Shown here: one piece after another, positions 1-64,000 of the stretch | Numbering within the stretch: the first letter of the stretch is position 1 | How the letters are laid out: each line of letters begins with the position of its first letter | Assembly (NCBI GenBank): GCA_017615835.1 | Contig: JAFZZI010000002.1 | Location: 1-64,000 of the forward strand | From: Bacteroidaceae bacterium | GTDB lineage: Bacteria; Bacteroidota; Bacteroidia; Bacteroidales; Bacteroidaceae | Reading direction: 5' to 3' | Length of the DNA stretch: 64,000 bases | Notes under the pieces: generated by a model | What the model saw: the letters and a program-made list of their open reading frames with translations, nothing else | The model's database searches: none | Told to the model about the DNA's origin: nothing | Position numbers and translations under genes: made by a program

Positions 1-334
1 CTTCCTCCTCACCGGATATGTCGGCCATATCGGCTTCGGCTGCCTCTGCCGGCTCCTCTGCTACAGGTTCCTCCGCTACTTCGGCCACCGGGGCCTCTGC
101 CGGCTCCTCTGCTACAGGTTCCTCCGCCGCTTCGGTCACCGGGGCCTCTGCCGGCTCCTCTGCTACAGGTTCCTCCGCCGCTTCGGTCACCGGGGCTTCT
201 GATGCTTCCTCTGCTTTTGCTGCGACTTGTTCTGCAGTACTCTCGATCGTGTCTTCTGCAACTTTGGGGGCTGCTGCGATCATCTCATTTTTAAGTTCCT
301 CCTGAGAAGGATTAACTGATTGCTGGTCGTTCAT
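1..334 (-). CDS. Acidic Ala/Glu/Pro-repeat protein, N-terminal part (cut by window edge)
   Basis: Leftward reading frame starting at the ATG complement at 332-334 (MNDQQSVNPSQEELKNEM) and still open at base 1, so only about 111 residues are visible. After a short polar start, the frame encodes three near-identical 17-residue units (consensus APVTEAAEEPVAEEPAE) rich in Ala, Glu and Pro, so this part is probably disordered and highly acidic. A Bacteroidota-type -7 box lies 28 bases upstream, which supports this strand over the Ser/Ala-rich frame on the opposite strand. Similar acidic leaders precede DUF349-domain proteins in Bacteroidales, but the diagnostic part is outside the window, so the family is only a guess. 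Confidence 0.7.
   Translation of the reverse strand, partial: MNDQQSVNPSQEELKNEMIAAAPKVAEDTIESTAEQVAAKAEEASEAPVTEAAEEPVAEEPAEAPVTEAAEEPVAEEPAEAPVAEVAEEPVAEEPAEAAEADMADISGEEE
42..194. repeat. Three tandem 51-bp coding repeats
   Basis: The unit starting GCCTCTGCCGGCTCC recurs at 42, 93 and 144 (period exactly 51 bp). A fourth start at 195 diverges at once. The period is a multiple of three, so copy-number change would keep the leftward frame and alter only the length of the acidic tract. Confidence 0.9.
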
Positions 335-361
335 TGTTCGTTTTTTTGTATGTGCTGGGTG

Positions 362-369
362 CAAATATA
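362..369 (-). promoter_or_regulatory. Bacteroidota -7 box (TATATTTG)
   Basis: TATATTTG on the minus strand, 28 bases upstream of the start of the acidic repeat protein. It matches the TAnnTTTG consensus of the Bacteroidota primary sigma factor. No clear -33 TTTG is seen. Confidence 0.5.
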
Positions 370-415
370 AATTATTTAATCCGATATAACCGATAAATTA
401 TCAGCCTTTTTCGCA

Positions 416-1414
416 TTACTTGCGCCGTATGAGGTGAAGTGCAATCCAGGCGATGGCTCCGAAGAGAAGGTACGCGAAGGTCTGGGCTGTATGTAGGACT
501 AGAGCGAAGGTCTGGGCATCGGTGTGGCTGACTCCATAGAGTACCAGCATGCTGGCTACGCTCCAGTGCCAGGGACCGGCACCGTTTGGGGTGGGTATGA
601 GGACGGCGATGCTGCCTGCAACGAAGCAGACGAGGCCGGCTGTGGGACCGATGGCTGCGGTGGAGTCCATGCAGAAGAATGCGAGGTACATCTCAAGGTA
701 GTAGCAGATCCAGATTCCTATTGACCAGATAATGAATAGGGGAAGGTTGCTGACTGACTTGAGGGCGGTGAAACCGGACCAGAAGTTTCTGACAAACTGC
801 CTGGTTTTTTCCCAAAGGTCGAACTTGACCCAGAGGATGCTGACGGTGATGACGGCGATGAGTGCTACGGCTGTCCAGATCCAGAAGCCGGGAGTCTGGA
901 GGAGTGGTGTTGCGGCTTCGGCAGGTATGGACCCGGTGGTCTGAAGGGCTGCGTCTCCGCGGAAGAGGGCGGTGAACTTGTCGAACTGGGTGAGTACGGT
1001 GGTGCCGGTGATGAGTACCAGCAGTATCATGTCAACGAAGCGCTCGGCGACGAGGGTGCCGAAGCTTTTGCTGAAGGGGACTTTGTTGTAGGTGTCGAGG
1101 ATGGCGCAGCGGGAGATTTCACCGAAACGGGGAATGAGGATGTTGGCTGCGTATCCGGTGAAGACGGTGAGTATGCTGTCGCGGGCCGGGATGCGGTAGC
1201 CGATGGGCTCGAGGATGAGGTTCCAGCGCAGGCCGCGGAAGACTGGGCCCAGGGCGCTGAAGGTGACGGCGGCAATGAGCCAGCCGAGATGCATGCCGGC
1301 AAGGTCGCTCCAAAAGAGCGAGAAGTCATAGTCGCGATAGGTGAAATAGAGTATTACAGCGGCTATCAACAGTGAAACAATGATTTTTATGCTGTTGGAG
1401 ATAATCTTTTTCAT
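416..1414 (-). CDS. Flippase-like / lysylphosphatidylglycerol synthase transmembrane family protein (UPF0104)
   Basis: A 332-residue integral membrane protein with about eight hydrophobic segments. It matches the membrane domain shared by MprF and AglD-type proteins. Family hallmarks visible include RGLRWNLIL near residue 60 and PRFGEISRCAIL near 95, followed by a T-L-V-A-E-R motif near 122 and a PTPNGAGPWHW segment near 275-285. There is no soluble aminoacyl-transfer domain, so the protein is the flippase-like half only and its substrate is unknown. It probably moves or handles a lipid intermediate in the inner membrane. Its own minus-strand promoter candidate lies at 1490-1497. The start is the ATG followed by KKII and a hydrophobic stretch. 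Confidence 0.8.
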   Translation of the reverse strand: MKKIISNSIKIIVSLLIAAVILYFTYRDYDFSLFWSDLAGMHLGWLIAAVTFSALGPVFRGLRWNLILEPIGYRIPARDSILTVFTGYAANILIPRFGEISRCAILDTYNKVPFSKSFGTLVAERFVDMILLVLITGTTVLTQFDKFTALFRGDAALQTTGSIPAEAATPLLQTPGFWIWTAVALIAVITVSILWVKFDLWEKTRQFVRNFWSGFTALKSVSNLPLFIIWSIGIWICYYLEMYLAFFCMDSTAAIGPTAGLVCFVAGSIAVLIPTPNGAGPWHWSVASMLVLYGVSHTDAQTFALVLHTAQTFAYLLFGAIAWIALHLIRRK

Positions 1415-1442
1415 CTGTCGTTTGCTTCTTTTTTTGAAGATG

Positions 1443-1500
1443 GTTAACTTTGCGGCGTCGCGGAGGATCCGCGGCGGTCAAAGATTCCGCAAAGTTAGCT
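1443..1500. promoter_or_regulatory. Nested dyad holding two face-to-face -7 boxes
   Basis: TAACTTTG occurs on the plus strand at 1445-1452 and on the minus strand at 1490-1497, each as part of an 11-bp arm (TAACTTTGCGG). Between the arms is a second hairpin, CGCGGA-GGA-TCCGCG (1459-1473). The plus box would serve rsmA, the minus box the flippase-like gene. Because the boxes point at each other, the two transcripts would start inside the spacer and overlap at their 5' ends. Confidence 0.55.
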
Positions 1501-1579
1501 GATATTATTGAACAGTCAGTCCGACGGCGGTTTTTTTTGGTCAGTGTTAACTAACGCAGCCCCTGTATGGACGATTCAG

Positions 1580-2380
1580 ATGCGGATTGTAAGACCGAAA
1601 AAGGCATTGGGTCAGCACTTCCTGAAAGATTTGGGAATTGCTGCCGCCATAGCGGATACGGTGGATGGCTGCGCAGGCATTCCCGTTCTTGAGGTCGGAC
1701 CCGGTACAGGGGTTCTGACACAGTTCCTTATTGAGAAGGGCAGGCCTTTCAAGGCTGTTGAGTTGGACCGTGAGTCGGTGGCTTTCCTGCAAGGAAAGTG
1801 GACGCGCGAGGTTGCCGGCGACTGGCTTGTGGAGGGCGATTTTCTGAGACTGGATCTGGCAGGCCTGTTTGACGGGGGGCCTTTCGTGCTGACGGGAAAC
1901 TATCCGTATAATATTTCATCGCAGATTTTCTTTAAGATGTTGGACAACATGGATCTTGTGCCATGTTGTACGGGCATGCTGCAGCGCGAGGTGGCGATGC
2001 GCCTGTGTGCGGCACCGGGAAATAAATCGTACGGTATCTTGAGCGTGCTGGTGCAGGCATGGTATGATGCCGAATATCTGTTTACGGTGAGACCGGAGGT
2101 GTTCGATCCGCCACCAAAGGTGCACAGTGCCGTAATAAGGCTGACCCGCAACGGACGCACCGGTCTGGGCTGCGACGCGGCGCTGTTCAGACGCATAGTG
2201 AAGGCGACGTTCAATCAGCGGCGAAAGATGTTGCGTAATTCCATAAGGTCGTGCATTGAGGGTGATGTTCCCTTACCGCCCAACCCCTGGATGGAGAGAC
2301 GTCCTGAACAGCTTTCGGTTCAGGATTTCATTGAATTGACGAATCTGGTTAGCGGTTGTTTGAAGGATGGAAAAGGATGA
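1580..2380 (+). CDS. rsmA: 16S rRNA (adenine1518-N6/adenine1519-N6)-dimethyltransferase
   Basis: A 266-residue SAM-dependent enzyme that dimethylates the two adjacent adenines in the 3'-terminal hairpin of 16S rRNA (KsgA function). The family's opening signature RPKKALGQHFLKD is at residues 5-17, the SAM loop LEVGPGTG at 37-44, and the catalytic NYPYNIS motif near 104-110. The C-terminal small domain has FNQRRKMLRNS. Start: the ATG at 1580 places MRIVRPKKALGQ exactly where the family begins. An upstream in-frame start at 1508 would add 24 non-conserved residues. The last 14 bases overlap mgtE. Confidence 0.95.
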   Translation: MRIVRPKKALGQHFLKDLGIAAAIADTVDGCAGIPVLEVGPGTGVLTQFLIEKGRPFKAVELDRESVAFLQGKWTREVAGDWLVEGDFLRLDLAGLFDGGPFVLTGNYPYNISSQIFFKMLDNMDLVPCCTGMLQREVAMRLCAAPGNKSYGILSVLVQAWYDAEYLFTVRPEVFDPPPKVHSAVIRLTRNGRTGLGCDAALFRRIVKATFNQRRKMLRNSIRSCIEGDVPLPPNPWMERRPEQLSVQDFIELTNLVSGCLKDGKG

Positions 2381-3716
2381 ATTGCTTGAAAAGGTAAAGG
2401 AGCTGATTGATGGTCAGGACTCTGAGGAACTGAAGGGTCTGGTAGCGGACATGCACCCTGCGGATATTGCTGAGTTGTGCAATGAGCTGGATCTGGAGGC
2501 GGCACGCTTTGTGTTCAGGCAGCTTGACAGGGAGACGGCGGCTGACGTGCTGGTCTATATGGACGAGGATGTGCGCCGTGAGTATCTGGACCTGATGCCG
2601 TCGGAGACTATTGCCAAGGTCATCGACTATATGGATACGGATGATGCCGTGGACATCATCCAGGAGATGGACGAGGAGAAGCAGGGCGAGGTGCTTGCAC
2701 ATATTGAGGATATGGAGCAGGCGAGTGACATCGTGGATCTGATGCAGTATGACGAGAACACGGCCGGCGGTCTGATGGGTACTGAGATGGTCGTGGTGAA
2801 CGAGAATCTGAGTATGCCCGAATGTCTGCAGGAGATGCGCAAGCAGGCGGAGGACATGGATGAGATATATAATGTCTATGTGGTGGATGACGACGGCCGC
2901 CTGAAGGGGGTGTTCCCGCTGAAGAAGATGATTACGAATCCTTCGGTGTCGAAGGTGAAGTATGTGATGGAGACTGATCCGATTTCGACGCATGTGGATA
3001 CTCCGATTGATGATGTGGTGCAGATGATTGAGAAGTATGACCTTGTGGCGGTGCCGGTGATTGACAGTATAGGACGCCTGCAGGGTCAGATTACGGTTGA
3101 CGATGTCATTGACGAGCTGCGCGAGCAACAGGAACACGACTATCAGATGGTTTCGGGTCTTACAGGTGACGTGGAGACGTCGGACAGCGTGTGGCATCAG
3201 GTGGTGTCGCGCATTCCCTGGCTGCTGATTGGGATGGTGGGCGGCATTCTGAACTCTATGCTTCTGGGTAAGTTCGAGAGTTCGCTGTTCGTGAAGTTCA
3301 CGGGGCTGCTGCTGTTCATTCCTCTGATAGGCGGCACGGGCGGCAATGTGGGCACTCAGTCGTCCGCCCTGGTGGTGCAGGGCCTTGCGAACGGTTCGCT
3401 TGACACGAGTTCTGTGTGGAAGCAGGTGTTCAAGGAGTTTACGGTGGCACTGATGAATGCTGTTATTCTGTCGGGGCTGGTGCTGGTGTATAATCTGTTT
3501 GCGTTTGGTTCGTCCGAACTGGTGACATGGGCGGTTCCGGTGACGATGTTCGTGCTGGTGGTGATAGGTACACTGTGGGGGACGCTGCTGCCTCTGCTGT
3601 TTGAAAAGATTCATATTGACCCTGCTATAGCGACGGGTCCTTTCGTTCAGATTACGAATGACTTGCTGGGCATAGCAATTTATATTGCGGTGATTACGGT
3701 CGTGACCTTGGCTTGA
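2367..3716 (+). CDS. mgtE: Magnesium transporter MgtE
   Basis: A 449-residue Mg2+ channel/transporter of the inner membrane. Order seen: acidic N-terminal helical domain (about 1-125), CBS pair (about 130-250, with VYVVDDDGRLKGVF and VPVIDSIGRLQG), then a five-helix membrane domain (about 275-449) with GGTGGNVGTQSS and DPAIATGP, both pore/selectivity motifs of the family. The acidic N and CBS domains are the Mg2+ sensor that closes the pore when cytoplasmic Mg2+ is high. It overlaps the end of rsmA by 14 bases, so the two are cotranscribed. Confidence 0.95.
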   Translation: MEKDELLEKVKELIDGQDSEELKGLVADMHPADIAELCNELDLEAARFVFRQLDRETAADVLVYMDEDVRREYLDLMPSETIAKVIDYMDTDDAVDIIQEMDEEKQGEVLAHIEDMEQASDIVDLMQYDENTAGGLMGTEMVVVNENLSMPECLQEMRKQAEDMDEIYNVYVVDDDGRLKGVFPLKKMITNPSVSKVKYVMETDPISTHVDTPIDDVVQMIEKYDLVAVPVIDSIGRLQGQITVDDVIDELREQQEHDYQMVSGLTGDVETSDSVWHQVVSRIPWLLIGMVGGILNSMLLGKFESSLFVKFTGLLLFIPLIGGTGGNVGTQSSALVVQGLANGSLDTSSVWKQVFKEFTVALMNAVILSGLVLVYNLFAFGSSELVTWAVPVTMFVLVVIGTLWGTLLPLLFEKIHIDPAIATGPFVQITNDLLGIAIYIAVITVVTLA

Positions 3717-3756
3717 TTTGGGGGGCTGCCTGCATTGTCGTTAAGGATTGTTTGGC

Positions 3757-3764
3757 TATCTTTG
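3757..3764 (+). promoter_or_regulatory. Bacteroidota promoter for the DUF3332 lipoprotein/meaB pair
   Basis: The -7 box TATCTTTG lies 39 bases before the lipoprotein ATG, with a TTG at 3735-3737 spaced 19 bases upstream as the -33 element. Confidence 0.6.
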
Positions 3765-3803
3765 CCGAGGGATGATTTATACATTATTATTAATATCTGT
3801 CTT

Positions 3804-4328
3804 ATGAAGAAGTTTAGAAATTCCGTAGTGGCTGCCAGCCTCTGCTGTGTCATGTTGTTTTCGTCTTGCATCGGTTCTTTCCCTCTGTTCCACAAGGTAC
3901 TGGCCTGGAATGAGGGTGTTGATAGCCGTAAGTTCGTGAATGAACTGGTGTTCTTTGCCCTTACGATTGTTCCGGTGTACGAGCTGGCTTTTCTATTTGA
4001 TGCTGTCGTGATGAATTCGGTGGAGTTCTGGACTGGCAGCGTATCGGTTCAGGAGAACAGCCGCACCTTGAAAGGTGAGAACGGTGACTATCTGGTGGAG
4101 CGTACTCAGGATGGCTATACCATCACAAAGGGTGAGGAGTCTGTGAAGCTGATGTTTGACGGTGAGACTAATACCTGGAGCTATATGGACGGTGAGAACA
4201 GGGTTGAGGTTATCAGGTTCAACGATGATCTGACCGCTACGTTGCCGAACGGCAGAACTGTTCCTGTGAATGCTGCAGGTATGATGGCGGCACGTCAGTC
4301 GGCGGACTATGGCTATCTGAATCGCTGA
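3804..4328 (+). CDS. DUF3332 family lipoprotein
   Basis: A 174-residue secreted protein. A basic start and hydrophobic run (about 5-20) end in LFSSC, a plausible lipobox, followed by GSFPLFHKVLAWN and NELVFFALTIVPVYEL and then NSVEFWTG, the pattern of the DUF3332 family. The C-terminal half is soluble and rich in D, E, T and N. Function unknown; it is probably a membrane-anchored periplasmic protein. The ATG at 3804 is chosen because it begins a proper signal sequence; the frame's earlier start at 3735 precedes the promoter. The stop codon overlaps the start of meaB (TGATG), so the two are translationally coupled. Confidence 0.8.
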   Translation: MKKFRNSVVAASLCCVMLFSSCIGSFPLFHKVLAWNEGVDSRKFVNELVFFALTIVPVYELAFLFDAVVMNSVEFWTGSVSVQENSRTLKGENGDYLVERTQDGYTITKGEESVKLMFDGETNTWSYMDGENRVEVIRFNDDLTATLPNGRTVPVNAAGMMAARQSADYGYLNR

Positions 4329-5419
4329 TGGAACATCCTGAAAACAGTGATGAGTTCAAGGGTCTGACGGTCAACAAGGGTATTCAACAGCCCGGGACCG
4401 TCAATCCCTATCTTAAGGGGGGACGGTTCAGACGTCAGCCGAAACTTTCGGTGCCTGAGTATGTAGAGGGCATCGTGAAGGGTAATGTGACTGTGTTGAG
4501 CCGGGCGGTCACGCTGGTCGAGAGTCTGCTGCCGGAAGATCAGGCTGTGGCGCAGGAGGTTATCGAGAAGTGTCTTCCGTATGCGGGCAATTCGGTGCGC
4601 ATAGGCATAAGCGGTGTGCCGGGGGCCGGCAAGAGTACTTCGATAGATGCTTTCGGCCTGCATGTGCTGAAGGATGGCGGAAAGTTGGCTGTGCTGGCGA
4701 TTGATCCGAGCTCGGAACGCAGCAAGGGCAGTATTCTGGGTGACAAGACCCGTATGGAGCGTCTGTCGGTGCATCCGTCAGCGTTTGTGAGGCCGAGTCC
4801 GTCGGCGGGAAGTCTGGGCGGTGTGGCGCGCAAGACGCGTGAGACGATTGTGCTGTGCGAGGCTGCCGGATATGACAAGATTTTCGTCGAGACGGTGGGT
4901 GTGGGACAGAGCGAGACGGCGGTGCATTCAATGGTCGATTTCTTCCTGCTGATTCAGTTGGCGGGAACTGGAGATGAGCTTCAGGGTATTAAGCGCGGTA
5001 TCATGGAGATGGCTGACGGTATAATTATTAACAAGGCTGACGGTGACAATGCCGACAAGGCAGAACTGGCGGCAAGGCAGTTCCGGAATGCCTTGCATCT
5101 TTTCCCTGCACCTGAGAGCGGATGGACACCGCAGGTCCTGACATACTCGGGTTTCTATGAGCTCCGTATAAAGGAGGTGTGGGACATGGTGTGGGACTAT
5201 ATCGGGTTTGTGAAGAAGAACGGTTACTTCGGGCACCGCAGGAATGAGCAGGCGAAGTACTGGATGTATGAGACGATTAATGAATCGCTGCGGAATGGGT
5301 TCTACAACAATCCTGTGATTGCTGAAATGCTGGAGAAGAAGGAGAGACAGGTGCTTGAAGGTGAACTTACGTCGTTTGCGGCGGCTAAGCAGTTACTGGA
5401 TCTCTACAGACTCCAATAG
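4328..5419 (+). CDS. meaB: Methylmalonyl-CoA mutase-associated GTPase MeaB (ArgK family)
   Basis: A 363-residue P-loop G3E GTPase. Motifs: Walker A GVPGAGKST near residue 97, base-switch VETVGVGQSE near 185, and the guanine-specificity NKADGDN near 236. MeaB guards B12-dependent methylmalonyl-CoA mutase by gating cofactor loading and release, in the succinate-propionate pathway common in Bacteroidales. The mutase subunits are not beside it here. It starts within the stop codon of the lipoprotein gene. Its 3' end overlaps the oppositely oriented ispH by 27 bases. Confidence 0.92.
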   Translation: MEHPENSDEFKGLTVNKGIQQPGTVNPYLKGGRFRRQPKLSVPEYVEGIVKGNVTVLSRAVTLVESLLPEDQAVAQEVIEKCLPYAGNSVRIGISGVPGAGKSTSIDAFGLHVLKDGGKLAVLAIDPSSERSKGSILGDKTRMERLSVHPSAFVRPSPSAGSLGGVARKTRETIVLCEAAGYDKIFVETVGVGQSETAVHSMVDFFLLIQLAGTGDELQGIKRGIMEMADGIIINKADGDNADKAELAARQFRNALHLFPAPESGWTPQVLTYSGFYELRIKEVWDMVWDYIGFVKKNGYFGHRRNEQAKYWMYETINESLRNGFYNNPVIAEMLEKKERQVLEGELTSFAAAKQLLDLYRLQ

Positions 5420-6262
5420 CCGCTTTCGGCACTGTTCCATAAGCCATTTGGGCGTCGAGGTGGCGCCGCAGATTCCGATGCTGCCGGTGTCCCGGTACAT
5501 TTCGGGTGTAATGTCCCCGGGTCCTTCGATGGAGAAGGTCCGGGGATTTGTCTGTCTGCATTCGTCGAACAGGACTTTGCCGTTGGAACTTTTCTGGTCG
5601 CTGACGAAGAGTATTGTGTCGTGCGAGGCGGCGAAGATACGGATGTTCTCGCGGCGGTGGGAGACCTGTCCGCATATTGTGTTGTAAGAGTTGAGGACGG
5701 CATTGTCTTTCATCATGGACTGAAGCCTGCTGATGAGTTTGTTGTAGCCGCTGGTCGATTTTGTGGTCTGCGAGTAGAGGAAGATGTCGCGGCTGAAGTC
5801 GATGCATGAGGTGTCGTCGATGTTTTCGATGACGATGGCGGTGCCTTCGGTCTGTCCGACAAGTCCGAGTACTTCGGCATGTCCTTTCTGACCGTAGATG
5901 ACTATCTGCTGTCTGTCGTGGTCCATCTTGGAATACTGTTCCTTGATGCGCTTCTGGAGTTTGAGCACGACGGGGCATGTGGCGTCGATGAGGGTGATGC
6001 CGCCTGCAAGGGCCGTACGGTAGGTGACGGGGGGCTCGCCATGGGCTCTGAGCAGGACGCGAGCGTTGCGAAGTCTGGCGTATTGCTCTTGGTTGATGGT
6101 CTTGAGGCCCATCTGCTGGAGGCGATGGCACTCCATGCTGTTGTGTACGATGTCGCCAAGGCAGTAGAGTTCTTCTCCGCGGCGGAGTTCGTTTTCGGCT
6201 TTGCCGATGGCGGAGAGTACGCCGAAGCAGAATCCGGAGTCTTTGTCTATCTCGATTGTCAT
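5393..6262 (-). CDS. ispH: 4-hydroxy-3-methylbut-2-enyl diphosphate reductase
   Basis: A 289-residue [4Fe-4S] enzyme, last step of the MEP isoprenoid pathway, making IPP and DMAPP. The three cluster cysteines are visible in SGFCFGV, DATCPVV and TICGQV, and the C-terminal [14 protein letters not shown] motif is present. The substrate-binding RAHGEPP is a variant of the usual RSHGV/A motif. The ATG at 6262 forms an ATGA overlap with the cmk stop, which decides the start over a longer upstream frame. It is the third gene of a porQ-cmk-ispH operon, an order also known from other Bacteroidales such as Porphyromonas. Confidence 0.93.
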
Positions 6263-6960
6263 GTCAGCGGATTTGTCTGGCCGATGGCTTCGAGGAAACG
6301 GTCGTAGAGCCATTCGTCCTGTTGGGCTATTGTGAGGTTGCTGTTGTCGAGGATGATGGCGTCGTCGGCAGGCCTTAGCGGAGCTATCTCGCGGTGCGAG
6401 TCGATGTAGTCACGCTGACGGACGTTCTCGAGAACCTCTTCGTAGGTTGTCCGGGTACCTTTGGCGGTGAGTTCGTCGAAACGTCTTTGGGCACGGACGG
6501 TGTCGGAGGCGGTGACGAATATTTTGAGTTCGGCGTCAGGATAGACGACGGTGCCGATGTCGCGGCCGTCCATGACGATGCCTTTTTGAAGACCCATTTC
6601 CCTTTGCAGGTTGACCATGGCGGTGCGGACAAAGCCGAGGGCCGCGATGGGGCTGACTTTGGAGGAGACTTCCATTCCGCGGATTTCGTGCTCGACATCG
6701 GCTCCGTTGAGGAGTGTGGTCTGGTGTCCGTCAGGTTCCGGGCGGAAAGTGATTCTGATGCCGGGAATCTCGGCTTCGAGTGTGGCGGTGTCGATGGAGT
6801 CGCCGTCAAACAGACCGTTCTGTATGGCAAAGAGGGTGACGGCGCGGTACATCGCACCGGTGTCGATGTATGTGTAGCCGGAGCGTGAGGCCAGTTTGCG
6901 GGCCATTGTGCTTTTGCCACAGGAGGAGTGTCCGTCGATAGCTACGATGATTTTTTTCAT
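6259..6960 (-). CDS. cmk: Cytidylate kinase
   Basis: A 233-residue NMP kinase phosphorylating CMP and dCMP. The P-loop GHSSCGKST lies at residues 10-18, [12 protein letters not shown] follows at about 33-44, and [10 protein letters not shown] near 132 is the NMP-binding signature. A long C-terminal half matches the bacterial enzyme. It sits 14 bases after porQ and overlaps ispH by four bases (ATGA). Confidence 0.95.
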
Positions 6961-6974
6961 ATTGATGTCTGTTG

Positions 6975-7952
6975 TCAGATGTTTACTGCGAAATTGAAGA
7001 GGAATGATGAGGTGGAGATTTGATACTTGCCGAAGGAGAGTCCGAAGGAGAGTCTGTTGAGGTGAAGTCCGGCGCCTATGGAGAAGCCTGCGAGGCCTTT
7101 GCCGGAGGGGGCGGCCAATTCGGCGCGGTTGCGCAGGTTGAGGCCGAGGGCTACATAGAGCTGGCTGGTGATGTCGGCATCGACTCCGATGGATATGTGG
7201 CGGGCGAGCATTTCGCCGAAACTGATTTCACCGTCAGGGCTGTAGAAGTCGGACTGGCGCCACTGGTTGAGGTGGTCGAGGGTGAGGGTGACCTGTACGG
7301 GGGCGTGTTCCATACGGAGGCTTATGCCGGCGGTGATGTTGAACGGAAGGGTTTCGTGGATGTCCTGGAAGGCTTTTATCTGCCCGCCGATGTTGGTGAA
7401 TGAGATTCCGGCTGTGAGCATTCCCGATGCGGAGTGATAGAGAAGACCGAGGTCGGCGGCCATGGAGAATGATGAGTAGTAGCCGTACTTTGAGTAGATC
7501 ATCTTGATTGTGGCACCACCGCACCATCTGTCGCTGAGAACGTAACTGTAGGAGCCTCCAAGTGAGATGTCGCGGGATGAGAAGGTTCCGTTGATGTTGC
7601 CGTAGATGTCGGTCTCGTCGCTGACACCGTAGCCGACGTAGCGTGCGGAGACTGCAAAGGAGCCCCGCTGGCCGACGGTATTGCTGTACTGCGCACCGGC
7701 GGCGGTGGTGCCCGCCATCCAGGTCAAGACGTTGAGGCCAAGGGTGCTGTGGTCAATGGCACAGAGCGAGGCGGGGTTGGAGTAGGTGAGCGACGGGTCG
7801 TTCTCGAGCAGTGAGACACTGCGTCCCCCGAGGGCGGCTTCGTGCGAGGACTGCGGAAGTTCCAGGAATCCGAAGGCGGATGTCTGGTTCTGGGATGCGG
7901 CCTTCAGGCTTAGGACCAGGAGGGACAGGATGGCGACTGATTTTATTTTCAC
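6975..7952 (-). CDS. porQ: Type IX secretion system protein PorQ
   Basis: A 325-residue outer-membrane beta-barrel-type protein. The signal peptide ([20 protein letters not shown]) is followed by [22 protein letters not shown] and [13 protein letters not shown], the PorQ/PorV-like opening. The remainder shows alternating hydrophobic strands and ends in an aromatic strand (FLFNFAVNI). PorQ is a T9SS component linked with PorZ on the attachment side of secretion in Porphyromonas. The porQ-cmk-ispH arrangement supports the call. A weak -7-like TAACTTCG lies on the minus strand at 7983-7990. Confidence 0.88.
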
Positions 7953-8105
7953 TTGCAGTGTGTGGGTTGCTTACTTGTTCTGCGAAGTTACATTTTTATT
8001 CTTTCAGAGATGCCGGTGCGAGCTTTTTTTAGAGACAATGAGGGGCGACTGAGCAATTTGTTGGAAAATAATAGGAGTTTTTGTCTTGTTCAATAAAAAA
8101 ATCAT

Positions 8106-8113
8106 TAACTTTG
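8106..8113 (+). promoter_or_regulatory. Bacteroidota promoter for tonB-like gene
   Basis: The -7 box TAACTTTG lies 37 bases before the ATG at 8151, with TTG at 8086-8088 spaced 17 bases upstream. Confidence 0.55.
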
Positions 8114-8150
8114 CCAACACTGAAAAGAGTAAAATAACGAGAAATAGATT

Positions 8151-8837
8151 ATGGAAATCAAGAAAAGTGAACAGGCGGATCTTGAACGGGGCAAAAGTAC
8201 TGCTCTGCTGATTGGGTTTGTCATGGTTCTGGCCCTTCTTTTCGTGGCGCTTGAGTGGACTCAGCGCGACAAGAAGATTGATATCAGCGGTATTGTGGCT
8301 GCCGAGGTTACACTTGAGGAGGAGATAGTTCCTATTACACTTCCGGAGAAACCGCAGGTTCAGCCCCCACAGCAGTCCGTCCAGGTTTCTGATGTGATTG
8401 AGATTGTCGATGATGAAGCTGATATTGAGGAATCTACAATTGCATCGTTGGATGACCAGTCCGAGTATTTCGAGATAAAGGATGTTGAGCAGATCGTGAT
8501 TCAGGAGGAACCTCAGGAGGAGGCTCCGTTCATGGTGGTCGAGAAGATGCCGGAATTCCCCGGCGGTACCGCTGCCCTGATGAACTACTTGCAGAAGAAT
8601 ATCAAGTATCCTACAGTATGTCGCGAGAATAATATTCAGGGACGTGTGCTGATTCAGTTCATCGTGAACAGGGACGGTTCAATCGTGGAGCCTGAGGTTG
8701 TGAAGAGCGTGAATCCGTATCTTGACAAGGAGGCTCTCCGCGTGATTTCCGGTATGCCTAAGTGGTCGCCTGGCGAGCAGCGCGGCAAACCGGTCCGCGT
8801 GAAGTTTACAGTTCCCGTGAACTTCAAGCTGAACTGA
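8151..8837 (+). CDS. Energy transducer TonB
   Basis: A 228-residue inner-membrane-anchored protein. It has a short cytoplasmic start, one transmembrane helix (about 20-40), a Pro/Gln-containing then very acidic periplasmic linker (about 60-125), and a TonB C-terminal domain (about 135-228). The domain carries the Bacteroidota-type PEFPGGTAALMNYLQKNIKYP, split as PEFPGG near 138, and the GRVLIQFIVNRDGSI strand. It would couple the proton-motive force to outer-membrane TonB-dependent transporters. No exbB/exbD is adjacent, and genomes of this phylum usually have several tonB copies, so the partner receptor is unknown. It is monocistronic, with its own promoter and terminator. Confidence 0.9.
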   Translation: MEIKKSEQADLERGKSTALLIGFVMVLALLFVALEWTQRDKKIDISGIVAAEVTLEEEIVPITLPEKPQVQPPQQSVQVSDVIEIVDDEADIEESTIASLDDQSEYFEIKDVEQIVIQEEPQEEAPFMVVEKMPEFPGGTAALMNYLQKNIKYPTVCRENNIQGRVLIQFIVNRDGSIVEPEVVKSVNPYLDKEALRVISGMPKWSPGEQRGKPVRVKFTVPVNFKLN

Positions 8838-8855
8838 TTTTACGGATAGTAAGCG

Positions 8856-8882
8856 AGGGGCTTGTAAAGGCCCCTTTTTTTA
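8856..8882 (+). terminator. Intrinsic terminator after tonB
   Basis: AGGGGC / GCCCCT stem (8856-8861 with 8870-8875), eight-base loop, followed by a run of T to 8882. Confidence 0.85.
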
Positions 8883-8897
8883 TAATTGGATGTTTTT

Positions 8898-9872
8898 ATG
8901 GAGAAACCTTCTGCTCTGTTGACGCGATTTCAGGAGCATCTGGATGGATTGGATTATCCCCGGAAGCCTGAAGGCCTTTACGATCCGGTGCGCTATGCAC
9001 TCTCGTTGGGCGGAAAGAGGATGCGGCCACTGCTTCTGTTGATGGCCTGCAATGTTTACCGCGAGGATGTGGAGGTTGCGATGGATCTTGCCTGCGGGCT
9101 GGAACTGTTCCACAACTATACGCTGCTGCACGATGATGTGATGGACAGGGCGGATATACGCAGGGGTATGCCTACGGTACACAGGAAGTGGGACGGCAAT
9201 ACGGCAATCCTGTCGGGAGATGTGATGGCGTTTCTGGCTTACAGGTTTGTCAGGAGAGTTCCCGATGATTGTCTGGGAGATGTACTTGCTGTGGTGGATA
9301 AGGCTTTCGTGGAAGTGATGGAGGGTCAGCAGCATGACATGGATTTTGAGAAGCGCAACGACGTTACTGAGGAGGAGTATATGGAGATGATACGTCTGAA
9401 GACATCGGTGCTGCCGGCGGCGGCTCTTCAGCTTGGGGCGATTGTGGGCGGTGCCCACGAGAGCGATGCCATGGCTCTGTACAGTTTCGGCTTGAAGATG
9501 GGACTGGCGTTTCAACTGCAGGATGACTTGCTGGATGTTTACGGCGACCCGAAGGTTTTCGGAAAGAGAATCGGAGGGGACATTCTGTGCAACAAGAAGA
9601 CTTACCTTTATATTAAGGCGCGCCTTCTGGCAGATGATGAATGTAATGCTGAACTTGACAGGTGGGCTTCATACGGAGACGATAAGGCTGCTGAGAAGAT
9701 TTCCGGGGTGACGGCTGTGTATGACCGGCTTGGGGTGCGCGGTCACTGCGAGCATCGGATTGAGGCACTGTTTGCGGAGGCTATGGAGTGTCTGGAGGGT
9801 ATGGAGGTTCCTGCCGGGAGACTGGCTCCCCTGAAGGAGTATGTTGCGGGTATGATGAACAGAAAACTTTGA
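8898..9872 (+). CDS. Polyprenyl diphosphate synthase (E-isoprenyl diphosphate synthase family)
   Basis: A 324-residue all-helical prenyltransferase elongating IPP onto allylic diphosphates. Both aspartate motifs are intact: LLHDDVMD near 80 (first DDxxD) and FQLQDDLLDVYGD near 207 (second), with GGKRMRP near 40 binding IPP. Chain length (geranylgeranyl versus longer, for menaquinone) cannot be told. The ATG at 8898 is preferred to an in-frame TTG 12 bases earlier. A hypothetical gene and a TatD-type gene follow with 3-base and overlapping junctions. Confidence 0.9.
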   Translation: MEKPSALLTRFQEHLDGLDYPRKPEGLYDPVRYALSLGGKRMRPLLLLMACNVYREDVEVAMDLACGLELFHNYTLLHDDVMDRADIRRGMPTVHRKWDGNTAILSGDVMAFLAYRFVRRVPDDCLGDVLAVVDKAFVEVMEGQQHDMDFEKRNDVTEEEYMEMIRLKTSVLPAAALQLGAIVGGAHESDAMALYSFGLKMGLAFQLQDDLLDVYGDPKVFGKRIGGDILCNKKTYLYIKARLLADDECNAELDRWASYGDDKAAEKISGVTAVYDRLGVRGHCEHRIEALFAEAMECLEGMEVPAGRLAPLKEYVAGMMNRKL

Positions 9873-9875
9873 GAG

Positions 9876-10577
9876 ATGCCGTACAGGAGGTTGCCGAATA
9901 CGGATGCGGCCCGGATAAGGGCCGTGGAGACTGCGCTGGGACGAATGCGTGGGTATGGCAGCTTTGAGCCTGTGATTTCGCCTGATGTGCTGGTGAAGGC
10001 GGAGCGCATTCTGTATGATTTCAAGGCGGCGAACTCGAAGTATCAGGCTAATCTGGAGCGTCAGTTGGAGTTTTCACGGTCTGACAACTATAGGAACAGG
10101 TTCAAGACGGCGAAGATGTATGTGACGCATTTCATTCTTGTGTTCAATATGTGTGTGAAGCGGAAGGAGTTCAAGGTCTCGGACCGTACGTATTATTCGA
10201 TGCCGCTTGACATGACTGACCTGCCTGACCTTTCGACGGAGGTGGCTGTGCTGCGCTGGTGTCAGAATGTGATTAACGGTGAGAGAGCACGTACGTCAAC
10301 CGGCGGTGTTCCGATATACAATCCTTCGGTGGCAAAGTTGGCGGTTCACTATGATTTGTTCAATGAGCAGTATCAGCAGAACAATACGCTCAGGATGCTG
10401 ACGGATGAGAGTCAGGCTGTCGTGGCAGAGATGCGTCCGGCAATGGATGCTGTGATTCTGGAGATGTGGAACGCGATTGAGCGTTATTTCTGGGCAAAAG
10501 GGGTTGCCGACAGGGTGTCTGCCTGTCGGGAATATGGTATAGTCTATTACTACAGGAAGGGTGAGAAGGCTGATTGA
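9876..10577 (+). CDS. Conserved-looking hypothetical cytosolic protein
   Basis: A 233-residue protein I do not recognise. No signal peptide or membrane segment is seen. It is rich in Tyr, Arg and Met, with a helical-looking N terminus (DAARIRAVETALGRM) and a middle part with many aromatic residues. It lies three bases after the prenyl synthase and overlaps the TatD-type gene by 17 bases, so it is cotranscribed with both. Codon use resembles its neighbours. Function unknown. Confidence 0.75.
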   Translation: MPYRRLPNTDAARIRAVETALGRMRGYGSFEPVISPDVLVKAERILYDFKAANSKYQANLERQLEFSRSDNYRNRFKTAKMYVTHFILVFNMCVKRKEFKVSDRTYYSMPLDMTDLPDLSTEVAVLRWCQNVINGERARTSTGGVPIYNPSVAKLAVHYDLFNEQYQQNNTLRMLTDESQAVVAEMRPAMDAVILEMWNAIERYFWAKGVADRVSACREYGIVYYYRKGEKAD

Positions 10578-11358
10578 CACCCACTCGCATATTTTTCTTG
10601 AAGAGTTCGTTCCGGACTTGCCTGATGTTCTGACGAGGGCCGGCGATGTTGGTGTGGATACGTTTGTGATGCCAAATATTAATATGGCGTCTCTGCCTGA
10701 CTTGTTGCGGGTGAGGGAGGCTTATGAGGGGTGCTGTCATGCGACGGTAGGTCTTCATCCCACCGACCTGACAGATGGGTATGAGGCTGAACTGGATGAG
10801 ATGGAGAGGCTTCTTGAGGAGGATCAGGCGACGGAGGGACCGCATCTGTTCAAGGCAATAGGCGAAACGGGGCTTGACCTGTATTGGGAACGGGACGGAT
10901 TGGAGCGTCAGGTGATTTCTTTGGTGAGACAGGTGGAGTGGGCATTGAGGTTTGACCTACCGGTCATCATTCATTCCAGGGCTGCTTCGGTTGAACTGGT
11001 TGAGGTATTGGAGGGTTTCAGGGGCAGTGCGCTGAAAGGGGTTTTCCACTGTTTCTCGGGCGATGCCGAGGAGGCACGGCGGCTGCTGGAGTTTGAGGGT
11101 TTCATGTTCGGAATAGGCGGGGTGGTAACTTACAGAAACAGCAGGCTGCCGGAGTCGCTGCCGCTGATTCCGCGTGACAGGGTGGTGACGGAAACAGACT
11201 GCCCGTATCTTCCGCCGGTGCCGTACAGGGGGCGGCGCAATGAGCCTGCGTTCATGGTGAAGACCGCAGAGGCGATTGCCGGACTGTGGGGCTGCACGGC
11301 CGACGAGGTGGCGGAGAGGACAGTTGACAATGCCTGCCTTCTGTTCGGAATACAATAA
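10561..11358 (+). CDS. TatD family metal-dependent hydrolase (deoxyribonuclease-like)
   Basis: A 265-residue amidohydrolase-fold nuclease. Metal-binding residues are in IDTHSHIF (H8, H10), GETGLDLY (Glu), VIIHSRAA (His), GVFHCFSG (His) and TETDCPYL (Asp), the complete TatD set. Family members are 3'-5' DNases or exonucleases and possibly tRNA- or D-aminoacyl-related hydrolases. The substrate here is not known. The start is a GTG inside the end of the upstream gene. No later in-frame start would keep the first His pair. Confidence 0.88.
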   Translation: MRRLIDTHSHIFLEEFVPDLPDVLTRAGDVGVDTFVMPNINMASLPDLLRVREAYEGCCHATVGLHPTDLTDGYEAELDEMERLLEEDQATEGPHLFKAIGETGLDLYWERDGLERQVISLVRQVEWALRFDLPVIIHSRAASVELVEVLEGFRGSALKGVFHCFSGDAEEARRLLEFEGFMFGIGGVVTYRNSRLPESLPLIPRDRVVTETDCPYLPPVPYRGRRNEPAFMVKTAEAIAGLWGCTADEVAERTVDNACLLFGIQ

Positions 11359-11405
11359 GTGGGTGCTTTTTTCGTTTATCCTGTAACGTATTTTTCGTAG
11401 TAGGG

Positions 11406-12557
11406 ATGAATAGGATTACTGATTTCAAGAATATAAGGACTGCACTGATTCTGGTGGCGGTGGCAATAGCTATTTTCTCGCTTCTGGTGTCGCATTCGCT
11501 GGTGAAGGATCTGGAGAAGGAGGAGCATGTCAAGATGGAGATTTTTGCCGATGCCTATCGTGCGATTAACGAGGCTAATGAGGATACTGATCTGAGTCTG
11601 GTGATGTCGGTGCTGTCGGGCAACAATACTATCCCGGTGATTGTGCTTGACCAGGATGGAGGCATAAGGGATTATCTTAATATTGAGATCCGCAAGGCGG
11701 ATACAGCGACTTTTCTCATGAAGAGGGTTGCCCAGATGCGTGACAAGGGTAACTCGATACGCATTTATCATGACAGGGCTTCGAGTGATGCCTATACTGA
11801 GGTGTGCTTTGACGACTCACTGATGATCAGCCGCCTGACGGTCTATCCGTACATTCAGCTGGGCGTGGTGTCGCTGTTCGTACTTATTGCGATTTTCGCT
11901 TTGCTGAGTTTCAAGAAGACGGAGCAGAACAGGGTGTGGGTGGGATTGTCAAAGGAGACGGCCCATCAACTGGGTACGCCGATTTCATCGCTCATGGCTT
12001 GGACTGAACTGCTGAAGGATAAGTATGACGATGAACTGATAGATGAGATGGGTAAGGATGTGAAGCGTCTGGAGATTATCGCTGAGCGCTTCTCGAAGGT
12101 GGGGTCTATGCCTGATCCGGTGCCGGAGGATGTGGCCAGGGTGCTGGAAGGGGCGTTGGGCTATATCGAGCACCGCTCACCCGCTACGGTGAAGTTTGTC
12201 AGAAAGTTCCCGGATAAGCCTGTGGAGGCGAGAATGAATGCTCCGCTTTTCGAGTGGGTGGTTGAGAATCTTTGCAAGAATGCCGTGGATGCCATGGATG
12301 GCAAGGGTACGCTCACCGTTGAACTGCTTGAGGATGAAAAGTATGCATACATTGAGGTCGCGGATACGGGAAAAGGTATTCACAAGAACTCGTTCAAGAC
12401 GGTATTCCAACCGGGATATACAACAAAAAAGAGGGGCTGGGGACTGGGTCTGTCACTGGCTAAGAGGATTGTCGAGGAGTATCATAAAGGAAGGATTTTT
12501 GTAAAGAAATCGGAGTTGGGAAAGGGTACCGTGTTCAGGGTGGAACTGATAAAATAA
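11406..12557 (+). CDS. Membrane sensor histidine kinase (orphan)
   Basis: A 383-residue two-component kinase. The first membrane helix is at about 12-30, then a periplasmic segment of about 120 residues, a second helix at about 155-172, a dimerisation/phospho-acceptor segment with H in KETAHQLGTPISSLMAW, and a HATPase domain. The HATPase domain holds the N box NLCKNAVDAMDG, the G1 box DTGKGI and the G2 box GWGLGLSLAK. There is no HAMP domain. No response regulator gene is adjacent on either side, so the partner is encoded elsewhere. The signal is unknown. Confidence 0.88.
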   Translation: MNRITDFKNIRTALILVAVAIAIFSLLVSHSLVKDLEKEEHVKMEIFADAYRAINEANEDTDLSLVMSVLSGNNTIPVIVLDQDGGIRDYLNIEIRKADTATFLMKRVAQMRDKGNSIRIYHDRASSDAYTEVCFDDSLMISRLTVYPYIQLGVVSLFVLIAIFALLSFKKTEQNRVWVGLSKETAHQLGTPISSLMAWTELLKDKYDDELIDEMGKDVKRLEIIAERFSKVGSMPDPVPEDVARVLEGALGYIEHRSPATVKFVRKFPDKPVEARMNAPLFEWVVENLCKNAVDAMDGKGTLTVELLEDEKYAYIEVADTGKGIHKNSFKTVFQPGYTTKKRGWGLGLSLAKRIVEEYHKGRIFVKKSELGKGTVFRVELIK

Positions 12558-12599
12558 TGAAAAAGACGGGCAAAAGCTCATTCCTATAAATAATATTTG

Positions 12600-12607
12600 T
12601 ATCTTTG
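12600..12607 (+). promoter_or_regulatory. Bacteroidota -7 box before the DUF177-rpmF operon
   Basis: TATCTTTG ends 20 bases before the ATG at 12628. The possible GTG start at 12607 would fall within the promoter, so the ATG was chosen. Confidence 0.6.
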
Positions 12608-12627
12608 TGGCCCGAAAATTTTGTTCA

Positions 12628-13149
12628 ATGGGAAAGTTGGGCGCATACAAGATTGACCTTAAGGGTCAGAAAGAGGCTTCGGCATCGTATGGCTGGGTCG
12701 TTGACAGTGACTATTTCACCGCACTGGATGTGGAGGATATCCGCAGGGGTCGTGTCAATGTATCGCTCGACGTGACAAAGGTTTCAAATCAGTTCGTTCT
12801 GTCTTTCGTGCTCAAGGGTGATGTTATCTTGCAGTGTGACCGCTGCCTGGACGACATGGTTCAGGAGATTGATACTACAGGAGAGTTGAAGGTGCGCCTT
12901 GGAGAGGATTTCGCCGATGACGGTGATGTAGTAGTGGTGCCGGAACAGGATGGTACAATTAATGTTTCGTGGTATATATATGAGTTCATTTCTCTGGCTG
13001 TGCCGTTGAAGCATGTGCACGCTCCGGGTAAGTGCAACAAGGCGATGTCGGAGGAACTGGACAAGTATTCGGCATCAGAAGAGGATGAGGGAAATTCACC
13101 GTCTGATCCGCGCTGGAGTGAACTGGAGAACCTGAATCTGGATGATTGA
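12628..13149 (+). CDS. DUF177 (YceD-type) protein
   Basis: A 173-residue protein. The family features are the central hydrophobic strand block, a CDRCLDDM cysteine motif (near residue 71), the LRLG/V-type strand, and a C-terminal region ending in DPRWSELENLNLDD, typical of DUF177. Family members accumulate with, and are required for, 23S rRNA and large-subunit biogenesis in plants and bacteria. The constant position directly before rpmF (38 bases) supports a link to ribosome assembly. Confidence 0.85.
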   Translation: MGKLGAYKIDLKGQKEASASYGWVVDSDYFTALDVEDIRRGRVNVSLDVTKVSNQFVLSFVLKGDVILQCDRCLDDMVQEIDTTGELKVRLGEDFADDGDVVVVPEQDGTINVSWYIYEFISLAVPLKHVHAPGKCNKAMSEELDKYSASEEDEGNSPSDPRWSELENLNLDD

Positions 13150-13187
13150 ATTTGAATGAATGACGATAATCAATAAAAAGTAAGAAA

Positions 13188-13376
13188 ATGGCACATCCTA
13201 AAAGAAGACAGTCGAATACTAGGACTGCAAAGAGAAGGACTCACGACAAGGCTGTTGCTCCGACGTTGGCTATCTGCCCGAACTGCGGTGCATGGCATGT
13301 ATATCATACCGTTTGTGGTGAGTGTGGTTACTACAGAGGCAAGCTTGCGGTCGTAAAAGAGGCAGCTGCTGAGTGA
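13188..13376 (+). CDS. rpmF: 50S ribosomal protein L32
   Basis: A 62-residue basic protein. The MAHPKRRQSNTRTAKRRTHD start is diagnostic of L32, and the two CxxC pairs (CPNC and CGEC) form a zinc ribbon. It is followed by an intrinsic terminator. In many bacteria rpmF leads a fatty-acid operon; here the GTPase gene era comes next instead. Confidence 0.97.
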   Translation: MAHPKRRQSNTRTAKRRTHDKAVAPTLAICPNCGAWHVYHTVCGECGYYRGKLAVVKEAAAE

Positions 13377-13395
13377 TTTTAACTGAAAGGAAAAG

Positions 13396-13424
13396 AAACG
13401 CACCGCTTGCGATGCGTTTTTTTT
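13396..13424 (+). terminator. Intrinsic terminator between rpmF and era
   Basis: AAACGCA / TGCGTTT stem (13396-13402 with 13413-13419) and a T run to 13424, ending only 16 bases before the era ATG. It leaves little room for a separate era promoter, so partial read-through is likely. Confidence 0.75.
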
Positions 13425-13440
13425 GTATTTGGGACAAGTG

Positions 13441-14322
13441 ATGCACAAGGCTGGCTTTGTAAATATTGTGGGCAACCCCAACGTGGGGAAATCTACTCTG
13501 ATGAACATTCTGGTCGGAGAGAAAATCTCTATTGCGACGTTCAAGGCGCAGACGACCCGTCACCGTATCATGGGGATAGTCAACACTGAGGAATCGCAGA
13601 TTGTCTTTTCTGATACGCCCGGTGTGCTGAAGCCTAACTATAAGCTTCAGGAGTCGATGCTGGCTTTCTCGGAGTCGGCGCTGGTGGACGCGGACGTTTT
13701 GCTCTACATGACGGATGTGGTGGAGAAAATTGACAAGAACAGCGATTTTGTCGAGAAGGTGGCCCGTCTGGATGTGCCGGTTCTGGTGCTTATCAATAAG
13801 ATTGACCTGACTGACCAGCAGGCCCTGGAAAAGATGGTGGATGAGTGGCACACCATATTTCCGAAGGCTGAGATTATCCCTATCTGTGCAAAGACGGGTT
13901 TTGGAATTGATTTTGTAAAGAAAAGAGTTAATGAACTGATTCCACCTTCACCTCCCTATTTCGACAAGGATCAGCTGACTGACAGGCCCGCCCGCTTTTT
14001 CGTGTCCGAGATTATACGGGAGAAGATTCTGCTGAACTATGACAAGGAGATTCCATACTCTGTGGAGGTAGTGGTGGAACAGTTCAAGGAGAACCGTAGC
14101 AGAATTCTTATAAGCACGGTTGTCTATGTCGAACGCGAGTCGCAGAAGGGGATTCTGATTGGGCATGAAGGCTCGGCGATGAAGAAGGTAGCGACATCGG
14201 CACGCAAGGATCTTGAGAAGTTCTTCGGAAAGAAGATTTTCCTTGAGGTGTTCATCAAGGTTGACAAGAACTGGCGCTGCTCGGACAGGGAACTGGCAAA
14301 CTTTGGTTACAATCCGAAATAA
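13441..14322 (+). CDS. era: GTPase Era
   Basis: A 293-residue Ras-like GTPase with a C-terminal KH domain that binds the 3' end of 16S rRNA during 30S maturation. G1 GNPNVGKST at 11-19, G3 DTPG at 58-61, G4 NKID near 121, and a KH segment with [22 protein letters not shown] near 235, seen as [10 protein letters not shown]. The ATG at 13441 gives the usual [11 protein letters not shown] start. Nine bases separate it from der. Confidence 0.96.
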
Positions 14323-14330
14323 TTCTGACT

Positions 14331-15644
14331 ATGGGCAATCTGGTAGCTATCGTGGGACGCCCGAATGTGGGCAAGTCGACTCTGTTCAACAGACTGACGC
14401 AGAGCAGGCAGGCTATTGTGGATGACGAGGCCGGCACTACGCGCGACCGCCAGTATGGTAAGTGCGAGTGGGGCGGTCGTGTATTCTCGGTGGTGGATAC
14501 TGGCGGCTGGGTGGTCAATTCTGATGATGTGTTCGAGGAGGAGATACGGAAGCAGGTTGAGGTGGCTATTGATGAGGCTGACCTGATTCTGTTCATGGTG
14601 GATATCAAGACTGGGGTGACTGACCTTGATGATGCGGTTGCCCGCATTCTGCGCAAGTCTGAAACTCCGGTGATACTGGTGGCCAACAAAATGGATTCTT
14701 TCGAGTTACAGTATCAGGCGGCTGAGTTCTACCGACTTGGGTTGGGCGATCCGGTTTGTCTGTCCGCGGCAAATGGCAGCGGCTCGGGCGAACTGCTCGA
14801 CATTGTGCTCGAGAAGTTGGTTGAGAAGCCTGAGGAGGTGTCGGATGAGGAAATTCCCCGGTTCGCGGTTGTGGGACGCCCGAATGTGGGAAAGAGTTCG
14901 ATTGTAAATGCTTTTATCGGTGAAGACCGGCATATTGTGACTGAGATTGCCGGTACAACCCGCGATTCTATATATACGCGGTATGACAAGTTCGGGTTCG
15001 ATTTCTATCTGGTCGATACTGCGGGGATACGCAGGAAAAGTAAGGTAGAGGAGGATCTTGAGTTCTATTCGGTGATGCGTTCGATTAGGGCAATCGAGAA
15101 CTCGGATGTCTGTATTCTGATGCTTGACGCGACACGCGGTTTAGAGAGTCAGGATATGAACATTGTTTCGCTCATAGTGAAGAACCAGAAGGGACTGGTA
15201 GTCGTTGTGAACAAGTGGGATCTTATAGAGGATCGCTCGGCTACGGTGATGAAGAATTATGAGGAGGCTATCAGGGCACGTCTGGCACCGTTCGTGGATT
15301 TTCCGATTGTCTTCACATCTGCTGTGAACAAGCAGCGTATTATGAAGGTTCTTGAGGTGGCAAAGGAGGTTTGCCTGCACCGGCAGTACAGAGTATCGAC
15401 CGGTAAGTTGAATGCTGAGATGTTGCCGTTGATTGAGGCGTATCCGCCCCCTTCGATGAAGGGCAAGTATATCAAGATCAAGTATTGCATGCAGTTGCAG
15501 GGCCCTTCGATTCCGTCGTTTATCTTCTTCGCGAACCTGCCTCAGTATGTGAAGGAGCCTTACAAGCGTTTTCTGGAGAATAAGATACGCGAGAGGTGGA
15601 ACTTCAGCGGTACGCCGATTAATATTTTCATCAGACAGAAGTAA
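14331..15644 (+). CDS. der: GTPase Der (EngA)
   Basis: A 437-residue double-GTPase of 50S assembly. The first G domain has [12 protein letters not shown] at residues 8-19 and the second has [12 protein letters not shown] near 183, each with its own DTxG and NKxD motif (DTGG, NKMD; DTAG, NKWD). A C-terminal KH-like domain follows (TGKLNAEM onward). Cotranscribed with era. Confidence 0.97.
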
Positions 15645-15651
15645 TGAACAG

Positions 15652-15680
15652 AAAAAGCCGCCGCAGGGCGGCTTTGTTTT
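15652..15680. terminator. Bidirectional terminator between der and the M6 peptidase gene
   Basis: AAAGCCGCC / GGCGGCTTT stem (15654-15662 with 15667-15675), GCAG tetraloop, A run on the left and T-rich run on the right, serving both convergent genes. Confidence 0.85.
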
Positions 15681-15681
15681 T

Positions 15682-17478
15682 CTAAAAGACGATGGCCTTG
15701 TGCGCGGTGCCGCCGGCGCGGATCAGGTATATGCCTGGCTGGAGGCTGACGGTGGACGAGCCTTGGATCGTGGATTGCAGTCTGCTGGAGATGGACCAGA
15801 CGGTGACCGTAATTTCGGAGGGAGCGGTGACTGTGAGGTAACCCCGGCCGGCTGTGACGCTTAGGCCTGTGTCCTGACTGACGGCTTTAACTGGGGTTGC
15901 GGTGCCTATGGCTTCAAAACGGACGGTGCCGTCGGAGTAGGTGATGTTGTGTATTGTAAAGTCGGTCTGGATGGCTCCGTTGATGGAGGCGGCGGGAAGA
16001 CTGTTGTATGTGATGCTATCTTTGTTACCGTAGGGGTAGAGGTCGTCGGCCTGTGTCTGGGTACTGTAGATGTAGTCGGCTGGTATTATTGAGTAACCTT
16101 TGTTAGAGGCGCTGACATTGACTGTGTTGCCGGACCAGGCTCTGGTGGTGTATGATACGGCTGTAGCCATGAGACCGAGGCTGGGCTGGAAACGGAACCA
16201 GCCGGTTTTGCCATGGTTTTCGAGTATGATGAACTTGTGAGGGTCTTCTGTGTTCAGACGATAGGCTGCTTTGCCATCGTCAAGGGCGGAAAGGCTGTAC
16301 CGGCCAGGGGATTGAATAATTTCGAGATCCATCCATCCGAGAGAGAAGCGCTCGAAGGCTGTCATGCCGGTAGGTGCAAAATCGTTGTTGTCGTAGAGGC
16401 CGTAGTCCATCAGGCTCCAGGACTTGAGGGCAAAGACTTTCTCAGAGCGGGTGTCATAGAAGTCGGGAAGCCCGAGTGCATGGCAGTATTCGTGACAGAA
16501 CAGCCCGATTCCGTCGATGATGGTGTCGGTGTTGTAGAACAGTTCGCAGGAGCAGATGCCACTGGCCACTTTGGTTTGTCCGAGGTTCAGGGAGAGAGGC
16601 CTGTAGTGGGGCCAGATAGTGTTGGGGTCGGAATGGGAGTAGTTCTCACCGCGTCCGGCGTAAAGCAGATAGACGGCATCGATGACTTTGTCGTCATCGG
16701 TGCAGAAGTCGGAGGTCTTGAGCAGTCCCCTCCGATATGCCTTCTGGCAGATTTCGGTCATGAGTTGCTCGGCATGGACGTCATCATTGCCTTGATTCTT
16801 GCCGTAGTAGATGTAGCTGCTGTCGGCAGTGATGGGTCCTATGATCTTGAATGTGGGAGAGAACTGGCCGAAAGACTGGCTTTCGAAGTAGTCGCGGACG
16901 CTGCCTATGGCGCCGATGCCGGTGTTCCCGTTGTACGTCAGCCTGGAGGTGTAGCCGCGGAGGTTCATCTGGTCGTCAATCCTTTTGCGTATCAGGGAAT
17001 CGCTGAGAGTGAACGGCTTGTCGGGGAAATTCACCAACAGTACAGGTATGTTGACTTGACCGGTGGTTTTTGCAGTGGAGATGGAGTACTCTCCGGGTCG
17101 GGCTACTTGGTCGTAGAGGTCCGAGTCGATGAGGTTGCCTGCCTTAAAGGCTTCATGCAACTCCTGCTGACTGACGTGGCTGAGGGCTGTCTTTTCGGCA
17201 GCAGTACGCTGAGAAGGGTCGTGGGCAAGCATGTCTCCGGGAATTGGCAGGCCGTCGCTGATGCTGGTGACGTAGCGGCACGCCCCGTCATCGCAGAGGG
17301 TGACCATGATGCCGTCTGAGGTGATATGGAAACGGTTGTGTTCATTGCCTGAGAGACTGATGCTGACTGTGCTGCCATCTGGTTGACTGTGCGTAAAGAA
17401 ACTTAGACGTGCGGGTGCACCTGTAAGTGCTGATACAATCAATGTCAGGCAGAGGAGTGAAAGCAGTTTCTGTCTCAT
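15682..17478 (-). CDS. M6 family metalloprotease with type IX sorting domain
   Basis: A 598-residue secreted zinc peptidase. A signal peptide (MRQKLLSLLCLTLIVSALTG) is followed by a propeptide-like region, then the M6 (immune-inhibitor-A-like) catalytic domain. The zinc site is HEYCHALGLPDFYD. The last about 75 residues look like a T9SS type A C-terminal domain, with VWSIS..GSSTVSLQPGIYLIRAGG and a final K-A-I-V-F, meaning export through the T9SS to the surface or outside. PorQ, a part of that system, is encoded at 6975-7952. The start is the ATG at 17478, which begins the signal peptide; a longer frame runs back into lptB. It lies four bases after lptB. Confidence 0.87.
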   Translation of the reverse strand: MRQKLLSLLCLTLIVSALTGAPARLSFFTHSQPDGSTVSISLSGNEHNRFHITSDGIMVTLCDDGACRYVTSISDGLPIPGDMLAHDPSQRTAAEKTALSHVSQQELHEAFKAGNLIDSDLYDQVARPGEYSISTAKTTGQVNIPVLLVNFPDKPFTLSDSLIRKRIDDQMNLRGYTSRLTYNGNTGIGAIGSVRDYFESQSFGQFSPTFKIIGPITADSSYIYYGKNQGNDDVHAEQLMTEICQKAYRRGLLKTSDFCTDDDKVIDAVYLLYAGRGENYSHSDPNTIWPHYRPLSLNLGQTKVASGICSCELFYNTDTIIDGIGLFCHEYCHALGLPDFYDTRSEKVFALKSWSLMDYGLYDNNDFAPTGMTAFERFSLGWMDLEIIQSPGRYSLSALDDGKAAYRLNTEDPHKFIILENHGKTGWFRFQPSLGLMATAVSYTTRAWSGNTVNVSASNKGYSIIPADYIYSTQTQADDLYPYGNKDSITYNSLPAASINGAIQTDFTIHNITYSDGTVRFEAIGTATPVKAVSQDTGLSVTAGRGYLTVTAPSEITVTVWSISSRLQSTIQGSSTVSLQPGIYLIRAGGTAHKAIVF

Positions 17479-17482
17479 TTCA

Positions 17483-18256
17483 TCACAGTTGGAAACTTTT
17501 CTTCCTGAGCTCGAAACTCTGGCTGAGGTATTTGGCTCTGACTGTCGGATTTGCAGCCAGTTCCTCGGGAGTGCCGTGGAAAAGGATGCGCCCTTCGTAC
17601 AGAAGGTAGGCACGGTCGGTTATGCTGAGAGTTTCGTGTACATTGTGGTCGGTGATGAGGATGCCTATGTTGCGGAACTTGAGTTTCCACACTATCTGCT
17701 GGATGTCTTCGACGGCGATGGGATCGACACCGGCAAATGGCTCGTCAAGCATGATGAACTTTGGCTCGATGGCAAGGCAGCGGGCAATTTCGGTGCGGCG
17801 GCGTTCGCCTCCGGAAAGACGGTCGCCCAGGTTCTTGCGGACTTTTTGAAGGCTGAATTCCTCAATGAGACTCTCAAGCTTTTGACGCTGGTAGTCTATT
17901 GGCTTGTCAGTGAGCTCAAGAACGGAGGCGATGTTGTCTTCGACGCTCATCTTGCGAAAGACGCTGGCTTCCTGTGCCAGGTATCCGATACCCTTGCGGG
18001 CTCTCTGATATACGGGATAGGCAGTTATGTCTTCATCTCCCAGAAAAATGCGTCCTTCGTTGGGGGTTATGAGTCCGGTAGCCATATAGAAAGTTGTGGT
18101 CTTTCCGGCTCCGTTGGGGCCCAGCAGACCGACGATCTCGCCTTGGCGCACATTGATAGAGACGTGGTTGACCACGGTTCTCTTGCCATATCTCTTCACC
18201 AGATTCTCTGTATGCAGTACAGTGTTGTCCTGACCTGCAGTGTCTGCACTTTCCAT
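17483..18256 (-). CDS. lptB: LPS export ABC transporter ATP-binding protein
   Basis: A 257-residue ATPase powering extraction of lipopolysaccharide from the inner membrane with LptF/G/C. Walker [10 protein letters not shown] near 45, Q-loop YLAQEAS, signature LSGGERRR, Walker [14 protein letters not shown] and H-switch ITDHNV, all as in LptB. LptB-type wording [11 protein letters not shown] is intact. It has its own -7 box upstream. The OstA-like gene at 29338 belongs to the same pathway but is not adjacent. Confidence 0.94.
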
Positions 18257-18281
18257 GACCCGTTTGTGAGTTATATGCCTG

Positions 18282-18289
18282 CAAAGATA
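18282..18289 (-). promoter_or_regulatory. Bacteroidota -7 box for lptB
   Basis: TATCTTTG on the minus strand, 26 bases upstream of the lptB ATG. A TTG at 18313-18315 could be the -33 element, at a long spacing. Confidence 0.5.
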
Positions 18290-18387
18290 GCGGTTTTATT
18301 CGTTTGTCTATACAATAGATAATAGTTGCTAATAATTATTATAAATTTTGCGGTTTATGAATATTGGTTTAAATTCGCATTCTATTA

Positions 18388-18404
18388 GATGCTCCGGAAG
18401 CATC
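18388..18404. other. Hairpin in the 5' leader of tig
   Basis: GATGCT-CCGGA-AGCATC, a perfect 6-bp stem 44 bases before the tig ATG. There is no T run, so it is not a standard terminator. It may be a leader structure or protein site. Confidence 0.5.
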
Positions 18405-18447
18405 CGAGTGCGTTGCCGCAATGATTTTTAACTGATATAAAAACGAA

Positions 18448-19953
18448 ATGAACATTTCTTTTGAGAATGTAAGCAAGGTACAGGGCCTGCTTACCGTGAG
18501 TCTTGAGAAGTCTGACTATCAGGAGAATCTCGAGAAGTCTATGAGGGAGTACAAGAAGAAGATCAATATGCCGGGTTTCCGTCCGGGCATGGTGCCTATG
18601 AGTCTGATTCAGAGGATGTACGGCAAGAGTATCAAGGCTGAGGAGATTAACAGGATACTGCAGGAAAAAGTGTCATCATACATAAGGGACAATTCCATTG
18701 ACATGCTGGGTGAGCCGTTGCCTAACAATGAGAAGGAGGCCGGCCAGAGCATGGATGACGATGATTTCAAGTTCTATTTCGACATTGCACTGGCCCCGCA
18801 GTTCGATACTTCGGTGAGCAGGAGCGATTCTGTCCCGTACTATGAGATTGAGGTCTCGGACGAGATGGTTGAAAGCCAGGTGAAGAGTTATGCACAGCGT
18901 AACGGCAGTTACGAGAAGGTTGACTCTTTTGAGGAGAATGATATGCTTAAAGGACGTCTGGTTGAACTGGATGCCGATGGCAAGGCTCTCGAAAACGGCA
19001 AAGTGATAGAAGAGGCTACGCTGATTCCGGGATATCTGCCGAACGAGGATGTAAAAAAACTGTTCAAGGGCGCAAAGGTCGGAACTGAGGTGCGTTTTGC
19101 TCCGGCTAAGGCATACAACGGCAATGCCGTGCAGATTTCGTCGCTTCTGAATTGCAGCAAGGAGGAGGCTGGAGAGGTCAATTCTGACTTCGCTTTCACA
19201 GTGAGTGATATTTCGCGTTTCGTGCCGGGTAAACTGAATCAGGAACTGTTCGACCAGGTATTCGGTAAGGATGCCGTCAAGAGCGAGGATGAGTTCAGGG
19301 CAAAGGTGCGTGAGTCGATGGCCGCGAGCTTCGTTCCCGACAGCGACTACAGGTTCCTGATTGATGTGCGCGAGTATATGACTAAACGTATCGGCAGACC
19401 TGAGTATGCTGAGGATCTGCTTAAGCGCATAATGGAGGCCAACAGGGGCGGGAAGGCTTCTGATGAATCGGAGGAGAGTTTCCAGAAGAGTCTTGATGAG
19501 CTGACATGGCACCTCGTGAAGGAGAGAATGGTCAAGGCCAACAGCATTAAGGTCGAGGAGAGTGATGTGCTGGCTCAAGCCCGCGAGGCCACGAGGGCAC
19601 AGTTCGCTCAGTATGGCATGATGAACATTCCCGATGAGTTGCTTGACAATTATGCCAAGGATATGATGAAAAAGCGCGAGACAGTTGACAATCTGGTGGA
19701 CCGCGCTGTGGAGTCGAAGCTGGTTGCTGCACTGAAGGGCCAGTTCAATCTTAAGAAAAAGAAGGTCAGCATGGCTGAGTTCAACAAACTGTTCGAGGCT
19801 GCCCCTGCTGCCGAGACTCCTTCAAAGAAGGCTCCTGCCAAAGCCAAGGCCGGAAAGGCTGCCAAAGAGAAGGCTGATGAGACGGCGGCTGAAGATAAGG
19901 CTGAGAAGAAGCCGGCAAGGAAGAGCACCAAAAAGGATTCTTCAAAGGAGTGA
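18448..19953 (+). CDS. tig: Trigger factor
   Basis: A 501-residue ribosome-associated chaperone. The N-terminal ribosome-binding domain holds NMPGFRPGMVPMSLIQRMYG around residues 31-50 (the GFRxGxxP signature). A PPIase-like middle region is poorly conserved, as is usual in Bacteroidota, followed by the helical C-terminal arms. The final about 55 residues are a Lys/Ala/Pro-rich tail (KKAPAKAKAGKAAKEK...), longer than in most trigger factors and probably disordered. Gene order tig-clpP-clpX is the classic chaperone-protease operon. The intergenic gaps are 42 and 10 bases. Confidence 0.95.
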   Translation: MNISFENVSKVQGLLTVSLEKSDYQENLEKSMREYKKKINMPGFRPGMVPMSLIQRMYGKSIKAEEINRILQEKVSSYIRDNSIDMLGEPLPNNEKEAGQSMDDDDFKFYFDIALAPQFDTSVSRSDSVPYYEIEVSDEMVESQVKSYAQRNGSYEKVDSFEENDMLKGRLVELDADGKALENGKVIEEATLIPGYLPNEDVKKLFKGAKVGTEVRFAPAKAYNGNAVQISSLLNCSKEEAGEVNSDFAFTVSDISRFVPGKLNQELFDQVFGKDAVKSEDEFRAKVRESMAASFVPDSDYRFLIDVREYMTKRIGRPEYAEDLLKRIMEANRGGKASDESEESFQKSLDELTWHLVKERMVKANSIKVEESDVLAQAREATRAQFAQYGMMNIPDELLDNYAKDMMKKRETVDNLVDRAVESKLVAALKGQFNLKKKKVSMAEFNKLFEAAPAAETPSKKAPAKAKAGKAAKEKADETAAEDKAEKKPARKSTKKDSSKE

Positions 19954-19995
19954 ATGAAGACGGAAGGATGATTTGATACTGGACAGATAGAAGTT

Positions 19996-20661
19996 ATGGA
20001 TGATTTCAGAAAGTTTGCCACACGACATCTGGGCATGAGCGGACAGACTCTCGACGATGTGATGAGGGCTGAGTCTCAATACCTGAACCCTTATATCCTG
20101 GAGGAGCGTCAGCTTAACGTTACCCAGATGGATGTGTTCTCAAGGCTGATGATGGACCGTATCATTTTTCTCGGTACTGAAATCAGCGACTATACAGCCA
20201 ATACCATTCAGGCACAGCTTCTGTATCTGGATTCGGTGGATCCGACGAAGGATATTTCGCTCTATCTTAACTCTCCCGGTGGCTCTGTGAATGCGGGTCT
20301 TGGCATTTATGATACCATGCAGTTCATAAACAGTCCGGTGGCGACTATCTGTACCGGCATGGCTGCCAGTATGGCGGCTGTGCTTCTGGTTGCAGGCAGC
20401 GAGGGCAAGCGTTCAGCCCTGCCGCATAGCCGTGTGATGATTCATCAGCCTATGGGAGGTGTACAGGGACAGGCCAGCGATATCGAGATTACGGCGCGTG
20501 AGATCCAGAAGTTGAAGAAGGAGCTGTACACCATAATAGCAGACCACTCGCATACTCCTTTCGACAAGGTCTGGGCTGACAGTGACCGTGACTATTGGAT
20601 GACGGCACAGGAGGCTAAAGAGTATGGCATGATTGATCAGGTTTTGGACAAACGCAAGTGA
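19996..20661 (+). CDS. clpP: ATP-dependent Clp protease proteolytic subunit
   Basis: A 221-residue serine peptidase, forming the 14-mer chamber with ClpX. Catalytic Ser125 in GMAASMAAV, His150 in [11 protein letters not shown], and Asp199 in DSDRDYWM. The N-terminal about 35 residues before the core act as a propeptide-like extension common in this phylum. Confidence 0.97.
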
Positions 20662-20671
20662 AGTCGTCAGA

Positions 20672-21907
20672 ATGCCGGCAAAGGATAAGATAAAACAGTG
20701 CAGTTTCTGCGGCCGCCAGGATGGTGAGGTTGAGTTGCTGATAGGAGGAGACGGAGCGTTCATCTGCAACGAGTGTGTTGAGCAGATGCACAGCATGATG
20801 GCCGATGCTTTCCAGAGGTATGCGAAGAAGAAGGCTCCATTCAGGATCGAGATTCCGAAGCCGAAGGAGATTAAGGATTATCTGGACCAGTATGTGATTG
20901 GTCAGGATGATGCCAAGAGAAGTCTTTCGGTTGCAGTGTACAATCACTACAAGAGGGTGATGTCGGACGACAGGAATGATGATGTTGATATAGAGAAGAG
21001 CAACATAATCCTAGTCGGTGCTACCGGTACAGGAAAGACCCTTCTGGCTCGTACGATAGCCAAGTTCCTGAAGGTTCCGTTCACGATAGTCGATGCCACG
21101 GTGCTGACCGAGGCAGGCTATGTGGGAGAGGATGTCGAGAGCATACTGTCGCGACTGCTTCAGGTGGCGGACTATGATGTTGATGCTGCACAGCGCGGCA
21201 TCGTATTTATTGACGAGATTGATAAGATTGCCCGCAAGAGTGACAATCCTTCCATCACGCGCGATGTGAGCGGCGAGGGGGTACAGCAGGGTCTGCTCAA
21301 ACTTCTTGAGGGCTCAATTGTGAATGTGCCGCCTCAGGGCGGGCGCAAGCATCCCGAACAAAAGTTCATTCAGGTGGACACTAAGGATATTCTGTTCATC
21401 TGCGGCGGTGCCTTTGACGGGATTGAGCGCAAAATTGCGCAGCGCCTGAATACTCAGGTGGTGGGCTTCGATTCGATAGGAAAGAGGAAGCATTTTGATA
21501 CGAGCGACCTGATGAGATATGTTTCACCTCAGGATCTGAAATCGTTCGGCATGATTCCGGAGATTGTAGGCCGTCTGCCGGTGGTGACTTATCTGAAACC
21601 ACTTGACAGGGAGGCATTGAGAAATATTCTGACGGGACCGAGAAACTCGCTTGTAAGGCAGTATAAGAAGCTGTTCAGCATGGATGGTATCGAGCTTGTA
21701 TTCAGCGATGAGGTTCTGGACTATGTGGTGGACAAGGCCATCGAGTTCAAGTTGGGTGCCCGAGGACTCAGGTCTATTGTCGAGACTATCATGATGGACG
21801 CTATGTTCGAACTTCCCTCGACGGGCGGAAACCGTTATGAGGTTACTCTGGATTACGCCCGACGGCAGTTGGACAAGGCTGACGGGATAAGACTTGAGGC
21901 TATTTGA
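20672..21907 (+). CDS. clpX: ATP-dependent Clp protease ATP-binding subunit ClpX
   Basis: A 411-residue AAA+ unfoldase. The N-terminal zinc-binding domain (CSFCGR...CNECV), Walker A GATGTGKT, Walker B VFIDEIDK, and sensor/arginine motifs (ARGLRSIVE) are present. The ATG at 20672 gives [14 protein letters not shown], the usual start. Ten bases follow clpP. Confidence 0.97.
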
Positions 21908-21920
21908 TTCTGAGAATGTT

Positions 21921-24101
21921 ATGGCAGATAAGGATATTTTACTCGAAACGCTGAAGACGTACTTCGGATTTGACACTTTCAAGGGAGACCAGGAGGCTAT
22001 CATCCGCAACCTGCTTGCCGGCAAGGACACTTTTGTGCTCATGCCGACGGGTGGCGGCAAGTCACTATGCTACCAGTTGCCGGCCTTGCTGATGAAGGGT
22101 ACGGCTATAGTAATCTCGCCGCTTATCGCCCTGATGAAGAATCAGGTTGATTCGATAAGGAACCTGAGCGAAGAGGATGGTGTGGCGCATTTCATCAATT
22201 CGTCGCTGACAAAGTCTGCGATTGATCAGGTGAAGAATGACATTGTTTCGGGAAAGACGAAGCTTCTGTATGTGGCTCCCGAGTCGCTGACCAAGGATGA
22301 GAACGTAGAGTTCCTGAAAGGGATTGACATTTCGTTCTACGCGATTGATGAGGCGCACTGCATCTCAGAGTGGGGTCATGATTTCAGACCCGAATACCGC
22401 AGAATCAGGCCTATCATGAATGAGATAGGGGAGGCTCCGGTGATTGCCCTGACCGCAACGGCAACAAGCAAGGTTCGTGACGATATAAAGAAGAACCTTG
22501 GAATATTGGATGCGACGGACTTCAAGTCGTCGTTCAACAGACCGAATCTATACTATGAGGTAAGGCCCAAGACAAAGAATGTCGAGAAGGATATTATCCG
22601 GTTCATTAAGGCTAACCCTGGGAAGTCGGGCATTATTTATTGTCTTTCGCGCAAGAAGGTAGAGGAACTGGCTGAGGTACTTCAGGCCAACGACATTCCT
22701 GCGATGGCCTATCATGCTGGCATGGAGGCTGCAGCGCGATCGAATACCCAGGATGCCTTCCTGATGGAGAAGATTGACGTGATAGTTGCTACGATAGCAT
22801 TTGGCATGGGTATAGACAAACCTGACGTGAGGTATGTTATTCACTATGACATTCCAAAGAGTCTTGAGGGTTACTATCAGGAGACAGGCAGGGCAGGACG
22901 CGATGGCGGAGAGGGCCAGTGTATTGCTTTCTACAACAGCAAGGATGTGCAGAAACTGGAAAAGTTCCTGGATGGCAAGCCCATAGCTGAACAGGATATC
23001 GGCAAGCAGCTGCTGCAGGAGACGACTGCTTATTGTGAGTCGTCAGTGTGCCGCAGGAAACAGTTGCTGCATTACTTCGGCGAGGCTTACGAGCCTGACA
23101 ACTGCGGTAACTGCGACAACTGCCTTAATCCGAAGAAACAGGTGGAGGCGCAGACGCAACTGATAACCGTACTTGAGGTGATCCAGGCTGTGAAGGAGAA
23201 TTTCAAGTATGATTACATCATGAATCTTCTGCTTGGCAAGGAGACTAATGATGTCCTGGAGCACAAACACGACGAACTGGAGGTGTTCGGTTCGGGCAGC
23301 GACGAGGAGGAGAAGACTTGGAGCGCTGTAATACGTCAGGCTATGATTGCAGGTTACATCGTAAAAGATGTGGAGAATTATGGTCTGCTCAAGATTACCG
23401 ATGAGGGCCGCAAGTTCATGAAGAATCCCAAGTCGTTCCTGATAGTTGAGGATAATGAGTTCGATGAGGAGGAGCAGGAAGGCCCGATGCGCGGCGGTGG
23501 TACGTTTGCGGTTGATCCTGAACTGTATTCGATGCTGAAGGATCTGAGGAAGAAAATCTCGAAACAGATGCAGCTTCCGCCTTACGTCATTTTCCAGGAT
23601 CCGTCGCTGGAGGCAATGGCTACGACTTACCCTATCACTATTGACGAACTGGCGAACATTACGGGCGTCGGTACGGGCAAGGCAAAACGTTACGGGCAGG
23701 AGTTCATAGATCTTATAAAGCGTCATGTAGAAGAGAACGAGATTGAGCGTCCCGAGGACATGAGGGTGCGTACGGTGGCCAACAAGTCCAAACTGAAGGT
23801 AGAGATTATCCGCCTCATTGATCTTAAGGTTGCATTGGACGACATTGCCATTTCGAAAGGCATGGAGTTCGATGAACTGCTGACTGAGATAGAGTCGATA
23901 GTTTATTCAGGCTTCAAACTGAACATTAACTATTTCATTGAGGACAACATCGATGAGGAGCGTGCCGAGGATATCTACAGTTACTTCAAGGAATCGGAGA
24001 CAGACTCGCTGGATGAGGCTATTGACGAGTTGGGCGACGACTACTCGGAGGAGGAGATTCGTCTTATCAGGATAAAGTTCATATCAGAGATGGGTAACTG
24101 A
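21921..24101 (+). CDS. recQ: ATP-dependent DNA helicase RecQ
   Basis: A 726-residue 3'-5' helicase for recombinational repair. Motif I PTGGGKSLCYQ, motif II DEAHCISEWGHDFRPEY, motif VI QETGRAGRDG, then the RQC zinc site (CRRKQLL...CGNCDNC), winged helix, and an HRDC domain near 520-600 (TITGVGTGKAKRYG-like). An acidic C-terminal extension of about 100 residues follows, as in other Bacteroidota RecQ proteins. The ATG at 21921 is 13 bases after clpX. An upstream TTG in frame is ignored. Confidence 0.95.
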   Translation: MADKDILLETLKTYFGFDTFKGDQEAIIRNLLAGKDTFVLMPTGGGKSLCYQLPALLMKGTAIVISPLIALMKNQVDSIRNLSEEDGVAHFINSSLTKSAIDQVKNDIVSGKTKLLYVAPESLTKDENVEFLKGIDISFYAIDEAHCISEWGHDFRPEYRRIRPIMNEIGEAPVIALTATATSKVRDDIKKNLGILDATDFKSSFNRPNLYYEVRPKTKNVEKDIIRFIKANPGKSGIIYCLSRKKVEELAEVLQANDIPAMAYHAGMEAAARSNTQDAFLMEKIDVIVATIAFGMGIDKPDVRYVIHYDIPKSLEGYYQETGRAGRDGGEGQCIAFYNSKDVQKLEKFLDGKPIAEQDIGKQLLQETTAYCESSVCRRKQLLHYFGEAYEPDNCGNCDNCLNPKKQVEAQTQLITVLEVIQAVKENFKYDYIMNLLLGKETNDVLEHKHDELEVFGSGSDEEEKTWSAVIRQAMIAGYIVKDVENYGLLKITDEGRKFMKNPKSFLIVEDNEFDEEEQEGPMRGGGTFAVDPELYSMLKDLRKKISKQMQLPPYVIFQDPSLEAMATTYPITIDELANITGVGTGKAKRYGQEFIDLIKRHVEENEIERPEDMRVRTVANKSKLKVEIIRLIDLKVALDDIAISKGMEFDELLTEIESIVYSGFKLNINYFIEDNIDEERAEDIYSYFKESETDSLDEAIDELGDDYSEEEIRLIRIKFISEMGN

Positions 24102-24143
24102 GGCTATTTACAAAAGGAAAAAAACAAATAATAACTATAGATT

Positions 24144-25619
24144 ATGTCTTTTTTAACTGATCGAGTTGTAATGGAGGGATTGACCTTCGACGATGTGTTG
24201 CTGTTGCCGGCTTATTCGGAGGTTCTTCCCAAGGAAGTTTCGCTGGCAACAAGGTTCTCAAGAAACATAACGCTCAACACTCCTTTCGTGACTGCTGCCA
24301 TGGACACGGTTACCGAGTCCGGAATGGCTATCGCCATAGCCCGAGAGGGTGGTATCGGTGTCATTCACAAGAATATGTCCATAGATGAGCAGGCTCGTCA
24401 GGTGGCAATTGTGAAGAGGGCTGAGAACGGCATGATTTACGACCCCATTACAATTCACCGCTCAAATTCGATCAGGGATGCCCTTAACCTTATGAGGGAG
24501 TATCACATCGGTGGAATTCCTGTGGTGGAGGAGGACGGCCGTCTGTGCGGTATTGTCACAAACCGCGACCTGCGCTTCCAACGTGACTATGATGTCAGGA
24601 TTGAGGAGGTTATGACGAAGGATCATCTGGTGACTACATATCAGCAGGTTGACATGGAGGCTGCTTCGCAGATTCTGCAGGAGAACAAGATTGAAAAACT
24701 TCCGGTGGTGGACAATGACGGCAAACTGATTGGCCTTATTACATACAAGGATATTACCAAGGCTAAGGATAAACCTATGGCATGCAAGGACAGCAAGGGC
24801 CGTCTGCGTGTTGCCGGAGGTGTAGGAGTCACTCACGATACGATGAATCGCATTGAGGCTCTGGTTGAGGCCGGTGTCGATGCCATTGTAATTGACACGG
24901 CACACGGGCATTCGCGTGCAGTGGTGGAGAAACTGAAGGAAGCCAGGGCTGCATTCAGCGGGATTGACATAGTAGTCGGCAACATTGCTACCGGAGATGC
25001 GGCGAAGATGCTGGTGGATGCCGGGGCCGATGCCGTGAAGGTAGGTATAGGTCCGGGTTCTATTTGTACGACCCGTGTGATTGCCGGTATAGGAATGCCG
25101 CAGATTTCTGCCATCTACGAGGTCTCAAAGGCTATAAAGGGTTCGGGTGTTCCTGTAATTGCAGACGGTGGCCTGCGCTATTCGGGTGATGTGGTGAAGG
25201 CCCTTGCTGCCGGTGGTGACTGTGTCATGTTCGGGTCGCTTGTGGCCGGTACAGAGGAATCGCCCGGCGAAACCATTATTTTCAACGGACGCAAGTTCAA
25301 GTCGTACCGCGGTATGGGCTCGCTGGAGGCTATGGAGAATGGCTCTAAAGACCGTTATTTCCAGGCTGACCAAGGTGATGTCAAGAAACTGGTTCCCGAA
25401 GGAATTGCGGCGCGCGTCCCCTATAAAGGCACTCTCTATGAGGTTGTATATCAGCTTGCAGGAGGACTTCGCTCAGGTATGGGCTACTGCGGAGCCAAGG
25501 ACATCGAGGCTTTGCACAGCGCACGTTTCGTCCGCATCACCAACGCAGGCATGCAGGAGAGTCATCCGCATGATGTGGCAATAACGAGCGAGGCTCCAAA
25601 CTATAGCCGCTCAGAGTAA
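24144..25619 (+). CDS. guaB: IMP dehydrogenase
   Basis: A 491-residue TIM-barrel enzyme converting IMP to XMP with NAD+, the rate-limiting step of GMP synthesis. The catalytic Cys308 is in [15 protein letters not shown] pair is inserted at about 95-210 ([20 protein letters not shown] and [15 protein letters not shown]), and the flap [11 protein letters not shown] plus the Arg/Tyr dyad follow. Full length for the bacterial enzyme. Confidence 0.97.
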
Positions 25620-25658
25620 GTAAATTATGATTGTGTGTATCATTTATTGGATTACAAT

Positions 25659-27077
25659 ATGAAAAGATACGTTTCGACATTTATGGTTCTGGCTGTCTCG
25701 CTCTGCGTGGCCGCACAGGAAGATCCTGTTGTGATGACAGTGGCCGGAATGGATGTGACCCGTTCTGAATTCGAGTATTTCCTCAACAAGAACAGGAATG
25801 AACGTCAGATTGATGAGAAGACAGTTGCCGAATATGCTGATATGTATGTCAACTTCAAGCTGAAGGTGGCTGAGGCTATGAGCGAAGGTATGGATACGTT
25901 GCCGTCGTTCCTTGAGGAGTATAAGTCGTACAGGGGAGCCGAGGCGGAAAAGTATCTGATTGATGAAGACTGGCTCGACAGGGAGGCCCGTCAGATTTTT
26001 CAGGCAACGCAGGATGAGGTTGGCGAACAGGGCCTGTATGACGTGGGAATGATTACCATTTATCCGAAGAATGACAAGGAGGAGTCGATTTTAGCGGCCA
26101 GGGCGAAGATAGATTCGTTGCGGCTGCTGATTGAGAACGGCGCCGACTTCAGCGAGGTGGCAGCGAAATACTCGCAGGACGCCGCAGCAAGGGACGGCGG
26201 ACGGCTGGGTTGGACAGCTCCCAGGCAGATGCCTTTTATCATCAGTGATGCGGTGTTCTCGCTCGAGAACGGAGAACTTTCGCAACCATTCTTCTCAGAG
26301 TATGGCTGGAATCTCTTCAAAATTTTCGGTGTAAGGTTGTTTGACTATTTTGAGAACTACCGGCATTCAATATTAGAATGGCTTCTTGAGAATGGTTACT
26401 ATGAAACCAGCAAGTTGCAGAAAGCTGAGAGGTTGGCGAAGAAGGAAGGCTGGGGAGAGATGACCCGTGAGGAGGCCCTGGCATACGAGGACGCTCATCT
26501 GGAGGAGATGTATCCTGAGTTCAGGCTTCTGTCACAGGAGTATCACGACGGATTGCTTCTGTTCGATATCAGCAACCGCGAGGTATGGGAGAAGGTTACA
26601 AAGGATACTGTGATGCTTGAGAAATGGTTTGCAAAGCACCGCAAGGAGTATGTATATGACAAGGATAAGCCACAGTTCAAGGGAGTTCTGGTATTCAGCA
26701 AGGACGAGGAGACTTTCCAGGAACTTAAGGGTCTGCTCGAAGGCCTGAGCGATGATGAGATGGTAGAGAAGGTTACCGAGTTCAATGCTGACTCGGTGAA
26801 GGTTCGCATCCTGCCCGGTCCTTTCAGGAAGGGAGCCAGTTCGTTCTGCGACAAGATTGTGTTCAAGGATGGCGAGTGTGTCCCGGTAAAAGACTTCCCG
26901 GTAATGAACTATGTCGGCAGAATACTGACCGGACCTGAGAGTTGGACTGATGTCCCGGGAAGTGTCATCAGTGAGTGTCAGGCAAGTGTTGAGAAGGACT
27001 GGGTGAAGAAACTTCGCAAGAAGTACAAGTACACCATATACAAGAGTGCGCTTGCCACGGTGGGTAAACATGACTGA
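25659..27077 (+). CDS. Periplasmic peptidylprolyl isomerase (PpiC/parvulin type)
   Basis: A 472-residue secreted protein. The signal peptide (MKRYVSTFMVLAVSLCVAAQ) is cleaved after AxA-like VAA. An N-terminal helical SurA-like region precedes one parvulin domain at about 125-225 (FSEVAAKYSQDAAARDGGRLGW, ending in YGWNLFKI), and a long C-terminal extension follows with a second degenerate part. It probably helps outer-membrane protein folding. The ATG at 25659 begins the signal peptide. First of three consecutive PPIase-type genes. Confidence 0.88.
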   Translation: MKRYVSTFMVLAVSLCVAAQEDPVVMTVAGMDVTRSEFEYFLNKNRNERQIDEKTVAEYADMYVNFKLKVAEAMSEGMDTLPSFLEEYKSYRGAEAEKYLIDEDWLDREARQIFQATQDEVGEQGLYDVGMITIYPKNDKEESILAARAKIDSLRLLIENGADFSEVAAKYSQDAAARDGGRLGWTAPRQMPFIISDAVFSLENGELSQPFFSEYGWNLFKIFGVRLFDYFENYRHSILEWLLENGYYETSKLQKAERLAKKEGWGEMTREEALAYEDAHLEEMYPEFRLLSQEYHDGLLLFDISNREVWEKVTKDTVMLEKWFAKHRKEYVYDKDKPQFKGVLVFSKDEETFQELKGLLEGLSDDEMVEKVTEFNADSVKVRILPGPFRKGASSFCDKIVFKDGECVPVKDFPVMNYVGRILTGPESWTDVPGSVISECQASVEKDWVKKLRKKYKYTIYKSALATVGKHD

Positions 27078-27961
27078 TGATGATTCTCTGGAGAAAGGTT
27101 GAACGGTTTCCTGTTCAGGGCTTCTGCGTGGCTGTTGTTCTGGCTCTTTCGCTCTCGTCGTGCTGGAAACGTACGGCGACTTTTGAACCCGGCAGAACTC
27201 CTGTAGTCGGTCTGGAAGGCAGTTACCTCTATCTGGACGAACTGGAGAAGGCCATTCCACACGATCTTTCATCCGAGGACAGTGCGGCTTTCGCTTCGAG
27301 ATACATTCGTAACTGGCTGTCCGAACTGTTGCTTTTCAAGAATGCCGAGCGTAACATCTCAGATACGTGGGACATTGACAGGCAGGTCGAGAGTTACAGG
27401 CAGGCACTGATAGTCCATGACTATGAACAGAAACTGATTGAGCAGAAACTGGACAAGAGTATTTCAGATGCCGATATCGAGGAGTTCTATAATGAGAACA
27501 AGAATCTCTTCATCCTGGATGATGCCTTGGTGAAGGGTATGCTGCTCAAACTGCCTCTGAACGCACCCGATCAGACGAAGGTTCGCGGCTGGTATGTGAA
27601 GACGGATGACGCATCCAAGGACGAGTTGGACAAGTATGCCATGCTTAATTCCGTCAGGTATGAGGTGTTCTATGACAAGTGGACGCCCATATCGCAGATA
27701 GAGTCGATGCTGCCTCCCCATGACGGCCCGCTTGAGAACAGGCTCCAGCAGAAGAGAAATTATGAATTGAAGGACAAGGAATTCGTGTATTTCCTGAATA
27801 TTACGGACTTGTTGAAGAAGGGTGAGCCTGAACCTTTGGAGAGGGCTTCGGGCGAGATAAGGATGCTCCTGAGAAACAATAGGGAAGTGAGTTTTATCGA
27901 GCGGGTGAAAGATGAGTTGTACGAGAGTGCCGTATCGAAGAACAGAGTGGTTTTTTATTGA
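27077..27961 (+). CDS. PPIase-operon lipoprotein
   Basis: A 294-residue predicted lipoprotein. A hydrophobic run ends in LSLSSCW, a good lipobox with Cys around residue 29. The remainder is charged and helical, resembling the SurA-type chaperone region (SDADIEEFYNENKNLF), but no parvulin catalytic core is recognisable. It begins on the last base of the preceding stop (TGATG) and is followed at once by the SurA-like gene, so all three are made together. Likely a periplasmic chaperone partner; function inferred only from context. Confidence 0.75.
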   Translation: MMILWRKVERFPVQGFCVAVVLALSLSSCWKRTATFEPGRTPVVGLEGSYLYLDELEKAIPHDLSSEDSAAFASRYIRNWLSELLLFKNAERNISDTWDIDRQVESYRQALIVHDYEQKLIEQKLDKSISDADIEEFYNENKNLFILDDALVKGMLLKLPLNAPDQTKVRGWYVKTDDASKDELDKYAMLNSVRYEVFYDKWTPISQIESMLPPHDGPLENRLQQKRNYELKDKEFVYFLNITDLLKKGEPEPLERASGEIRMLLRNNREVSFIERVKDELYESAVSKNRVVFY

Positions 27962-27976
27962 TTGATTTCTGAAAAA

Positions 27977-29341
27977 ATGAGAAGACCTTTGTCAACGGTT
28001 GTAATGGTGCTTGCCTCAATTGCGGCGGTAGCACAGAACAACAATGTGATAGATGAGATAATCTGGCTTGTTGGCGATGAGGCCATATTCAAATCGGAAG
28101 TAGAGGAACAGCGCCTTCAGGCACAGATTCAAGGGGTACACTGGGATGGTGACCCCTATTGCCTCATACCCGAGGAACTGGCTATTCAGAAGTTGTTCCT
28201 CAATCAGGCTGAGATAGACAGTGTGAGCGCCACTCCGTCAGAGGTGTCCGAACGTGTGGAGTATTACATTCAGATGCTTTCTAACCAGTATGGCGGATTG
28301 GAAAAACTGGAGGAGACTTCCGGCATGAAGTTGAATGATCTGAGAAGAAAACTTGAGGAATCTCAGCATAACCAGATTGTTACCGCCAAGATGCGCAATA
28401 AGATTACCGAGAATGTGACGGTGACACCGGCCGAGGTGAGGCGTGTGGTGAAGGATATGCCACAAGATGAGATTCCTTACGTGCCGCCATTGTACGAGGT
28501 TCAGATAATTACTATTGAGCCGAAGGTGCCTCAGGAGGAAATTGACGCTGTGAAGGCTGAGTTGAGGGATTTTTCTGAGCGTGTGCAGTCCGGTTCAACA
28601 CTGTTCTCCACATTGGCACTTCTCTATTCGGAGGACGAGGTTACAGCACGCCGGGGAGGTGAGGTCGGCTTCGTGGGCAAGGGAGAAGTGGTGCCTGAGT
28701 TTGCCACGGTTGCCTTCTCGCTGACAGACCCGTCGAAAGTATCGAAGATTGTCGAGACTGAATACGGTTTCCACATCATGCAATTGATAGAGAAGAGGGG
28801 TGACAGGGTGAACGTGCGCCATATTCTTATGAAGCCCAAGGTTCCGGATACGGCAGTTAAGGCGGCCCTGGCCCGGCTGGATTCGATAGCGGACGATATC
28901 CGCAACCAGAAGTTCACGTTCGAGGAGGCTGCTCCTGCGTTGTCATTCGATAAGGATACCCGCAACAACAAGGGACTGATGATGTACCATCCGGAAGATG
29001 CTTTGACCTCTATTTCCAAGTTTGAATTGCAGCAACTTCCTCAGGAGGTGGCCAGGAAGGTGGTAAACATGCATGTCGGCGAAATCTCGGATTCGTTCAC
29101 GATGCTCAACAAGCAGGGTAAAACTGTATGTGCGATAGTGAAACTGAAGAGCCATAGTAATGGCCATAAGGCAACTGTGACTGAGGATTTCCAGAAGTTG
29201 CAGACGATGGTGCTTGAGAAGAAGTGCGAGGATGTCATCATGAAGTGGATTCGGGAGAAGCAGAAGACCACGTACGTGAAGATTTTTGATGGTTGGAATG
29301 AGTGTGATTTCCGCTATCCGGGCTGGGTTCTTAAGGAATGA
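27977..29341 (+). CDS. SurA-like periplasmic chaperone / peptidylprolyl isomerase
   Basis: A 454-residue secreted protein with signal peptide (MRRPLSTVVMVLASIAAVAQ). A SurA N-terminal domain with IDEIIWLVGDEAIFKSEVEEQ is followed by parvulin domain 1 (about 170-270: YSEDEVTARRGGEVGFVGKGEVVPEF, YGFHIMQL) and a second parvulin-like domain (about 275-380: VRHILMKPKV). It would chaperone outer-membrane barrels through the periplasm. The ATG at 27977 is preferred to an earlier in-frame TTG. It overlaps the OstA-like gene by four bases (ATGA). Confidence 0.9.
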   Translation: MRRPLSTVVMVLASIAAVAQNNNVIDEIIWLVGDEAIFKSEVEEQRLQAQIQGVHWDGDPYCLIPEELAIQKLFLNQAEIDSVSATPSEVSERVEYYIQMLSNQYGGLEKLEETSGMKLNDLRRKLEESQHNQIVTAKMRNKITENVTVTPAEVRRVVKDMPQDEIPYVPPLYEVQIITIEPKVPQEEIDAVKAELRDFSERVQSGSTLFSTLALLYSEDEVTARRGGEVGFVGKGEVVPEFATVAFSLTDPSKVSKIVETEYGFHIMQLIEKRGDRVNVRHILMKPKVPDTAVKAALARLDSIADDIRNQKFTFEEAAPALSFDKDTRNNKGLMMYHPEDALTSISKFELQQLPQEVARKVVNMHVGEISDSFTMLNKQGKTVCAIVKLKSHSNGHKATVTEDFQKLQTMVLEKKCEDVIMKWIREKQKTTYVKIFDGWNECDFRYPGWVLKE

Positions 29342-30966
29342 GAGACGGGAGGGGCATATTGACTTCTTGCCTGGCAGGCCTTCTGTTGTCTGTCATGGCT
29401 TTGTGTTTCAATGTCCCGATTTCGGCCGATGAAGATTTCGTATATCTCCTGAATGCCGACGAGATAAGGTTCAGTCAGCGCCTCAACCCTGACGCACAGA
29501 TTCTGGTGGGTAATGTGGTGTTCAGGCACGACAGCATGTACATGTACTGCGACAGTGCCTTGTTCTTCCAGGGAAAGAATTCTTTCAACGCTTACAAGAA
29601 TGTGAGGGCCGAGCAGGGTGACTCGGTGTTCGTTTTCGGTGACTCTCTCTATTATGACGGCAATGTGAGGATAGCCAGGATACGCGACAATGTGCGTCTT
29701 GAGAACCGTGACATGATTCTGCTGACCGACAGCCTGAATTATGACCGTAACCTGAATCTGGGCTATTTCTTCAAGGGAGGTACGTTGCTGGACATTGACA
29801 ATACTCTTACCTCGGACTACGGCCAGTATAATACCGACCTGGGTGTGGCGGTTTTCCGCAGGGACGTGTTGCTTGAGAGTGTCGATTATGTAATGCAGAC
29901 TGATACTCTGACCTATAACGTTGATACTCACACGGCTTTCTTTACATGTCCGTCAGTGATTACCAGCGACGAGAGTGTAATAGAGACGAGCAACGGCTGG
30001 ATAAACACTGAAACCAAGTATTCGGTACTGCTCGACCGTTCGGTAGTGACGCACGATGAAGGGGCGCAGAAGATGACCGGCGACAGCATTGTCTATCATG
30101 AGGGCGACGGTAAGATGTGGGGGTATGGCAATGTCCTCATCAATGACTATGAGGATCATGCCGATATCTCGGGCGATTATGTTTTTTATGACAGAAGACG
30201 GGATTCTGCAACTGTCACGGGCAATGCTCTTGCAATAGAGTACTCGACCAGAGACAGCCTGTTCATTCATGCCGATACTTTCAAGCTGAGGACAATATAT
30301 GGTGAAAATGATACGATACTGAACCGTCAGATCAAGGCGTATCATCATGTGAAAGGCTATAGGATTGACATGCAGGTTGTGTGCGACTCGATGGAGTTCG
30401 AATCGCAGGACTCGTGTCTCACGCTTTATAGGGATCCTATTGTATGGTCCGGACGTCAGCAGATTCTTGGCGAAGTGATTAAGGCCTACATGAATGACAG
30501 CACTGTGGAGTGGGCTCATGTGATAGGACAGGCTTTGTCGGTCGAGGAACTGGATACGTCGATGTATAACCAGATCGGGGGACGCGAGATGAAGGCTTTC
30601 TTCAGGGATGGTGATATATACCGTGCCACGGTGGACGGAAACGTGCGCGTGGTTTATTATCCCTACGACGCCGACAGTATCCTCATTGGAATGAACACGA
30701 CTGAGGCTTCGAATCTGGAGGCTTTTTTCAAGGACAGGCAGGTGAACAAGATAGTGGTTCACCAGAGGTCGAGCGGAGTGTTGTATCCCATGGATCAGAT
30801 TCCGCCTGAAAAGAAGACTCTGGACAGTTTCGCCTGGTTTGACAGGTTGCGTCCATTCAGCAGGTATGACATTTTTTACTGGAGGGGCAAACAGGAGTCG
30901 GAGAAACTGAAGATATCGACGATAAACAGGGAAGTTCCTTTGCCGACGCTTCCGCCGATGCCTTGA
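29338..30966 (+). CDS. OstA-like (LptA/LptD N-terminal domain) protein
   Basis: A 542-residue secreted protein. A hydrophobic signal (about 8-30) is followed by repeated beta-strand units with D-S-x-x-Y/F-Y-x-x-x-x-x patterns (YMYCDSALFF, SLYYDGNVRIA, DSLNYDRNL), typical of the jelly-roll OstA domain that carries lipopolysaccharide across the periplasm. It lacks a transmembrane barrel, so it resembles LptA more than LptD. The gene overlaps the SurA-like gene, in line with an envelope-assembly operon. Confidence 0.85.
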   Translation: MRDGRGILTSCLAGLLLSVMALCFNVPISADEDFVYLLNADEIRFSQRLNPDAQILVGNVVFRHDSMYMYCDSALFFQGKNSFNAYKNVRAEQGDSVFVFGDSLYYDGNVRIARIRDNVRLENRDMILLTDSLNYDRNLNLGYFFKGGTLLDIDNTLTSDYGQYNTDLGVAVFRRDVLLESVDYVMQTDTLTYNVDTHTAFFTCPSVITSDESVIETSNGWINTETKYSVLLDRSVVTHDEGAQKMTGDSIVYHEGDGKMWGYGNVLINDYEDHADISGDYVFYDRRRDSATVTGNALAIEYSTRDSLFIHADTFKLRTIYGENDTILNRQIKAYHHVKGYRIDMQVVCDSMEFESQDSCLTLYRDPIVWSGRQQILGEVIKAYMNDSTVEWAHVIGQALSVEELDTSMYNQIGGREMKAFFRDGDIYRATVDGNVRVVYYPYDADSILIGMNTTEASNLEAFFKDRQVNKIVVHQRSSGVLYPMDQIPPEKKTLDSFAWFDRLRPFSRYDIFYWRGKQESEKLKISTINREVPLPTLPPMP

Positions 30967-30983
30967 TATGATATTTTGTGACT

Positions 30984-31280
30984 ATGGGAATGTTCAATGT
31001 AAGAGAACCTCGCAAGTTCGAGCACAAGTACATATATTACGACGAGCGCAAGGAGAAACTCCGTAAGATAGAAGAAAGGGCAAAGAGGGAGCTCGGAATG
31101 CTTGAGGAAGAGGAATTTGACCCTGAGAGAATCAGAGGCAAGTTCCTGGAGAGTACAAAGCATCTGCGCCGCCGCAAGCAGTCTGGGGCAAAACCTGTTC
31201 CGACAACTGTTATTGTGGCCATTCTTGTGGTATTGCTGCTGGTTCTCCACTGGCTTTGGACCGGCTCGTGGTTCTTCTGA
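30984..31280 (+). CDS. Small membrane-anchored hypothetical protein
   Basis: A 98-residue protein. A strongly charged N-terminal two thirds (EHKYIYYDERKEKLRKIEER, helical or coiled-coil) is followed by one hydrophobic helix near the C terminus (VPTTVIVAILVVLLLVLHW), so it is a tail-anchored-type topology. Between the OstA-like gene and mutL such small genes are frequent in Bacteroidales. Function unknown. Confidence 0.8.
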   Translation: MGMFNVREPRKFEHKYIYYDERKEKLRKIEERAKRELGMLEEEEFDPERIRGKFLESTKHLRRRKQSGAKPVPTTVIVAILVVLLLVLHWLWTGSWFF

Positions 31281-31293
31281 TTCAGGTATATTT

Positions 31294-33099
31294 ATGAATG
31301 ATGTCATAAGACTTTTACCGGAATCTGTTGCCAGTCGCATCGCTGCGGGCGAAGTGGTGCAGCGACCTGCATCAGTTGTCAAGGAGTTGGTTGAGAATGC
31401 TGTCGATGCAGGCGCAACGAATATCAGAATAATGCTCACAGATGCCGGCCGGACCAGCATTCAGGTGGTGGATGATGGCTGCGGTATGTCTGAAAATGAT
31501 GCAGTGACAGCTTTTGAACGTCATGCCACTTCAAAGATCAGCACTTCGGATGACCTGTATGCCCTGCATACTTTCGGGTTCAGGGGCGAAGCTCTTGCCT
31601 CTATTGCTGCTGTTGCCGAGGTAAGGCTGCGCACCCGCATGGCAGGGGATGAGGTAGGTACCCAGGTGGATGTCCGAGGAGGTAAATTAACTGCTAAGGA
31701 GCCTGTTTCGTGCCAAGTCGGTTCCAGTTTCACAGTGAACAATCTGTTCTATAATCTTCCGGCCAGACGCAGGTTCCTGAAGAGTAATCAGACAGAATTG
31801 AGCAATATCATAAAGGAGGTGGAAAGGGTGTCTCTGGCACATCCGGAACTCTCCTTCTCGGTCTATCATCAGGATGGAGAACTGCTCACACTGCCGGCTT
31901 CGAACCTGAAGCAGCGTATTGTAGGGCTGTTCGGCTCTGCAATGAACAAAATGCTGCTACCGGTGCTTACTGAAACTTCCGTTGTGACTGTGTCGGGTTT
32001 CGTCGGCTCGCTTGAGGGGGTTAGAAAGAAGGGTGCAGAGCAGTTCTTCTTCGTAAACGGACGATATATGCGCCACCCATATTTCCACAAGGCAGTTCTG
32101 GAACCTTATGAGTCGCTTGTGCCGCAAGGCGATCAGCCTTCATATTTCATATTTCTGACTGTACCGGCAGACACCATAGATGTGAATATCCATCCCACAA
32201 AGACGGAGATAAAGTTCTCAGAGGAACAGTTGGTATGGAAGATCCTGAACGCCGCTGTCCGCGAGGCAGTCGGCCGGTATGAGGGTACGCCGTCAATCGA
32301 CTTTGATACTGAGGGGATGCCTGACATCCCTGTCGCTGATTCGGATCCTGCAAGTGTGGCTCCACCAAAGGTCAACTTCAACCCTTCGTATAATCCGTTC
32401 GATCATGTGGGACCGAAGAGTGTGAATGCAAATAACTGGTCGAAACTTTATGAGGATCTGCCGGGAGGCAGGGTCAAGGAGAATACGGCTGTGCACTATG
32501 GTGCGCCAGAGAGGGGCGACTTAATGGAGGGCTTGTTTGCAGACAAGTGTTTCTTCCAGTTCAAGGGCAGCTATATTGTTTTGTCTTCGGATGCGGGAAT
32601 CATGGTTATAGATCAGCGCAGGGCACATATTGCTATCCTCTATGACCGTTACATGAGGCAGGTGCAATTGGGCGGAAACGCATCTCAGGGACTGTTGTTT
32701 CCTGAAATGGTGCAACTGTCTGTTTCGGATGCGGCTCTGTTGCCGGATTATGAAGACGACCTCAAAGCGTTGGGTTTCGATTTGTCCGACATGGGACACG
32801 GAGCCGTAGCCATTCAGGGAGTTCCTTCGGGCATTGAGGATACAGACTACACCTCGCTGCTTGTGGAACTGTTGCATTCGGCTGCCGGGGAAGGGTCTTC
32901 GACAAGTGCCAGGAGCCGGGAAAGGATGGCACTGTCAATAGCAAGGTCTGCCGCAATCAACAGAGGGCGACTGCTGTCAGATGCTGAAATCAGCGACCTT
33001 CTGGAGAGGTACGAGGCCTGTGGTATGCCGACAAAGACTCCTGACGGCAAAACAATCAGTTTCTGCATTGGTGATGACGAGTTGAAGGAGCGGCTTTGA
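31294..33099 (+). CDS. mutL: DNA mismatch repair protein MutL
   Basis: A 601-residue GHKL ATPase. IRLLPESVASRIAAGEVVQRP at the start (seen as ASRIAAGEVV), ELVENAVDAGA, VDDGCGM and FGFRGEALASIAAVAEV are the ATP-binding motifs. The C-terminal dimerisation domain has VIDQRRAHIAILYDRY where endonuclease-type MutL has DQHAxxExxxxE, so the His is Arg. The ATG at 31294 is the family start. A long frame upstream overlaps the small membrane gene and is not used. Confidence 0.95.
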   Translation: MNDVIRLLPESVASRIAAGEVVQRPASVVKELVENAVDAGATNIRIMLTDAGRTSIQVVDDGCGMSENDAVTAFERHATSKISTSDDLYALHTFGFRGEALASIAAVAEVRLRTRMAGDEVGTQVDVRGGKLTAKEPVSCQVGSSFTVNNLFYNLPARRRFLKSNQTELSNIIKEVERVSLAHPELSFSVYHQDGELLTLPASNLKQRIVGLFGSAMNKMLLPVLTETSVVTVSGFVGSLEGVRKKGAEQFFFVNGRYMRHPYFHKAVLEPYESLVPQGDQPSYFIFLTVPADTIDVNIHPTKTEIKFSEEQLVWKILNAAVREAVGRYEGTPSIDFDTEGMPDIPVADSDPASVAPPKVNFNPSYNPFDHVGPKSVNANNWSKLYEDLPGGRVKENTAVHYGAPERGDLMEGLFADKCFFQFKGSYIVLSSDAGIMVIDQRRAHIAILYDRYMRQVQLGGNASQGLLFPEMVQLSVSDAALLPDYEDDLKALGFDLSDMGHGAVAIQGVPSGIEDTDYTSLLVELLHSAAGEGSSTSARSRERMALSIARSAAINRGRLLSDAEISDLLERYEACGMPTKTPDGKTISFCIGDDELKERL

Positions 33100-33106
33100 C
33101 GAAGGT

Positions 33107-34057
33107 ATGATCAGGGTTTCGGATAGGTTGCGCAAAGTTGTGCGCGAGGCTTCGCCACGGGCGTTCAGGACAATCTGGTGGATTTTCAAGATTACCGCTG
33201 CCGTGTCGTTCGCGATGTTTCTGTTGCGGTGGTCGGGGATGCTGAACTGGATTGCTGTAGCCGTCAGTCCGGTGTTTAATCTTTTCGGTCTGCCCGGCGA
33301 AGCGTCGATGGCCTATGTAAGCGGTTATTTCATCAATGTCTATTCGTGCATTGCTGTTGTCTCCACTCTCGAACTTACCACGCGTGAGATTACGATACTG
33401 GGTACGATGACTCTTGCTGCGCACGCAATGGTGGTAGAGTGTGCCGTACAGCACAAGACGGGAACCCCAACTGCCTATGTGGCTGTGCTGCGTACGCTGG
33501 CCTCGCTGTCACTGGGCGTGCTGCTGAATCTTGTACTTCCGGGAAGGCCGGATTTGACCGGGGCGTCTGATGTGGCTCTGTCGGAGATTCCCTTTTTTGA
33601 AATTCAGGGTGAGTTCCTTCCACAATTTAAGATGTGGTTCATCGGGCTTGCCAGACTTGCCGTCTGGATGACCTGCCTGATATATCTTCTGAACATTCTT
33701 CAGAGCATTTTGTACGAGTATGGGGTAATGTCGAAGATTGCACTTTTTTTCAGGCCGCTTCTGAGTCTGTTCGGATTGGATGGAAGCACTGCATTTCTAT
33801 GGATTGTGGCCAATCTGGTGGGACTGTCGTACGGGTCGGCGGCAATCATGGACGAGATGCACCGCGGAAATGTGAAATTGTGGGACATAAATCTGCTTAA
33901 CACGCATATCGGCGTTAGCCACAGCAATCTGGAGGACCTTTTCCTGTTTTCCGCCATAGGCGGGCTCTGGTATGTCATGCTACTGGCCCGTTGGATTATG
34001 GTTACGGTGCTGGTCTGGACTGTAAGACTGGTAAAACCGCGCTATTTGCTTGGTTAA
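33107..34057 (+). CDS. Nucleoside recognition (Gate) domain membrane protein
   Basis: A 316-residue inner-membrane protein with about eight hydrophobic segments, seven bases after mutL. Two Gate-type repeats are visible: one around LPGEASMAYVSGYFINVYSC and one around LFGLDGSTAFLWIVANLVGLSYGSA (seen as GLSYGSAAIMDEM). The family includes spore-maturation SpmA/B-type and nucleoside or ferrous-iron transporter-related proteins. The substrate here is unknown. Confidence 0.8.
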   Translation: MIRVSDRLRKVVREASPRAFRTIWWIFKITAAVSFAMFLLRWSGMLNWIAVAVSPVFNLFGLPGEASMAYVSGYFINVYSCIAVVSTLELTTREITILGTMTLAAHAMVVECAVQHKTGTPTAYVAVLRTLASLSLGVLLNLVLPGRPDLTGASDVALSEIPFFEIQGEFLPQFKMWFIGLARLAVWMTCLIYLLNILQSILYEYGVMSKIALFFRPLLSLFGLDGSTAFLWIVANLVGLSYGSAAIMDEMHRGNVKLWDINLLNTHIGVSHSNLEDLFLFSAIGGLWYVMLLARWIMVTVLVWTVRLVKPRYLLG

Positions 34058-34072
34058 ATTCCGAAAAGTGGT

Positions 34073-34080
34073 TATATTTG
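34073..34080 (+). promoter_or_regulatory. Bacteroidota promoter for the GH3 gene
   Basis: The -7 box TATATTTG lies 52 bases before the ATG, with TTG at 34050-34052 about 20 bases upstream. Confidence 0.6.
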
Positions 34081-34132
34081 AACCAAGTCCTGACCGGATT
34101 ATGGTAACGCTACAACCTTAAACTAACTTTAT

Positions 34133-36472
34133 ATGAAGAAAATCCTGTTCGTATTACCTTTTCTGACTATGGGTATGACAGCCAATGCTCAACCTAAACT
34201 TAATGCCGGCAACATCGATCAGGTGCTTGCCGCTATGACTCTTGAGGAAAAGGCGCAACTCTGCGTCGGTTCCGGATGGGGAAGTATGAACGCCGGTTCG
34301 ATGACAGCATCGGACGCGACTCTGGTTCCCGGAGCAGCCGGTACGACAAGGGCAATTCCCCGTCTCGGCATTCCTCAGACTGTATTGTCGGACGGCCCAG
34401 CCGGACTCCGCATTGAGCCTGTCCGCAGGGGTGACACCAATACCTACTACTGCACGGGCTTCCCCGTAGGTACAGTACTGGCCTGTACATGGGATACCGA
34501 ACTGATAGAGGAACTCCTCGCTGCCATGGGCAATGAAGTCAGGGAGTATGGTGCTGACGTGCTGCTTGCTCCCGGTATGAACCTGCACCGTAATCCTCTT
34601 TGCGGCCGCAACTTCGAGTATTTCTCAGAAGACCCGCTGCTGAGCGGAAAGATTTCGGCAGCCTATGTCCGTGGAGTCCAGAGCCAGGATGTCGGTGTGT
34701 CGGTGAAGCATTTCTTTGGCAATGACCAGGAAATCAACCGCAACGAGAATGATGCACGCATCAATCCGCGTGCCATGAGGGAACTCTATCTGAAGAACTT
34801 TGAGATTGCAGTCCGCGAGTCTGATCCCTGGACAATCATGTCGTCATACAACAAGGTGAACGGAACTTATACTCAGCAGAGTCACGACCTGCTCACATCG
34901 GTTTTGCGTGATGAGTGGGGTTTCAAGGGTATCGTCATGACAGACTGGGGCAACAAGGCCGGAACCGTAAATGCCGTACATGCCGGCAATGACCTTATGG
35001 AACCTGGCGACAACTCTGAGATTCAGCGTATCGTGGATGCCGTAAAGGATGGCAGCCTTGATGTCGCCGACCTGGACCGCAATGTGAAGCGGATGCTGGA
35101 GTACATCGTCAAGACCCCGCGTTTCAAGCAATACAAGTATTCGAATAAACCCGATCTGGATGCTCATGCACAGCTGGTGCGCAAGGCGGCTGCCGATGGC
35201 ATGGTGCTGCTGAAGAATGAAGATGCCACGCTTCCAATCGAGGCTAAGGGCAATGTAGCCCTTTTCGGACTGAATGCCTACAAGTCAATAGCCGGCGGTA
35301 CCGGTTCGGGCAATGTGAACAAGCCCTATATACGCAATATCAGTGAGGGTCTTGAGCAGGCCGGTTTCAAACTTGACGAGAGACTGGCTGACTTCTATGC
35401 GAAATATCGTGACTATGCGGCAAGTGAGTCCGCTCTCCGTGGCGGAGGCGGCCGCAATGTACTTCTGGGCGATGCAGTACTTCCCGAGGTAGGAGTCGCA
35501 AGGGCTGCAGTCGATGCTTCGGTACAGCGCAATGAACTTGCCATCGTAGTAATCGGCCGCAATGCCGGTGAAGGTGATGACCGCCGCATGGCCGACGACT
35601 TCGATCTTACGGACATAGAGCGTCAGTTGCTCCGTGACGTGACAGTGGCTTATCATGCTGCAGGCAAGAAGGTTGTCGTGGTGCTGAATATCGGTGGTGT
35701 TATAGAGACTGCTTCGTGGAAGAACCAGCCGGATGCCATCCTGCTGGCCTGGACTCCCGGACAGGAGGTGGGCAACTCGGTAGCCGACGTGCTGACCGGA
35801 AAGTCTAATCCTTCGGGCAAGTTGTCCATGACATTCCCCCTCTCTTATCTTGACCTTCCGTCATCGAGAAACTTCCCGTATAACGGCAACGTCCGCCAGA
35901 GTAGCTTCGGCGGTTTCGGCGGCCAGCGCGGCCAGGTAGCTCAGGCTAAGGACATAGACTATACAAACTATGCAGAAGGCATCTGGGTCGGTTACCGTTA
36001 TTTCAATACGTTCGGCAAGGAGGTCTCCTATCCGTTCGGATATGGTCTCAGCTATACTACTTTCCAGTACAGCAAACCGACCGTCAAGGCTGTGAACGGT
36101 GGATTCGAGGCTACTATTGTTGTCAAGAATACAGGCAAGGTTGCCGGCAAGGAGGCCGTTGGTGTCTATGTATCTGCTCCTGAAGGCGGCCTCGTGAAGC
36201 CTGAGTCGGAATTGAAGGCCTTCGCAAAGACACGTCTGCTTCAGCCGGGCGAGAGCCAGACTCTGACATTCAAGGCTGATGCCTATACGCTTGCTTCTTT
36301 CAACGAGGAGAAGTCGGAGTGGCAGACAGCAGCCGGAAAGTACACTGTCAAGTTCGGTGCAAGTGCCACAGATATCCGTGCCACCGCTACGTTCAACGGC
36401 AAGGCTGCCAAGTGGGCAGTCGGAAGGCTGATACTTCCCACCCAGCCGGTAGAGGAACTTGTGCTTAAATGA
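34133..36472 (+). CDS. bglX: Glycoside hydrolase family 3 beta-glucosidase-type enzyme
   Basis: A 779-residue secreted hydrolase. Signal peptide (MKKILFVLPFLTMGMTANAQ), N-terminal TIM-like domain with the nucleophile Asp271 in GIVMTDWGNK, KHFFGNDQE for substrate binding, second alpha/beta domain, and a fibronectin III-like C-terminal domain (about 660-735). It removes terminal beta-linked glucose or related sugars from oligosaccharides. Exact specificity cannot be read. It is monocistronic with promoter and terminator, and no SusC/SusD pair or other polysaccharide-utilisation genes are next to it. Confidence 0.88.
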   Translation: MKKILFVLPFLTMGMTANAQPKLNAGNIDQVLAAMTLEEKAQLCVGSGWGSMNAGSMTASDATLVPGAAGTTRAIPRLGIPQTVLSDGPAGLRIEPVRRGDTNTYYCTGFPVGTVLACTWDTELIEELLAAMGNEVREYGADVLLAPGMNLHRNPLCGRNFEYFSEDPLLSGKISAAYVRGVQSQDVGVSVKHFFGNDQEINRNENDARINPRAMRELYLKNFEIAVRESDPWTIMSSYNKVNGTYTQQSHDLLTSVLRDEWGFKGIVMTDWGNKAGTVNAVHAGNDLMEPGDNSEIQRIVDAVKDGSLDVADLDRNVKRMLEYIVKTPRFKQYKYSNKPDLDAHAQLVRKAAADGMVLLKNEDATLPIEAKGNVALFGLNAYKSIAGGTGSGNVNKPYIRNISEGLEQAGFKLDERLADFYAKYRDYAASESALRGGGGRNVLLGDAVLPEVGVARAAVDASVQRNELAIVVIGRNAGEGDDRRMADDFDLTDIERQLLRDVTVAYHAAGKKVVVVLNIGGVIETASWKNQPDAILLAWTPGQEVGNSVADVLTGKSNPSGKLSMTFPLSYLDLPSSRNFPYNGNVRQSSFGGFGGQRGQVAQAKDIDYTNYAEGIWVGYRYFNTFGKEVSYPFGYGLSYTTFQYSKPTVKAVNGGFEATIVVKNTGKVAGKEAVGVYVSAPEGGLVKPESELKAFAKTRLLQPGESQTLTFKADAYTLASFNEEKSEWQTAAGKYTVKFGASATDIRATATFNGKAAKWAVGRLILPTQPVEELVLK

Positions 36473-36502
36473 AATACAGTCTTTGACAAGTGTTACAGGG
36501 AT

Positions 36503-36538
36503 GACGGGAGTTGCGAATGCATCTCCCGTCTTTCTTTC
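36503..36538 (+). terminator. Intrinsic terminator after the GH3 gene
   Basis: GACGGGAG / CTCCCGTC stem (36503-36510 with 36523-36530), 12-base loop, T-rich tail. Confidence 0.75.
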
Positions 36539-36615
36539 AAAAAACTCAAGACGAGTATGCATTGCGGATAATTTGTGCTATATTAGCATTCGGTTAACAA
36601 GAGAAATATTCCATT

Positions 36616-37848
36616 ATGAATCTTGATGAAATTGAGATTATCCAGTTCAACATCTCTGGCGACGACAAGCCCGGACTGACTACAGCACTTACAGATATTC
36701 TTGCGAATTATGATGCTTTTGTCCTCGATATCGGCCAGGCAAATATCCATCAGTCGCTTACATTGGGTATCCTGTTCCGTACGACACGCGACAAGTCGGG
36801 TTTCATAATGAAAGATTTGCTTTTCAAGGCATCAGAACTGGGGGTACAGATAAGGTTTACTCCCATCCCGATTGAGGATTACAACAACTGGGTGTCAAGG
36901 CAGGGCAAGAACAGGTATATTGTTACCTTGCTGGGACGTACAATCACGGCAAAACACATTGCCCTCACTACAAATATCATATACCGACACGGACTGAACA
37001 TCGATGCAATTCAGCGTCTGAGCGGACGAATTCCGCTGATAGAGGACGGCGGGCATGCAAAGTCATCAATCGAACTTTCCATCAGAGGCATGCTGTCTGA
37101 CGACGAGAGACGTGCATTGCAGTCGGAACTGATGACAATGTCAGAGTTCGGCATTGATATCTCATTCCAGAAAGATGACTTGTACCGCCGCAGTCGCAGA
37201 CTGATATGCTTCGACATGGACTCGACTCTGATTAATACCGAGGTTATTGATGAACTGGCAGAGCGGGCCGGAGTAGGGGATCAGGTACGTGCCATCACCG
37301 AGAGTGCCATGCGCGGTGAGATTGACTTCACAGAGAGTTTCACACGCCGCGTGTCTCTTTTGAAGGGACTTGACCAGTCGGTAATGGATGAGATTGCTTC
37401 AAACCTGCCTTACAATGAAGGTCTCGAACAAATGATGACCGTTCTGAAACGCGTGGGCTATAAGACGGCCATTCTGTCGGGAGGGTTTACCTATTTCGGC
37501 AAGGAACTTCAGCGCAGGTTCGGCTTTGACTATGTCTATGCCAATGAACTGGAGATTCAGGACGGCAAACTGACGGGCAGGTATGTCGGTGAGATAGTGG
37601 ACGGAAGACGCAAGGCCGAACTGTTGAGACTGCTTTGTCAGTTTGAGAATATCAACCTGGAGCAGTCGGTGGCTGTCGGTGACGGAGCAAATGACCTCCC
37701 GATGCTGAATCTTGCCGGTCTTGGCATCGCATACCATGCCAAGCCTAAGGTGAAAGCCACTGCGAAGCAGTCCATTTCGACCACAGGTCTCGACGGAATT
37801 CTCTATTTCCTGGGATTGAAGGATTCGAAAGTGAATCCTGCCGGCTGA
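36616..37848 (+). CDS. serB: Phosphoserine phosphatase SerB with N-terminal ACT domains
   Basis: A 410-residue enzyme, last step of serine synthesis. The N-terminal about 190 residues carry ACT-type regulatory folds (IIQFNISGDDKPGLTTAL). The HAD domain begins at FDMDST with nucleophile Asp200 and acid Asp202. GIDFTESF-like substrate site (MRGEIDFTESFTRRV), LSGGFTYF and GDGANDLPML complete it. Its stop codon directly abuts that of trpS on the other strand. Confidence 0.93.
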   Translation: MNLDEIEIIQFNISGDDKPGLTTALTDILANYDAFVLDIGQANIHQSLTLGILFRTTRDKSGFIMKDLLFKASELGVQIRFTPIPIEDYNNWVSRQGKNRYIVTLLGRTITAKHIALTTNIIYRHGLNIDAIQRLSGRIPLIEDGGHAKSSIELSIRGMLSDDERRALQSELMTMSEFGIDISFQKDDLYRRSRRLICFDMDSTLINTEVIDELAERAGVGDQVRAITESAMRGEIDFTESFTRRVSLLKGLDQSVMDEIASNLPYNEGLEQMMTVLKRVGYKTAILSGGFTYFGKELQRRFGFDYVYANELEIQDGKLTGRYVGEIVDGRRKAELLRLLCQFENINLEQSVAVGDGANDLPMLNLAGLGIAYHAKPKVKATAKQSISTTGLDGILYFLGLKDSKVNPAG

Positions 37849-38841
37849 TCAATAGTTCCGGAATCCTATTGTCTTGCGGACCAGACTGAGGGTGGCGGAT
37901 GCACTTTCGCGGGCCTTCTCTGCTCCTATCCGGGCAACTCGGTCAAGCAGGTCGGGCTGTGAGTTGTATTCGACCAGACGCTCGCGAATCGGGTTCGTGG
38001 CTGTGATTATGTCCTCGGCAAGTTGCTTCTTCATGTCTCCGTAACGGAGAGTGCAGTCATTCCATTTCCCTTCGAAGTATTCCACTGTATCGTTCGATGA
38101 GACAACCCTCATCAACGTAAAGAGATTCGCTATAACTTCGGGTTTGGGGCTGTTGGGGGTCTGAGGACCGGCATCAGTGACTGCTTTCATGACCTTCTTG
38201 CGGATGACCGAAGGCTCGTCGCACAGGTAGATGCAGTTGCCTTCCGATTTTCCCATCTTTCCGCTGCCGTCAAGTCCGGGTATCTTGATGCCGCCTTCAG
38301 ACGACATTGAGAATGACTGGGGCTCGGGGAAGAGATCGGTGTTGTACATCTGGTTGAAGCGACGGCTGAACTTGCGTGCCATCTCCATGTTCTGCTCCTG
38401 GTCCTTGCCTACAGGGACTTTGTGAGCCCGGTGAATGAGAATGTCGGCAGCCATGAGAGTAGGGTATGTCAGGAGCCCTGCGTTGACGTTGTCGGGCTGT
38501 TTACGGGCCTTTTCCTTGAACGAGGTGACCCTCTCAAGTTCACCGAGGTAGGCACTCATGTTCAGGTAGAGATAGAGTTCGATGGTTTCGGGTACATCAC
38601 TCTGTATGTAGATGGTGGCCTTCTCAGGATCGAGACCGCATGCCAGATATTCGGCAAGGATGGTGCGGGCGCTGTTCTGTATGTTCTCGGGAGTGGGATG
38701 TGTGGTGAGCGAGTGCCAGTCGGCAATGAAAAAGTAGCAGTTGTACTCCTCCTGGAGCTTCAGAAAACTGGTTACGGCTCCATAATAATTGCCAAGATGC
38801 AGATTCCCGGTCGGTCGGATTCCACTCAGAACTATTTCCAT
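37849..38841 (-). CDS. trpS: Tryptophanyl-tRNA synthetase
   Basis: A 330-residue class I synthetase. The HIGH-type motif is GNLHLGN at 12-18 (SGIRPTGNLHLGNY), and the KMSKS-type motif is GKMGKSEGN near 195. Length is standard for bacterial TrpRS. Convergent with serB with no bases between the two stop codons and no obvious terminator. Confidence 0.95.
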   Translation of the reverse strand: MEIVLSGIRPTGNLHLGNYYGAVTSFLKLQEEYNCYFFIADWHSLTTHPTPENIQNSARTILAEYLACGLDPEKATIYIQSDVPETIELYLYLNMSAYLGELERVTSFKEKARKQPDNVNAGLLTYPTLMAADILIHRAHKVPVGKDQEQNMEMARKFSRRFNQMYNTDLFPEPQSFSMSSEGGIKIPGLDGSGKMGKSEGNCIYLCDEPSVIRKKVMKAVTDAGPQTPNSPKPEVIANLFTLMRVVSSNDTVEYFEGKWNDCTLRYGDMKKQLAEDIITATNPIRERLVEYNSQPDLLDRVARIGAEKARESASATLSLVRKTIGFRNY

Positions 38842-38878
38842 GTTTTTTAGTTGTTGATGTTTCAGACCGCGAATTTAC

Positions 38879-38886
38879 CAAAACTA
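38879..38886 (-). promoter_or_regulatory. Bacteroidota -7 box for trpS
   Basis: TAGTTTTG on the minus strand, 38 bases upstream of the trpS ATG. No clear -33. Confidence 0.4.
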
Positions 38887-38950
38887 TCCCATATCGCTGT
38901 TTTGTTTGGAAAAAATGTATTCAAAAGTCTTGCCTGTCAAAAAAACTGTG

Positions 38951-38958
38951 TATCTTTG
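38951..38958 (+). promoter_or_regulatory. Bacteroidota promoter for tRNA-Val
   Basis: TATCTTTG 21 bases before the mature tRNA start, with TTG at 38930-38932 spaced 18 bases. Confidence 0.65.
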
Positions 38959-38979
38959 CACTGCTTTCAGCGAAGGCAA

Positions 38980-39054
38980 GGGCGTTTAGCTCAGCTGGTT
39001 TAGAGCATCTGCCTTACAAGCAGAGGGTCGGCGGTTCGAATCCGTCAACGCCCA
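38980..39054 (+). tRNA. tRNA-Val (anticodon TAC)
   Basis: A 75-base cloverleaf. Acceptor GGGCGTT pairs with AACGCCC, the D arm holds AGCTCAGCTGGTTTAGAGC, the anticodon loop CTTACAA carries TAC at 39015-39017, and the T arm has GGTTCGAATCC. The 3' CCA is not encoded. Because an accessory island with recombinase remnants begins right after it, the 3' half of this tRNA is a likely attachment site, but no second copy of that segment is seen within the window. Confidence 0.95.
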
Positions 39055-39065
39055 CAGCTGATAAT

Positions 39066-39104
39066 GAGACACTTACGAGTTTGTGAGTGTCTCTTTTGTT
39101 TTTC
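39066..39104 (+). terminator. tRNA-Val terminator
   Basis: GAGACACT / AGTGTCTC stem (39066-39073 with 39086-39093) followed by TTTTGTTTTTC. Confidence 0.8.
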
Positions 39105-39128
39105 AAAAGGACTAACAAAAGGACTAAC
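39105..39128 (+). repeat. Direct 12-bp repeat after tRNA-Val
   Basis: AAAAGGACTAAC occurs twice in tandem (39105-39116, 39117-39128), immediately downstream of the tRNA terminator. The location suggests a link to integration, but this is not shown. Confidence 0.7.
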
Positions 39129-39754
39129 ATTTGTCTGTGTGCCCATTTCCCTTTGTACTTGTTTTTTTACGATATAAATGGTAAAAACTGAATTTTTACT
39201 GCTTTTTTTAAATTGTTTTTCTAGTTGTTCGCCTCAGTGGCCATTATTTATGTTTTTCCTAGTCATACTGCCTCGACTTGTATAATAATAATGAGTTTAT
39301 TATGATTTGATACTTCTGCGAAGTGCTGCTTATTTGAATGTGAAACCAGATGCCTGTGGTCGTTGATAGCATAATATAGTTTTCTGCCACTACTCCCAAT
39401 TGCGTTTTTATCGATCGCTTCATGATCATGCAGCATCATGAAAGAACTCCCATGTGACACGGAAACGCATCATGCTACACACCAGAACAACTCCGGTGAT
39501 AACCTCGCAACCATCTAATTCTGAGGAGTTTGCTCTGTCACATGGAGTTTTTAACCTGGATACAGCTGCTGTGACGGCGTTGTGATCGGGAGATCAGTAG
39601 TGTGAAGGTAAAATAGTTTCCATGTCACAGGGTGACCATACAGTGTGACCATCCGGTTTACAGGAGGCCCATCTGTATAGTTCCAGGGGTTTCTCCATGT
39701 GACACAACATTTTATAACAGGTTCTAGCTGCATGCTTCTTCCAGCCATGATAAT
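39129..39754. other. Gene-free A/T-rich stretch with short dispersed repeats
   Basis: No convincing gene. CCATGTGACAC occurs at 39450-39460 and 39695-39705, and its inverse TGTCACATGG at 39536-39545. The inverted arms 39536-39547 (TGTCACATGGAG) and 39693-39704 (CTCCATGTGACA) are perfect over 12 bp and continue imperfectly. Short frames on both strands show no family signal. It probably represents decayed mobile DNA. Confidence 0.5.
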
Positions 39755-39787
39755 AAAAAGAAGGGCGACCAGATTGGCCGTCCTTCT
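39755..39787 (-). terminator. Terminator for the recombinase remnant (minus strand)
   Basis: AGAAGG / CCTTCT stem (39759-39764 with 39782-39787) with a T run on the minus strand beyond 39759. Confidence 0.6.
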
Positions 39788-39805
39788 GCACCTGTCATAA
39801 GGGGC

Positions 39806-40195
39806 TTACAACTTGAAATCCTTCTTTATTCTCTGCACTGTACTGATGGATACGTCACATACCTTGGAAGCCACTCTGACTGACAGTCCACGCTTCAAAG
39901 CTCTTATTAGTTCGGCATACTTCACCTGTTTCTGCTCCACTGTCATGATGCTACCTGGTTTGCGCCCCATCTTCACACCTCTCTTCTTAGCAAGTTCGCG
40001 TCTACTGATAAGCCGAAACTTGATCGATTCCAATTCGAGACTATTGGCGAGGGACAGACAGAACAGGGGAATCGGGGCAAACACTGATGGTTTACCATCG
40101 GCATCAAGTAACGTAAACTGTTCCTTTTGAGTGTAGAGATTGATGTTGGCATCCTTTAGCCCCTTCACAAAGGACATGGTGAAAAGTAATAGCAC
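39806..40195 (-). pseudogene. Serine recombinase (resolvase/invertase) remnant lacking the catalytic domain
   Basis: About 129 residues, from a GTG at 40195 (or the ATG at 40177). The sequence matches the second half of a small serine recombinase: an end-of-catalytic-domain segment (NINLYTQKEQFTLLDADGKP), the long helix with RRELAKKRGVKMGRKPGS, and a C-terminal helix-turn-helix (SVRVASKVCDVSISTVQRIKK). The first 60-80 residues with the active-site Ser and its Arg partners are missing, so it cannot recombine DNA by itself. It could still bind DNA, but a truncated relic is likelier. Confidence 0.75.
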
Positions 40196-40223
40196 TCAAT
40201 TTTACATTGACCTCACTTTTTCA

Positions 40224-40231
40224 TACCTTTG
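40224..40231 (+). promoter_or_regulatory. Promoter of the restriction-modification operon
   Basis: The -7 box TACCTTTG lies 20 bases before the dpnM-type ATG. TTG at 40207-40209 is a possible, short-spaced -33 element. Confidence 0.5.
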
Positions 40232-40251
40232 TAAAATTCAATATATAGAAT

Positions 40252-41163
40252 ATGAAATTATTCCAAGATTCAATAAAGGCTCATCCGTTTATTAAGTGGG
40301 TTGGAGGTAAATCGCAACTATTAGATGAGGTTAAGAACTCTCTGCCTAAGAATTTTGCCCGTCGTAAGAATCTAACTTATGTTGAGCCTTTTGTTGGCGG
40401 AGGTGCTGTATTATTCTGGATCCTTCAAGAGTATCCAAACATAAGCCGTGCCATCATTAATGATGTCAATCCGGAACTCATATGCACATATAAAGTCATA
40501 AAAGAAAATGTTGATTCTCTGATAGCTGAACTGAATGAATTACAGACGGAATATATTCCTCTTTCAACAGAAGAACGTAATGATTACTTCATACAGAAGA
40601 GGTCGTTGTTCAATTCAAAGCAGTTGCTTCCTATTGAATCCGCATCTCTGTTCGTATTCCTGAATAGGACCTGCTTCAACGGTCTTTATAGAGTCAACTC
40701 AAAGGGTGAGTTCAATGTCCCTCATGGCAAGTATAAGAACCCACGTATCTGCGACGAGGATAATTTGAGAGCTGTTTCTAAACTTCTTCAAAGAGTAGAG
40801 ATACTATGTGGAGATTTTGCTAAGACACTCGAATATGCTGGTCCAGACACAATCTATTATTTAGATCCACCTTATAAGCCTCTTACTGAAACATCATCTT
40901 TTACATCATATACTAAGGGCGGGTTTGATGACGATGAGCAAATCCGCCTGAGAGACTTCTGCAATGACATCGCTAATGCAGGTGCTATCTTTGTGGCTAG
41001 TAATTCTGATCCAGCAGGAGTAAATCCCGAAGAAAACTTCTTCGACAAAATATATCAAAGGTTCTCTATAAAGCGCGTGTTTGCTTCCCGAATGATCAAT
41101 GCCAATCCAGATGGCCGAGGACGTATATCGGAGATAATAATTTCTAATATTGCCAGTTTGTAA
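40252..41163 (+). CDS. dpnM: DpnM/Dam-type DNA adenine methyltransferase
   Basis: A 303-residue N6-adenine methylase of the D12 (alpha) class, expected to modify GATC in double-stranded DNA and protect the host from the next gene's nuclease. The SAM-binding FIKWVGGKSQLL is at residues 14-25, the catalytic YYLDPPYKPL near 203, and TSYTKGGFDDDEQIRLRDF (typical of DpnM/MboA) after it. It leads a four-gene operon with its own promoter. Base composition is clearly more A/T-rich than the core genes, consistent with transfer. Confidence 0.92.
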   Translation: MKLFQDSIKAHPFIKWVGGKSQLLDEVKNSLPKNFARRKNLTYVEPFVGGGAVLFWILQEYPNISRAIINDVNPELICTYKVIKENVDSLIAELNELQTEYIPLSTEERNDYFIQKRSLFNSKQLLPIESASLFVFLNRTCFNGLYRVNSKGEFNVPHGKYKNPRICDEDNLRAVSKLLQRVEILCGDFAKTLEYAGPDTIYYLDPPYKPLTETSSFTSYTKGGFDDDEQIRLRDFCNDIANAGAIFVASNSDPAGVNPEENFFDKIYQRFSIKRVFASRMINANPDGRGRISEIIISNIASL

Positions 41164-41165
41164 TT

Positions 41166-42023
41166 ATGAGAGACTTTGAGACTTGGTTAGCTGGATTCAG
41201 ACCCGCCATAGCCGGATATAAATATTACACGGATTTCCCTAAGGTATTCGGTAATGTTGAATGTATTAAAGTTGAACTTAACATCTTGAATTCCCTGATA
41301 GGTAGCCCAAGTATCGAACAGGATTTTGTTAACCTATATAATAGGTATCCAGAAATACTTAAATGTATTCCCATTCTCATTGCCAAGCGTGAATATGACA
41401 TTCTCACCACGGATTTTGATGGTGATCATGTCTTCAATTTTAGAAAGGCCAATTATCCCATTGAAGATTATGTGGTCTTTATGCGTGAGACTGGCCTGTT
41501 TGAACTTATTCAGAATAAACACATAAGTAGTTTGGTTGACTATGTAACTGGTGTTGAGACTGGCTTAGACTCTAATGCACGCAAGAATCGCGGTGGCCAC
41601 GCTATGGAGGACCTGGTTGAGAACTATCTCGGTAAAGCAGGCTTAAAGCGTGGGGTTGATTATTTCAAAGAGATGTACATCAGCGAGATTGAACAGAAAT
41701 GGGGGCTTGACCTTTCAAGTATATCAAATGAAGGTAGTACTGAGAAACGCTTCGATTTCGTTATCAAGCGTTCCCAAATGATTTATGGTATTGAGACAAA
41801 TTTCTATACCAGTGGCGGTTCTAAACTTAATGAAACCGCACGTAGTTATAAGACCATCGCGTTGGAAACCAAAGGTCTGAAAGGCTTTAAGTTTGTTTGG
41901 ATAACAGATGGTCAGGGTTGGATTTCTGCAAGGAATAATTTGAAAGAGACCTTCGACGTACTGGAACACCTTTACAATATCGCAGATTTGGATTCAGGCA
42001 TCATATCAACTCATTTGATTTAA
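41166..42023 (+). CDS. DpnII/MboI-type restriction endonuclease
   Basis: A 285-residue type II endonuclease of the DpnII family, expected to cut unmethylated GATC. The family pattern is visible in RNRGGHAMEDLVENYL-like (KNRGGHAMEDLVENYL), the nuclease core KRFDFVIKRSQMIYGIETNFYTSGGSKLNE (key residues F-D-F, E-x-N-F-Y, G-S-K-L-N-E), and RSYKTIALE. Two bases separate it from the methylase gene. Length matches R.DpnII. Confidence 0.9.
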   Translation: MRDFETWLAGFRPAIAGYKYYTDFPKVFGNVECIKVELNILNSLIGSPSIEQDFVNLYNRYPEILKCIPILIAKREYDILTTDFDGDHVFNFRKANYPIEDYVVFMRETGLFELIQNKHISSLVDYVTGVETGLDSNARKNRGGHAMEDLVENYLGKAGLKRGVDYFKEMYISEIEQKWGLDLSSISNEGSTEKRFDFVIKRSQMIYGIETNFYTSGGSKLNETARSYKTIALETKGLKGFKFVWITDGQGWISARNNLKETFDVLEHLYNIADLDSGIISTHLI

Positions 42024-42024
42024 T

Positions 42025-42549
42025 ATGGTTAAAAACAGATATTGTCATTCAATTGATTTAATGAAAATAACCATAAAGAATTCTAGTAGAGAAGAATTCG
42101 CCAAAAGGTTGTTGGAATTACCATACCGTGGATACGAAGTTGAAGATATTTCAGATGGAAGGAAAATAGTAATAACTAAGCCAGGTGGTAAAATGAGTTT
42201 TGGAAAGATTAGTAAAGAAGACTTCCTGGTTTTCATATACAATCCTGAGACTCAGGAACTATGGCAGATCTCCCATAATCAAATATATGAAGATTTACAG
42301 AACAAAGCTATTGAGGATATTACACGAACAAAGCAATTGATTGATGTCTTTGAGAATGTCCTTAACGGCGTGGATCCTGATGATATTATTGATACCATAA
42401 AACAATTCCGTTTTTCCACCGGTGAGTCTCCAGAGGCATTGTTAAAAGCCTACAAATGGATATGGGGGCAGGAAGATGTCAACTATCCAACCGGAAAAGG
42501 TAGAATGATGTCATGGGAAGCCATCGCATCATTGAGAGATAGTTTATGA
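42025..42549 (+). CDS. Unrecognised third gene of the GATC restriction-modification operon
   Basis: A 174-residue acidic, probably cytosolic protein. The first ATG is at 42025; an internal ATG at 42061 (MKITIKNSSREEFAKRL) may be the true start, giving 162 residues. No nuclease, methylase or helix-turn-helix motif is evident. The C-terminal part holds GESPEALLKAYKWIWGQEDVNYPTG, here noted as KWIWGQEDVNYP. It starts one base after the endonuclease gene and overlaps the second methylase by four bases (ATGA), so it is translated with them. A regulator or accessory restriction factor is possible; not known. Confidence 0.8.
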   Translation: MVKNRYCHSIDLMKITIKNSSREEFAKRLLELPYRGYEVEDISDGRKIVITKPGGKMSFGKISKEDFLVFIYNPETQELWQISHNQIYEDLQNKAIEDITRTKQLIDVFENVLNGVDPDDIIDTIKQFRFSTGESPEALLKAYKWIWGQEDVNYPTGKGRMMSWEAIASLRDSL

Positions 42550-43427
42550 TAGTACCATTCTACAAATCCTCAGATAAAGATTTTACACTCTTAAAAGGAG
42601 ATTGTGTTGGACTGTTGAACTCTTTTGAATTTGAGTTTGACATGATATTTGCTGATCCTCCTTATCATCTATCAAATGATGGTATAAGTGTTCAGAGTGG
42701 TAAACAAGTATCTGTCAATAAAGGCAATTGGGATAAATCACTGGGGTTCGAGAAAGATTACCAGTTTGATAAATCTTGGCTCCAAGCCTGTCGCGAACAC
42801 CTAAGACCAGACGGCACTATCTGGGTAAGCGGTACATATCACAATATCTTTTCAGTTGCAAGGTGTTTGAGTGAGCTTGGTTTCAAGATTCTGAACTGCA
42901 TCACTTGGGTAAAAACTAATCCACCTCCAAATCTCTCGTGCCGTTACTTTACATATTCAGCAGAGTACATATTATGGGCTCGCAAGGACCAGAAGAAGGG
43001 ACATTTCTTTAATTATGAGCTTATGAAAGAAATCAATGGAGGTACGCAGATGCGTGATGTATGGACACTTCCAGCTATTGCTCCCTGGGAGAAGTCTTTT
43101 GGGAAGCATCCAACGCAAAAACCTTTGTGCCTTCTGTCTCGAATAATACTTGCATCAACTAAACCAGGTGCTTGGATCCTGGATCCTTTCTCCGGTAGTA
43201 GTACAACAGGCATAGCGTCCACTTTATTGGGACGCCGGTTCCTAGGTCTGGAACAAGAGGAAGAGTTCCTCGAATTGAGCAAGGTGCGCCGAGAGGAACT
43301 TAATGATTTCAGTCGTAGAGACTATTATATTAATAAGTTGGAACAGCAGGCAAAACTATTTCGGGATAAAGACATACGTGTAGTAGGTGAGCCAGAACTC
43401 CAATATGTAAGGGAACTGCCTTTTTGA
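42546..43427 (+). CDS. dpnA: DpnA-type site-specific DNA-methyltransferase
   Basis: A 293-residue methylase of the beta-type order. The catalytic IFADPPYHLSNDG comes first (residues about 34-46), the target-recognition region in the middle, and the SAM-binding DPFSGSSTTGIAS near the C terminus. This second methylase is the DpnA-like partner, which in Streptococcus can act on single-stranded DNA and protect incoming DNA after transfer. Its presence shows the operon is of DpnII rather than the simple MboI kind. It ends six bases before a decayed integrase on the other strand. Confidence 0.9.
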   Translation: MIVPFYKSSDKDFTLLKGDCVGLLNSFEFEFDMIFADPPYHLSNDGISVQSGKQVSVNKGNWDKSLGFEKDYQFDKSWLQACREHLRPDGTIWVSGTYHNIFSVARCLSELGFKILNCITWVKTNPPPNLSCRYFTYSAEYILWARKDQKKGHFFNYELMKEINGGTQMRDVWTLPAIAPWEKSFGKHPTQKPLCLLSRIILASTKPGAWILDPFSGSSTTGIASTLLGRRFLGLEQEEEFLELSKVRREELNDFSRRDYYINKLEQQAKLFRDKDIRVVGEPELQYVRELPF

Positions 43428-43432
43428 TTGGA

Positions 43433-43791
43433 TTATTCAGTGTCTGACATAAGTTTTTCCAAAATAATCCTACCTTTCTCAATCGTAGAGGTCGTGATTG
43501 TGGCAATGTAGTTTTGGGTCGTGGTTGAACTTGCATGACCAAGAAATTTCTGTATCTGTTCAACAGTCATACCGTTTGATTGCTCATCGTCGCAAATGTA
43601 TGCCTTGCTATGAATGTGGTGATTCTCCTCAAACATAGATGTTCTGTTATCGTTTTGAGTCCAGCGTTTACCTTCTTGTCTATTCGACCAATGGTGTACA
43701 AACAAGTTCTACGGGTACAGTATATCCATTTTACTATTGGCGGACAAAATCTGGCTGTGAGGTTGATTACGTGTTGGAGAAAAATGGACAT
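43433..43791 (-). pseudogene. Tyrosine integrase C-terminal fragment, frameshifted
   Basis: Two overlapping minus-strand frames together give the catalytic end of a phage-type integrase. One frame (43567-43791) contains the R-H-T-F-A-T box (FIARHTFAT). The other (43433-43705) contains EQIQKFLGHASSTTTQNYIA with the H-x-x-Y end. The expected junction (SNGMTVEQIQ) lies at the frame change near 43570-43600, so one base change breaks the gene. The N-terminal half is absent. It is the degraded recombinase of an older element carrying the restriction genes. Confidence 0.75.
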
Positions 43792-43891
43792 TTCTTTTCA
43801 TGAAAAGTATCAGGATGGAGTCTTTAGTTCAGCCAGCCCGCCGCATCGACATGTTGTGTCAGTCATTTGAACCTGCTATAATAATAAGGTT

Positions 43892-43915
43892 CGCGCGCGT
43901 ACGCGCGCGCGTATG
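43892..43915. repeat. Alternating C/G tract with 18-bp palindrome
   Basis: The segment 43892-43909 is the palindrome CGCGCGCGTACGCGCGCG; alternation of pyrimidine and purine continues to 43915. Such tracts can form Z-DNA or cruciforms. It stands out in A/T-rich surroundings. Confidence 0.85.
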
Positions 43916-43918
43916 GAA

Positions 43919-44019
43919 AGACCCATATCTGAGTAAAAAAAGACCCATATGTTTTTATAGTTCAGATATGGGTATCTTTTCGTTCAGATATGGGTGTTTT
44001 TTCATTCAGACCCATATCT
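43919..44019. repeat. Cluster of five AGACCCATATCT-type motifs
   Basis: Direct copies at 43919-43932 (AGACCCATATCTGA), 43941-43950 (AGACCCATAT) and 44008-44019 (AGACCCATATCT); inverted copies TCAGATATGGGT at 43962-43973 and 43984-43995. Direct and inverted copies can pair in several ways. Not a CRISPR: spacing is irregular and there are no uniform spacers. Confidence 0.8.
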
Positions 44020-44412
44020 TTTTCAGACGGGATGTCCGACTGTCCTGAAAACAGTGCCAGTCCGTCTGTTCTGCGATAGCTTTCCGGCACCGAAACAGCT
44101 GTTCGGTGACTAATGCTCTGCTGCGAAATATTCTGACATAGTTTTTGCAGGTTCTGCTGTCGTTCTGCTTCAGGGACTGTCTTGATGGCATAGCGGAGCG
44201 TTGTGCGAGGTATGTCTCTGTGTCGTGGAAGACTGTCTGCAACTGACGTCCGGTGTGGAATGGCTTACTTTTTCAGATGGTTCTTGCGTAATTATGCAGG
44301 AAATGCTAAATTAGCGGACAATTGTATGAATTCATATTAACAACTGAGTCGAATTATGTTTAAGGGACAAAGTAGAGAAAAGCGGACCTATTTCGCTGAC
44401 AATCAGAGTCAA

Positions 44413-44430
44413 GTACAATAGCTATTGTAC
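44413..44430. promoter_or_regulatory. Perfect 18-bp palindrome upstream of the integrase
   Basis: GTACAATAGCTATTGTAC: half-sites TACAA/TTGTA around a six-base centre, 87 bases before the integrase ATG. A candidate repressor or recombinase site. Confidence 0.55.
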
Positions 44431-44454
44431 AAACCAGCGATACCCTAATATCCT

Positions 44455-44470
44455 CTACAATCCCTTGTAG
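44455..44470. promoter_or_regulatory. Second TACAA/TTGTA dyad upstream of the integrase
   Basis: CTACAATCCCTTGTAG: the same half-sites with a four-base centre, 47 bases before the integrase ATG and centred 41 bases from the first dyad. Confidence 0.5.
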
Positions 44471-44516
44471 GCCCTATGTTTCCCAAAGTTCCGGCCCTCC
44501 TGCGGCCCTCCAAATT

Positions 44517-45614
44517 ATGACACAAACCAAGAAAAAAGAACTTGTAACCCTTAATGAAAAGCCACTCAAAAGCGGCGGCAGCTCCCTGTATCTCAACTAC
44601 ACCATTGATGGAGTAAGACACAAAGAATACCTGCACATGTACATCGTGGTACCCAAGACCAAGTTAGAGCGTCTGCAAAATGAGGAAACCATGAAAACCG
44701 CGCTGGCCCTCAAAGCCAAACGCATACTGGAGTTGCAGAACGGCCAGGCTGGATTTGACCGCCAAAAGCATAAAGACATGCTGCTCACGGATTATCTGCT
44801 CCAGCGCATAGACTACTACAACCAGCGCAACAGCAAGAGCTACCGCCAACATTTGGAAAAGATAGTACGCTGGCTTAACAACTGGGGCGGTCGCATGACA
44901 CTTAAGGGAGCCGACAAACAACAGATAATAAGCTGGTGCAAGTTCATGAAAGACGGAGGTCTGGCTGACACCACCATACGCGGTTACTTTGAGACACTGG
45001 GCAGCCAGTTCCGAGCAGCGGTACGTGATGAGCTTATTGACGTAAATCCGTTTGACCGCATGGATAAGACCGAAAAGCCTGAGCGTGTGGAAGTGGAGCG
45101 TGAATACCTTACCATGGATGAACTACGTAAACTCAGCCGTACTAAGATACAAAGTGACCAGGTGCGCCGAGCTTTCCTGTTCTCATGCTTTACCGGCCTA
45201 CGTGTATCTGATATACGTAACCTTGACTGGGGTGATATACACAACACCGAGGTAGGCCCACAGCTCGCCATACGTCAGGTCAAGACCAAAGGACTTGTTT
45301 ACCTGCCGCTGTCAAATAACGCCATCGGCATATTACCACAGATACACCCTGACCGCGGCAAGGTGTTCCGCTTGCCGGATCAGGCAACCGTCAATGAGAC
45401 CGTGCGCCACTGGGTCAAACGAGCCAAGATACAAAAGCACATATCGTTCCATTGTGCGCGACACACCTATGCCACCTTGCTGCTCACGTCTGGAGTTGAC
45501 TTATACACTGTCAGTAAGCTCATGGGACACAAGGATATAAGCGTCACTCAGATATACGCTCGCATCATAGACCAAAAGAAAGTGGATGCCGTCAATGCTA
45601 TACCTCAGCTTTGA
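44517..45614 (+). CDS. Tyrosine recombinase / phage integrase (intact)
   Basis: A 365-residue integrase. It has an N-terminal Arm-type region, a SAM-like core-binding domain (about 88-180), and a catalytic domain with Arg229 (CFTGLRVSDI), Lys256/258 (VKTKG), His312 and Arg315 (FHCARHTYAT), His338 (LMGHKD) and the nucleophile Tyr347 (TQIYARI). All catalytic residues are present, so it should integrate and excise the element. It is the leftmost prophage gene, points toward the late genes, and ends three bases before the first of them. Confidence 0.95.
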   Translation: MTQTKKKELVTLNEKPLKSGGSSLYLNYTIDGVRHKEYLHMYIVVPKTKLERLQNEETMKTALALKAKRILELQNGQAGFDRQKHKDMLLTDYLLQRIDYYNQRNSKSYRQHLEKIVRWLNNWGGRMTLKGADKQQIISWCKFMKDGGLADTTIRGYFETLGSQFRAAVRDELIDVNPFDRMDKTEKPERVEVEREYLTMDELRKLSRTKIQSDQVRRAFLFSCFTGLRVSDIRNLDWGDIHNTEVGPQLAIRQVKTKGLVYLPLSNNAIGILPQIHPDRGKVFRLPDQATVNETVRHWVKRAKIQKHISFHCARHTYATLLLTSGVDLYTVSKLMGHKDISVTQIYARIIDQKKVDAVNAIPQL

Positions 45615-45617
45615 CGG

Positions 45618-46010
45618 TCAACCCCTCATACATGCTGGCATAATAGCTTTCATGCCCTCACGCATCAGAAAGCCCATAGTGTATGCTGCATCCTCGCTGC
45701 CCAGCTGGAAGCCATAGAATATAGACAGCGCATCCTGAACATGATCCAGCTCATGCGCCAGGCTATCTACCATCTGCTCTTTGCTGGTGGTGGGTCCAAT
45801 CAGCACAAGGCTCATGGTCGTGTCATAACTTGACACACAGCAGGCGCAGTTCACACGTCCCAGCACGGTGTTCACGCAGTAGTCAATACGCTCCTCCTTA
45901 ACGCCAAACGAGCGTAGGTAGGCACGTATCCTGTCTTCGTCATCCCAGTCCAGGTCATAGCACAACACCACGCCCCAGTAGCCTTCTACATCTATGTACT
46001 TTGTAATCAT
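45618..46010 (-). CDS. Phage-encoded small zincin-like protein
   Basis: A 130-residue protein at the 3' end of the late operon. It contains HELDH at residues 86-90 (an HExxH zinc-peptidase core) within DSLAHELDHVQDAL, and an acidic residue 16 positions after the second His (Glu106 in GSEDAAY) as possible third ligand. Several Cys (VNCACCVSS) lie near residue 55. No signal peptide. It may be a tiny metallopeptidase, as found in some tailed phages, or a zinc-binding structural protein; activity is not proven. Confidence 0.7.
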   Translation of the reverse strand: MITKYIDVEGYWGVVLCYDLDWDDEDRIRAYLRSFGVKEERIDYCVNTVLGRVNCACCVSSYDTTMSLVLIGPTTSKEQMVDSLAHELDHVQDALSIFYGFQLGSEDAAYTMGFLMREGMKAIMPACMRG

Positions 46011-46016
46011 AACCAG

Positions 46017-46418
46017 TTACAGCATGCGTTCCCAGTGGATAGGAACATCCTTTACGTCCATCTTGGCACGGAAACATGCCAATACCGCTTCGGGCGTGCA
46101 GTCTGGATCATAAATGGTCTCGTATATGAAATACGCTATGGCTTGCTTGTTGGGCAGACAATTGGGATAATCTGCATAACACATGTTATACAGATACCAG
46201 GCAGAGTAAATATCCTCCTCCTTTATCTTCAGCCCCATCTGCCGCATCAGTTCCTCCATCTCTTCAACGGAGTGCTTTACCACAGATTTCAACGTTCCTG
46301 TATTCTCGTCTTTCTTCTTCTTCATGGATGAGATAGCCCACTCGGCCAGCTTGTAACTGAAACGTCCCTTGTACTGGTCCATATACAGAGCCTCACCCTC
46401 GCTCATTATGTATTGCAT
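46017..46418 (-). CDS. Prophage hypothetical protein (late operon)
   Basis: A 133-residue cytosolic, mainly helical protein. It has a basic patch (SMKKKKDENTG near 30) and an acidic middle (EEMEELMRQMGLKIKEED), and no recognised domain. It lies between the zincin-like gene (6 bases) and a His/Glu/Tyr-rich gene. Position and size would suit a tail-assembly accessory factor, but nothing in the sequence shows it. Confidence 0.7.
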   Translation of the reverse strand: MQYIMSEGEALYMDQYKGRFSYKLAEWAISSMKKKKDENTGTLKSVVKHSVEEMEELMRQMGLKIKEEDIYSAWYLYNMCYADYPNCLPNKQAIAYFIYETIYDPDCTPEAVLACFRAKMDVKDVPIHWERML

Positions 46419-46483
46419 GTTTTTTCGCTCTAATCGTTTAAAATAAGGCCGATGGACGGACAGCCCACCGGCCTACCTGAAAA

Positions 46484-46756
46484 TCACTTGTAGCGTCCCA
46501 TACGGTCACGCTGGCGGCGATATTCCTCACGCATCTGGCCTTCCTCCTGGAACTGGTCACCTGAGAGCTCCTTTTCGGCATCTTCCCAGCCTTCCTTGTA
46601 GCCCTTGCAGTAACCCTCCTTGTACTCCTGGCCCTCCTTGTAGTGCGTAGGATAGTGGCGCATACCTGAACCACCCCTCATGCTCATACTGTCACGCATC
46701 TCAGAGCGCATACCTGAGCGCTCATCGTCTTTGTCGTTTATTATTAAGATTGGCAT
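46484..46756 (-). CDS. Prophage hypothetical protein, Arg/Glu/Gly-rich
   Basis: A 90-residue protein with a hydrophobic start (MPILIIND) followed by a Met/Arg/Gly-rich segment and a repeated Y-K-E-G pattern (HYKEGQEYKEGYCKGYKEGWED), here noted as YKEGYCKGYKEGWED. The charged, low-complexity character suggests a small DNA-packing, scaffold or linker protein. Start: ATG at 46756 chosen over an in-frame GTG at 46765. No homologue recognised. Confidence 0.65.
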   Translation of the reverse strand: MPILIINDKDDERSGMRSEMRDSMSMRGGSGMRHYPTHYKEGQEYKEGYCKGYKEGWEDAEKELSGDQFQEEGQMREEYRRQRDRMGRYK

Positions 46757-46782
46757 AATCGTCACTTTTTAAGGAAAGTCAA

Positions 46783-47307
46783 TCACTTGGACCCGACAGC
46801 CGACAGAATCTTATCCATCATTGTCCGCATCTCATCCAGTTTCTTGTCCTGGTTGTTCACCCTGTTCTGGAGTTCCACCATTGTGCGCGCTTGATTCTTC
46901 TCCTCCGCATAGCGGGGGTTCAGTTTCTCCAGCATCTTCTCACCTTCGGTAAGCACATTCTCATGATACGCCTTTTTGTTTAGTGCATCTTTTGATGCCT
47001 GCATCATAGCATCCACCGCTTGCAACATAGCCTCGCGGCTGGCCGAGTATGTGTCCTTACCCCTTTCGGCTATCTCCACGTTGATAGGCAGAGAGGGTAT
47101 CACCTCATCTTTGCCGTCCACTGTCACGGTAATGTTGAACACCTGTTGAGGGTTCATACCGTTGAAAGCCGAAGGAACAGCTTGTGTCTGATACATTGGC
47201 TGTGGTGGCGTTTTGGACTTTACGGTGCCAACTTCCAGCACAGGTTTAGACTCAGTACGTCTCAGAATATAGAAAGGGCTGCCTTGCCCAAGTGAATTGA
47301 AATCCAT
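46783..47307 (-). CDS. Prophage virion-type protein with C-terminal coiled coil
   Basis: A 174-residue protein. The N-terminal part is strand-like (VFNITVTVDGKDEVIPSLP near 57) and the last about 60 residues form a likely coiled coil (AEEKNQARTMVELQNRVNNQ onward). No domain recognised. It belongs to a trio (46783-48584) separated by short gaps and sharing the promoter at 48634-48641. Structural or assembly role is inferred from position only. Confidence 0.7.
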   Translation of the reverse strand: MDFNSLGQGSPFYILRRTESKPVLEVGTVKSKTPPQPMYQTQAVPSAFNGMNPQQVFNITVTVDGKDEVIPSLPINVEIAERGKDTYSASREAMLQAVDAMMQASKDALNKKAYHENVLTEGEKMLEKLNPRYAEEKNQARTMVELQNRVNNQDKKLDEMRTMMDKILSAVGSK

Positions 47308-47348
47308 TGTTTGTTACTCTTTTTGTTTGTTACTCTTGTTTCTCTCTC

Positions 47349-47687
47349 TTATGCTGTGGCCGTCAGTGGCGATACCACCTGCAGCACACCGTTGAACAGG
47401 TCGTTAAAGACCAGTATCACACCGGTGCCCACAAGTTCGGCCGCAGTGACAGCATCCCCGCCCAGCTGAGTCAGTGCACGTGCAGTGCCGTTCAGCGTCA
47501 GGGTTACAGGCAGAGTGCCTGTTGTCCCGTCCGGAATGGCGGTGGCAATGCGCAACGCAAACAGACCCACAGGAGCAATCCTTCTGAATCCCATTGCGAT
47601 GTTCACAGCCTCCGTTGTTACCTGCACGTTCTTTGACTCCAGGTAAGGAATGCCGTTTACGTTTACCGTTACAGCGTTGCATCCCAT
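47349..47687 (-). CDS. Prophage small beta-rich protein
   Basis: A 112-residue, Val/Thr/Ala/Gly-rich protein with almost no charged residues, predicted all-beta (NAVTVNVNGIPYLESKNVQV at the start). It resembles decoration or minor virion proteins in composition only; no signal peptide. The gap to the following gene is 41 bases. Confidence 0.7.
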   Translation of the reverse strand: MGCNAVTVNVNGIPYLESKNVQVTTEAVNIAMGFRRIAPVGLFALRIATAIPDGTTGTLPVTLTLNGTARALTQLGGDAVTAAELVGTGVILVFNDLFNGVLQVVSPLTATA

Positions 47688-47708
47688 AACAAACTCCTTA
47701 TTGATAGT

Positions 47709-48584
47709 TTAGAATGCAAATCCGTTGCCGTAGAAACCGTTGGCACCATAAAAGCCGTTACCGTATATACCACCCATATACGGAGTGTTGTTCACAGCCT
47801 GTATGTTGGGATATACCACAGGAACGGTAGGCAGCTGCTTGGCAGCAATCTCGTTCACCTTGTTCTGCAGCGGAGTAATAACGCTGTTCACGTAACCTAT
47901 AATCTGGTTGCTCTGGTTGGCGTTGTCAATCTGACCGCGCAGCTGGCTGTTCTGCAACAGCAGTGCGTCAATCTTCTCCTGCATGTCACGCTCCTTCAGT
48001 GCGCAGAACTGTTCGTTCATGGCCACGGTCTGGTCGCCGATGGCTTTCTGGATTGCGTTGGCGTTGCGGTCTGCCTGTGAGCCCAACTGGTTGGTCTGCT
48101 CAAGAGTGCGGATCTGAGCCTCGTAACCCTGCTGAGTGGTCAGCAAGCGGTTCTCGCAGCAGCACTGAGAGAGCTGTGCGGCCAAACCAGCATTACCAGA
48201 CTGAATAGAGTTGATTACCTGAAGAGCGTTCATGCCCTGATTTGCACCAATAGATGAAAGCAGGTTCTGAACATTCTGCACTGCACCATATACCACGTTG
48301 AAATCCTGGCCGGTCGATGCGGCAAGGTTCTGAACGGCAGAACGTGTGGCTGCGCCCTCGGCTGTCACAGCGTTCATTACCAAGTCATTGTTCATACCCG
48401 GAAAACCGCCTCTGTTGCCAAACAGGTTAGGAAAAATGCTTGCTATAATAGCAAAGCCAAACAGGTCCATCAGGTTAGTCTGGCCGCTGCCAAACAAACC
48501 ACCGCCACCTCCGCCAATAGGAATAGAGAACGGAAGACCGCCATTGCCGGAGTTACTCTCCGGAAGTTGTACTATTTCTGACAT
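47709..48584 (-). CDS. Prophage Gly/Gln/Asn-rich protein with CCC motif
   Basis: A 291-residue protein. The Gly-rich N terminus (IPIGGGGGGLFGSGQ) is followed by a helical, Gln/Asn-rich middle with SQCCCENRLLTTQQG near 140, and then a tail ending in N-G-F-Y-G repeats (GNGFYGANGFYGNGF). Proteins with the Q-C-C-C-E-N signature recur in gut tailed phages as predicted virion components. The function is not established. It leads the trio under the promoter at 48634-48641. Confidence 0.7.
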   Translation of the reverse strand: MSEIVQLPESNSGNGGLPFSIPIGGGGGGLFGSGQTNLMDLFGFAIIASIFPNLFGNRGGFPGMNNDLVMNAVTAEGAATRSAVQNLAASTGQDFNVVYGAVQNVQNLLSSIGANQGMNALQVINSIQSGNAGLAAQLSQCCCENRLLTTQQGYEAQIRTLEQTNQLGSQADRNANAIQKAIGDQTVAMNEQFCALKERDMQEKIDALLLQNSQLRGQIDNANQSNQIIGYVNSVITPLQNKVNEIAAKQLPTVPVVYPNIQAVNNTPYMGGIYGNGFYGANGFYGNGFAF

Positions 48585-48633
48585 AATGTACTTTTAGTTA
48601 GTTAAACAATAAGTTTTGTAACCGGTTATGCCA

Positions 48634-48641
48634 CAAAAGTA
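48634..48641 (-). promoter_or_regulatory. Late-operon internal promoter candidate (TACTTTTG)
   Basis: TACTTTTG on the minus strand, 49 bases upstream of the 291-residue protein's start. The same box occurs at 62557-62564, before the first late gene. Confidence 0.45.
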
Positions 48642-48645
48642 CAAT

Positions 48646-48682
48646 GGCGCTCTGCGGTCTCCTATCATTACCGCAAAGCGCC
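48646..48682. terminator. Long hairpin between two late-gene groups
   Basis: GGCGCT/AGCGCC (48646-48651 with 48677-48682) and the inner GCGGT/ACCGC (48654-48658 with 48670-48674) form a stem with an 11-base loop. It lies between the lysis-like group and the next promoter, so it could end the upstream transcript, although the T run is weak. Confidence 0.45.
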
Positions 48683-48715
48683 ACAACAATATAACAATGA
48701 ATCAGTTACAGGCGG

Positions 48716-49027
48716 TTATGCCTTTTCTCTGCGTATCGCAGCAGCTTTCTCAACCTTATAGCGGTTATAGTGTAATTCATTAAACCCTATACGGTGTTCA
48801 CCTTCTGGAGCCTCGCCCTTCTTCACCAGTTCAGCATACTTTGTCCGTTTGACATCCATAATACGCATAGCGTCATACTTGCTCACGTCAGGACTGAGCA
48901 CCGTATGAAGTGCATCCAGTGCTGTCTCGCACTGGCTATCGGTCAAATGTGAATTACCGCTGCGTAGTGCGGTTGTTACACACTCCAGCAGGTCCGTCAG
49001 ATTTTCTTCTTTGGACTTCTTTGACAT
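48716..49027 (-). CDS. Prophage hypothetical protein, small and basic
   Basis: A 103-residue, charged, helical protein with a KYDAMRIMDVKRTKYAELVKKG segment (here noted MRIMDVKRTKYAELVKKG) resembling a DNA-binding helix pair, followed by a basic end (AAAIRREKA). Its first 74 bases overlap the end of the upstream membrane protein gene in another frame. No family recognised; a small regulator is possible. Confidence 0.65.
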   Translation of the reverse strand: MSKKSKEENLTDLLECVTTALRSGNSHLTDSQCETALDALHTVLSPDVSKYDAMRIMDVKRTKYAELVKKGEAPEGEHRIGFNELHYNRYKVEKAAAIRREKA

Positions 49028-49376
49028 GGTGAATTACAAGCAGAATGATAACAAAGCCCACCAGCGCTACATGCAGCACAAACATACCCTTGTTGCTGAT
49101 GGGAATACCTACGTAATAATCAAAAGTGTTGATTGCCTCACAAGCCATAATATAGGCAATCAGGCATCTGTGCCAAAAGCAGAACCGCAGCACATAAGAA
49201 AGCAGGAACACACCTATGTAGATGAGCATCGTCACCAGGTAACCCAGCGCTTCCATGTTATATCCAAAGTAAGCCGATAGCGAGTTGCTGGCGCAAGCCA
49301 GTGCCGCTATAATCGGCAGATGCTTTATCCAAAGCGCTGCCAGTTTCCTTATACGCTGATACCTATCTTCGTTCAT
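48954..49376 (-). CDS. Holin-like four-helix membrane protein
   Basis: A 140-residue protein with about four hydrophobic helices (about 17-35, 42-65, 68-85, 96-115) and a charged C-terminal tail (HHVKEVQRRKSDG). It starts on the last base of the 38-residue gene's stop (TAATG). Size, topology and location beside the spanin-like and DUF5675 genes fit a holin, but no holin family motif can be cited. Confidence 0.55.
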   Translation of the reverse strand: MNEDRYQRIRKLAALWIKHLPIIAALACASNSLSAYFGYNMEALGYLVTMLIYIGVFLLSYVLRFCFWHRCLIAYIMACEAINTFDYYVGIPISNKGMFVLHVALVGFVIILLVIHHVKEVQRRKSDGPAGVCNNRTTQR

Positions 49377-49492
49377 TAGTGGGTCTTGCGTCCGTTACGT
49401 GATACACCTTTCTTTGTAGCCATTGGCCGCGGCCGCGCCTTAGCTTTCGCCTTGGTGCTGCTACTGCTGCTCTTGCTCTTGTTGCCTGCCAT
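49376..49492 (-). CDS. 38-residue basic Ser/Lys/Arg-rich protein
   Basis: A very short frame from the ATG at 49492: MAGNKSKSSSSSTKAKAKAR and then PRPMATKKGVSRNGRKTH. It is strongly basic and disordered. The stop overlaps the next start by one base (TAATG), and codon use fits the neighbours, so it is probably real. A nucleic-acid-binding or virion-packed peptide is possible. Confidence 0.55.
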   Translation of the reverse strand: MAGNKSKSSSSSTKAKAKARPRPMATKKGVSRNGRKTH

Positions 49493-49545
49493 AGGTTTTC
49501 TCTGTTAGGTTAAACAATATAGTAAATAATTCTCAAATCGCAATC

Positions 49546-50151
49546 TTATCTGTCAATGATTATGTGCTCCAGCCCAGTAATGGTGCTATGAGGGTTGAGT
49601 GACACCGCATCCAACTGGCGGTCCTTGACTTTCTTGGTTTTCCAGAACAGGAACTTTTTGTAACGGACCGTCTCTGTCAATACTATCTCATCACGACTTG
49701 TCATGGTACCGGTAAAACTATCCTCAGTAAGCAGGCCGTCAAACGTGTACCACTCATCACCACAATGGACTGATTTAGCAGTGATATATACAGAGTCTAT
49801 CTGGATCACTGTATCATGCGGAACACAGCTCAGCTGCTCGATAGTATTAAGCTGCGCTTTATTGAGCTGCTGCAGATCGCGGTTTTTACCGGTCAGCTCC
49901 TTAATTAGTGCTGCATCCTGAGCCCTGAACTTTTCAAACTCCTTTATAGTCAGCTCCAGCGAGCCCACACGCGCAGCATTAAGGCTGTCACGTACCTGAA
50001 ACTGCTCGCAGTCAGCCAGCAGCACCTCAGTGTTACTCTTATACTTGTCACGTTCATCAGTCAGTTTTTTAATCTGACGTTCCTGCGACACGATGGTTGC
50101 TATCATGCAAAACAAGATAGTTCCCAAAATGATATAGAGCTGTTTTTTCAT
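49546..50151 (-). CDS. Spanin-like membrane-anchored coiled-coil protein
   Basis: A 201-residue protein with an N-terminal membrane helix (MKKQLYIILGTILFCMIATI), then a long coiled coil (about 22-110, with ERQIKKLTDERDKYKSNTE and QQLNKAQLNTIEQL), and a small beta-type C-terminal domain. This is the architecture of an inner-membrane spanin (or DUF6549-type) protein that bridges the periplasm at lysis. It overlaps the DUF5675 gene by four bases (ATGA). No outer-membrane lipoprotein partner is evident in this stretch. Confidence 0.6.
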   Translation of the reverse strand: MKKQLYIILGTILFCMIATIVSQERQIKKLTDERDKYKSNTEVLLADCEQFQVRDSLNAARVGSLELTIKEFEKFRAQDAALIKELTGKNRDLQQLNKAQLNTIEQLSCVPHDTVIQIDSVYITAKSVHCGDEWYTFDGLLTEDSFTGTMTSRDEIVLTETVRYKKFLFWKTKKVKDRQLDAVSLNPHSTITGLEHIIIDR

Positions 50152-50588
50152 ATTATACGGATAAATGTTTTGATACCTCTCTGCTTAGCATCAAGCATCA
50201 GATGCATCAGTTCATGAAAACGCTTTTGGCTGTTCAATACCTTTCCAACTTCCAGATTGTCACCAGGCAATATACATCCATCGGTATCGTTGACCGTTGT
50301 CCCGGGGTGCATCAAAATGCGGCTCCGGCCAGGCACATTTTTAAGAGTAGGAACCACCCCGCCATAAGGCTTTGCCCACACGCGGTTTTTAAACTTGGGA
50401 CTAACCGTATCAAGATCTATCTCATAAGTTCCCTCTGGAATAGCCGTTACACCATGATGATAACCGTTACAAGGCGGCTCCAGTATATTGCAAAGCCTTA
50501 CACCATCAAGGCTCAAAACCCCAATGGTGTAAGCTGCTTTCTGCCACCTGCGCACCAGCACCAGTATCTGTTTACTTTCCTGCTCCAT
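50148..50588 (-). CDS. DUF5675 family protein (phage lysis-associated)
   Basis: A 146-residue protein. Family features: LVRRWQKAAYTIGVLSLDG, CNILEPP, TAIPEGTYEID, RVWAKPYGGVVPTL, SRILMHPGTTVNDTDGCILPG with conserved H, D and C (short motifs MHPGTTVNDTDGCI). DUF5675 genes usually sit beside lysis genes in Bacteroidota phages, and the HPGN-type motif recalls an L,D-transpeptidase or peptidase-like fold. A cell-wall role is likely but unproven. Confidence 0.75.
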   Translation of the reverse strand: MEQESKQILVLVRRWQKAAYTIGVLSLDGVRLCNILEPPCNGYHHGVTAIPEGTYEIDLDTVSPKFKNRVWAKPYGGVVPTLKNVPGRSRILMHPGTTVNDTDGCILPGDNLEVGKVLNSQKRFHELMHLMLDAKQRGIKTFIRII

Positions 50589-50678
50589 CGATATCAGTTA
50601 GTATATCCCAGAATATCAAAACAAAGTATTTTGTTATTATATTCAGTATTGCAATATGTACCTCTGTTCATGTCCATC

Positions 50679-53600
50679 TTACGCCTGTAAAGCCTCAATG
50701 ATTGCTGCATAGTCGCTCCAGCCGCTCGCAGTCTGATATGCCGTCACGCTTGCCGCCGGCACGTATATGTGCGCAAGCGACGCGCACCTATCGAAAACAC
50801 CCCAGCCGAGTGCGGGAGGTGTCAGGGCGAGGACTGTCACTGTCTGCAGGTAGGTACAGTCTTTGAATATTCTATTTTTAATAGTATGCAACGTCGAAGG
50901 AAGTGTGACGTGTTCTAGCTCCAGACATTCCAAAAAGACATCGCCTCCATTTTCAGTCTCCGAGCCCCCCAAATATTGGATAGCGCCCAGGTCAGAGACA
51001 CTCTTCACTTTTGTCCCTTTGAAGGCGCTACCACCAAGCATTGTTAGGTTGGGCAGGCTAAGGCTGACATTTTCGAAGGCTAGGGTGCAGCCCTCAAACG
51101 CTCCGCTAGCGACCTCCGTCAGCGATGCCGGAAGGTTGATAGTCGTCAGCGATGTGCAGCCACTAAAAGCATTTGTACCTATGCGTGTGGCGGCCAGCGG
51201 CAATGAGACTTCTGCCAGCGATGTGCAGTTCTGGAACATCCCTCTCCTTGTGCCGGGCGAGACATCTGTTATGTTTCCGAGGCTCGCGACCTTCGTTATG
51301 CCCGACCCGTAAAAAGCGTCGGAGTAACTGTCTCCTGCATTAAGATACTGGAGAGCAGGCATGTTGACGATGCCAGTCACCTTGGTACAGCCTCGGAAGG
51401 CGCCATAACCAAGCCGTGTGACATTCGGCAGGTAGAGCCCGTTAATCTCAAGGTTAGCACAGTCAAGGAAGACGTTGCCCCCTCCATCTACTAGGTCATT
51501 GCCTATGGCCGTCAACACTGTCCAGTCAACATTCACAGTGCGGAGGCTGGTGCAGCCGGCGAAGGTTCTCGCCCCCAGCACGCGCACGGTGCTAGGCAGC
51601 GTAGCCTCCGTGAGGTTCAGGCACCCTTCGAAGGTGCCATGACGATTGCCGGGCGAAGTATTCACCACACTGCCGAGATCCAGCACGCGCGAGATGCCTG
51701 TATTTTCAAATGCACCGGAAGTAGAGTCATCGACTCCAAGTGTTGTAAGGCTGGGTAATCGCACGTCGCCCGTCAGGCCGGTGCAGTTCCTGAAGGCCCA
51801 ACGTTCTATCTGTGTGACATTCGGCAGATAGAGCCCGTCCATCACGAGGTTGGTGCAGCCGCTAAAAAGGCTGGCGCCGAGCAATGTAAGCGAGGAAGGA
51901 AGCTCTACGGATGTCAGGGCAGTGTTGTCCAGGAAATTATTTTCGTATATTTCGAGCAGCGAGGAAGGCAGGACGACATGTGACAAGGAGATACAGCCGT
52001 AGAAGACGTTTCGTCTTATCACGGTTACGGACTGCGGCAGCTCTACGGAGCGCAGCGACGTGCAGCCGTTGAACGTATATTCGCCAAGTGTCGCTATGCC
52101 GGTGAAGCGTGACAGCTCGTCGAAGCTGACAAGCGACGTGTTGCCGTTGAAGAGACTGCTCAGCGTCGTGACGGCAGCGGCCTCCTCGGACGTGATGCCG
52201 CCGTCGTGGTCGGTGTCCCAGTTCGCGAGGGCCACGGCGGAGACGACGGGGTCGGCGAATCTTATCCACAACTTCGCCGCGTCGATGTGCAGGCCCTGGA
52301 AGGTGCTCTCCAGCGTGCCTATGCTGTCCTCATAGGCGGCATCCACGGTGATGTCGCCCTGTATGACGGGTACGTCCGTCTCGAGACCGTCGGCGGTGAG
52401 ACCTTTGTATGTGTGGCTGTTGCCGTCCTTGTCTTTGTTGGCGGCGATGGCGGACAGCGCGTCAAGCAGCGTGCCGTTGCCCGTCCACGTGAAGTTGGTG
52501 ACGCGGATGAGCTGGAGCCGCTGCCCCTCACTGTTGAAGATGGAGGCGAGCATGCTGACGGCATCGGTGGCGCCGGCATCTTCCACCTCCAGACGTACCA
52601 CGCCCGCCAGCGAGGAGTACGAGAGGTTGGTCAGTCTCTTTACAGAGCGCAGTATTATTGCGCTGATGGTGGACGGCAGAGAGAGCGTCGTTATCTTGGA
52701 GCCCTCCGGCAACGTTATGTTGGTGACGGAGGTTCCGGCGAACAGTGCCTCGCGCAGGCGAGGACAGCCGCTCAGGTCAACGGCACTGGCCAGCGACGGC
52801 AGGTTACGCGCGTCGATGCTTTTCAGCGACGGGCAGTCGCCGATGCCCACTGACGACAGTTGCGAGGTGACCTCCAGTGCGTCTGCATCTCCAAGCTTCA
52901 GCACGCGCAGGCGCTTGCCGCTTATTGACGGTAGCGCAGCGGCGGTCGTCTTGCTGAGGTCACCTATGCTGGTGAGGTAGTCAGAAGCCACGATGTATAT
53001 GTTGGTGTCGGCGCCGGCCGGCCCTGTCAGCGTCACGGGCTCGCCCGCCATGACGCGCGACGCGGCTCCGACGCGGCTATTCTGTCCTATCAGGATGGCG
53101 GGGTAGAGGTCGAAGGCCGGTGTCAGCGTGAACGTCTCGGCGGCCAGCGGTCTGTATGAGAGACGGCCCAGCGATGCGTCGGAGCTGCCGGCGGCGAACG
53201 GGCCGTAGCGGTACAACGACATGCAGTAGAGCATGCGAAGCTCCACCCAGCGGCGCTCGGCCTCCAGATGGTCGCCCAGCGACTGCGCAAGCGGGTGTGT
53301 ATCGACGGAGGCGACGTATGCGCCGTTCTTCCACGCATCCTCGTAGGTATATTCGGCATCGTTGTTGTATGCCGTCTTGGTGAAATACCGCTGGGCCTTG
53401 CCCCAATAGTAAGCCTCGAAGAAGCCCATCAGACGCTCCATCACCGTCGTGCCGCTTCCTGCGGCGTACATCGCGCCCAGTATGTCGCGGCCCGTCTGAC
53501 GGCACTCGTCGGCGCAGCATTCGCCCACGAGCGTCCAGAAGACGCTATCCTCGCCACGGAAGACATAGCCCGTGCGTGAGTCGTCGAGGAAGTCGTGCAT

Positions 53601-56600
53601 CTCGATGCTGTACGGCTTGCGGCTGTGGCCCTGGTTGTCGATGTCGAAGATGGTGTCAAGGTCGTCCTGCCGCCAGCGCCACTTGCAGCCGTTGCCGCCG
53701 AAGCAGTACGGGTAGCTGTTCTTGGCGAAGTTGTCCGTAGCCCCGAAGATCTGCAGGAACACGAGGTGGAACAGCGCGTCGCGCTTGTCCCAGTACTGTT
53801 CCCAGTTCGCGAGGAAGTCCCCGCGGCGGGCTTCGCGGAACAGCTCGTTCTTTTCCGCGGTCGTCAGCCCCTCAAGGTCGGTGGCCTGACCGCCGTAGCT
53901 GACGTACTGGTCGAGCATGCTGACGCCACTGAACTCGTAGCGGCCTGTGCGTATGTCATGGTAGCACAGCTTGTATCGGTCGGGGCCCTCGCCGTCCAGC
54001 CAGAACTCGTAGTACTGGTACAGGCGGCCCGTCGCCGTGTCGCGCTGCGCCTCCCACGCCGCCACGTCGGCGTTAATGTCGGCGAGTGTTGAGGTGGTGC
54101 CCAATATAAGTGTGCTGTTGCGATACGCCACCTCGTAGGCCGGTTTGAAATACTGCTCCATGGCTGCTGTCACGGCATCCTCGGAGGCCGTCTTGTCGGT
54201 GTCGAGCCCGCGGAAGTTGCCAGCCTCCCACCCGGCCTCGTAGTCAGCGACACCCTTGACGACACACAGAGCCTCCTCCTCTCCGACATAGCGGACGTCA
54301 CTGTTCCACGGATAGCGGAAGGTGGTGAGACGCACGCTGTGGTCCAGACCTTCCAGCGACATCAGCGTGTCGCTGAATCGCTCGTCATCCCACTTGAAAG
54401 TCGGCTTGTCGCCTTTGTCGGGGCCCACGGTGAAGAGGCCGATGAACCGGTATGAGTACAGGCCCTCGGCGCCCTCGACAGGCTCCTTGACAAAGCCGTA
54501 CACAGGCTCCATGTAGATGGCCGTGCGGCCGCCGGCCTCGTTGGGGCCCGCCACGATGTCATGAAGGTCGTTGTAGGCCGCAGTGGTGCCCATCTTGTGG
54601 CCCTGCATAGAGCTGGCCACATTCTTTTTCGCCGTGATGCGCTTCAGTGCCGGATAGTCCGCGCCGCGGAACCGTGCAGTCTTGGAATCCGCGGGCTCGC
54701 CCCAGTCTCCGGAGGACACGTCCCAGTAAGATACGGGGCATTTCTTTGCGTCATTGCTCTTGTCAATGCGGAAACGCAGGTTCCAGCGGTAGTAGTTCAT
54801 GGATGTGGTGCCCTGTCCGGACGTCTCCACGCCGAATATCTTCAGCGAGTCCGCGGGACGGTCGTGCCAGCGGAACTCGACATTGGATTTGGTGGCATAT
54901 TTCTTGTCCATACCCCAGGCGGGGAGCACCCCTTCCGGCTCGGCTATCTCTATCACCATCACGTTGGCCTCGCGGCTCACGGCATCATAGTCCACGTGCC
55001 AGCCGTCATCCACGACAGAGCGCCCTGTCGCATACGCCAGCTGCTTGTCGGCCTGCGTCGGCAGCGAGGCGACATAGTTGGCGAAGGCGTCTGCGGAGCC
55101 GAAGGCACGGTTGTAGCAGCGCACGCCGTAGAGATACAGGTCTGCGGCGGAGCTGCCCAGTACCAGCGGCGCATCTATGCTCCACACGTCGTTGTCGCCA
55201 TAGGCGAACTGGCATTTTTTCGCTCCGTTGACGTATATCTGCGCAAGGTTGCCGTAATTGCCCTTGTAGTTGCGTGTCAGCGTGACGATGACGTTGACGC
55301 GCTCGCCCTCCTTGAAGGTATAGCTCTGCTCCAGGTCGCCGGAGGCGGCAGAGAGGTCGTTGCTGTGCAGCGTCACCTGCTCGGGCCTTATGCGCAGACC
55401 GCGGAAAGCTGCCGACAGGAGGTCGTCCATCACGGCTATAACAGGCTCGTCGTAGTCAGAGGCGTTGCGCACGGCGAAGGTCAGCTCGACGGTGCGGGCA
55501 TTGCCCACGTCGCCCAGCAGCGGCCATGAGATGACGGGACGCGCACCTGCAGGCACGAGCAGACAGCGGCGACCCGCCTCGTCGGCAGTCCATCCGTCGG
55601 TGCCGTCCACCCACGCTATGCCGTCCCATGTCGCGGCGATGCGGCTGCCGTCCACCTCGTTGACGGCGTAGTGCTGGCGGTTGCTGCGGTTCGCGGGATT
55701 GATGTAGAGCGTTGCGCCAGGCGTTGCGGGGTAGCTCGCGGCGTTGTCGATGGCGATGTCCGCGGCGGCGGTGTTGCCGCCATCCACCTCTATTGTCACA
55801 TGTGCAGTCAGCTCGGACGAGTCCGAGGCCACTTCCACCTGGTGTGAATACACGTGGGGTTGCGAGGTGGTCTGATTCTCTATTATGTCGTCCTCGACGA
55901 TATAGGACGTCTGGCCGCCGAGACGCACGGACGCGTTGACGGTGACGGGAGCCGCCACAGCGCTCTCGCCGTCATACAGCGCATACGAGAAAATGTCGTT
56001 GGCGGCACCGTTGACGAGGCTGCCGGCAATATTGTTCATTACCGCGAGGCGTGCCGTCAGCACGTCACCGGCGGCGACGCAGATGATACTGAAGCGCACG
56101 TGCTCTGTGGCCAGTGTGTCGCTGGTCACCCACATCTCGACTGTATATATGCCGCTGCCGGTCTCGGGGAACGTCAGCGATGGATAGAAGTACTCGTTCT
56201 CGGTGTATGTCTGGGTGCCAAGATTCACTTCCACGTCAGCCGGAGTATAGCCGTCGCCGCGTACGCGGATGTGCAGCGTCTTGCTTACAGCGCCGCCGAT
56301 GTTGAGCCCGCCAAGCGAGTAGGGACGGCCCTCGATGAAAGGGGCCCACCAGTTGAACCTGTCAGCGGCGAGGTACATGCTCGTCAGTGTGGCGTCATAT
56401 ATGGCAGAGGTCTGCTCGTGTGTCTCCGAGCCCACTGCCATCACGCGGATGCGGTTGCGGCCGTTGGCGAGCCAGCGGCGCACGTCGAAGGTGAAGGTGT
56501 CGCCGTAGCGCAGCGTCACACCCTCCATGATGGTGTTCCATTTCCCGGCGGCGCCGGTATCGACGGCTATCTGGAGTGTCGAGTCCTCGCGTGTGTCGCT

Positions 56601-57053
56601 CCATTCGATGTCAGTCACCGCCTTGCGCTGGCTCAGCACGCTCACGCTGACGAGAGCCTCCTGCTGCTGCACGGTGTAGTAGTACACGCCCGTGGGAGAG
56701 TCGCCCAGGATGCGGTACTGATAGACGGTGCCCGTGAAGTTGAAGATACAGCTCGACACTATCAGGTCGCTCTGCTCCGGCTGCCCCTCATTTAGCCACT
56801 GCTGGCGGTCGGCCGCGTCGCGGAAGTTATACAGCGTGCTCGTCGCCGACACAAAGAAGGATGCGCCCGCACGGGCGTTCAGCGCCTCCTGTATCTTGAG
56901 TTTCAGAAACTGTTCTATCTGGAGACCGCTAAAGGGCAGGCCGTCGCTCGACGGCTCGAAATGGGAAATACGGCCTCGCCCGTCAGGGGCGCAGTTGCCG
57001 TTCCAGTCCTGTTCAAAACTCTCAAGCTCGTCTATGGTAGGTTTCTTTGCCAT
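50679..57053 (-). CDS. Giant phage fibre/adhesin with LamG-like and BspA leucine-rich repeat domains
   Basis: A 2124-residue protein (2135 if the ATG at 57086 is used; MAKKPTIDELESFEQDW at 57053 preferred). A phage N-terminal region is followed by beta-rich modules, a LamG-like domain (about 510-660), a conserved central part with FGGNGCKWRWRQDDLDTIFDID near 1130, here noted as CKWRWRQDDLDTIFDID, an EF-hand/dockerin-like calcium loop DTDHDGGITSEEA near 1616, and about 20 BspA-type (LRR_5) repeats to the end (TFNGCTSLRSVELP, AFRNCTGLTG). It ends in SGWSDYAAIIEAL, as BspA surface proteins do. It is probably the receptor-binding tail fibre; no signal peptide is present. Confidence 0.85.
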   Translation of the reverse strand: MAKKPTIDELESFEQDWNGNCAPDGRGRISHFEPSSDGLPFSGLQIEQFLKLKIQEALNARAGASFFVSATSTLYNFRDAADRQQWLNEGQPEQSDLIVSSCIFNFTGTVYQYRILGDSPTGVYYYTVQQQEALVSVSVLSQRKAVTDIEWSDTREDSTLQIAVDTGAAGKWNTIMEGVTLRYGDTFTFDVRRWLANGRNRIRVMAVGSETHEQTSAIYDATLTSMYLAADRFNWWAPFIEGRPYSLGGLNIGGAVSKTLHIRVRGDGYTPADVEVNLGTQTYTENEYFYPSLTFPETGSGIYTVEMWVTSDTLATEHVRFSIICVAAGDVLTARLAVMNNIAGSLVNGAANDIFSYALYDGESAVAAPVTVNASVRLGGQTSYIVEDDIIENQTTSQPHVYSHQVEVASDSSELTAHVTIEVDGGNTAAADIAIDNAASYPATPGATLYINPANRSNRQHYAVNEVDGSRIAATWDGIAWVDGTDGWTADEAGRRCLLVPAGARPVISWPLLGDVGNARTVELTFAVRNASDYDEPVIAVMDDLLSAAFRGLRIRPEQVTLHSNDLSAASGDLEQSYTFKEGERVNVIVTLTRNYKGNYGNLAQIYVNGAKKCQFAYGDNDVWSIDAPLVLGSSAADLYLYGVRCYNRAFGSADAFANYVASLPTQADKQLAYATGRSVVDDGWHVDYDAVSREANVMVIEIAEPEGVLPAWGMDKKYATKSNVEFRWHDRPADSLKIFGVETSGQGTTSMNYYRWNLRFRIDKSNDAKKCPVSYWDVSSGDWGEPADSKTARFRGADYPALKRITAKKNVASSMQGHKMGTTAAYNDLHDIVAGPNEAGGRTAIYMEPVYGFVKEPVEGAEGLYSYRFIGLFTVGPDKGDKPTFKWDDERFSDTLMSLEGLDHSVRLTTFRYPWNSDVRYVGEEEALCVVKGVADYEAGWEAGNFRGLDTDKTASEDAVTAAMEQYFKPAYEVAYRNSTLILGTTSTLADINADVAAWEAQRDTATGRLYQYYEFWLDGEGPDRYKLCYHDIRTGRYEFSGVSMLDQYVSYGGQATDLEGLTTAEKNELFREARRGDFLANWEQYWDKRDALFHLVFLQIFGATDNFAKNSYPYCFGGNGCKWRWRQDDLDTIFDIDNQGHSRKPYSIEMHDFLDDSRTGYVFRGEDSVFWTLVGECCADECRQTGRDILGAMYAAGSGTTVMERLMGFFEAYYWGKAQRYFTKTAYNNDAEYTYEDAWKNGAYVASVDTHPLAQSLGDHLEAERRWVELRMLYCMSLYRYGPFAAGSSDASLGRLSYRPLAAETFTLTPAFDLYPAILIGQNSRVGAASRVMAGEPVTLTGPAGADTNIYIVASDYLTSIGDLSKTTAAALPSISGKRLRVLKLGDADALEVTSQLSSVGIGDCPSLKSIDARNLPSLASAVDLSGCPRLREALFAGTSVTNITLPEGSKITTLSLPSTISAIILRSVKRLTNLSYSSLAGVVRLEVEDAGATDAVSMLASIFNSEGQRLQLIRVTNFTWTGNGTLLDALSAIAANKDKDGNSHTYKGLTADGLETDVPVIQGDITVDAAYEDSIGTLESTFQGLHIDAAKLWIRFADPVVSAVALANWDTDHDGGITSEEAAAVTTLSSLFNGNTSLVSFDELSRFTGIATLGEYTFNGCTSLRSVELPQSVTVIRRNVFYGCISLSHVVLPSSLLEIYENNFLDNTALTSVELPSSLTLLGASLFSGCTNLVMDGLYLPNVTQIERWAFRNCTGLTGDVRLPSLTTLGVDDSTSGAFENTGISRVLDLGSVVNTSPGNRHGTFEGCLNLTEATLPSTVRVLGARTFAGCTSLRTVNVDWTVLTAIGNDLVDGGGNVFLDCANLEINGLYLPNVTRLGYGAFRGCTKVTGIVNMPALQYLNAGDSYSDAFYGSGITKVASLGNITDVSPGTRRGMFQNCTSLAEVSLPLAATRIGTNAFSGCTSLTTINLPASLTEVASGAFEGCTLAFENVSLSLPNLTMLGGSAFKGTKVKSVSDLGAIQYLGGSETENGGDVFLECLELEHVTLPSTLHTIKNRIFKDCTYLQTVTVLALTPPALGWGVFDRCASLAHIYVPAASVTAYQTASGWSDYAAIIEALQA

Positions 57054-57186
57054 GTTATATTTTTTTGTTGTTACTAATGTTTCCATACATCCTCATGGCT
57101 CCAGGTGGAATCGTGAAGCCATACGCCGCCGCCGAAGCAGCTGGCCGCCGCGGACATCGCCGCCATCAGAAATCGTCTCAGACTGC

Positions 57187-58596
57187 TCATACGCCGCCCA
57201 CTGCTGTGTATAACCCGATACCATTTACAATACTCACCTGATAAGTTCTTCCTGCCTCGAATTCCGGAGTTTCAGGCCAGACAACAATTGCCTCCAGGAA
57301 AGGGTTGACTCCGTCCCAGTCCTGATAGTCGGTGGTGAACTGAAACATGAACTCGTTAAGTCTGTCCGGATACTCAAAAGCAAAGTCGTCAAGGTCTATT
57401 CTGAGCGACGTAAGACTTTCGTTCCATATATAAAATTTATTGGGTTTAGCCAAGAGATGGTCTGTCCCGTCGGGTTTAGGATTCCTCCGTTCCACATGTA
57501 TGTTTTCCATTACTACCGGTGAGGCTCCGTTCACCTGTATGGACACGTCTCCCGTCCTGTCATTCTTTGCCGCTACGACCACAGGCGCCAACATGACGCT
57601 GTATTGGACGGTCTCAGCGACAGAATTACCGACGATGCAGCGCGTCCAGATATACTTGCCTGCCTCTACGGAAGTTATCACACTGCTCCATCCGCTATCT
57701 GGCGGTGTCGAATCAGACTCGCCCTGTGCATATTCTATAACAATCCTGTTAATCAGCAAATCATGGTCGTGTCCCGCCCGGTCGTGGTCATTTAAGTTCT
57801 GCAAATGGTCAAAGTCAGCACGTATGTGGTCCTCGTTTGCACGTGTGTGGTCACTCGCAGCCTGGTTGTGGTCATCTAAGTTCTGCGAATGGTCAAAGTC
57901 AGCACGTGCGTGGTCCGCGTTTGCACGTGTGTGGTCACTCGCAGCCTGGTTGTGGTCACTCACAGCCTGTATAAGCGCTTCCTTAATAGCTGTGAAAGTA
58001 GCCACCACAACACCCCCGGATGCCCGCCCTTTATAAACAGTGATAAGACCCTTGTCCTCACCGGTCTCAGTAAACTTGATAGAATAGTAAGCTACAATCT
58101 CCTCGTTTTCTTCATCAACTATACGCTGGCCGTTGAAATACCAGTAGCCGTCTGAACCGCCCACTGGAGCGGTAGGCTGGTACAGATTGAACTCACCTAC
58201 GGTAAACAGCTGCACAAGAGGTGTCGAGCCTGCGTTAGGTACAACAGAGTTAGGTATAAAATCGTTAGTTCCAGCCGTCTGATTAGACACGGTTGTGCGG
58301 CTGCGCATCAGCGTTACAGCGTCACGATAGATGATGTCATTTGTTCTGCCGCCGTTTTGCATCAGTTGGAGCAGGAAAGAATACTCACCTGTGCTGGTCT
58401 GCATCTCAGGTGTCAAGGTAAATCCCAGATAACCACCCTCGGCGTTCATCACCACCGATGGAACCGCAAACCTACCCCTGGCATTGATGCAATAAAGCGT
58501 AGGCACTTGTCCTGTCAGGCTGTAGTTTTCACCATCCGGACGCTTGAAATGCCACTGGATGTTAAGCGGTGTCCCTAACTCAAACTGATTGTTCAT
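57187..58596 (-). CDS. Baseplate/fibre protein (BppU-like N terminus, DH heptads)
   Basis: A 469-residue protein. The N-terminal about 110 residues resemble the BppU baseplate upper-protein domain (LGTPLNIQWHFKRPDGENYS). A middle segment (about 215-285) contains ten seven-residue units of type x-x-D-H-x-x-A (DHNQAASDHTRANADHARAD, one stretch), likely a trimeric coiled coil. The C-terminal part has strand-like features, ending with a domain near 390-469. It is probably the link between baseplate and the giant fibre encoded next. Confidence 0.8.
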   Translation of the reverse strand: MNNQFELGTPLNIQWHFKRPDGENYSLTGQVPTLYCINARGRFAVPSVVMNAEGGYLGFTLTPEMQTSTGEYSFLLQLMQNGGRTNDIIYRDAVTLMRSRTTVSNQTAGTNDFIPNSVVPNAGSTPLVQLFTVGEFNLYQPTAPVGGSDGYWYFNGQRIVDEENEEIVAYYSIKFTETGEDKGLITVYKGRASGGVVVATFTAIKEALIQAVSDHNQAASDHTRANADHARADFDHSQNLDDHNQAASDHTRANEDHIRADFDHLQNLNDHDRAGHDHDLLINRIVIEYAQGESDSTPPDSGWSSVITSVEAGKYIWTRCIVGNSVAETVQYSVMLAPVVVAAKNDRTGDVSIQVNGASPVVMENIHVERRNPKPDGTDHLLAKPNKFYIWNESLTSLRIDLDDFAFEYPDRLNEFMFQFTTDYQDWDGVNPFLEAIVVWPETPEFEAGRTYQVSIVNGIGLYTAVGGV

Positions 58597-58601
58597 TGTA
58601 T

Positions 58602-59393
58602 TCAGAATTTGATGTTGTCAAAATATATCTTGCTTTTCTCCGTCTGGCCGTAAATGGTCAGCACCATGCCGGTAAGCTGGTACACCACAGCGTCCAGCAG
58701 CCCGTCCGATAACAGATAATGCGCTCCCACCTCCTGAGTGGCAGCGACATAAAGCCGCCCTTTCTCCAGCTCACACTCCGGCATGAAGGTGAACGTGTCA
58801 AACGGAAACGCGGCGTCAACGTCTCCGTCAGTTATGTAATCGGCAAAATCAAAGCCTTCAAGGTCTCCACCGTCTGTTATGGTCTCCTTTCTCAGGCTGT
58901 AATAGATGAACCTCAGCCGTGAGCCTTGAAGGCCCACCAGCCGCGGATCATCATAGCGCCCACGCACGTAAGGGTTCAGCTGCTTACGTCCCTCGGCCGA
59001 TGCCTCCGGTGTGACATCAGTCAGCACCACGGCCGAATCCAGCGCTTTAAGGCCCACCAGCCGCAGCCATGGACCTAACTTGTTTTTGTCAAGCGTGAAC
59101 GACACCCACCCGTCGGGGTCTATCGTCACAGCTTCGTAGTCGCTGTTGTATGTAGGGGGGTCCGATGGTTCCTGCGCAGGCTCTTGATAAAGGCTCCTCA
59201 CGTCAATACCTTGCAGCCTGTCTGCTGGCACAACCTTGTTGATGGCGTTGATAGCCTCCGGTAGCGTACGTCTGATAACATCATTCAGAGCTAAGGTCTC
59301 CGGCTGATCCAGCATAGCCTCTACGCCAGTGTCCACCTCATCCATGTTTTTACGGACCAGGCTCACCACCTCACCTACATACAACTTAATCAT
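58602..59393 (-). CDS. Prophage virion-type protein
   Basis: A 263-residue protein starting MIKLYVGEVVSLVRKNMDEV. The N-terminal helix is followed by a beta-rich, aromatic middle (FTLDKNKLGPWLRLVGLKAL). No domain recognised. The gap to the baseplate gene is five bases and its start overlaps the upstream gene by eight bases, so it is coupled. Location between capsid and baseplate genes suggests a connector or tail-completion role; inference only. Confidence 0.75.
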   Translation of the reverse strand: MIKLYVGEVVSLVRKNMDEVDTGVEAMLDQPETLALNDVIRRTLPEAINAINKVVPADRLQGIDVRSLYQEPAQEPSDPPTYNSDYEAVTIDPDGWVSFTLDKNKLGPWLRLVGLKALDSAVVLTDVTPEASAEGRKQLNPYVRGRYDDPRLVGLQGSRLRFIYYSLRKETITDGGDLEGFDFADYITDGDVDAAFPFDTFTFMPECELEKGRLYVAATQEVGAHYLLSDGLLDAVVYQLTGMVLTIYGQTEKSKIYFDNIKF

Positions 59394-59922
59394 TGTGATT
59401 ATCCTCAAAATTGAAGTTGGGGAACTTAATCTTGTTGGCTATCATGAAATTCTTCATTGCGGACTTGTTCATAAGCACGCCGGCATTAGCACCGCGGGCC
59501 TTAAGAGCCACGCGAGCCTCCTCAATGGTTGTCACCTCCGGTATCACGGTCACCTCACTGTCTGACCCCTCTACGTCATTATCGGTGGCAGAGCCGTTTT
59601 CTTGAGGGTTCGGATTGATTCCACCGGCATTGCTGTTAGCTCCGCCTGCTCTTTTGCCTTTTTTCTTGTTTTCAGCAGCGGGCTCGGCAGTCCCGATAAC
59701 CTTGATAAGCCTTATTACACCGGCTTGGAAGAGTGAGCTTGATTCAATCATCAGCTGCTCTATCTTGTTAGCACAAGCGTATGTTGCAGGCCGATAGTTG
59801 GCACCGCGCAGATCATTGCCGCGTTTGAATGTTACCTGCATCTCGTTACGGCCGTTACCCAGCGGTATCATCATCACCGCCTCACGTTTGCCGTCAACTC
59901 CGTAAATCTTAGTTTGTGACAT
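59386..59922 (-). CDS. Prophage protein downstream of the capsid gene
   Basis: A 178-residue protein. A compact N-terminal part (IPLGNGRNEMQVTFKRGND) is followed by a long low-complexity Asn/Gly/Lys/Glu linker (KKKGKRAGGANSNAGGINPN) and a short helical C terminus (EARVALKARGANAGVL). It follows the capsid gene by 83 bases. Such genes often encode head-completion or neck proteins, but no motif proves it. Confidence 0.7.
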   Translation of the reverse strand: MSQTKIYGVDGKREAVMMIPLGNGRNEMQVTFKRGNDLRGANYRPATYACANKIEQLMIESSSLFQAGVIRLIKVIGTAEPAAENKKKGKRAGGANSNAGGINPNPQENGSATDNDVEGSDSEVTVIPEVTTIEEARVALKARGANAGVLMNKSAMKNFMIANKIKFPNFNFEDNHND

Positions 59923-60005
59923 ATAAGTAATCTTATGTTATGTTTATGAAGAAAGAGGAGAGGGTGCTCCCTTCCCTCTTTTATGTCAGGTTTCTTTGAG
60001 AATTA

Positions 60006-61727
60006 TCAGGCTACCTGGCCCACAATACCCTCAAACAGTTTCCAGTCTTCCAGGTTGTTGTCCCACTCAACAATGTCACCAGCCTTGAATCCGGCAGTGT
60101 CATCATCGGCAGTAAGGAAGTACTTCTTAAGCTTCAGGCTTGCGTCAGCTGCAATCTCCTCAGCGGTAGGCAGTTCATTTACAGGCTCAAAGGTTGCCTG
60201 GATGGAACCGATCTTAGCAGCCTTGGCGGCAGCAGCCTGTGACGGGCAGGCCAGTACGGCATTGTGCCCAAGCAAGTCAACGCAGTCAATACGGATAAGG
60301 TTGTACTCCTTAGCCTCACGTGCCTCGCCGGTCTTGGACATGTCACGCTCCTTTCTCTCTTCTGGCTTCAAATACGGACGCTCGGCGTTCTCAAGGTCAA
60401 GCACAGCCATGTACTCGGTGTAGCCCAGGTCATCCAGTGTCTGTGACCAGATAAACTCCAGTGAGCCGAAGTTATCCTCGTACATTCTGATCTTGATACC
60501 GAACTTGTTAACCTCTACCTTACCCACATCCTTATGCTTGATGCTGGAGTTAGCATACTTGATGATACGCTTAAGCTCCTTCTTGCCGCAGAATGCGTAA
60601 GCATGGTCGTTGGTAGCATTGTTGGTAAACATTAGGGTGGTTATTGCCAGGAAGTCATCATCGTTCATCTCGTTACCGTGAGTGTAAAGAATAGGAATCT
60701 GACGGAGCATACCCTTCTCGTGGAACACGCTCTCACGGCCGTTGGTTGCCTTGACATCTATCTGGTCATGGAACTGCTTACCGTTCCAGTGTGAACGTGC
60801 GCACTTACGCTTGAAGTTATCCTTGGCGTGAGTAAGAATGTTACGGGTCTTCCATGACATCTTAGTTTCACTCTCCTCAAAGCGTTCAGTCACCACAACA
60901 GTCTCAATCTTCTTCTGCAGGAAGCATTGACCGGGAGCAGGCTGGAATGATGATGACTGGACGTTCATCTGTGACTCAGAGGCTGCGGTTGCCATGCAAT
61001 GGAATATTGCGGTAGGCTCGATGGTTACGGTTGTACCGCTTGCAGTGGGAGGATTCAAAACTTTGAACTTAATCTTCTCACCCTGGAAGTCGTTGTCCAG
61101 TACAAAGAGCGTAAGCTCACCATCAGCAATCTGGTTGCCTGCCTCATCCTTAGTGTAACCCTGTACGCCTTCTATTACTACATCTGAATAGTTGATGAGT
61201 ATCTCCCAGTTTTCAAGGTCTTCCTTATCTATTGATATGGTCTTGTTGTTGCTGTTATAAGTAATGGTAATGTTACTGTCGCCGGTATATACGGAATCAA
61301 GGTCTGATGAGCCGTCAACCCAATGATTATGAACATAATCCTTAGCCTTGACAGGTTTACATACACGTGCAATGATAAGCTCCTCGGGATACTTGAACTT
61401 ACGGAACTCAACCGTCTTCTCATCGTAGTCCTCAGCCATCAAACCGGCATCACGTAGGTTGGTAGCCGATGACGGCTGTCCGGGCAGCTGTGTCAGGTTA
61501 CCCTGTTCATCGGGCTTGACAGCTTCACCAGCTGGCCTGCCGCCAGGATTGCTTTCACTTACAGGTTCTATATTCTCAGATGGATTGGGGTCAGCCGCAG
61601 GCTCTACCGGTTCCACCACTGCCATCGCAAAGCCGCTGCTGGCTCCCAGCAGAACAGCCACAACCACGAGTAGAGCTGACAGCAAACTCATTTTGTGGTT
61701 CTTCAGATAATTAAAAATCTTCTTCAT
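60006..61727 (-). CDS. Major capsid protein (SU10/HK97-like) with signal-peptide-like N terminus
   Basis: A 573-residue protein. The last about 290 residues fit the SU10-type HK97-fold capsid family: an N-arm with FLQKKIETVVVTERFEES, a loop with GNEMNDDDFLAITTLMF, CGKKELKRIIKYA, FGSLEFIW, MAVLDLENAERPYL and NLIRIDCVDLLGHNAVL. Unusually, it begins MKKIFNYLKNHKMSLLSALL and continues with a hydrophobic core (14-30), ending in an AMA site (34-36), and then a Pro/Glu/Asn-rich linker to about 115. An alternative start at Met35 would remove the hydrophobic part, but the 20-base gap to the scaffold gene favours the full form. It is the central late gene. Confidence 0.82.
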   Translation of the reverse strand: MKKIFNYLKNHKMSLLSALLVVVAVLLGASSGFAMAVVEPVEPAADPNPSENIEPVSESNPGGRPAGEAVKPDEQGNLTQLPGQPSSATNLRDAGLMAEDYDEKTVEFRKFKYPEELIIARVCKPVKAKDYVHNHWVDGSSDLDSVYTGDSNITITYNSNNKTISIDKEDLENWEILINYSDVVIEGVQGYTKDEAGNQIADGELTLFVLDNDFQGEKIKFKVLNPPTASGTTVTIEPTAIFHCMATAASESQMNVQSSSFQPAPGQCFLQKKIETVVVTERFEESETKMSWKTRNILTHAKDNFKRKCARSHWNGKQFHDQIDVKATNGRESVFHEKGMLRQIPILYTHGNEMNDDDFLAITTLMFTNNATNDHAYAFCGKKELKRIIKYANSSIKHKDVGKVEVNKFGIKIRMYEDNFGSLEFIWSQTLDDLGYTEYMAVLDLENAERPYLKPEERKERDMSKTGEAREAKEYNLIRIDCVDLLGHNAVLACPSQAAAAKAAKIGSIQATFEPVNELPTAEEIAADASLKLKKYFLTADDDTAGFKAGDIVEWDNNLEDWKLFEGIVGQVA

Positions 61728-61747
61728 AGTTGTATTGAAAAAAGTTA

Positions 61748-62524
61748 TTACACTATTTCATCCCAAGGATTATATGGCTTTGGAGGCTCAGGCTTGGGCA
61801 TGCTGCCGCCACGACCACCGTTAATTGACGGCATTGTACTGCCGCTTGCTGTGCCGCGTGTCCTGCGGCTTGCCTCAATACGCTCGTTACGTCCGGCCAC
61901 CAGACCCTCGTTACGTGCAGCCTGCACGTCATCCTTGTAGCGTATTCCTTGCCATACGGTCTCCATATCAGACTCGTCATACTGATTGACATTACCTTTT
62001 TGCTTAATGTCTATCAGGCGTACCGCGATAGAGGCTTTTTCTTCGTTACTCAAGTTGTGTTCGTCGCCCCACGTGTTCAAACGCTCCAGGAAGTCGTCCC
62101 AATTATGCTCCTCCTCCTCTTGAAGTCTTTTACTTTCACTTACACGTTCACGATAGTTATCCCAGTTCTTTTTAAAGCGTTCACGGCCCTCCTCGGTTGC
62201 TACCTCTGCCATTTCTTCTCCAAATGCCTCAATCAATCCTGGCCTTGGGTCACCAGTCTCTATCCAGACATTGAGGAACGTAGCAGCTTTAGGATCGCTG
62301 TACAACAATTGTGCAAGTTTCTTGTTTACTTCAGCGTTCTCTGCAATCTGTGATGCGTCCGCATCCATCATCTCATTGATAGCCTCATCCAGGTCGGCCA
62401 ATTGTCCGTCTTGTCCTTCCTGTCCTTCTGGTCTCACAAACTGGCGGTCGGGGAACCGTCCCTGCGCTCTTTCCAGCAGTCTCTCCCTTGCGGTCTTAAC
62501 TTGCTCTTTATCAGGTTTTGCCAT
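61748..62524 (-). CDS. Capsid scaffold-like protein
   Basis: A 258-residue, very acidic and Gln/Glu/Arg-rich, almost entirely helical protein with a Gly/Pro-rich C terminus (GRGGSMPKPEPPKPYNPWD). It has the composition, size and location (directly before the capsid gene) of scaffolding proteins of tailed phages. No family motif can be given. It is the first leftward late gene after the promoter candidate at 62557. Confidence 0.7.
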   Translation of the reverse strand: MAKPDKEQVKTARERLLERAQGRFPDRQFVRPEGQEGQDGQLADLDEAINEMMDADASQIAENAEVNKKLAQLLYSDPKAATFLNVWIETGDPRPGLIEAFGEEMAEVATEEGRERFKKNWDNYRERVSESKRLQEEEEHNWDDFLERLNTWGDEHNLSNEEKASIAVRLIDIKQKGNVNQYDESDMETVWQGIRYKDDVQAARNEGLVAGRNERIEASRRTRGTASGSTMPSINGGRGGSMPKPEPPKPYNPWDEIV

Positions 62525-62556
62525 TGCTTTATGATTGTATGTTTCTTTCTTGCTAC

Positions 62557-62564
62557 CAAAAGTA
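62557..62564 (-). promoter_or_regulatory. Late promoter candidate (TACTTTTG)
   Basis: TACTTTTG on the minus strand, 32 bases upstream of the scaffold-like gene, preceded by CTTTGCGGT. The same two motifs occur together near 48634-48680. No -33 TTTG at standard spacing. Confidence 0.45.
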
Positions 62565-62644
62565 ACGCAGACCGCAAAGTGGGGTAGTCTATCTTAGCCC
62601 CACACAATTTGTAACTTCAATGCAGCAGACAATCAATTAAGGCA

Positions 62645-63058
62645 TTGAAAGATACAGAGCTCAAACGTCAGCGGGACCGTGACCTCTACAAGGTCTATGT
62701 GCGCTCACTCAGTACTGGTCATTTCGCCAGTATCGGTGAAGCTGCCGACCACGCTCGCCGCCAACCTGCACCACAATGGTATATCTCCGCACGGACCGCC
62801 AGCCTGCTTATCGGCCGTATCATGACCCACCAGTCGCTCATCAACCTCAACAGCAACTCACGTCAGCGTATATGGTATCTCTATGACGCATACCGCGATT
62901 ATCTCAAAGCCCACCCGGGCTGCACGCTCTCACGTGAGCTCATACTGGAGCAGCTGGTAGAACAGCCGGCACCGCATTTCTTTGTGTCAGCCGGCCGAGC
63001 CAAACATATAATCATCTATGAACGCCGCGCTGCTATCAGGCGCATGAGGAGACAATGA
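62645..63058 (+). CDS. Putative small terminase subunit (internally duplicated)
   Basis: A 137-residue basic helical protein, first of the rightward cluster. Start is a TTG at 62645; no in-frame ATG exists before the upstream stop. Two related halves are visible: RRQPAPQWYISARTASLLI and VEQPAPHFFVSAGRAKHIII (each with P-A-P-x-x-x-x-S-A). The order (this gene, rhomboid, terminase) suggests the DNA-recognition subunit of a terminase, but no diagnostic motif is known to me. Confidence 0.6.
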   Translation: MKDTELKRQRDRDLYKVYVRSLSTGHFASIGEAADHARRQPAPQWYISARTASLLIGRIMTHQSLINLNSNSRQRIWYLYDAYRDYLKAHPGCTLSRELILEQLVEQPAPHFFVSAGRAKHIIIYERRAAIRRMRRQ

Positions 63059-63516
63059 GAGTAATTATAATCATAATATGCAGCATCCTGTTACTTACAG
63101 GCGTGCCTCAGTGGCTTACCGATACACACTGGCCGCTGCTCTGTGCCATGCTCTATCCGTTTTTCCACGCCAACCTCTTTCACCTGTCCGTCAACATGAT
63201 TGCCGTCTGGCCGCTATACGCACCCCAGCGTAAGAACAAAGGTCTGCTGCTGCTTGCCAGCTGGCTCATATCGTGTCTTGTATGGCCGCTGGCACCGCAT
63301 CCGGTAGTAGGTATCAGCAACCTGCTGTATGCCAGCATTGGCTGTCTCTCTCCGGTACTGCGCCCAGGCTACTGGCGCTCACCGGCTGTCATTACGTTCT
63401 ACGTCATGACCTTTGCCATGGTATTCCTGCCTTTCGTGGCAGGCTGGTCCCATATAGCAGCGCTCGCGCTCGGCATTGTCGTATCACTCATCCGAACCAA
63501 GACCCATGGCACGTAA
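63055..63516 (+). CDS. Rhomboid-family intramembrane serine protease
   Basis: A 153-residue membrane protein with about six hydrophobic segments. It has the rhomboid signature: H38-xxxx-H43-xxx-N47 (FHANLFHLSVNM), the G86-x-S88 active-site motif (GISNLLYASIG), and the partner His133 in a S-H-x-x-x-x-x-x-G helix (SHIAALALG). The catalytic Ser/His pair is complete; the usual Gly after Ser is Asn. It overlaps the previous gene by four bases (ATGA) and the terminase start by 11 bases, so all three are coupled. Such a protease in a phage packaging cluster is unusual. Its target is unknown. Confidence 0.82.
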   Translation: MRVIIIIICSILLLTGVPQWLTDTHWPLLCAMLYPFFHANLFHLSVNMIAVWPLYAPQRKNKGLLLLASWLISCLVWPLAPHPVVGISNLLYASIGCLSPVLRPGYWRSPAVITFYVMTFAMVFLPFVAGWSHIAALALGIVVSLIRTKTHGT

Positions 63517-64000
63517 AAACACTGACACAGCGCAGCAGCACCTCGATATGACACAAGAGGAGTTAATTGCTGTCCTTGACATAGTTGCCGAGAACCAGCG
63601 CCGCTGTGCCACGTACGCTGCCATCTATGACCCTATCACCGGACAAGGCCTCTCTGAGCTGATGGATGAGGAGCGCAGCCAGCTCCGCATACCGGACTTT
63701 GCCGTACCTGTCCAGTACGTACCCAAACGTATGATGAAAGTAAAGCTCATACGTAACATAGTACGTGCTGGCGGCATACAGAAATTCATTGACCGCCACA
63801 AGTGGAAGTCCGATGACATACCAACCTTTCAGGAAATAGAAGATGAGCTGCGCCGCATACGTCATAAGTATGACTTCTGCAACTGGGCCTATGAGTGTAT
63901 ATGGATAGATTTCAAGCTGGGAGGCAGCGGCCGTTTCCGTCTCAACTACGCCCAGCTACAGGTGCTCAAGCTATGTATGATACTCCTTTGGGCCAAAGTA
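63506..64000 (+). CDS. Probable large terminase subunit, N-terminal part (cut by window edge)
   Basis: Open from the ATG at 63506 to the last base (165 codons). A helical N terminus (about 1-125) is followed by FKLGGSGRFRLNYAQLQVLK, which resembles the segment just before the Walker A motif in many TerL proteins (F-x-L-N-x-x-Q). The Walker A motif itself would be beyond the window, so the call rests on this motif and on the gene order. It overlaps the rhomboid gene by 11 bases. Confidence 0.55.
   Translation, partial: MARKNTDTAQQHLDMTQEELIAVLDIVAENQRRCATYAAIYDPITGQGLSELMDEERSQLRIPDFAVPVQYVPKRMMKVKLIRNIVRAGGIQKFIDRHKWKSDDIPTFQEIEDELRRIRHKYDFCNWAYECIWIDFKLGGSGRFRLNYAQLQVLKLCMILLWAKV

Follow-up and report, generated by a model that had tools for sequence, protein, structure and literature searches.

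In phage HK97 the prohead protease cuts an N-terminal extension off the head protein before DNA is packaged, and we know of no tailed-phage morphogenesis module that uses an intramembrane protease. In T4 and SPN3US, proheads assemble at the inner membrane and come free once proteolysis has taken place, ahead of packaging (PMC9026906, PMC7411985). A rhomboid is also encoded by the Stenotrophomonas phages DLP3 and DLP5, where, in the gene neighbourhood given in the relevant section of that report, it lies amid hypothetical and sugar-related genes and does not adjoin head genes (PMC7326821). The role of most rhomboids is described as obscure for want of a known substrate in the part of the literature concerned with substrate recognition (PMC2941825). 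Among the literature matches listed, from open-licence full texts, none connects a rhomboid with the capsid protein of a phage and none describes a tailed-phage head assembly that is membrane-templated and rhomboid-matured.

The stretch of DNA analysed here (64,000 nucleotides, hereafter the window) lies on a contig of 105 kb and carries a rhomboid gene between a gene for a small protein, SML, and the gene for the large terminase (TerL) (Table 1). The end of SML overlaps the rhomboid start by 4 nt (ATGA), and with its ATG at 63506 TerL overlaps the rhomboid end by 11 nt. The likeness of SML to a small terminase (TerS) is one of location 5' of TerL only; the PHROGs family that it matches has no assigned function and its best match in the PDB, at E 0.49, is below significance. 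The scaffold-like and major capsid protein (MCP) genes are divergent from SML, the rhomboid and TerL; together MCP, scaffold, SML and rhomboid span about 3.5 kb, and a P22-type portal is located past TerL. Elsewhere in the window are a 2135-aa protein (50679-57086, minus strand) that has leucine-rich-type repeats in its C-terminal part, as judged by eye, and matches several large phage families without assigned function, possibly a host-contact protein; and the sole tRNA gene, a tRNA-Val (38980-39055, plus strand). A protein of 2564 aa lies 3' of the portal in the related locus L002 (12212-19906, minus strand), and still longer ones adjoin the portal in phages BKO1-TP3 and BS-TP4.

Table 1. 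Features of the head and packaging locus, with positions in the window.
Feature	Position	Strand	Remarks
MCP, 573 aa, proposed substrate	60006..61727	-	HK97 fold from about residue 102
Lysine-rich N-terminus and hydrophobic anchor of the MCP, residues 1-38	61614..61727	-	
MCP motif G32-F33-A34-M35-A36, candidate rhomboid recognition site	61620..61634	-	P4 Phe, P1 Ala
Scaffold-like protein, 258 aa, between MCP and SML	61748..62524	-	phrog_22323, E 3.2e-30 (function unassigned); role inferred from position
SML, small protein, 137 aa, TTG start	62645..63058	+	TerS-like by position only; phrog_27246, E 1.3e-13
Predicted rhomboid intramembrane serine protease, 153 aa	63055..63516	+	intact Ser88/His133 dyad
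Rhomboid key codons	H38 63166-63168; H43 63181-63183; N47 63193-63195; S88 63316-63318; H133 63451-63453	+	
TerL, 5' part in window	63506..64000 (to contig position 65671)	+	phrog_2, E 3.4e-16

The rhomboid product has the HxxxN motif (H43, N47), the GxS motif (G86-I-S88) and the histidine of the catalytic dyad (H133), and matches PF01694 with 33 bits against a cut-off of 22.6. No other Pfam family matches it at E up to 1 and the single PHROGs match is weak (E 0.15, a family without assigned function); no recognised head-protease family is therefore matched in Pfam (to E 1) or PHROGs. The predicted structure is a six-helix, GlpG-like rhomboid fold, and the charge pattern is N-in/C-in. A preliminary description of this DNA had proposed a complete rhomboid layout in about six membrane segments and a comparison with GlpG by structure prediction; the layout is borne out by the motif residues and the Pfam match, the segment number agrees with the six predicted helices, and the predicted fold, HxxxN, GxS and catalytic His correspond to those of GlpG. 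By comparison with GlpG-type rhomboids (PF01694), with which it shares these features and the orientation of charges, the phage protein is very short (153 aa), is encoded between a TerS-like gene and TerL and is tied to an anchored MCP, as described below. Among 77 distinct homologues from all loci read, Ser88, Gly86, Asn47 and His43 are kept in all 77 and His133 in the 76 that are readable at this position, the remaining homologue being cut by the end of its locus; relatives that had lost S88 or H133, which the preliminary description had said would speak against its reading, were thus absent from this set. His38 is kept in 76 of 77, the exception being L235, which has Arg at this position and retains the catalytic Ser and His. 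PF01694 is matched by 38 of 40 family members at E 0.001, and the most divergent members have 18% identity to the window rhomboid. The active site is intact and under selection, and intramembrane proteolysis is the presumed activity of the predicted protease.

A tblastn search of 50,697 phage records with the window rhomboid gave no match at E 0.01. A divergent rhomboid is nonetheless present in three Bacteroides phages among these records, BKO1-TP3, BS-TP4 and BF1-TP2, which match the window TerL at 34-36% identity; the order SML-rhomboid-TerL is identical in all three and their rhomboids are 26-28% identical to that of the window. As in the window, this cassette lies opposite a scaffold-like gene and an anchored MCP, and the BKO1-TP3 gene at the scaffold-like position belongs to the same family, phrog_22323 (E 1.2e-138). 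The three rhomboids are already annotated in GenBank under automatic names, with notes citing structure matches; the record PQ571269.1 (BKO1-TP3; L152/L153) labels the rhomboid 'glycoside hydrolase' and calls TerL a 'tail spike protein'. The same phage has an annotated reverse transcriptase (L152 23818-25308, minus strand), possibly part of a diversity-generating element. Scanning viral contigs with a TerL profile, scanning with a rhomboid profile and searching genomes brought up the cassette in dozens of further loci, so that the rhomboid beside terminase genes, which had been put forward as something to look for in phage genomes, is a recurrent arrangement. Given the conserved catalytic residues and the position next to terminase in many divergent phages, the gene is unlikely to be incidental cargo, and this explanation was dropped in view of the invariant active site and conserved placement. 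Within a group of Bacteroidales tailed phages, the rhomboid is a resident gene of the head-assembly module. In genus g21 (L115 3501-4458 and most of L116-L136), two genes for soluble proteins, mostly of 156-170 aa and resembling each other by eye, lie between SML and TerL in the rhomboid's usual place.

The MCP of the window, for which both an HK97 fold and a capsid profile match were confirmed, begins with MKKIFNYLKNHK, followed by a hydrophobic segment ending in G-F-A-M-A. Its structural model shows a helix at residues 12-26 and, from about residue 102, the HK97 fold; at residues 30-56 and 68-108 the pLDDT is below 50. Relative to L004, synonymous changes in codons 1-38 of this gene affect 13 of 27.5 sites and nonsynonymous changes 7 of 86.5; the lower nonsynonymous change suggests that the N-terminus is translated and constrained. 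In the 42 rhomboid-bearing loci of the first set described below, the residue at the putative P1 is Ala (40) or Cys (2), and with the usual set of residues counted as hydrophobic, P4 is hydrophobic in 41 (V 20, F 16, I 2, and A, C and Y once each), the remaining one being Gly. This end of the anchor resembles the P4/P1 motif of rhomboid substrates, whose key positions are P4, P1 and P2' in the passages that define the recognition motif (PMC2941825). Directly behind the putative P1, 14 of 37 ungapped rows have Asp or Glu, which counts against the MCP anchor as substrate. The window MCP gave no phage match by tblastn at 1e-5, and a class-level genome search with an MCP profile found only 3 of 395 genomes.

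Hydrophobic segments were surveyed in the window from position 40000, in C3 60001-100000, in all of BKO1-TP3 and in 34 kb of BF1-TP2. Of the recognised head proteins in these stretches, the MCP alone has an N-terminal anchor; there are several further anchored proteins, without assigned roles. One of these, a 111-aa single-anchor protein (C3 68261-68596), was considered as the substrate and set aside, as no similar gene was noticed by eye in the surveyed stretches of BKO1-TP3 and BF1-TP2. A canonical prohead protease was also sought among the rhomboid, scaffold-like and MCP proteins, and none of the three matched.

We then compared the presence of the rhomboid with the type of MCP across two sets of loci. 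The first comprised 120 loci with TerL, reduced to 84 that are distinct at 95% TerL identity; the second was fetched after the rule had been noted, using other TerL profiles and other families of the order, and comprised 167 new loci (166 with TerL, 81 already represented), of which 64 were new and distinct. Before counting, 30 short loci (L107-L136) were dropped, 15 of these regions being refetched at greater length as L137-L151, as were loci within 95% TerL identity of a retained locus. The MCP was scored as unread if there was no profile match or the N-terminus was cut off (12 of 84 and 33 of 64 loci respectively), and the MCP profile was built from 4 sequences for the first set and 45 for the second, with slightly different N-terminal windows. 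Loci obtained from rhomboid-based scans favour rhomboid-positives, a bias that affects the frequency of the rhomboid and leaves its link to the anchor unaffected.

In the first set, 42 loci have both rhomboid and anchor, 23 have neither and six, all of one genus, have the anchor without a rhomboid; no rhomboid was found together with an anchorless MCP. The other 13 comprise five with a rhomboid and six without an adjacent one in which the MCP was unread, and two without an assigned rhomboid state (one of these anchorless). The corresponding numbers in the second set are 10 with both, 17 with neither and four with an anchor and no adjacent rhomboid, the rest being three with a rhomboid and 26 without in which the MCP was unread, and four without an assigned state. 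Among the four with an anchor and no adjacent rhomboid, L198 has the SML-rhomboid pair beside scaffold and MCP with TerL 10 kb off, and is counted as having both, giving anchors in 11 of 11 rhomboid loci of the second set (10 by the fixed rule and L198 by inspection). Over both sets, therefore, the MCP is anchored in each of the 53 rhomboid loci in which it is readable, where the anchor mostly ends in the rhomboid-like motif, and all 40 anchorless MCPs of known rhomboid state (23 and 17) occur without a rhomboid. Anchor scores are bimodal and do not overlap, at no more than 1.11 for anchorless and at least 1.65 for anchored proteins (at least 1.79 in the first set).

The space between SML and TerL served as a control that is independent of the rhomboid profile. 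It measures 358-563 bp in all 52 loci with rhomboid and anchor (42 + 10). For the 37 anchorless loci in which SML and TerL share a strand (20 + 17) it is -64 to 161 bp, too small to leave room there for a missed, diverged rhomboid; two other anchorless loci have SML on the opposite strand and one (L140) has no SML match. In L062, L079, L086 and L101 the rhomboid overlaps a spurious TerL extension and was identified by six-frame reading, and the adjacency rule places L068 and L087 among the loci with no rhomboid and an unread MCP, each having a rhomboid match elsewhere in the locus. The rhomboid is thus encoded with head genes and varies with MCP type, and the phage-specific substrate that the preliminary description had proposed is likely.

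Phylogenetic comparisons were used to ask how often the two characters changed together. On a TerL tree of 101 loci (52 with a rhomboid; TerL under 400 aa was excluded, so that L101 is missing) there are 15 changes in the rhomboid and 12 in the anchor. Nine supported independent pairs could be drawn from this tree, and the anchor differs in the same direction as the rhomboid in seven, in the opposite direction in none and not at all in two (p 0.016); for the first set alone the figures are six of seven in the same direction and none against (p 0.031). On a tree of MCP bodies with the N-terminus removed (69 rows) the rhomboid changes only twice and the anchor once, the anchorless MCPs forming a single clade. 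Two changes on the MCP tree against 15 on that of TerL indicate that presence of the rhomboid tracks MCP type over the coupled TerL. On the SML tree, in which few branches are supported, the rhomboid needs eight changes, and the supported pairs there, too few for significance, are two in the same direction, none against and one without difference (p 0.5). Rhomboid presence follows MCP type, not the terminase. Of the coupling to packaging genes proposed in the preliminary description, the part that stands is residence in a head and packaging module with overlapping genes; the functional link is not the one to terminase, as supported branches of the TerL tree force at least eight gains or losses of the rhomboid, and in L068 (9867-10743) and L198 (19167-19903) an overlapping SML-rhomboid pair is separate from TerL.

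The MCP anchor is probably the substrate of the phage rhomboid, cleavage being what we infer from the co-occurrence and the motif. One alternative is that rhomboid and anchored MCP simply move together as a block of head genes and that the true substrate is another phage protein, such as a scaffold, lysis or minor virion protein. The compactness of the region in the window and the single clade of anchorless MCPs would fit this, as would the finding that rhomboid distances in positive loci follow TerL and SML (partial r with MCP given TerL = -0.20, 40 rows), and recombination of a linked block could contribute to the pattern. The clearest case against pure linkage is L033, which has rhomboid and anchor, by comparison with L035 and L032, which have neither: TerL is 87.1% and 84.5% identical (amino acids) and the MCP bodies only 26% and 25% respectively, and the region from scaffold to SML remains alignable at 66-67% nucleotide identity while MCP type and rhomboid switch on either side of it. 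The MCP is, moreover, the sole recognised anchored head protein in the surveyed stretches, with the reservation that several anchored proteins there have no assigned role, and we regard linkage alone as unlikely.

The rhomboid might instead act on host membrane proteins, in superinfection exclusion, counter-defence or membrane quality control, and be placed in a late operon for timing. Bacterial rhomboids do work in membrane protein quality control, as the relevant part of one report describes (PMC7232013), and the neighbourhood of the DLP3/DLP5 gene, as given in PMC7326821, would suit such a role. An accessory gene would, however, not be expected to track MCP type so closely, 53 of 53 with the anchor and 40 of 40 without it among the readable cases, which makes this very unlikely. 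It is highly improbable, too, that the MCP N-terminus is cleaved in the manner of a signal peptide by host signal peptidase I, leaving the rhomboid only to dispose of the remnant or of mis-inserted protein. The N-terminus is laid out like a signal peptide with Ala at -1, and a simple -3/-1 rule holds for 29 of the 42 MCPs from rhomboid-bearing loci; but the other 13 have Met, Phe, Tyr or His at -3, residues that signal peptidase I disfavours there, and exporting a capsid protein would take it out of assembly. A non-proteolytic rhomboid-like chaperone for capsid insertion, akin to Derlin or iRhom, is barely credible, as pseudoproteases are without catalytic residues and the dyad of Ser88 (77 of 77) and His133 (76 of 76) is kept in the homologues, on which ground a pseudoprotease was dropped.

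If the MCP anchor is indeed cut by the rhomboid, a possible and more tentative extension is that these membrane-anchored HK97-fold proteins build procapsids on or around the inner membrane, with the rhomboid as the maturation protease that releases them for packaging. On the main reading, the N-terminal anchor would keep the MCP, or a prohead as it grows, at the inner membrane. Cleavage by the rhomboid would fall at or close to the conserved hydrophobic-x-M-A motif and would set the capsid protein or prohead free, so that expansion and DNA packaging could follow; this would be a step of release or maturation comparable to the proteolysis of proheads. The role proposed would be shared with the prohead proteases of T4 and SPN3US, namely an N-terminal cut of a head protein before packaging and release from the inner membrane (PMC9026906, PMC7411985). 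By comparison with the enzymes of T4, SPN3US and HK97, the phage rhomboid is an unrelated protein, intramembrane where those are soluble, and its cut is a putative one.

The orientation of the anchor is a weak point of this proposal. Judged by eye from the charges it is N-in, which is unusual for a rhomboid substrate; the substrate search described in PMC2941825 was limited to N-out/C-in proteins, and the same passages allow a looping-back route for a type II substrate provided that motif and membrane segment are sufficiently far apart. Between the anchor and the HK97 fold of the MCP there is a long linker predicted to be disordered. With the anchor N-in, the MCP body would lie on the periplasmic side, which is at odds with cytoplasmic assembly, unless the folded body blocks translocation. 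Should the rhomboid cut the capsid anchor, about 60 distinct examples of a natural enzyme-substrate pair would be in hand; a new mode of head maturation would couple packaging to the release of the capsid, and the unusual signal-anchor of these MCPs would be accounted for. The proposal makes a testable statement on where these Bacteroidales phages assemble.

An anchor can exist without a phage rhomboid. For nine anchored MCPs no phage rhomboid was found nearby: the six of one genus noted above, which retain the Ala and the hydrophobic P4, and those of L196, L199 and L202. All ten genomes checked for that genus have two rhomboids, on contigs other than that of the prophage, and in the genomes of L196, L199 and L202 the Pfam model finds none on the contig of the prophage and at least two elsewhere in each. 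Host rhomboids may serve the anchored MCPs that lack a phage rhomboid. In the genome of the window (G000, 81.8% complete) the phage rhomboid is the only rhomboid found, and 14 of 14 other genomes checked have at least two.
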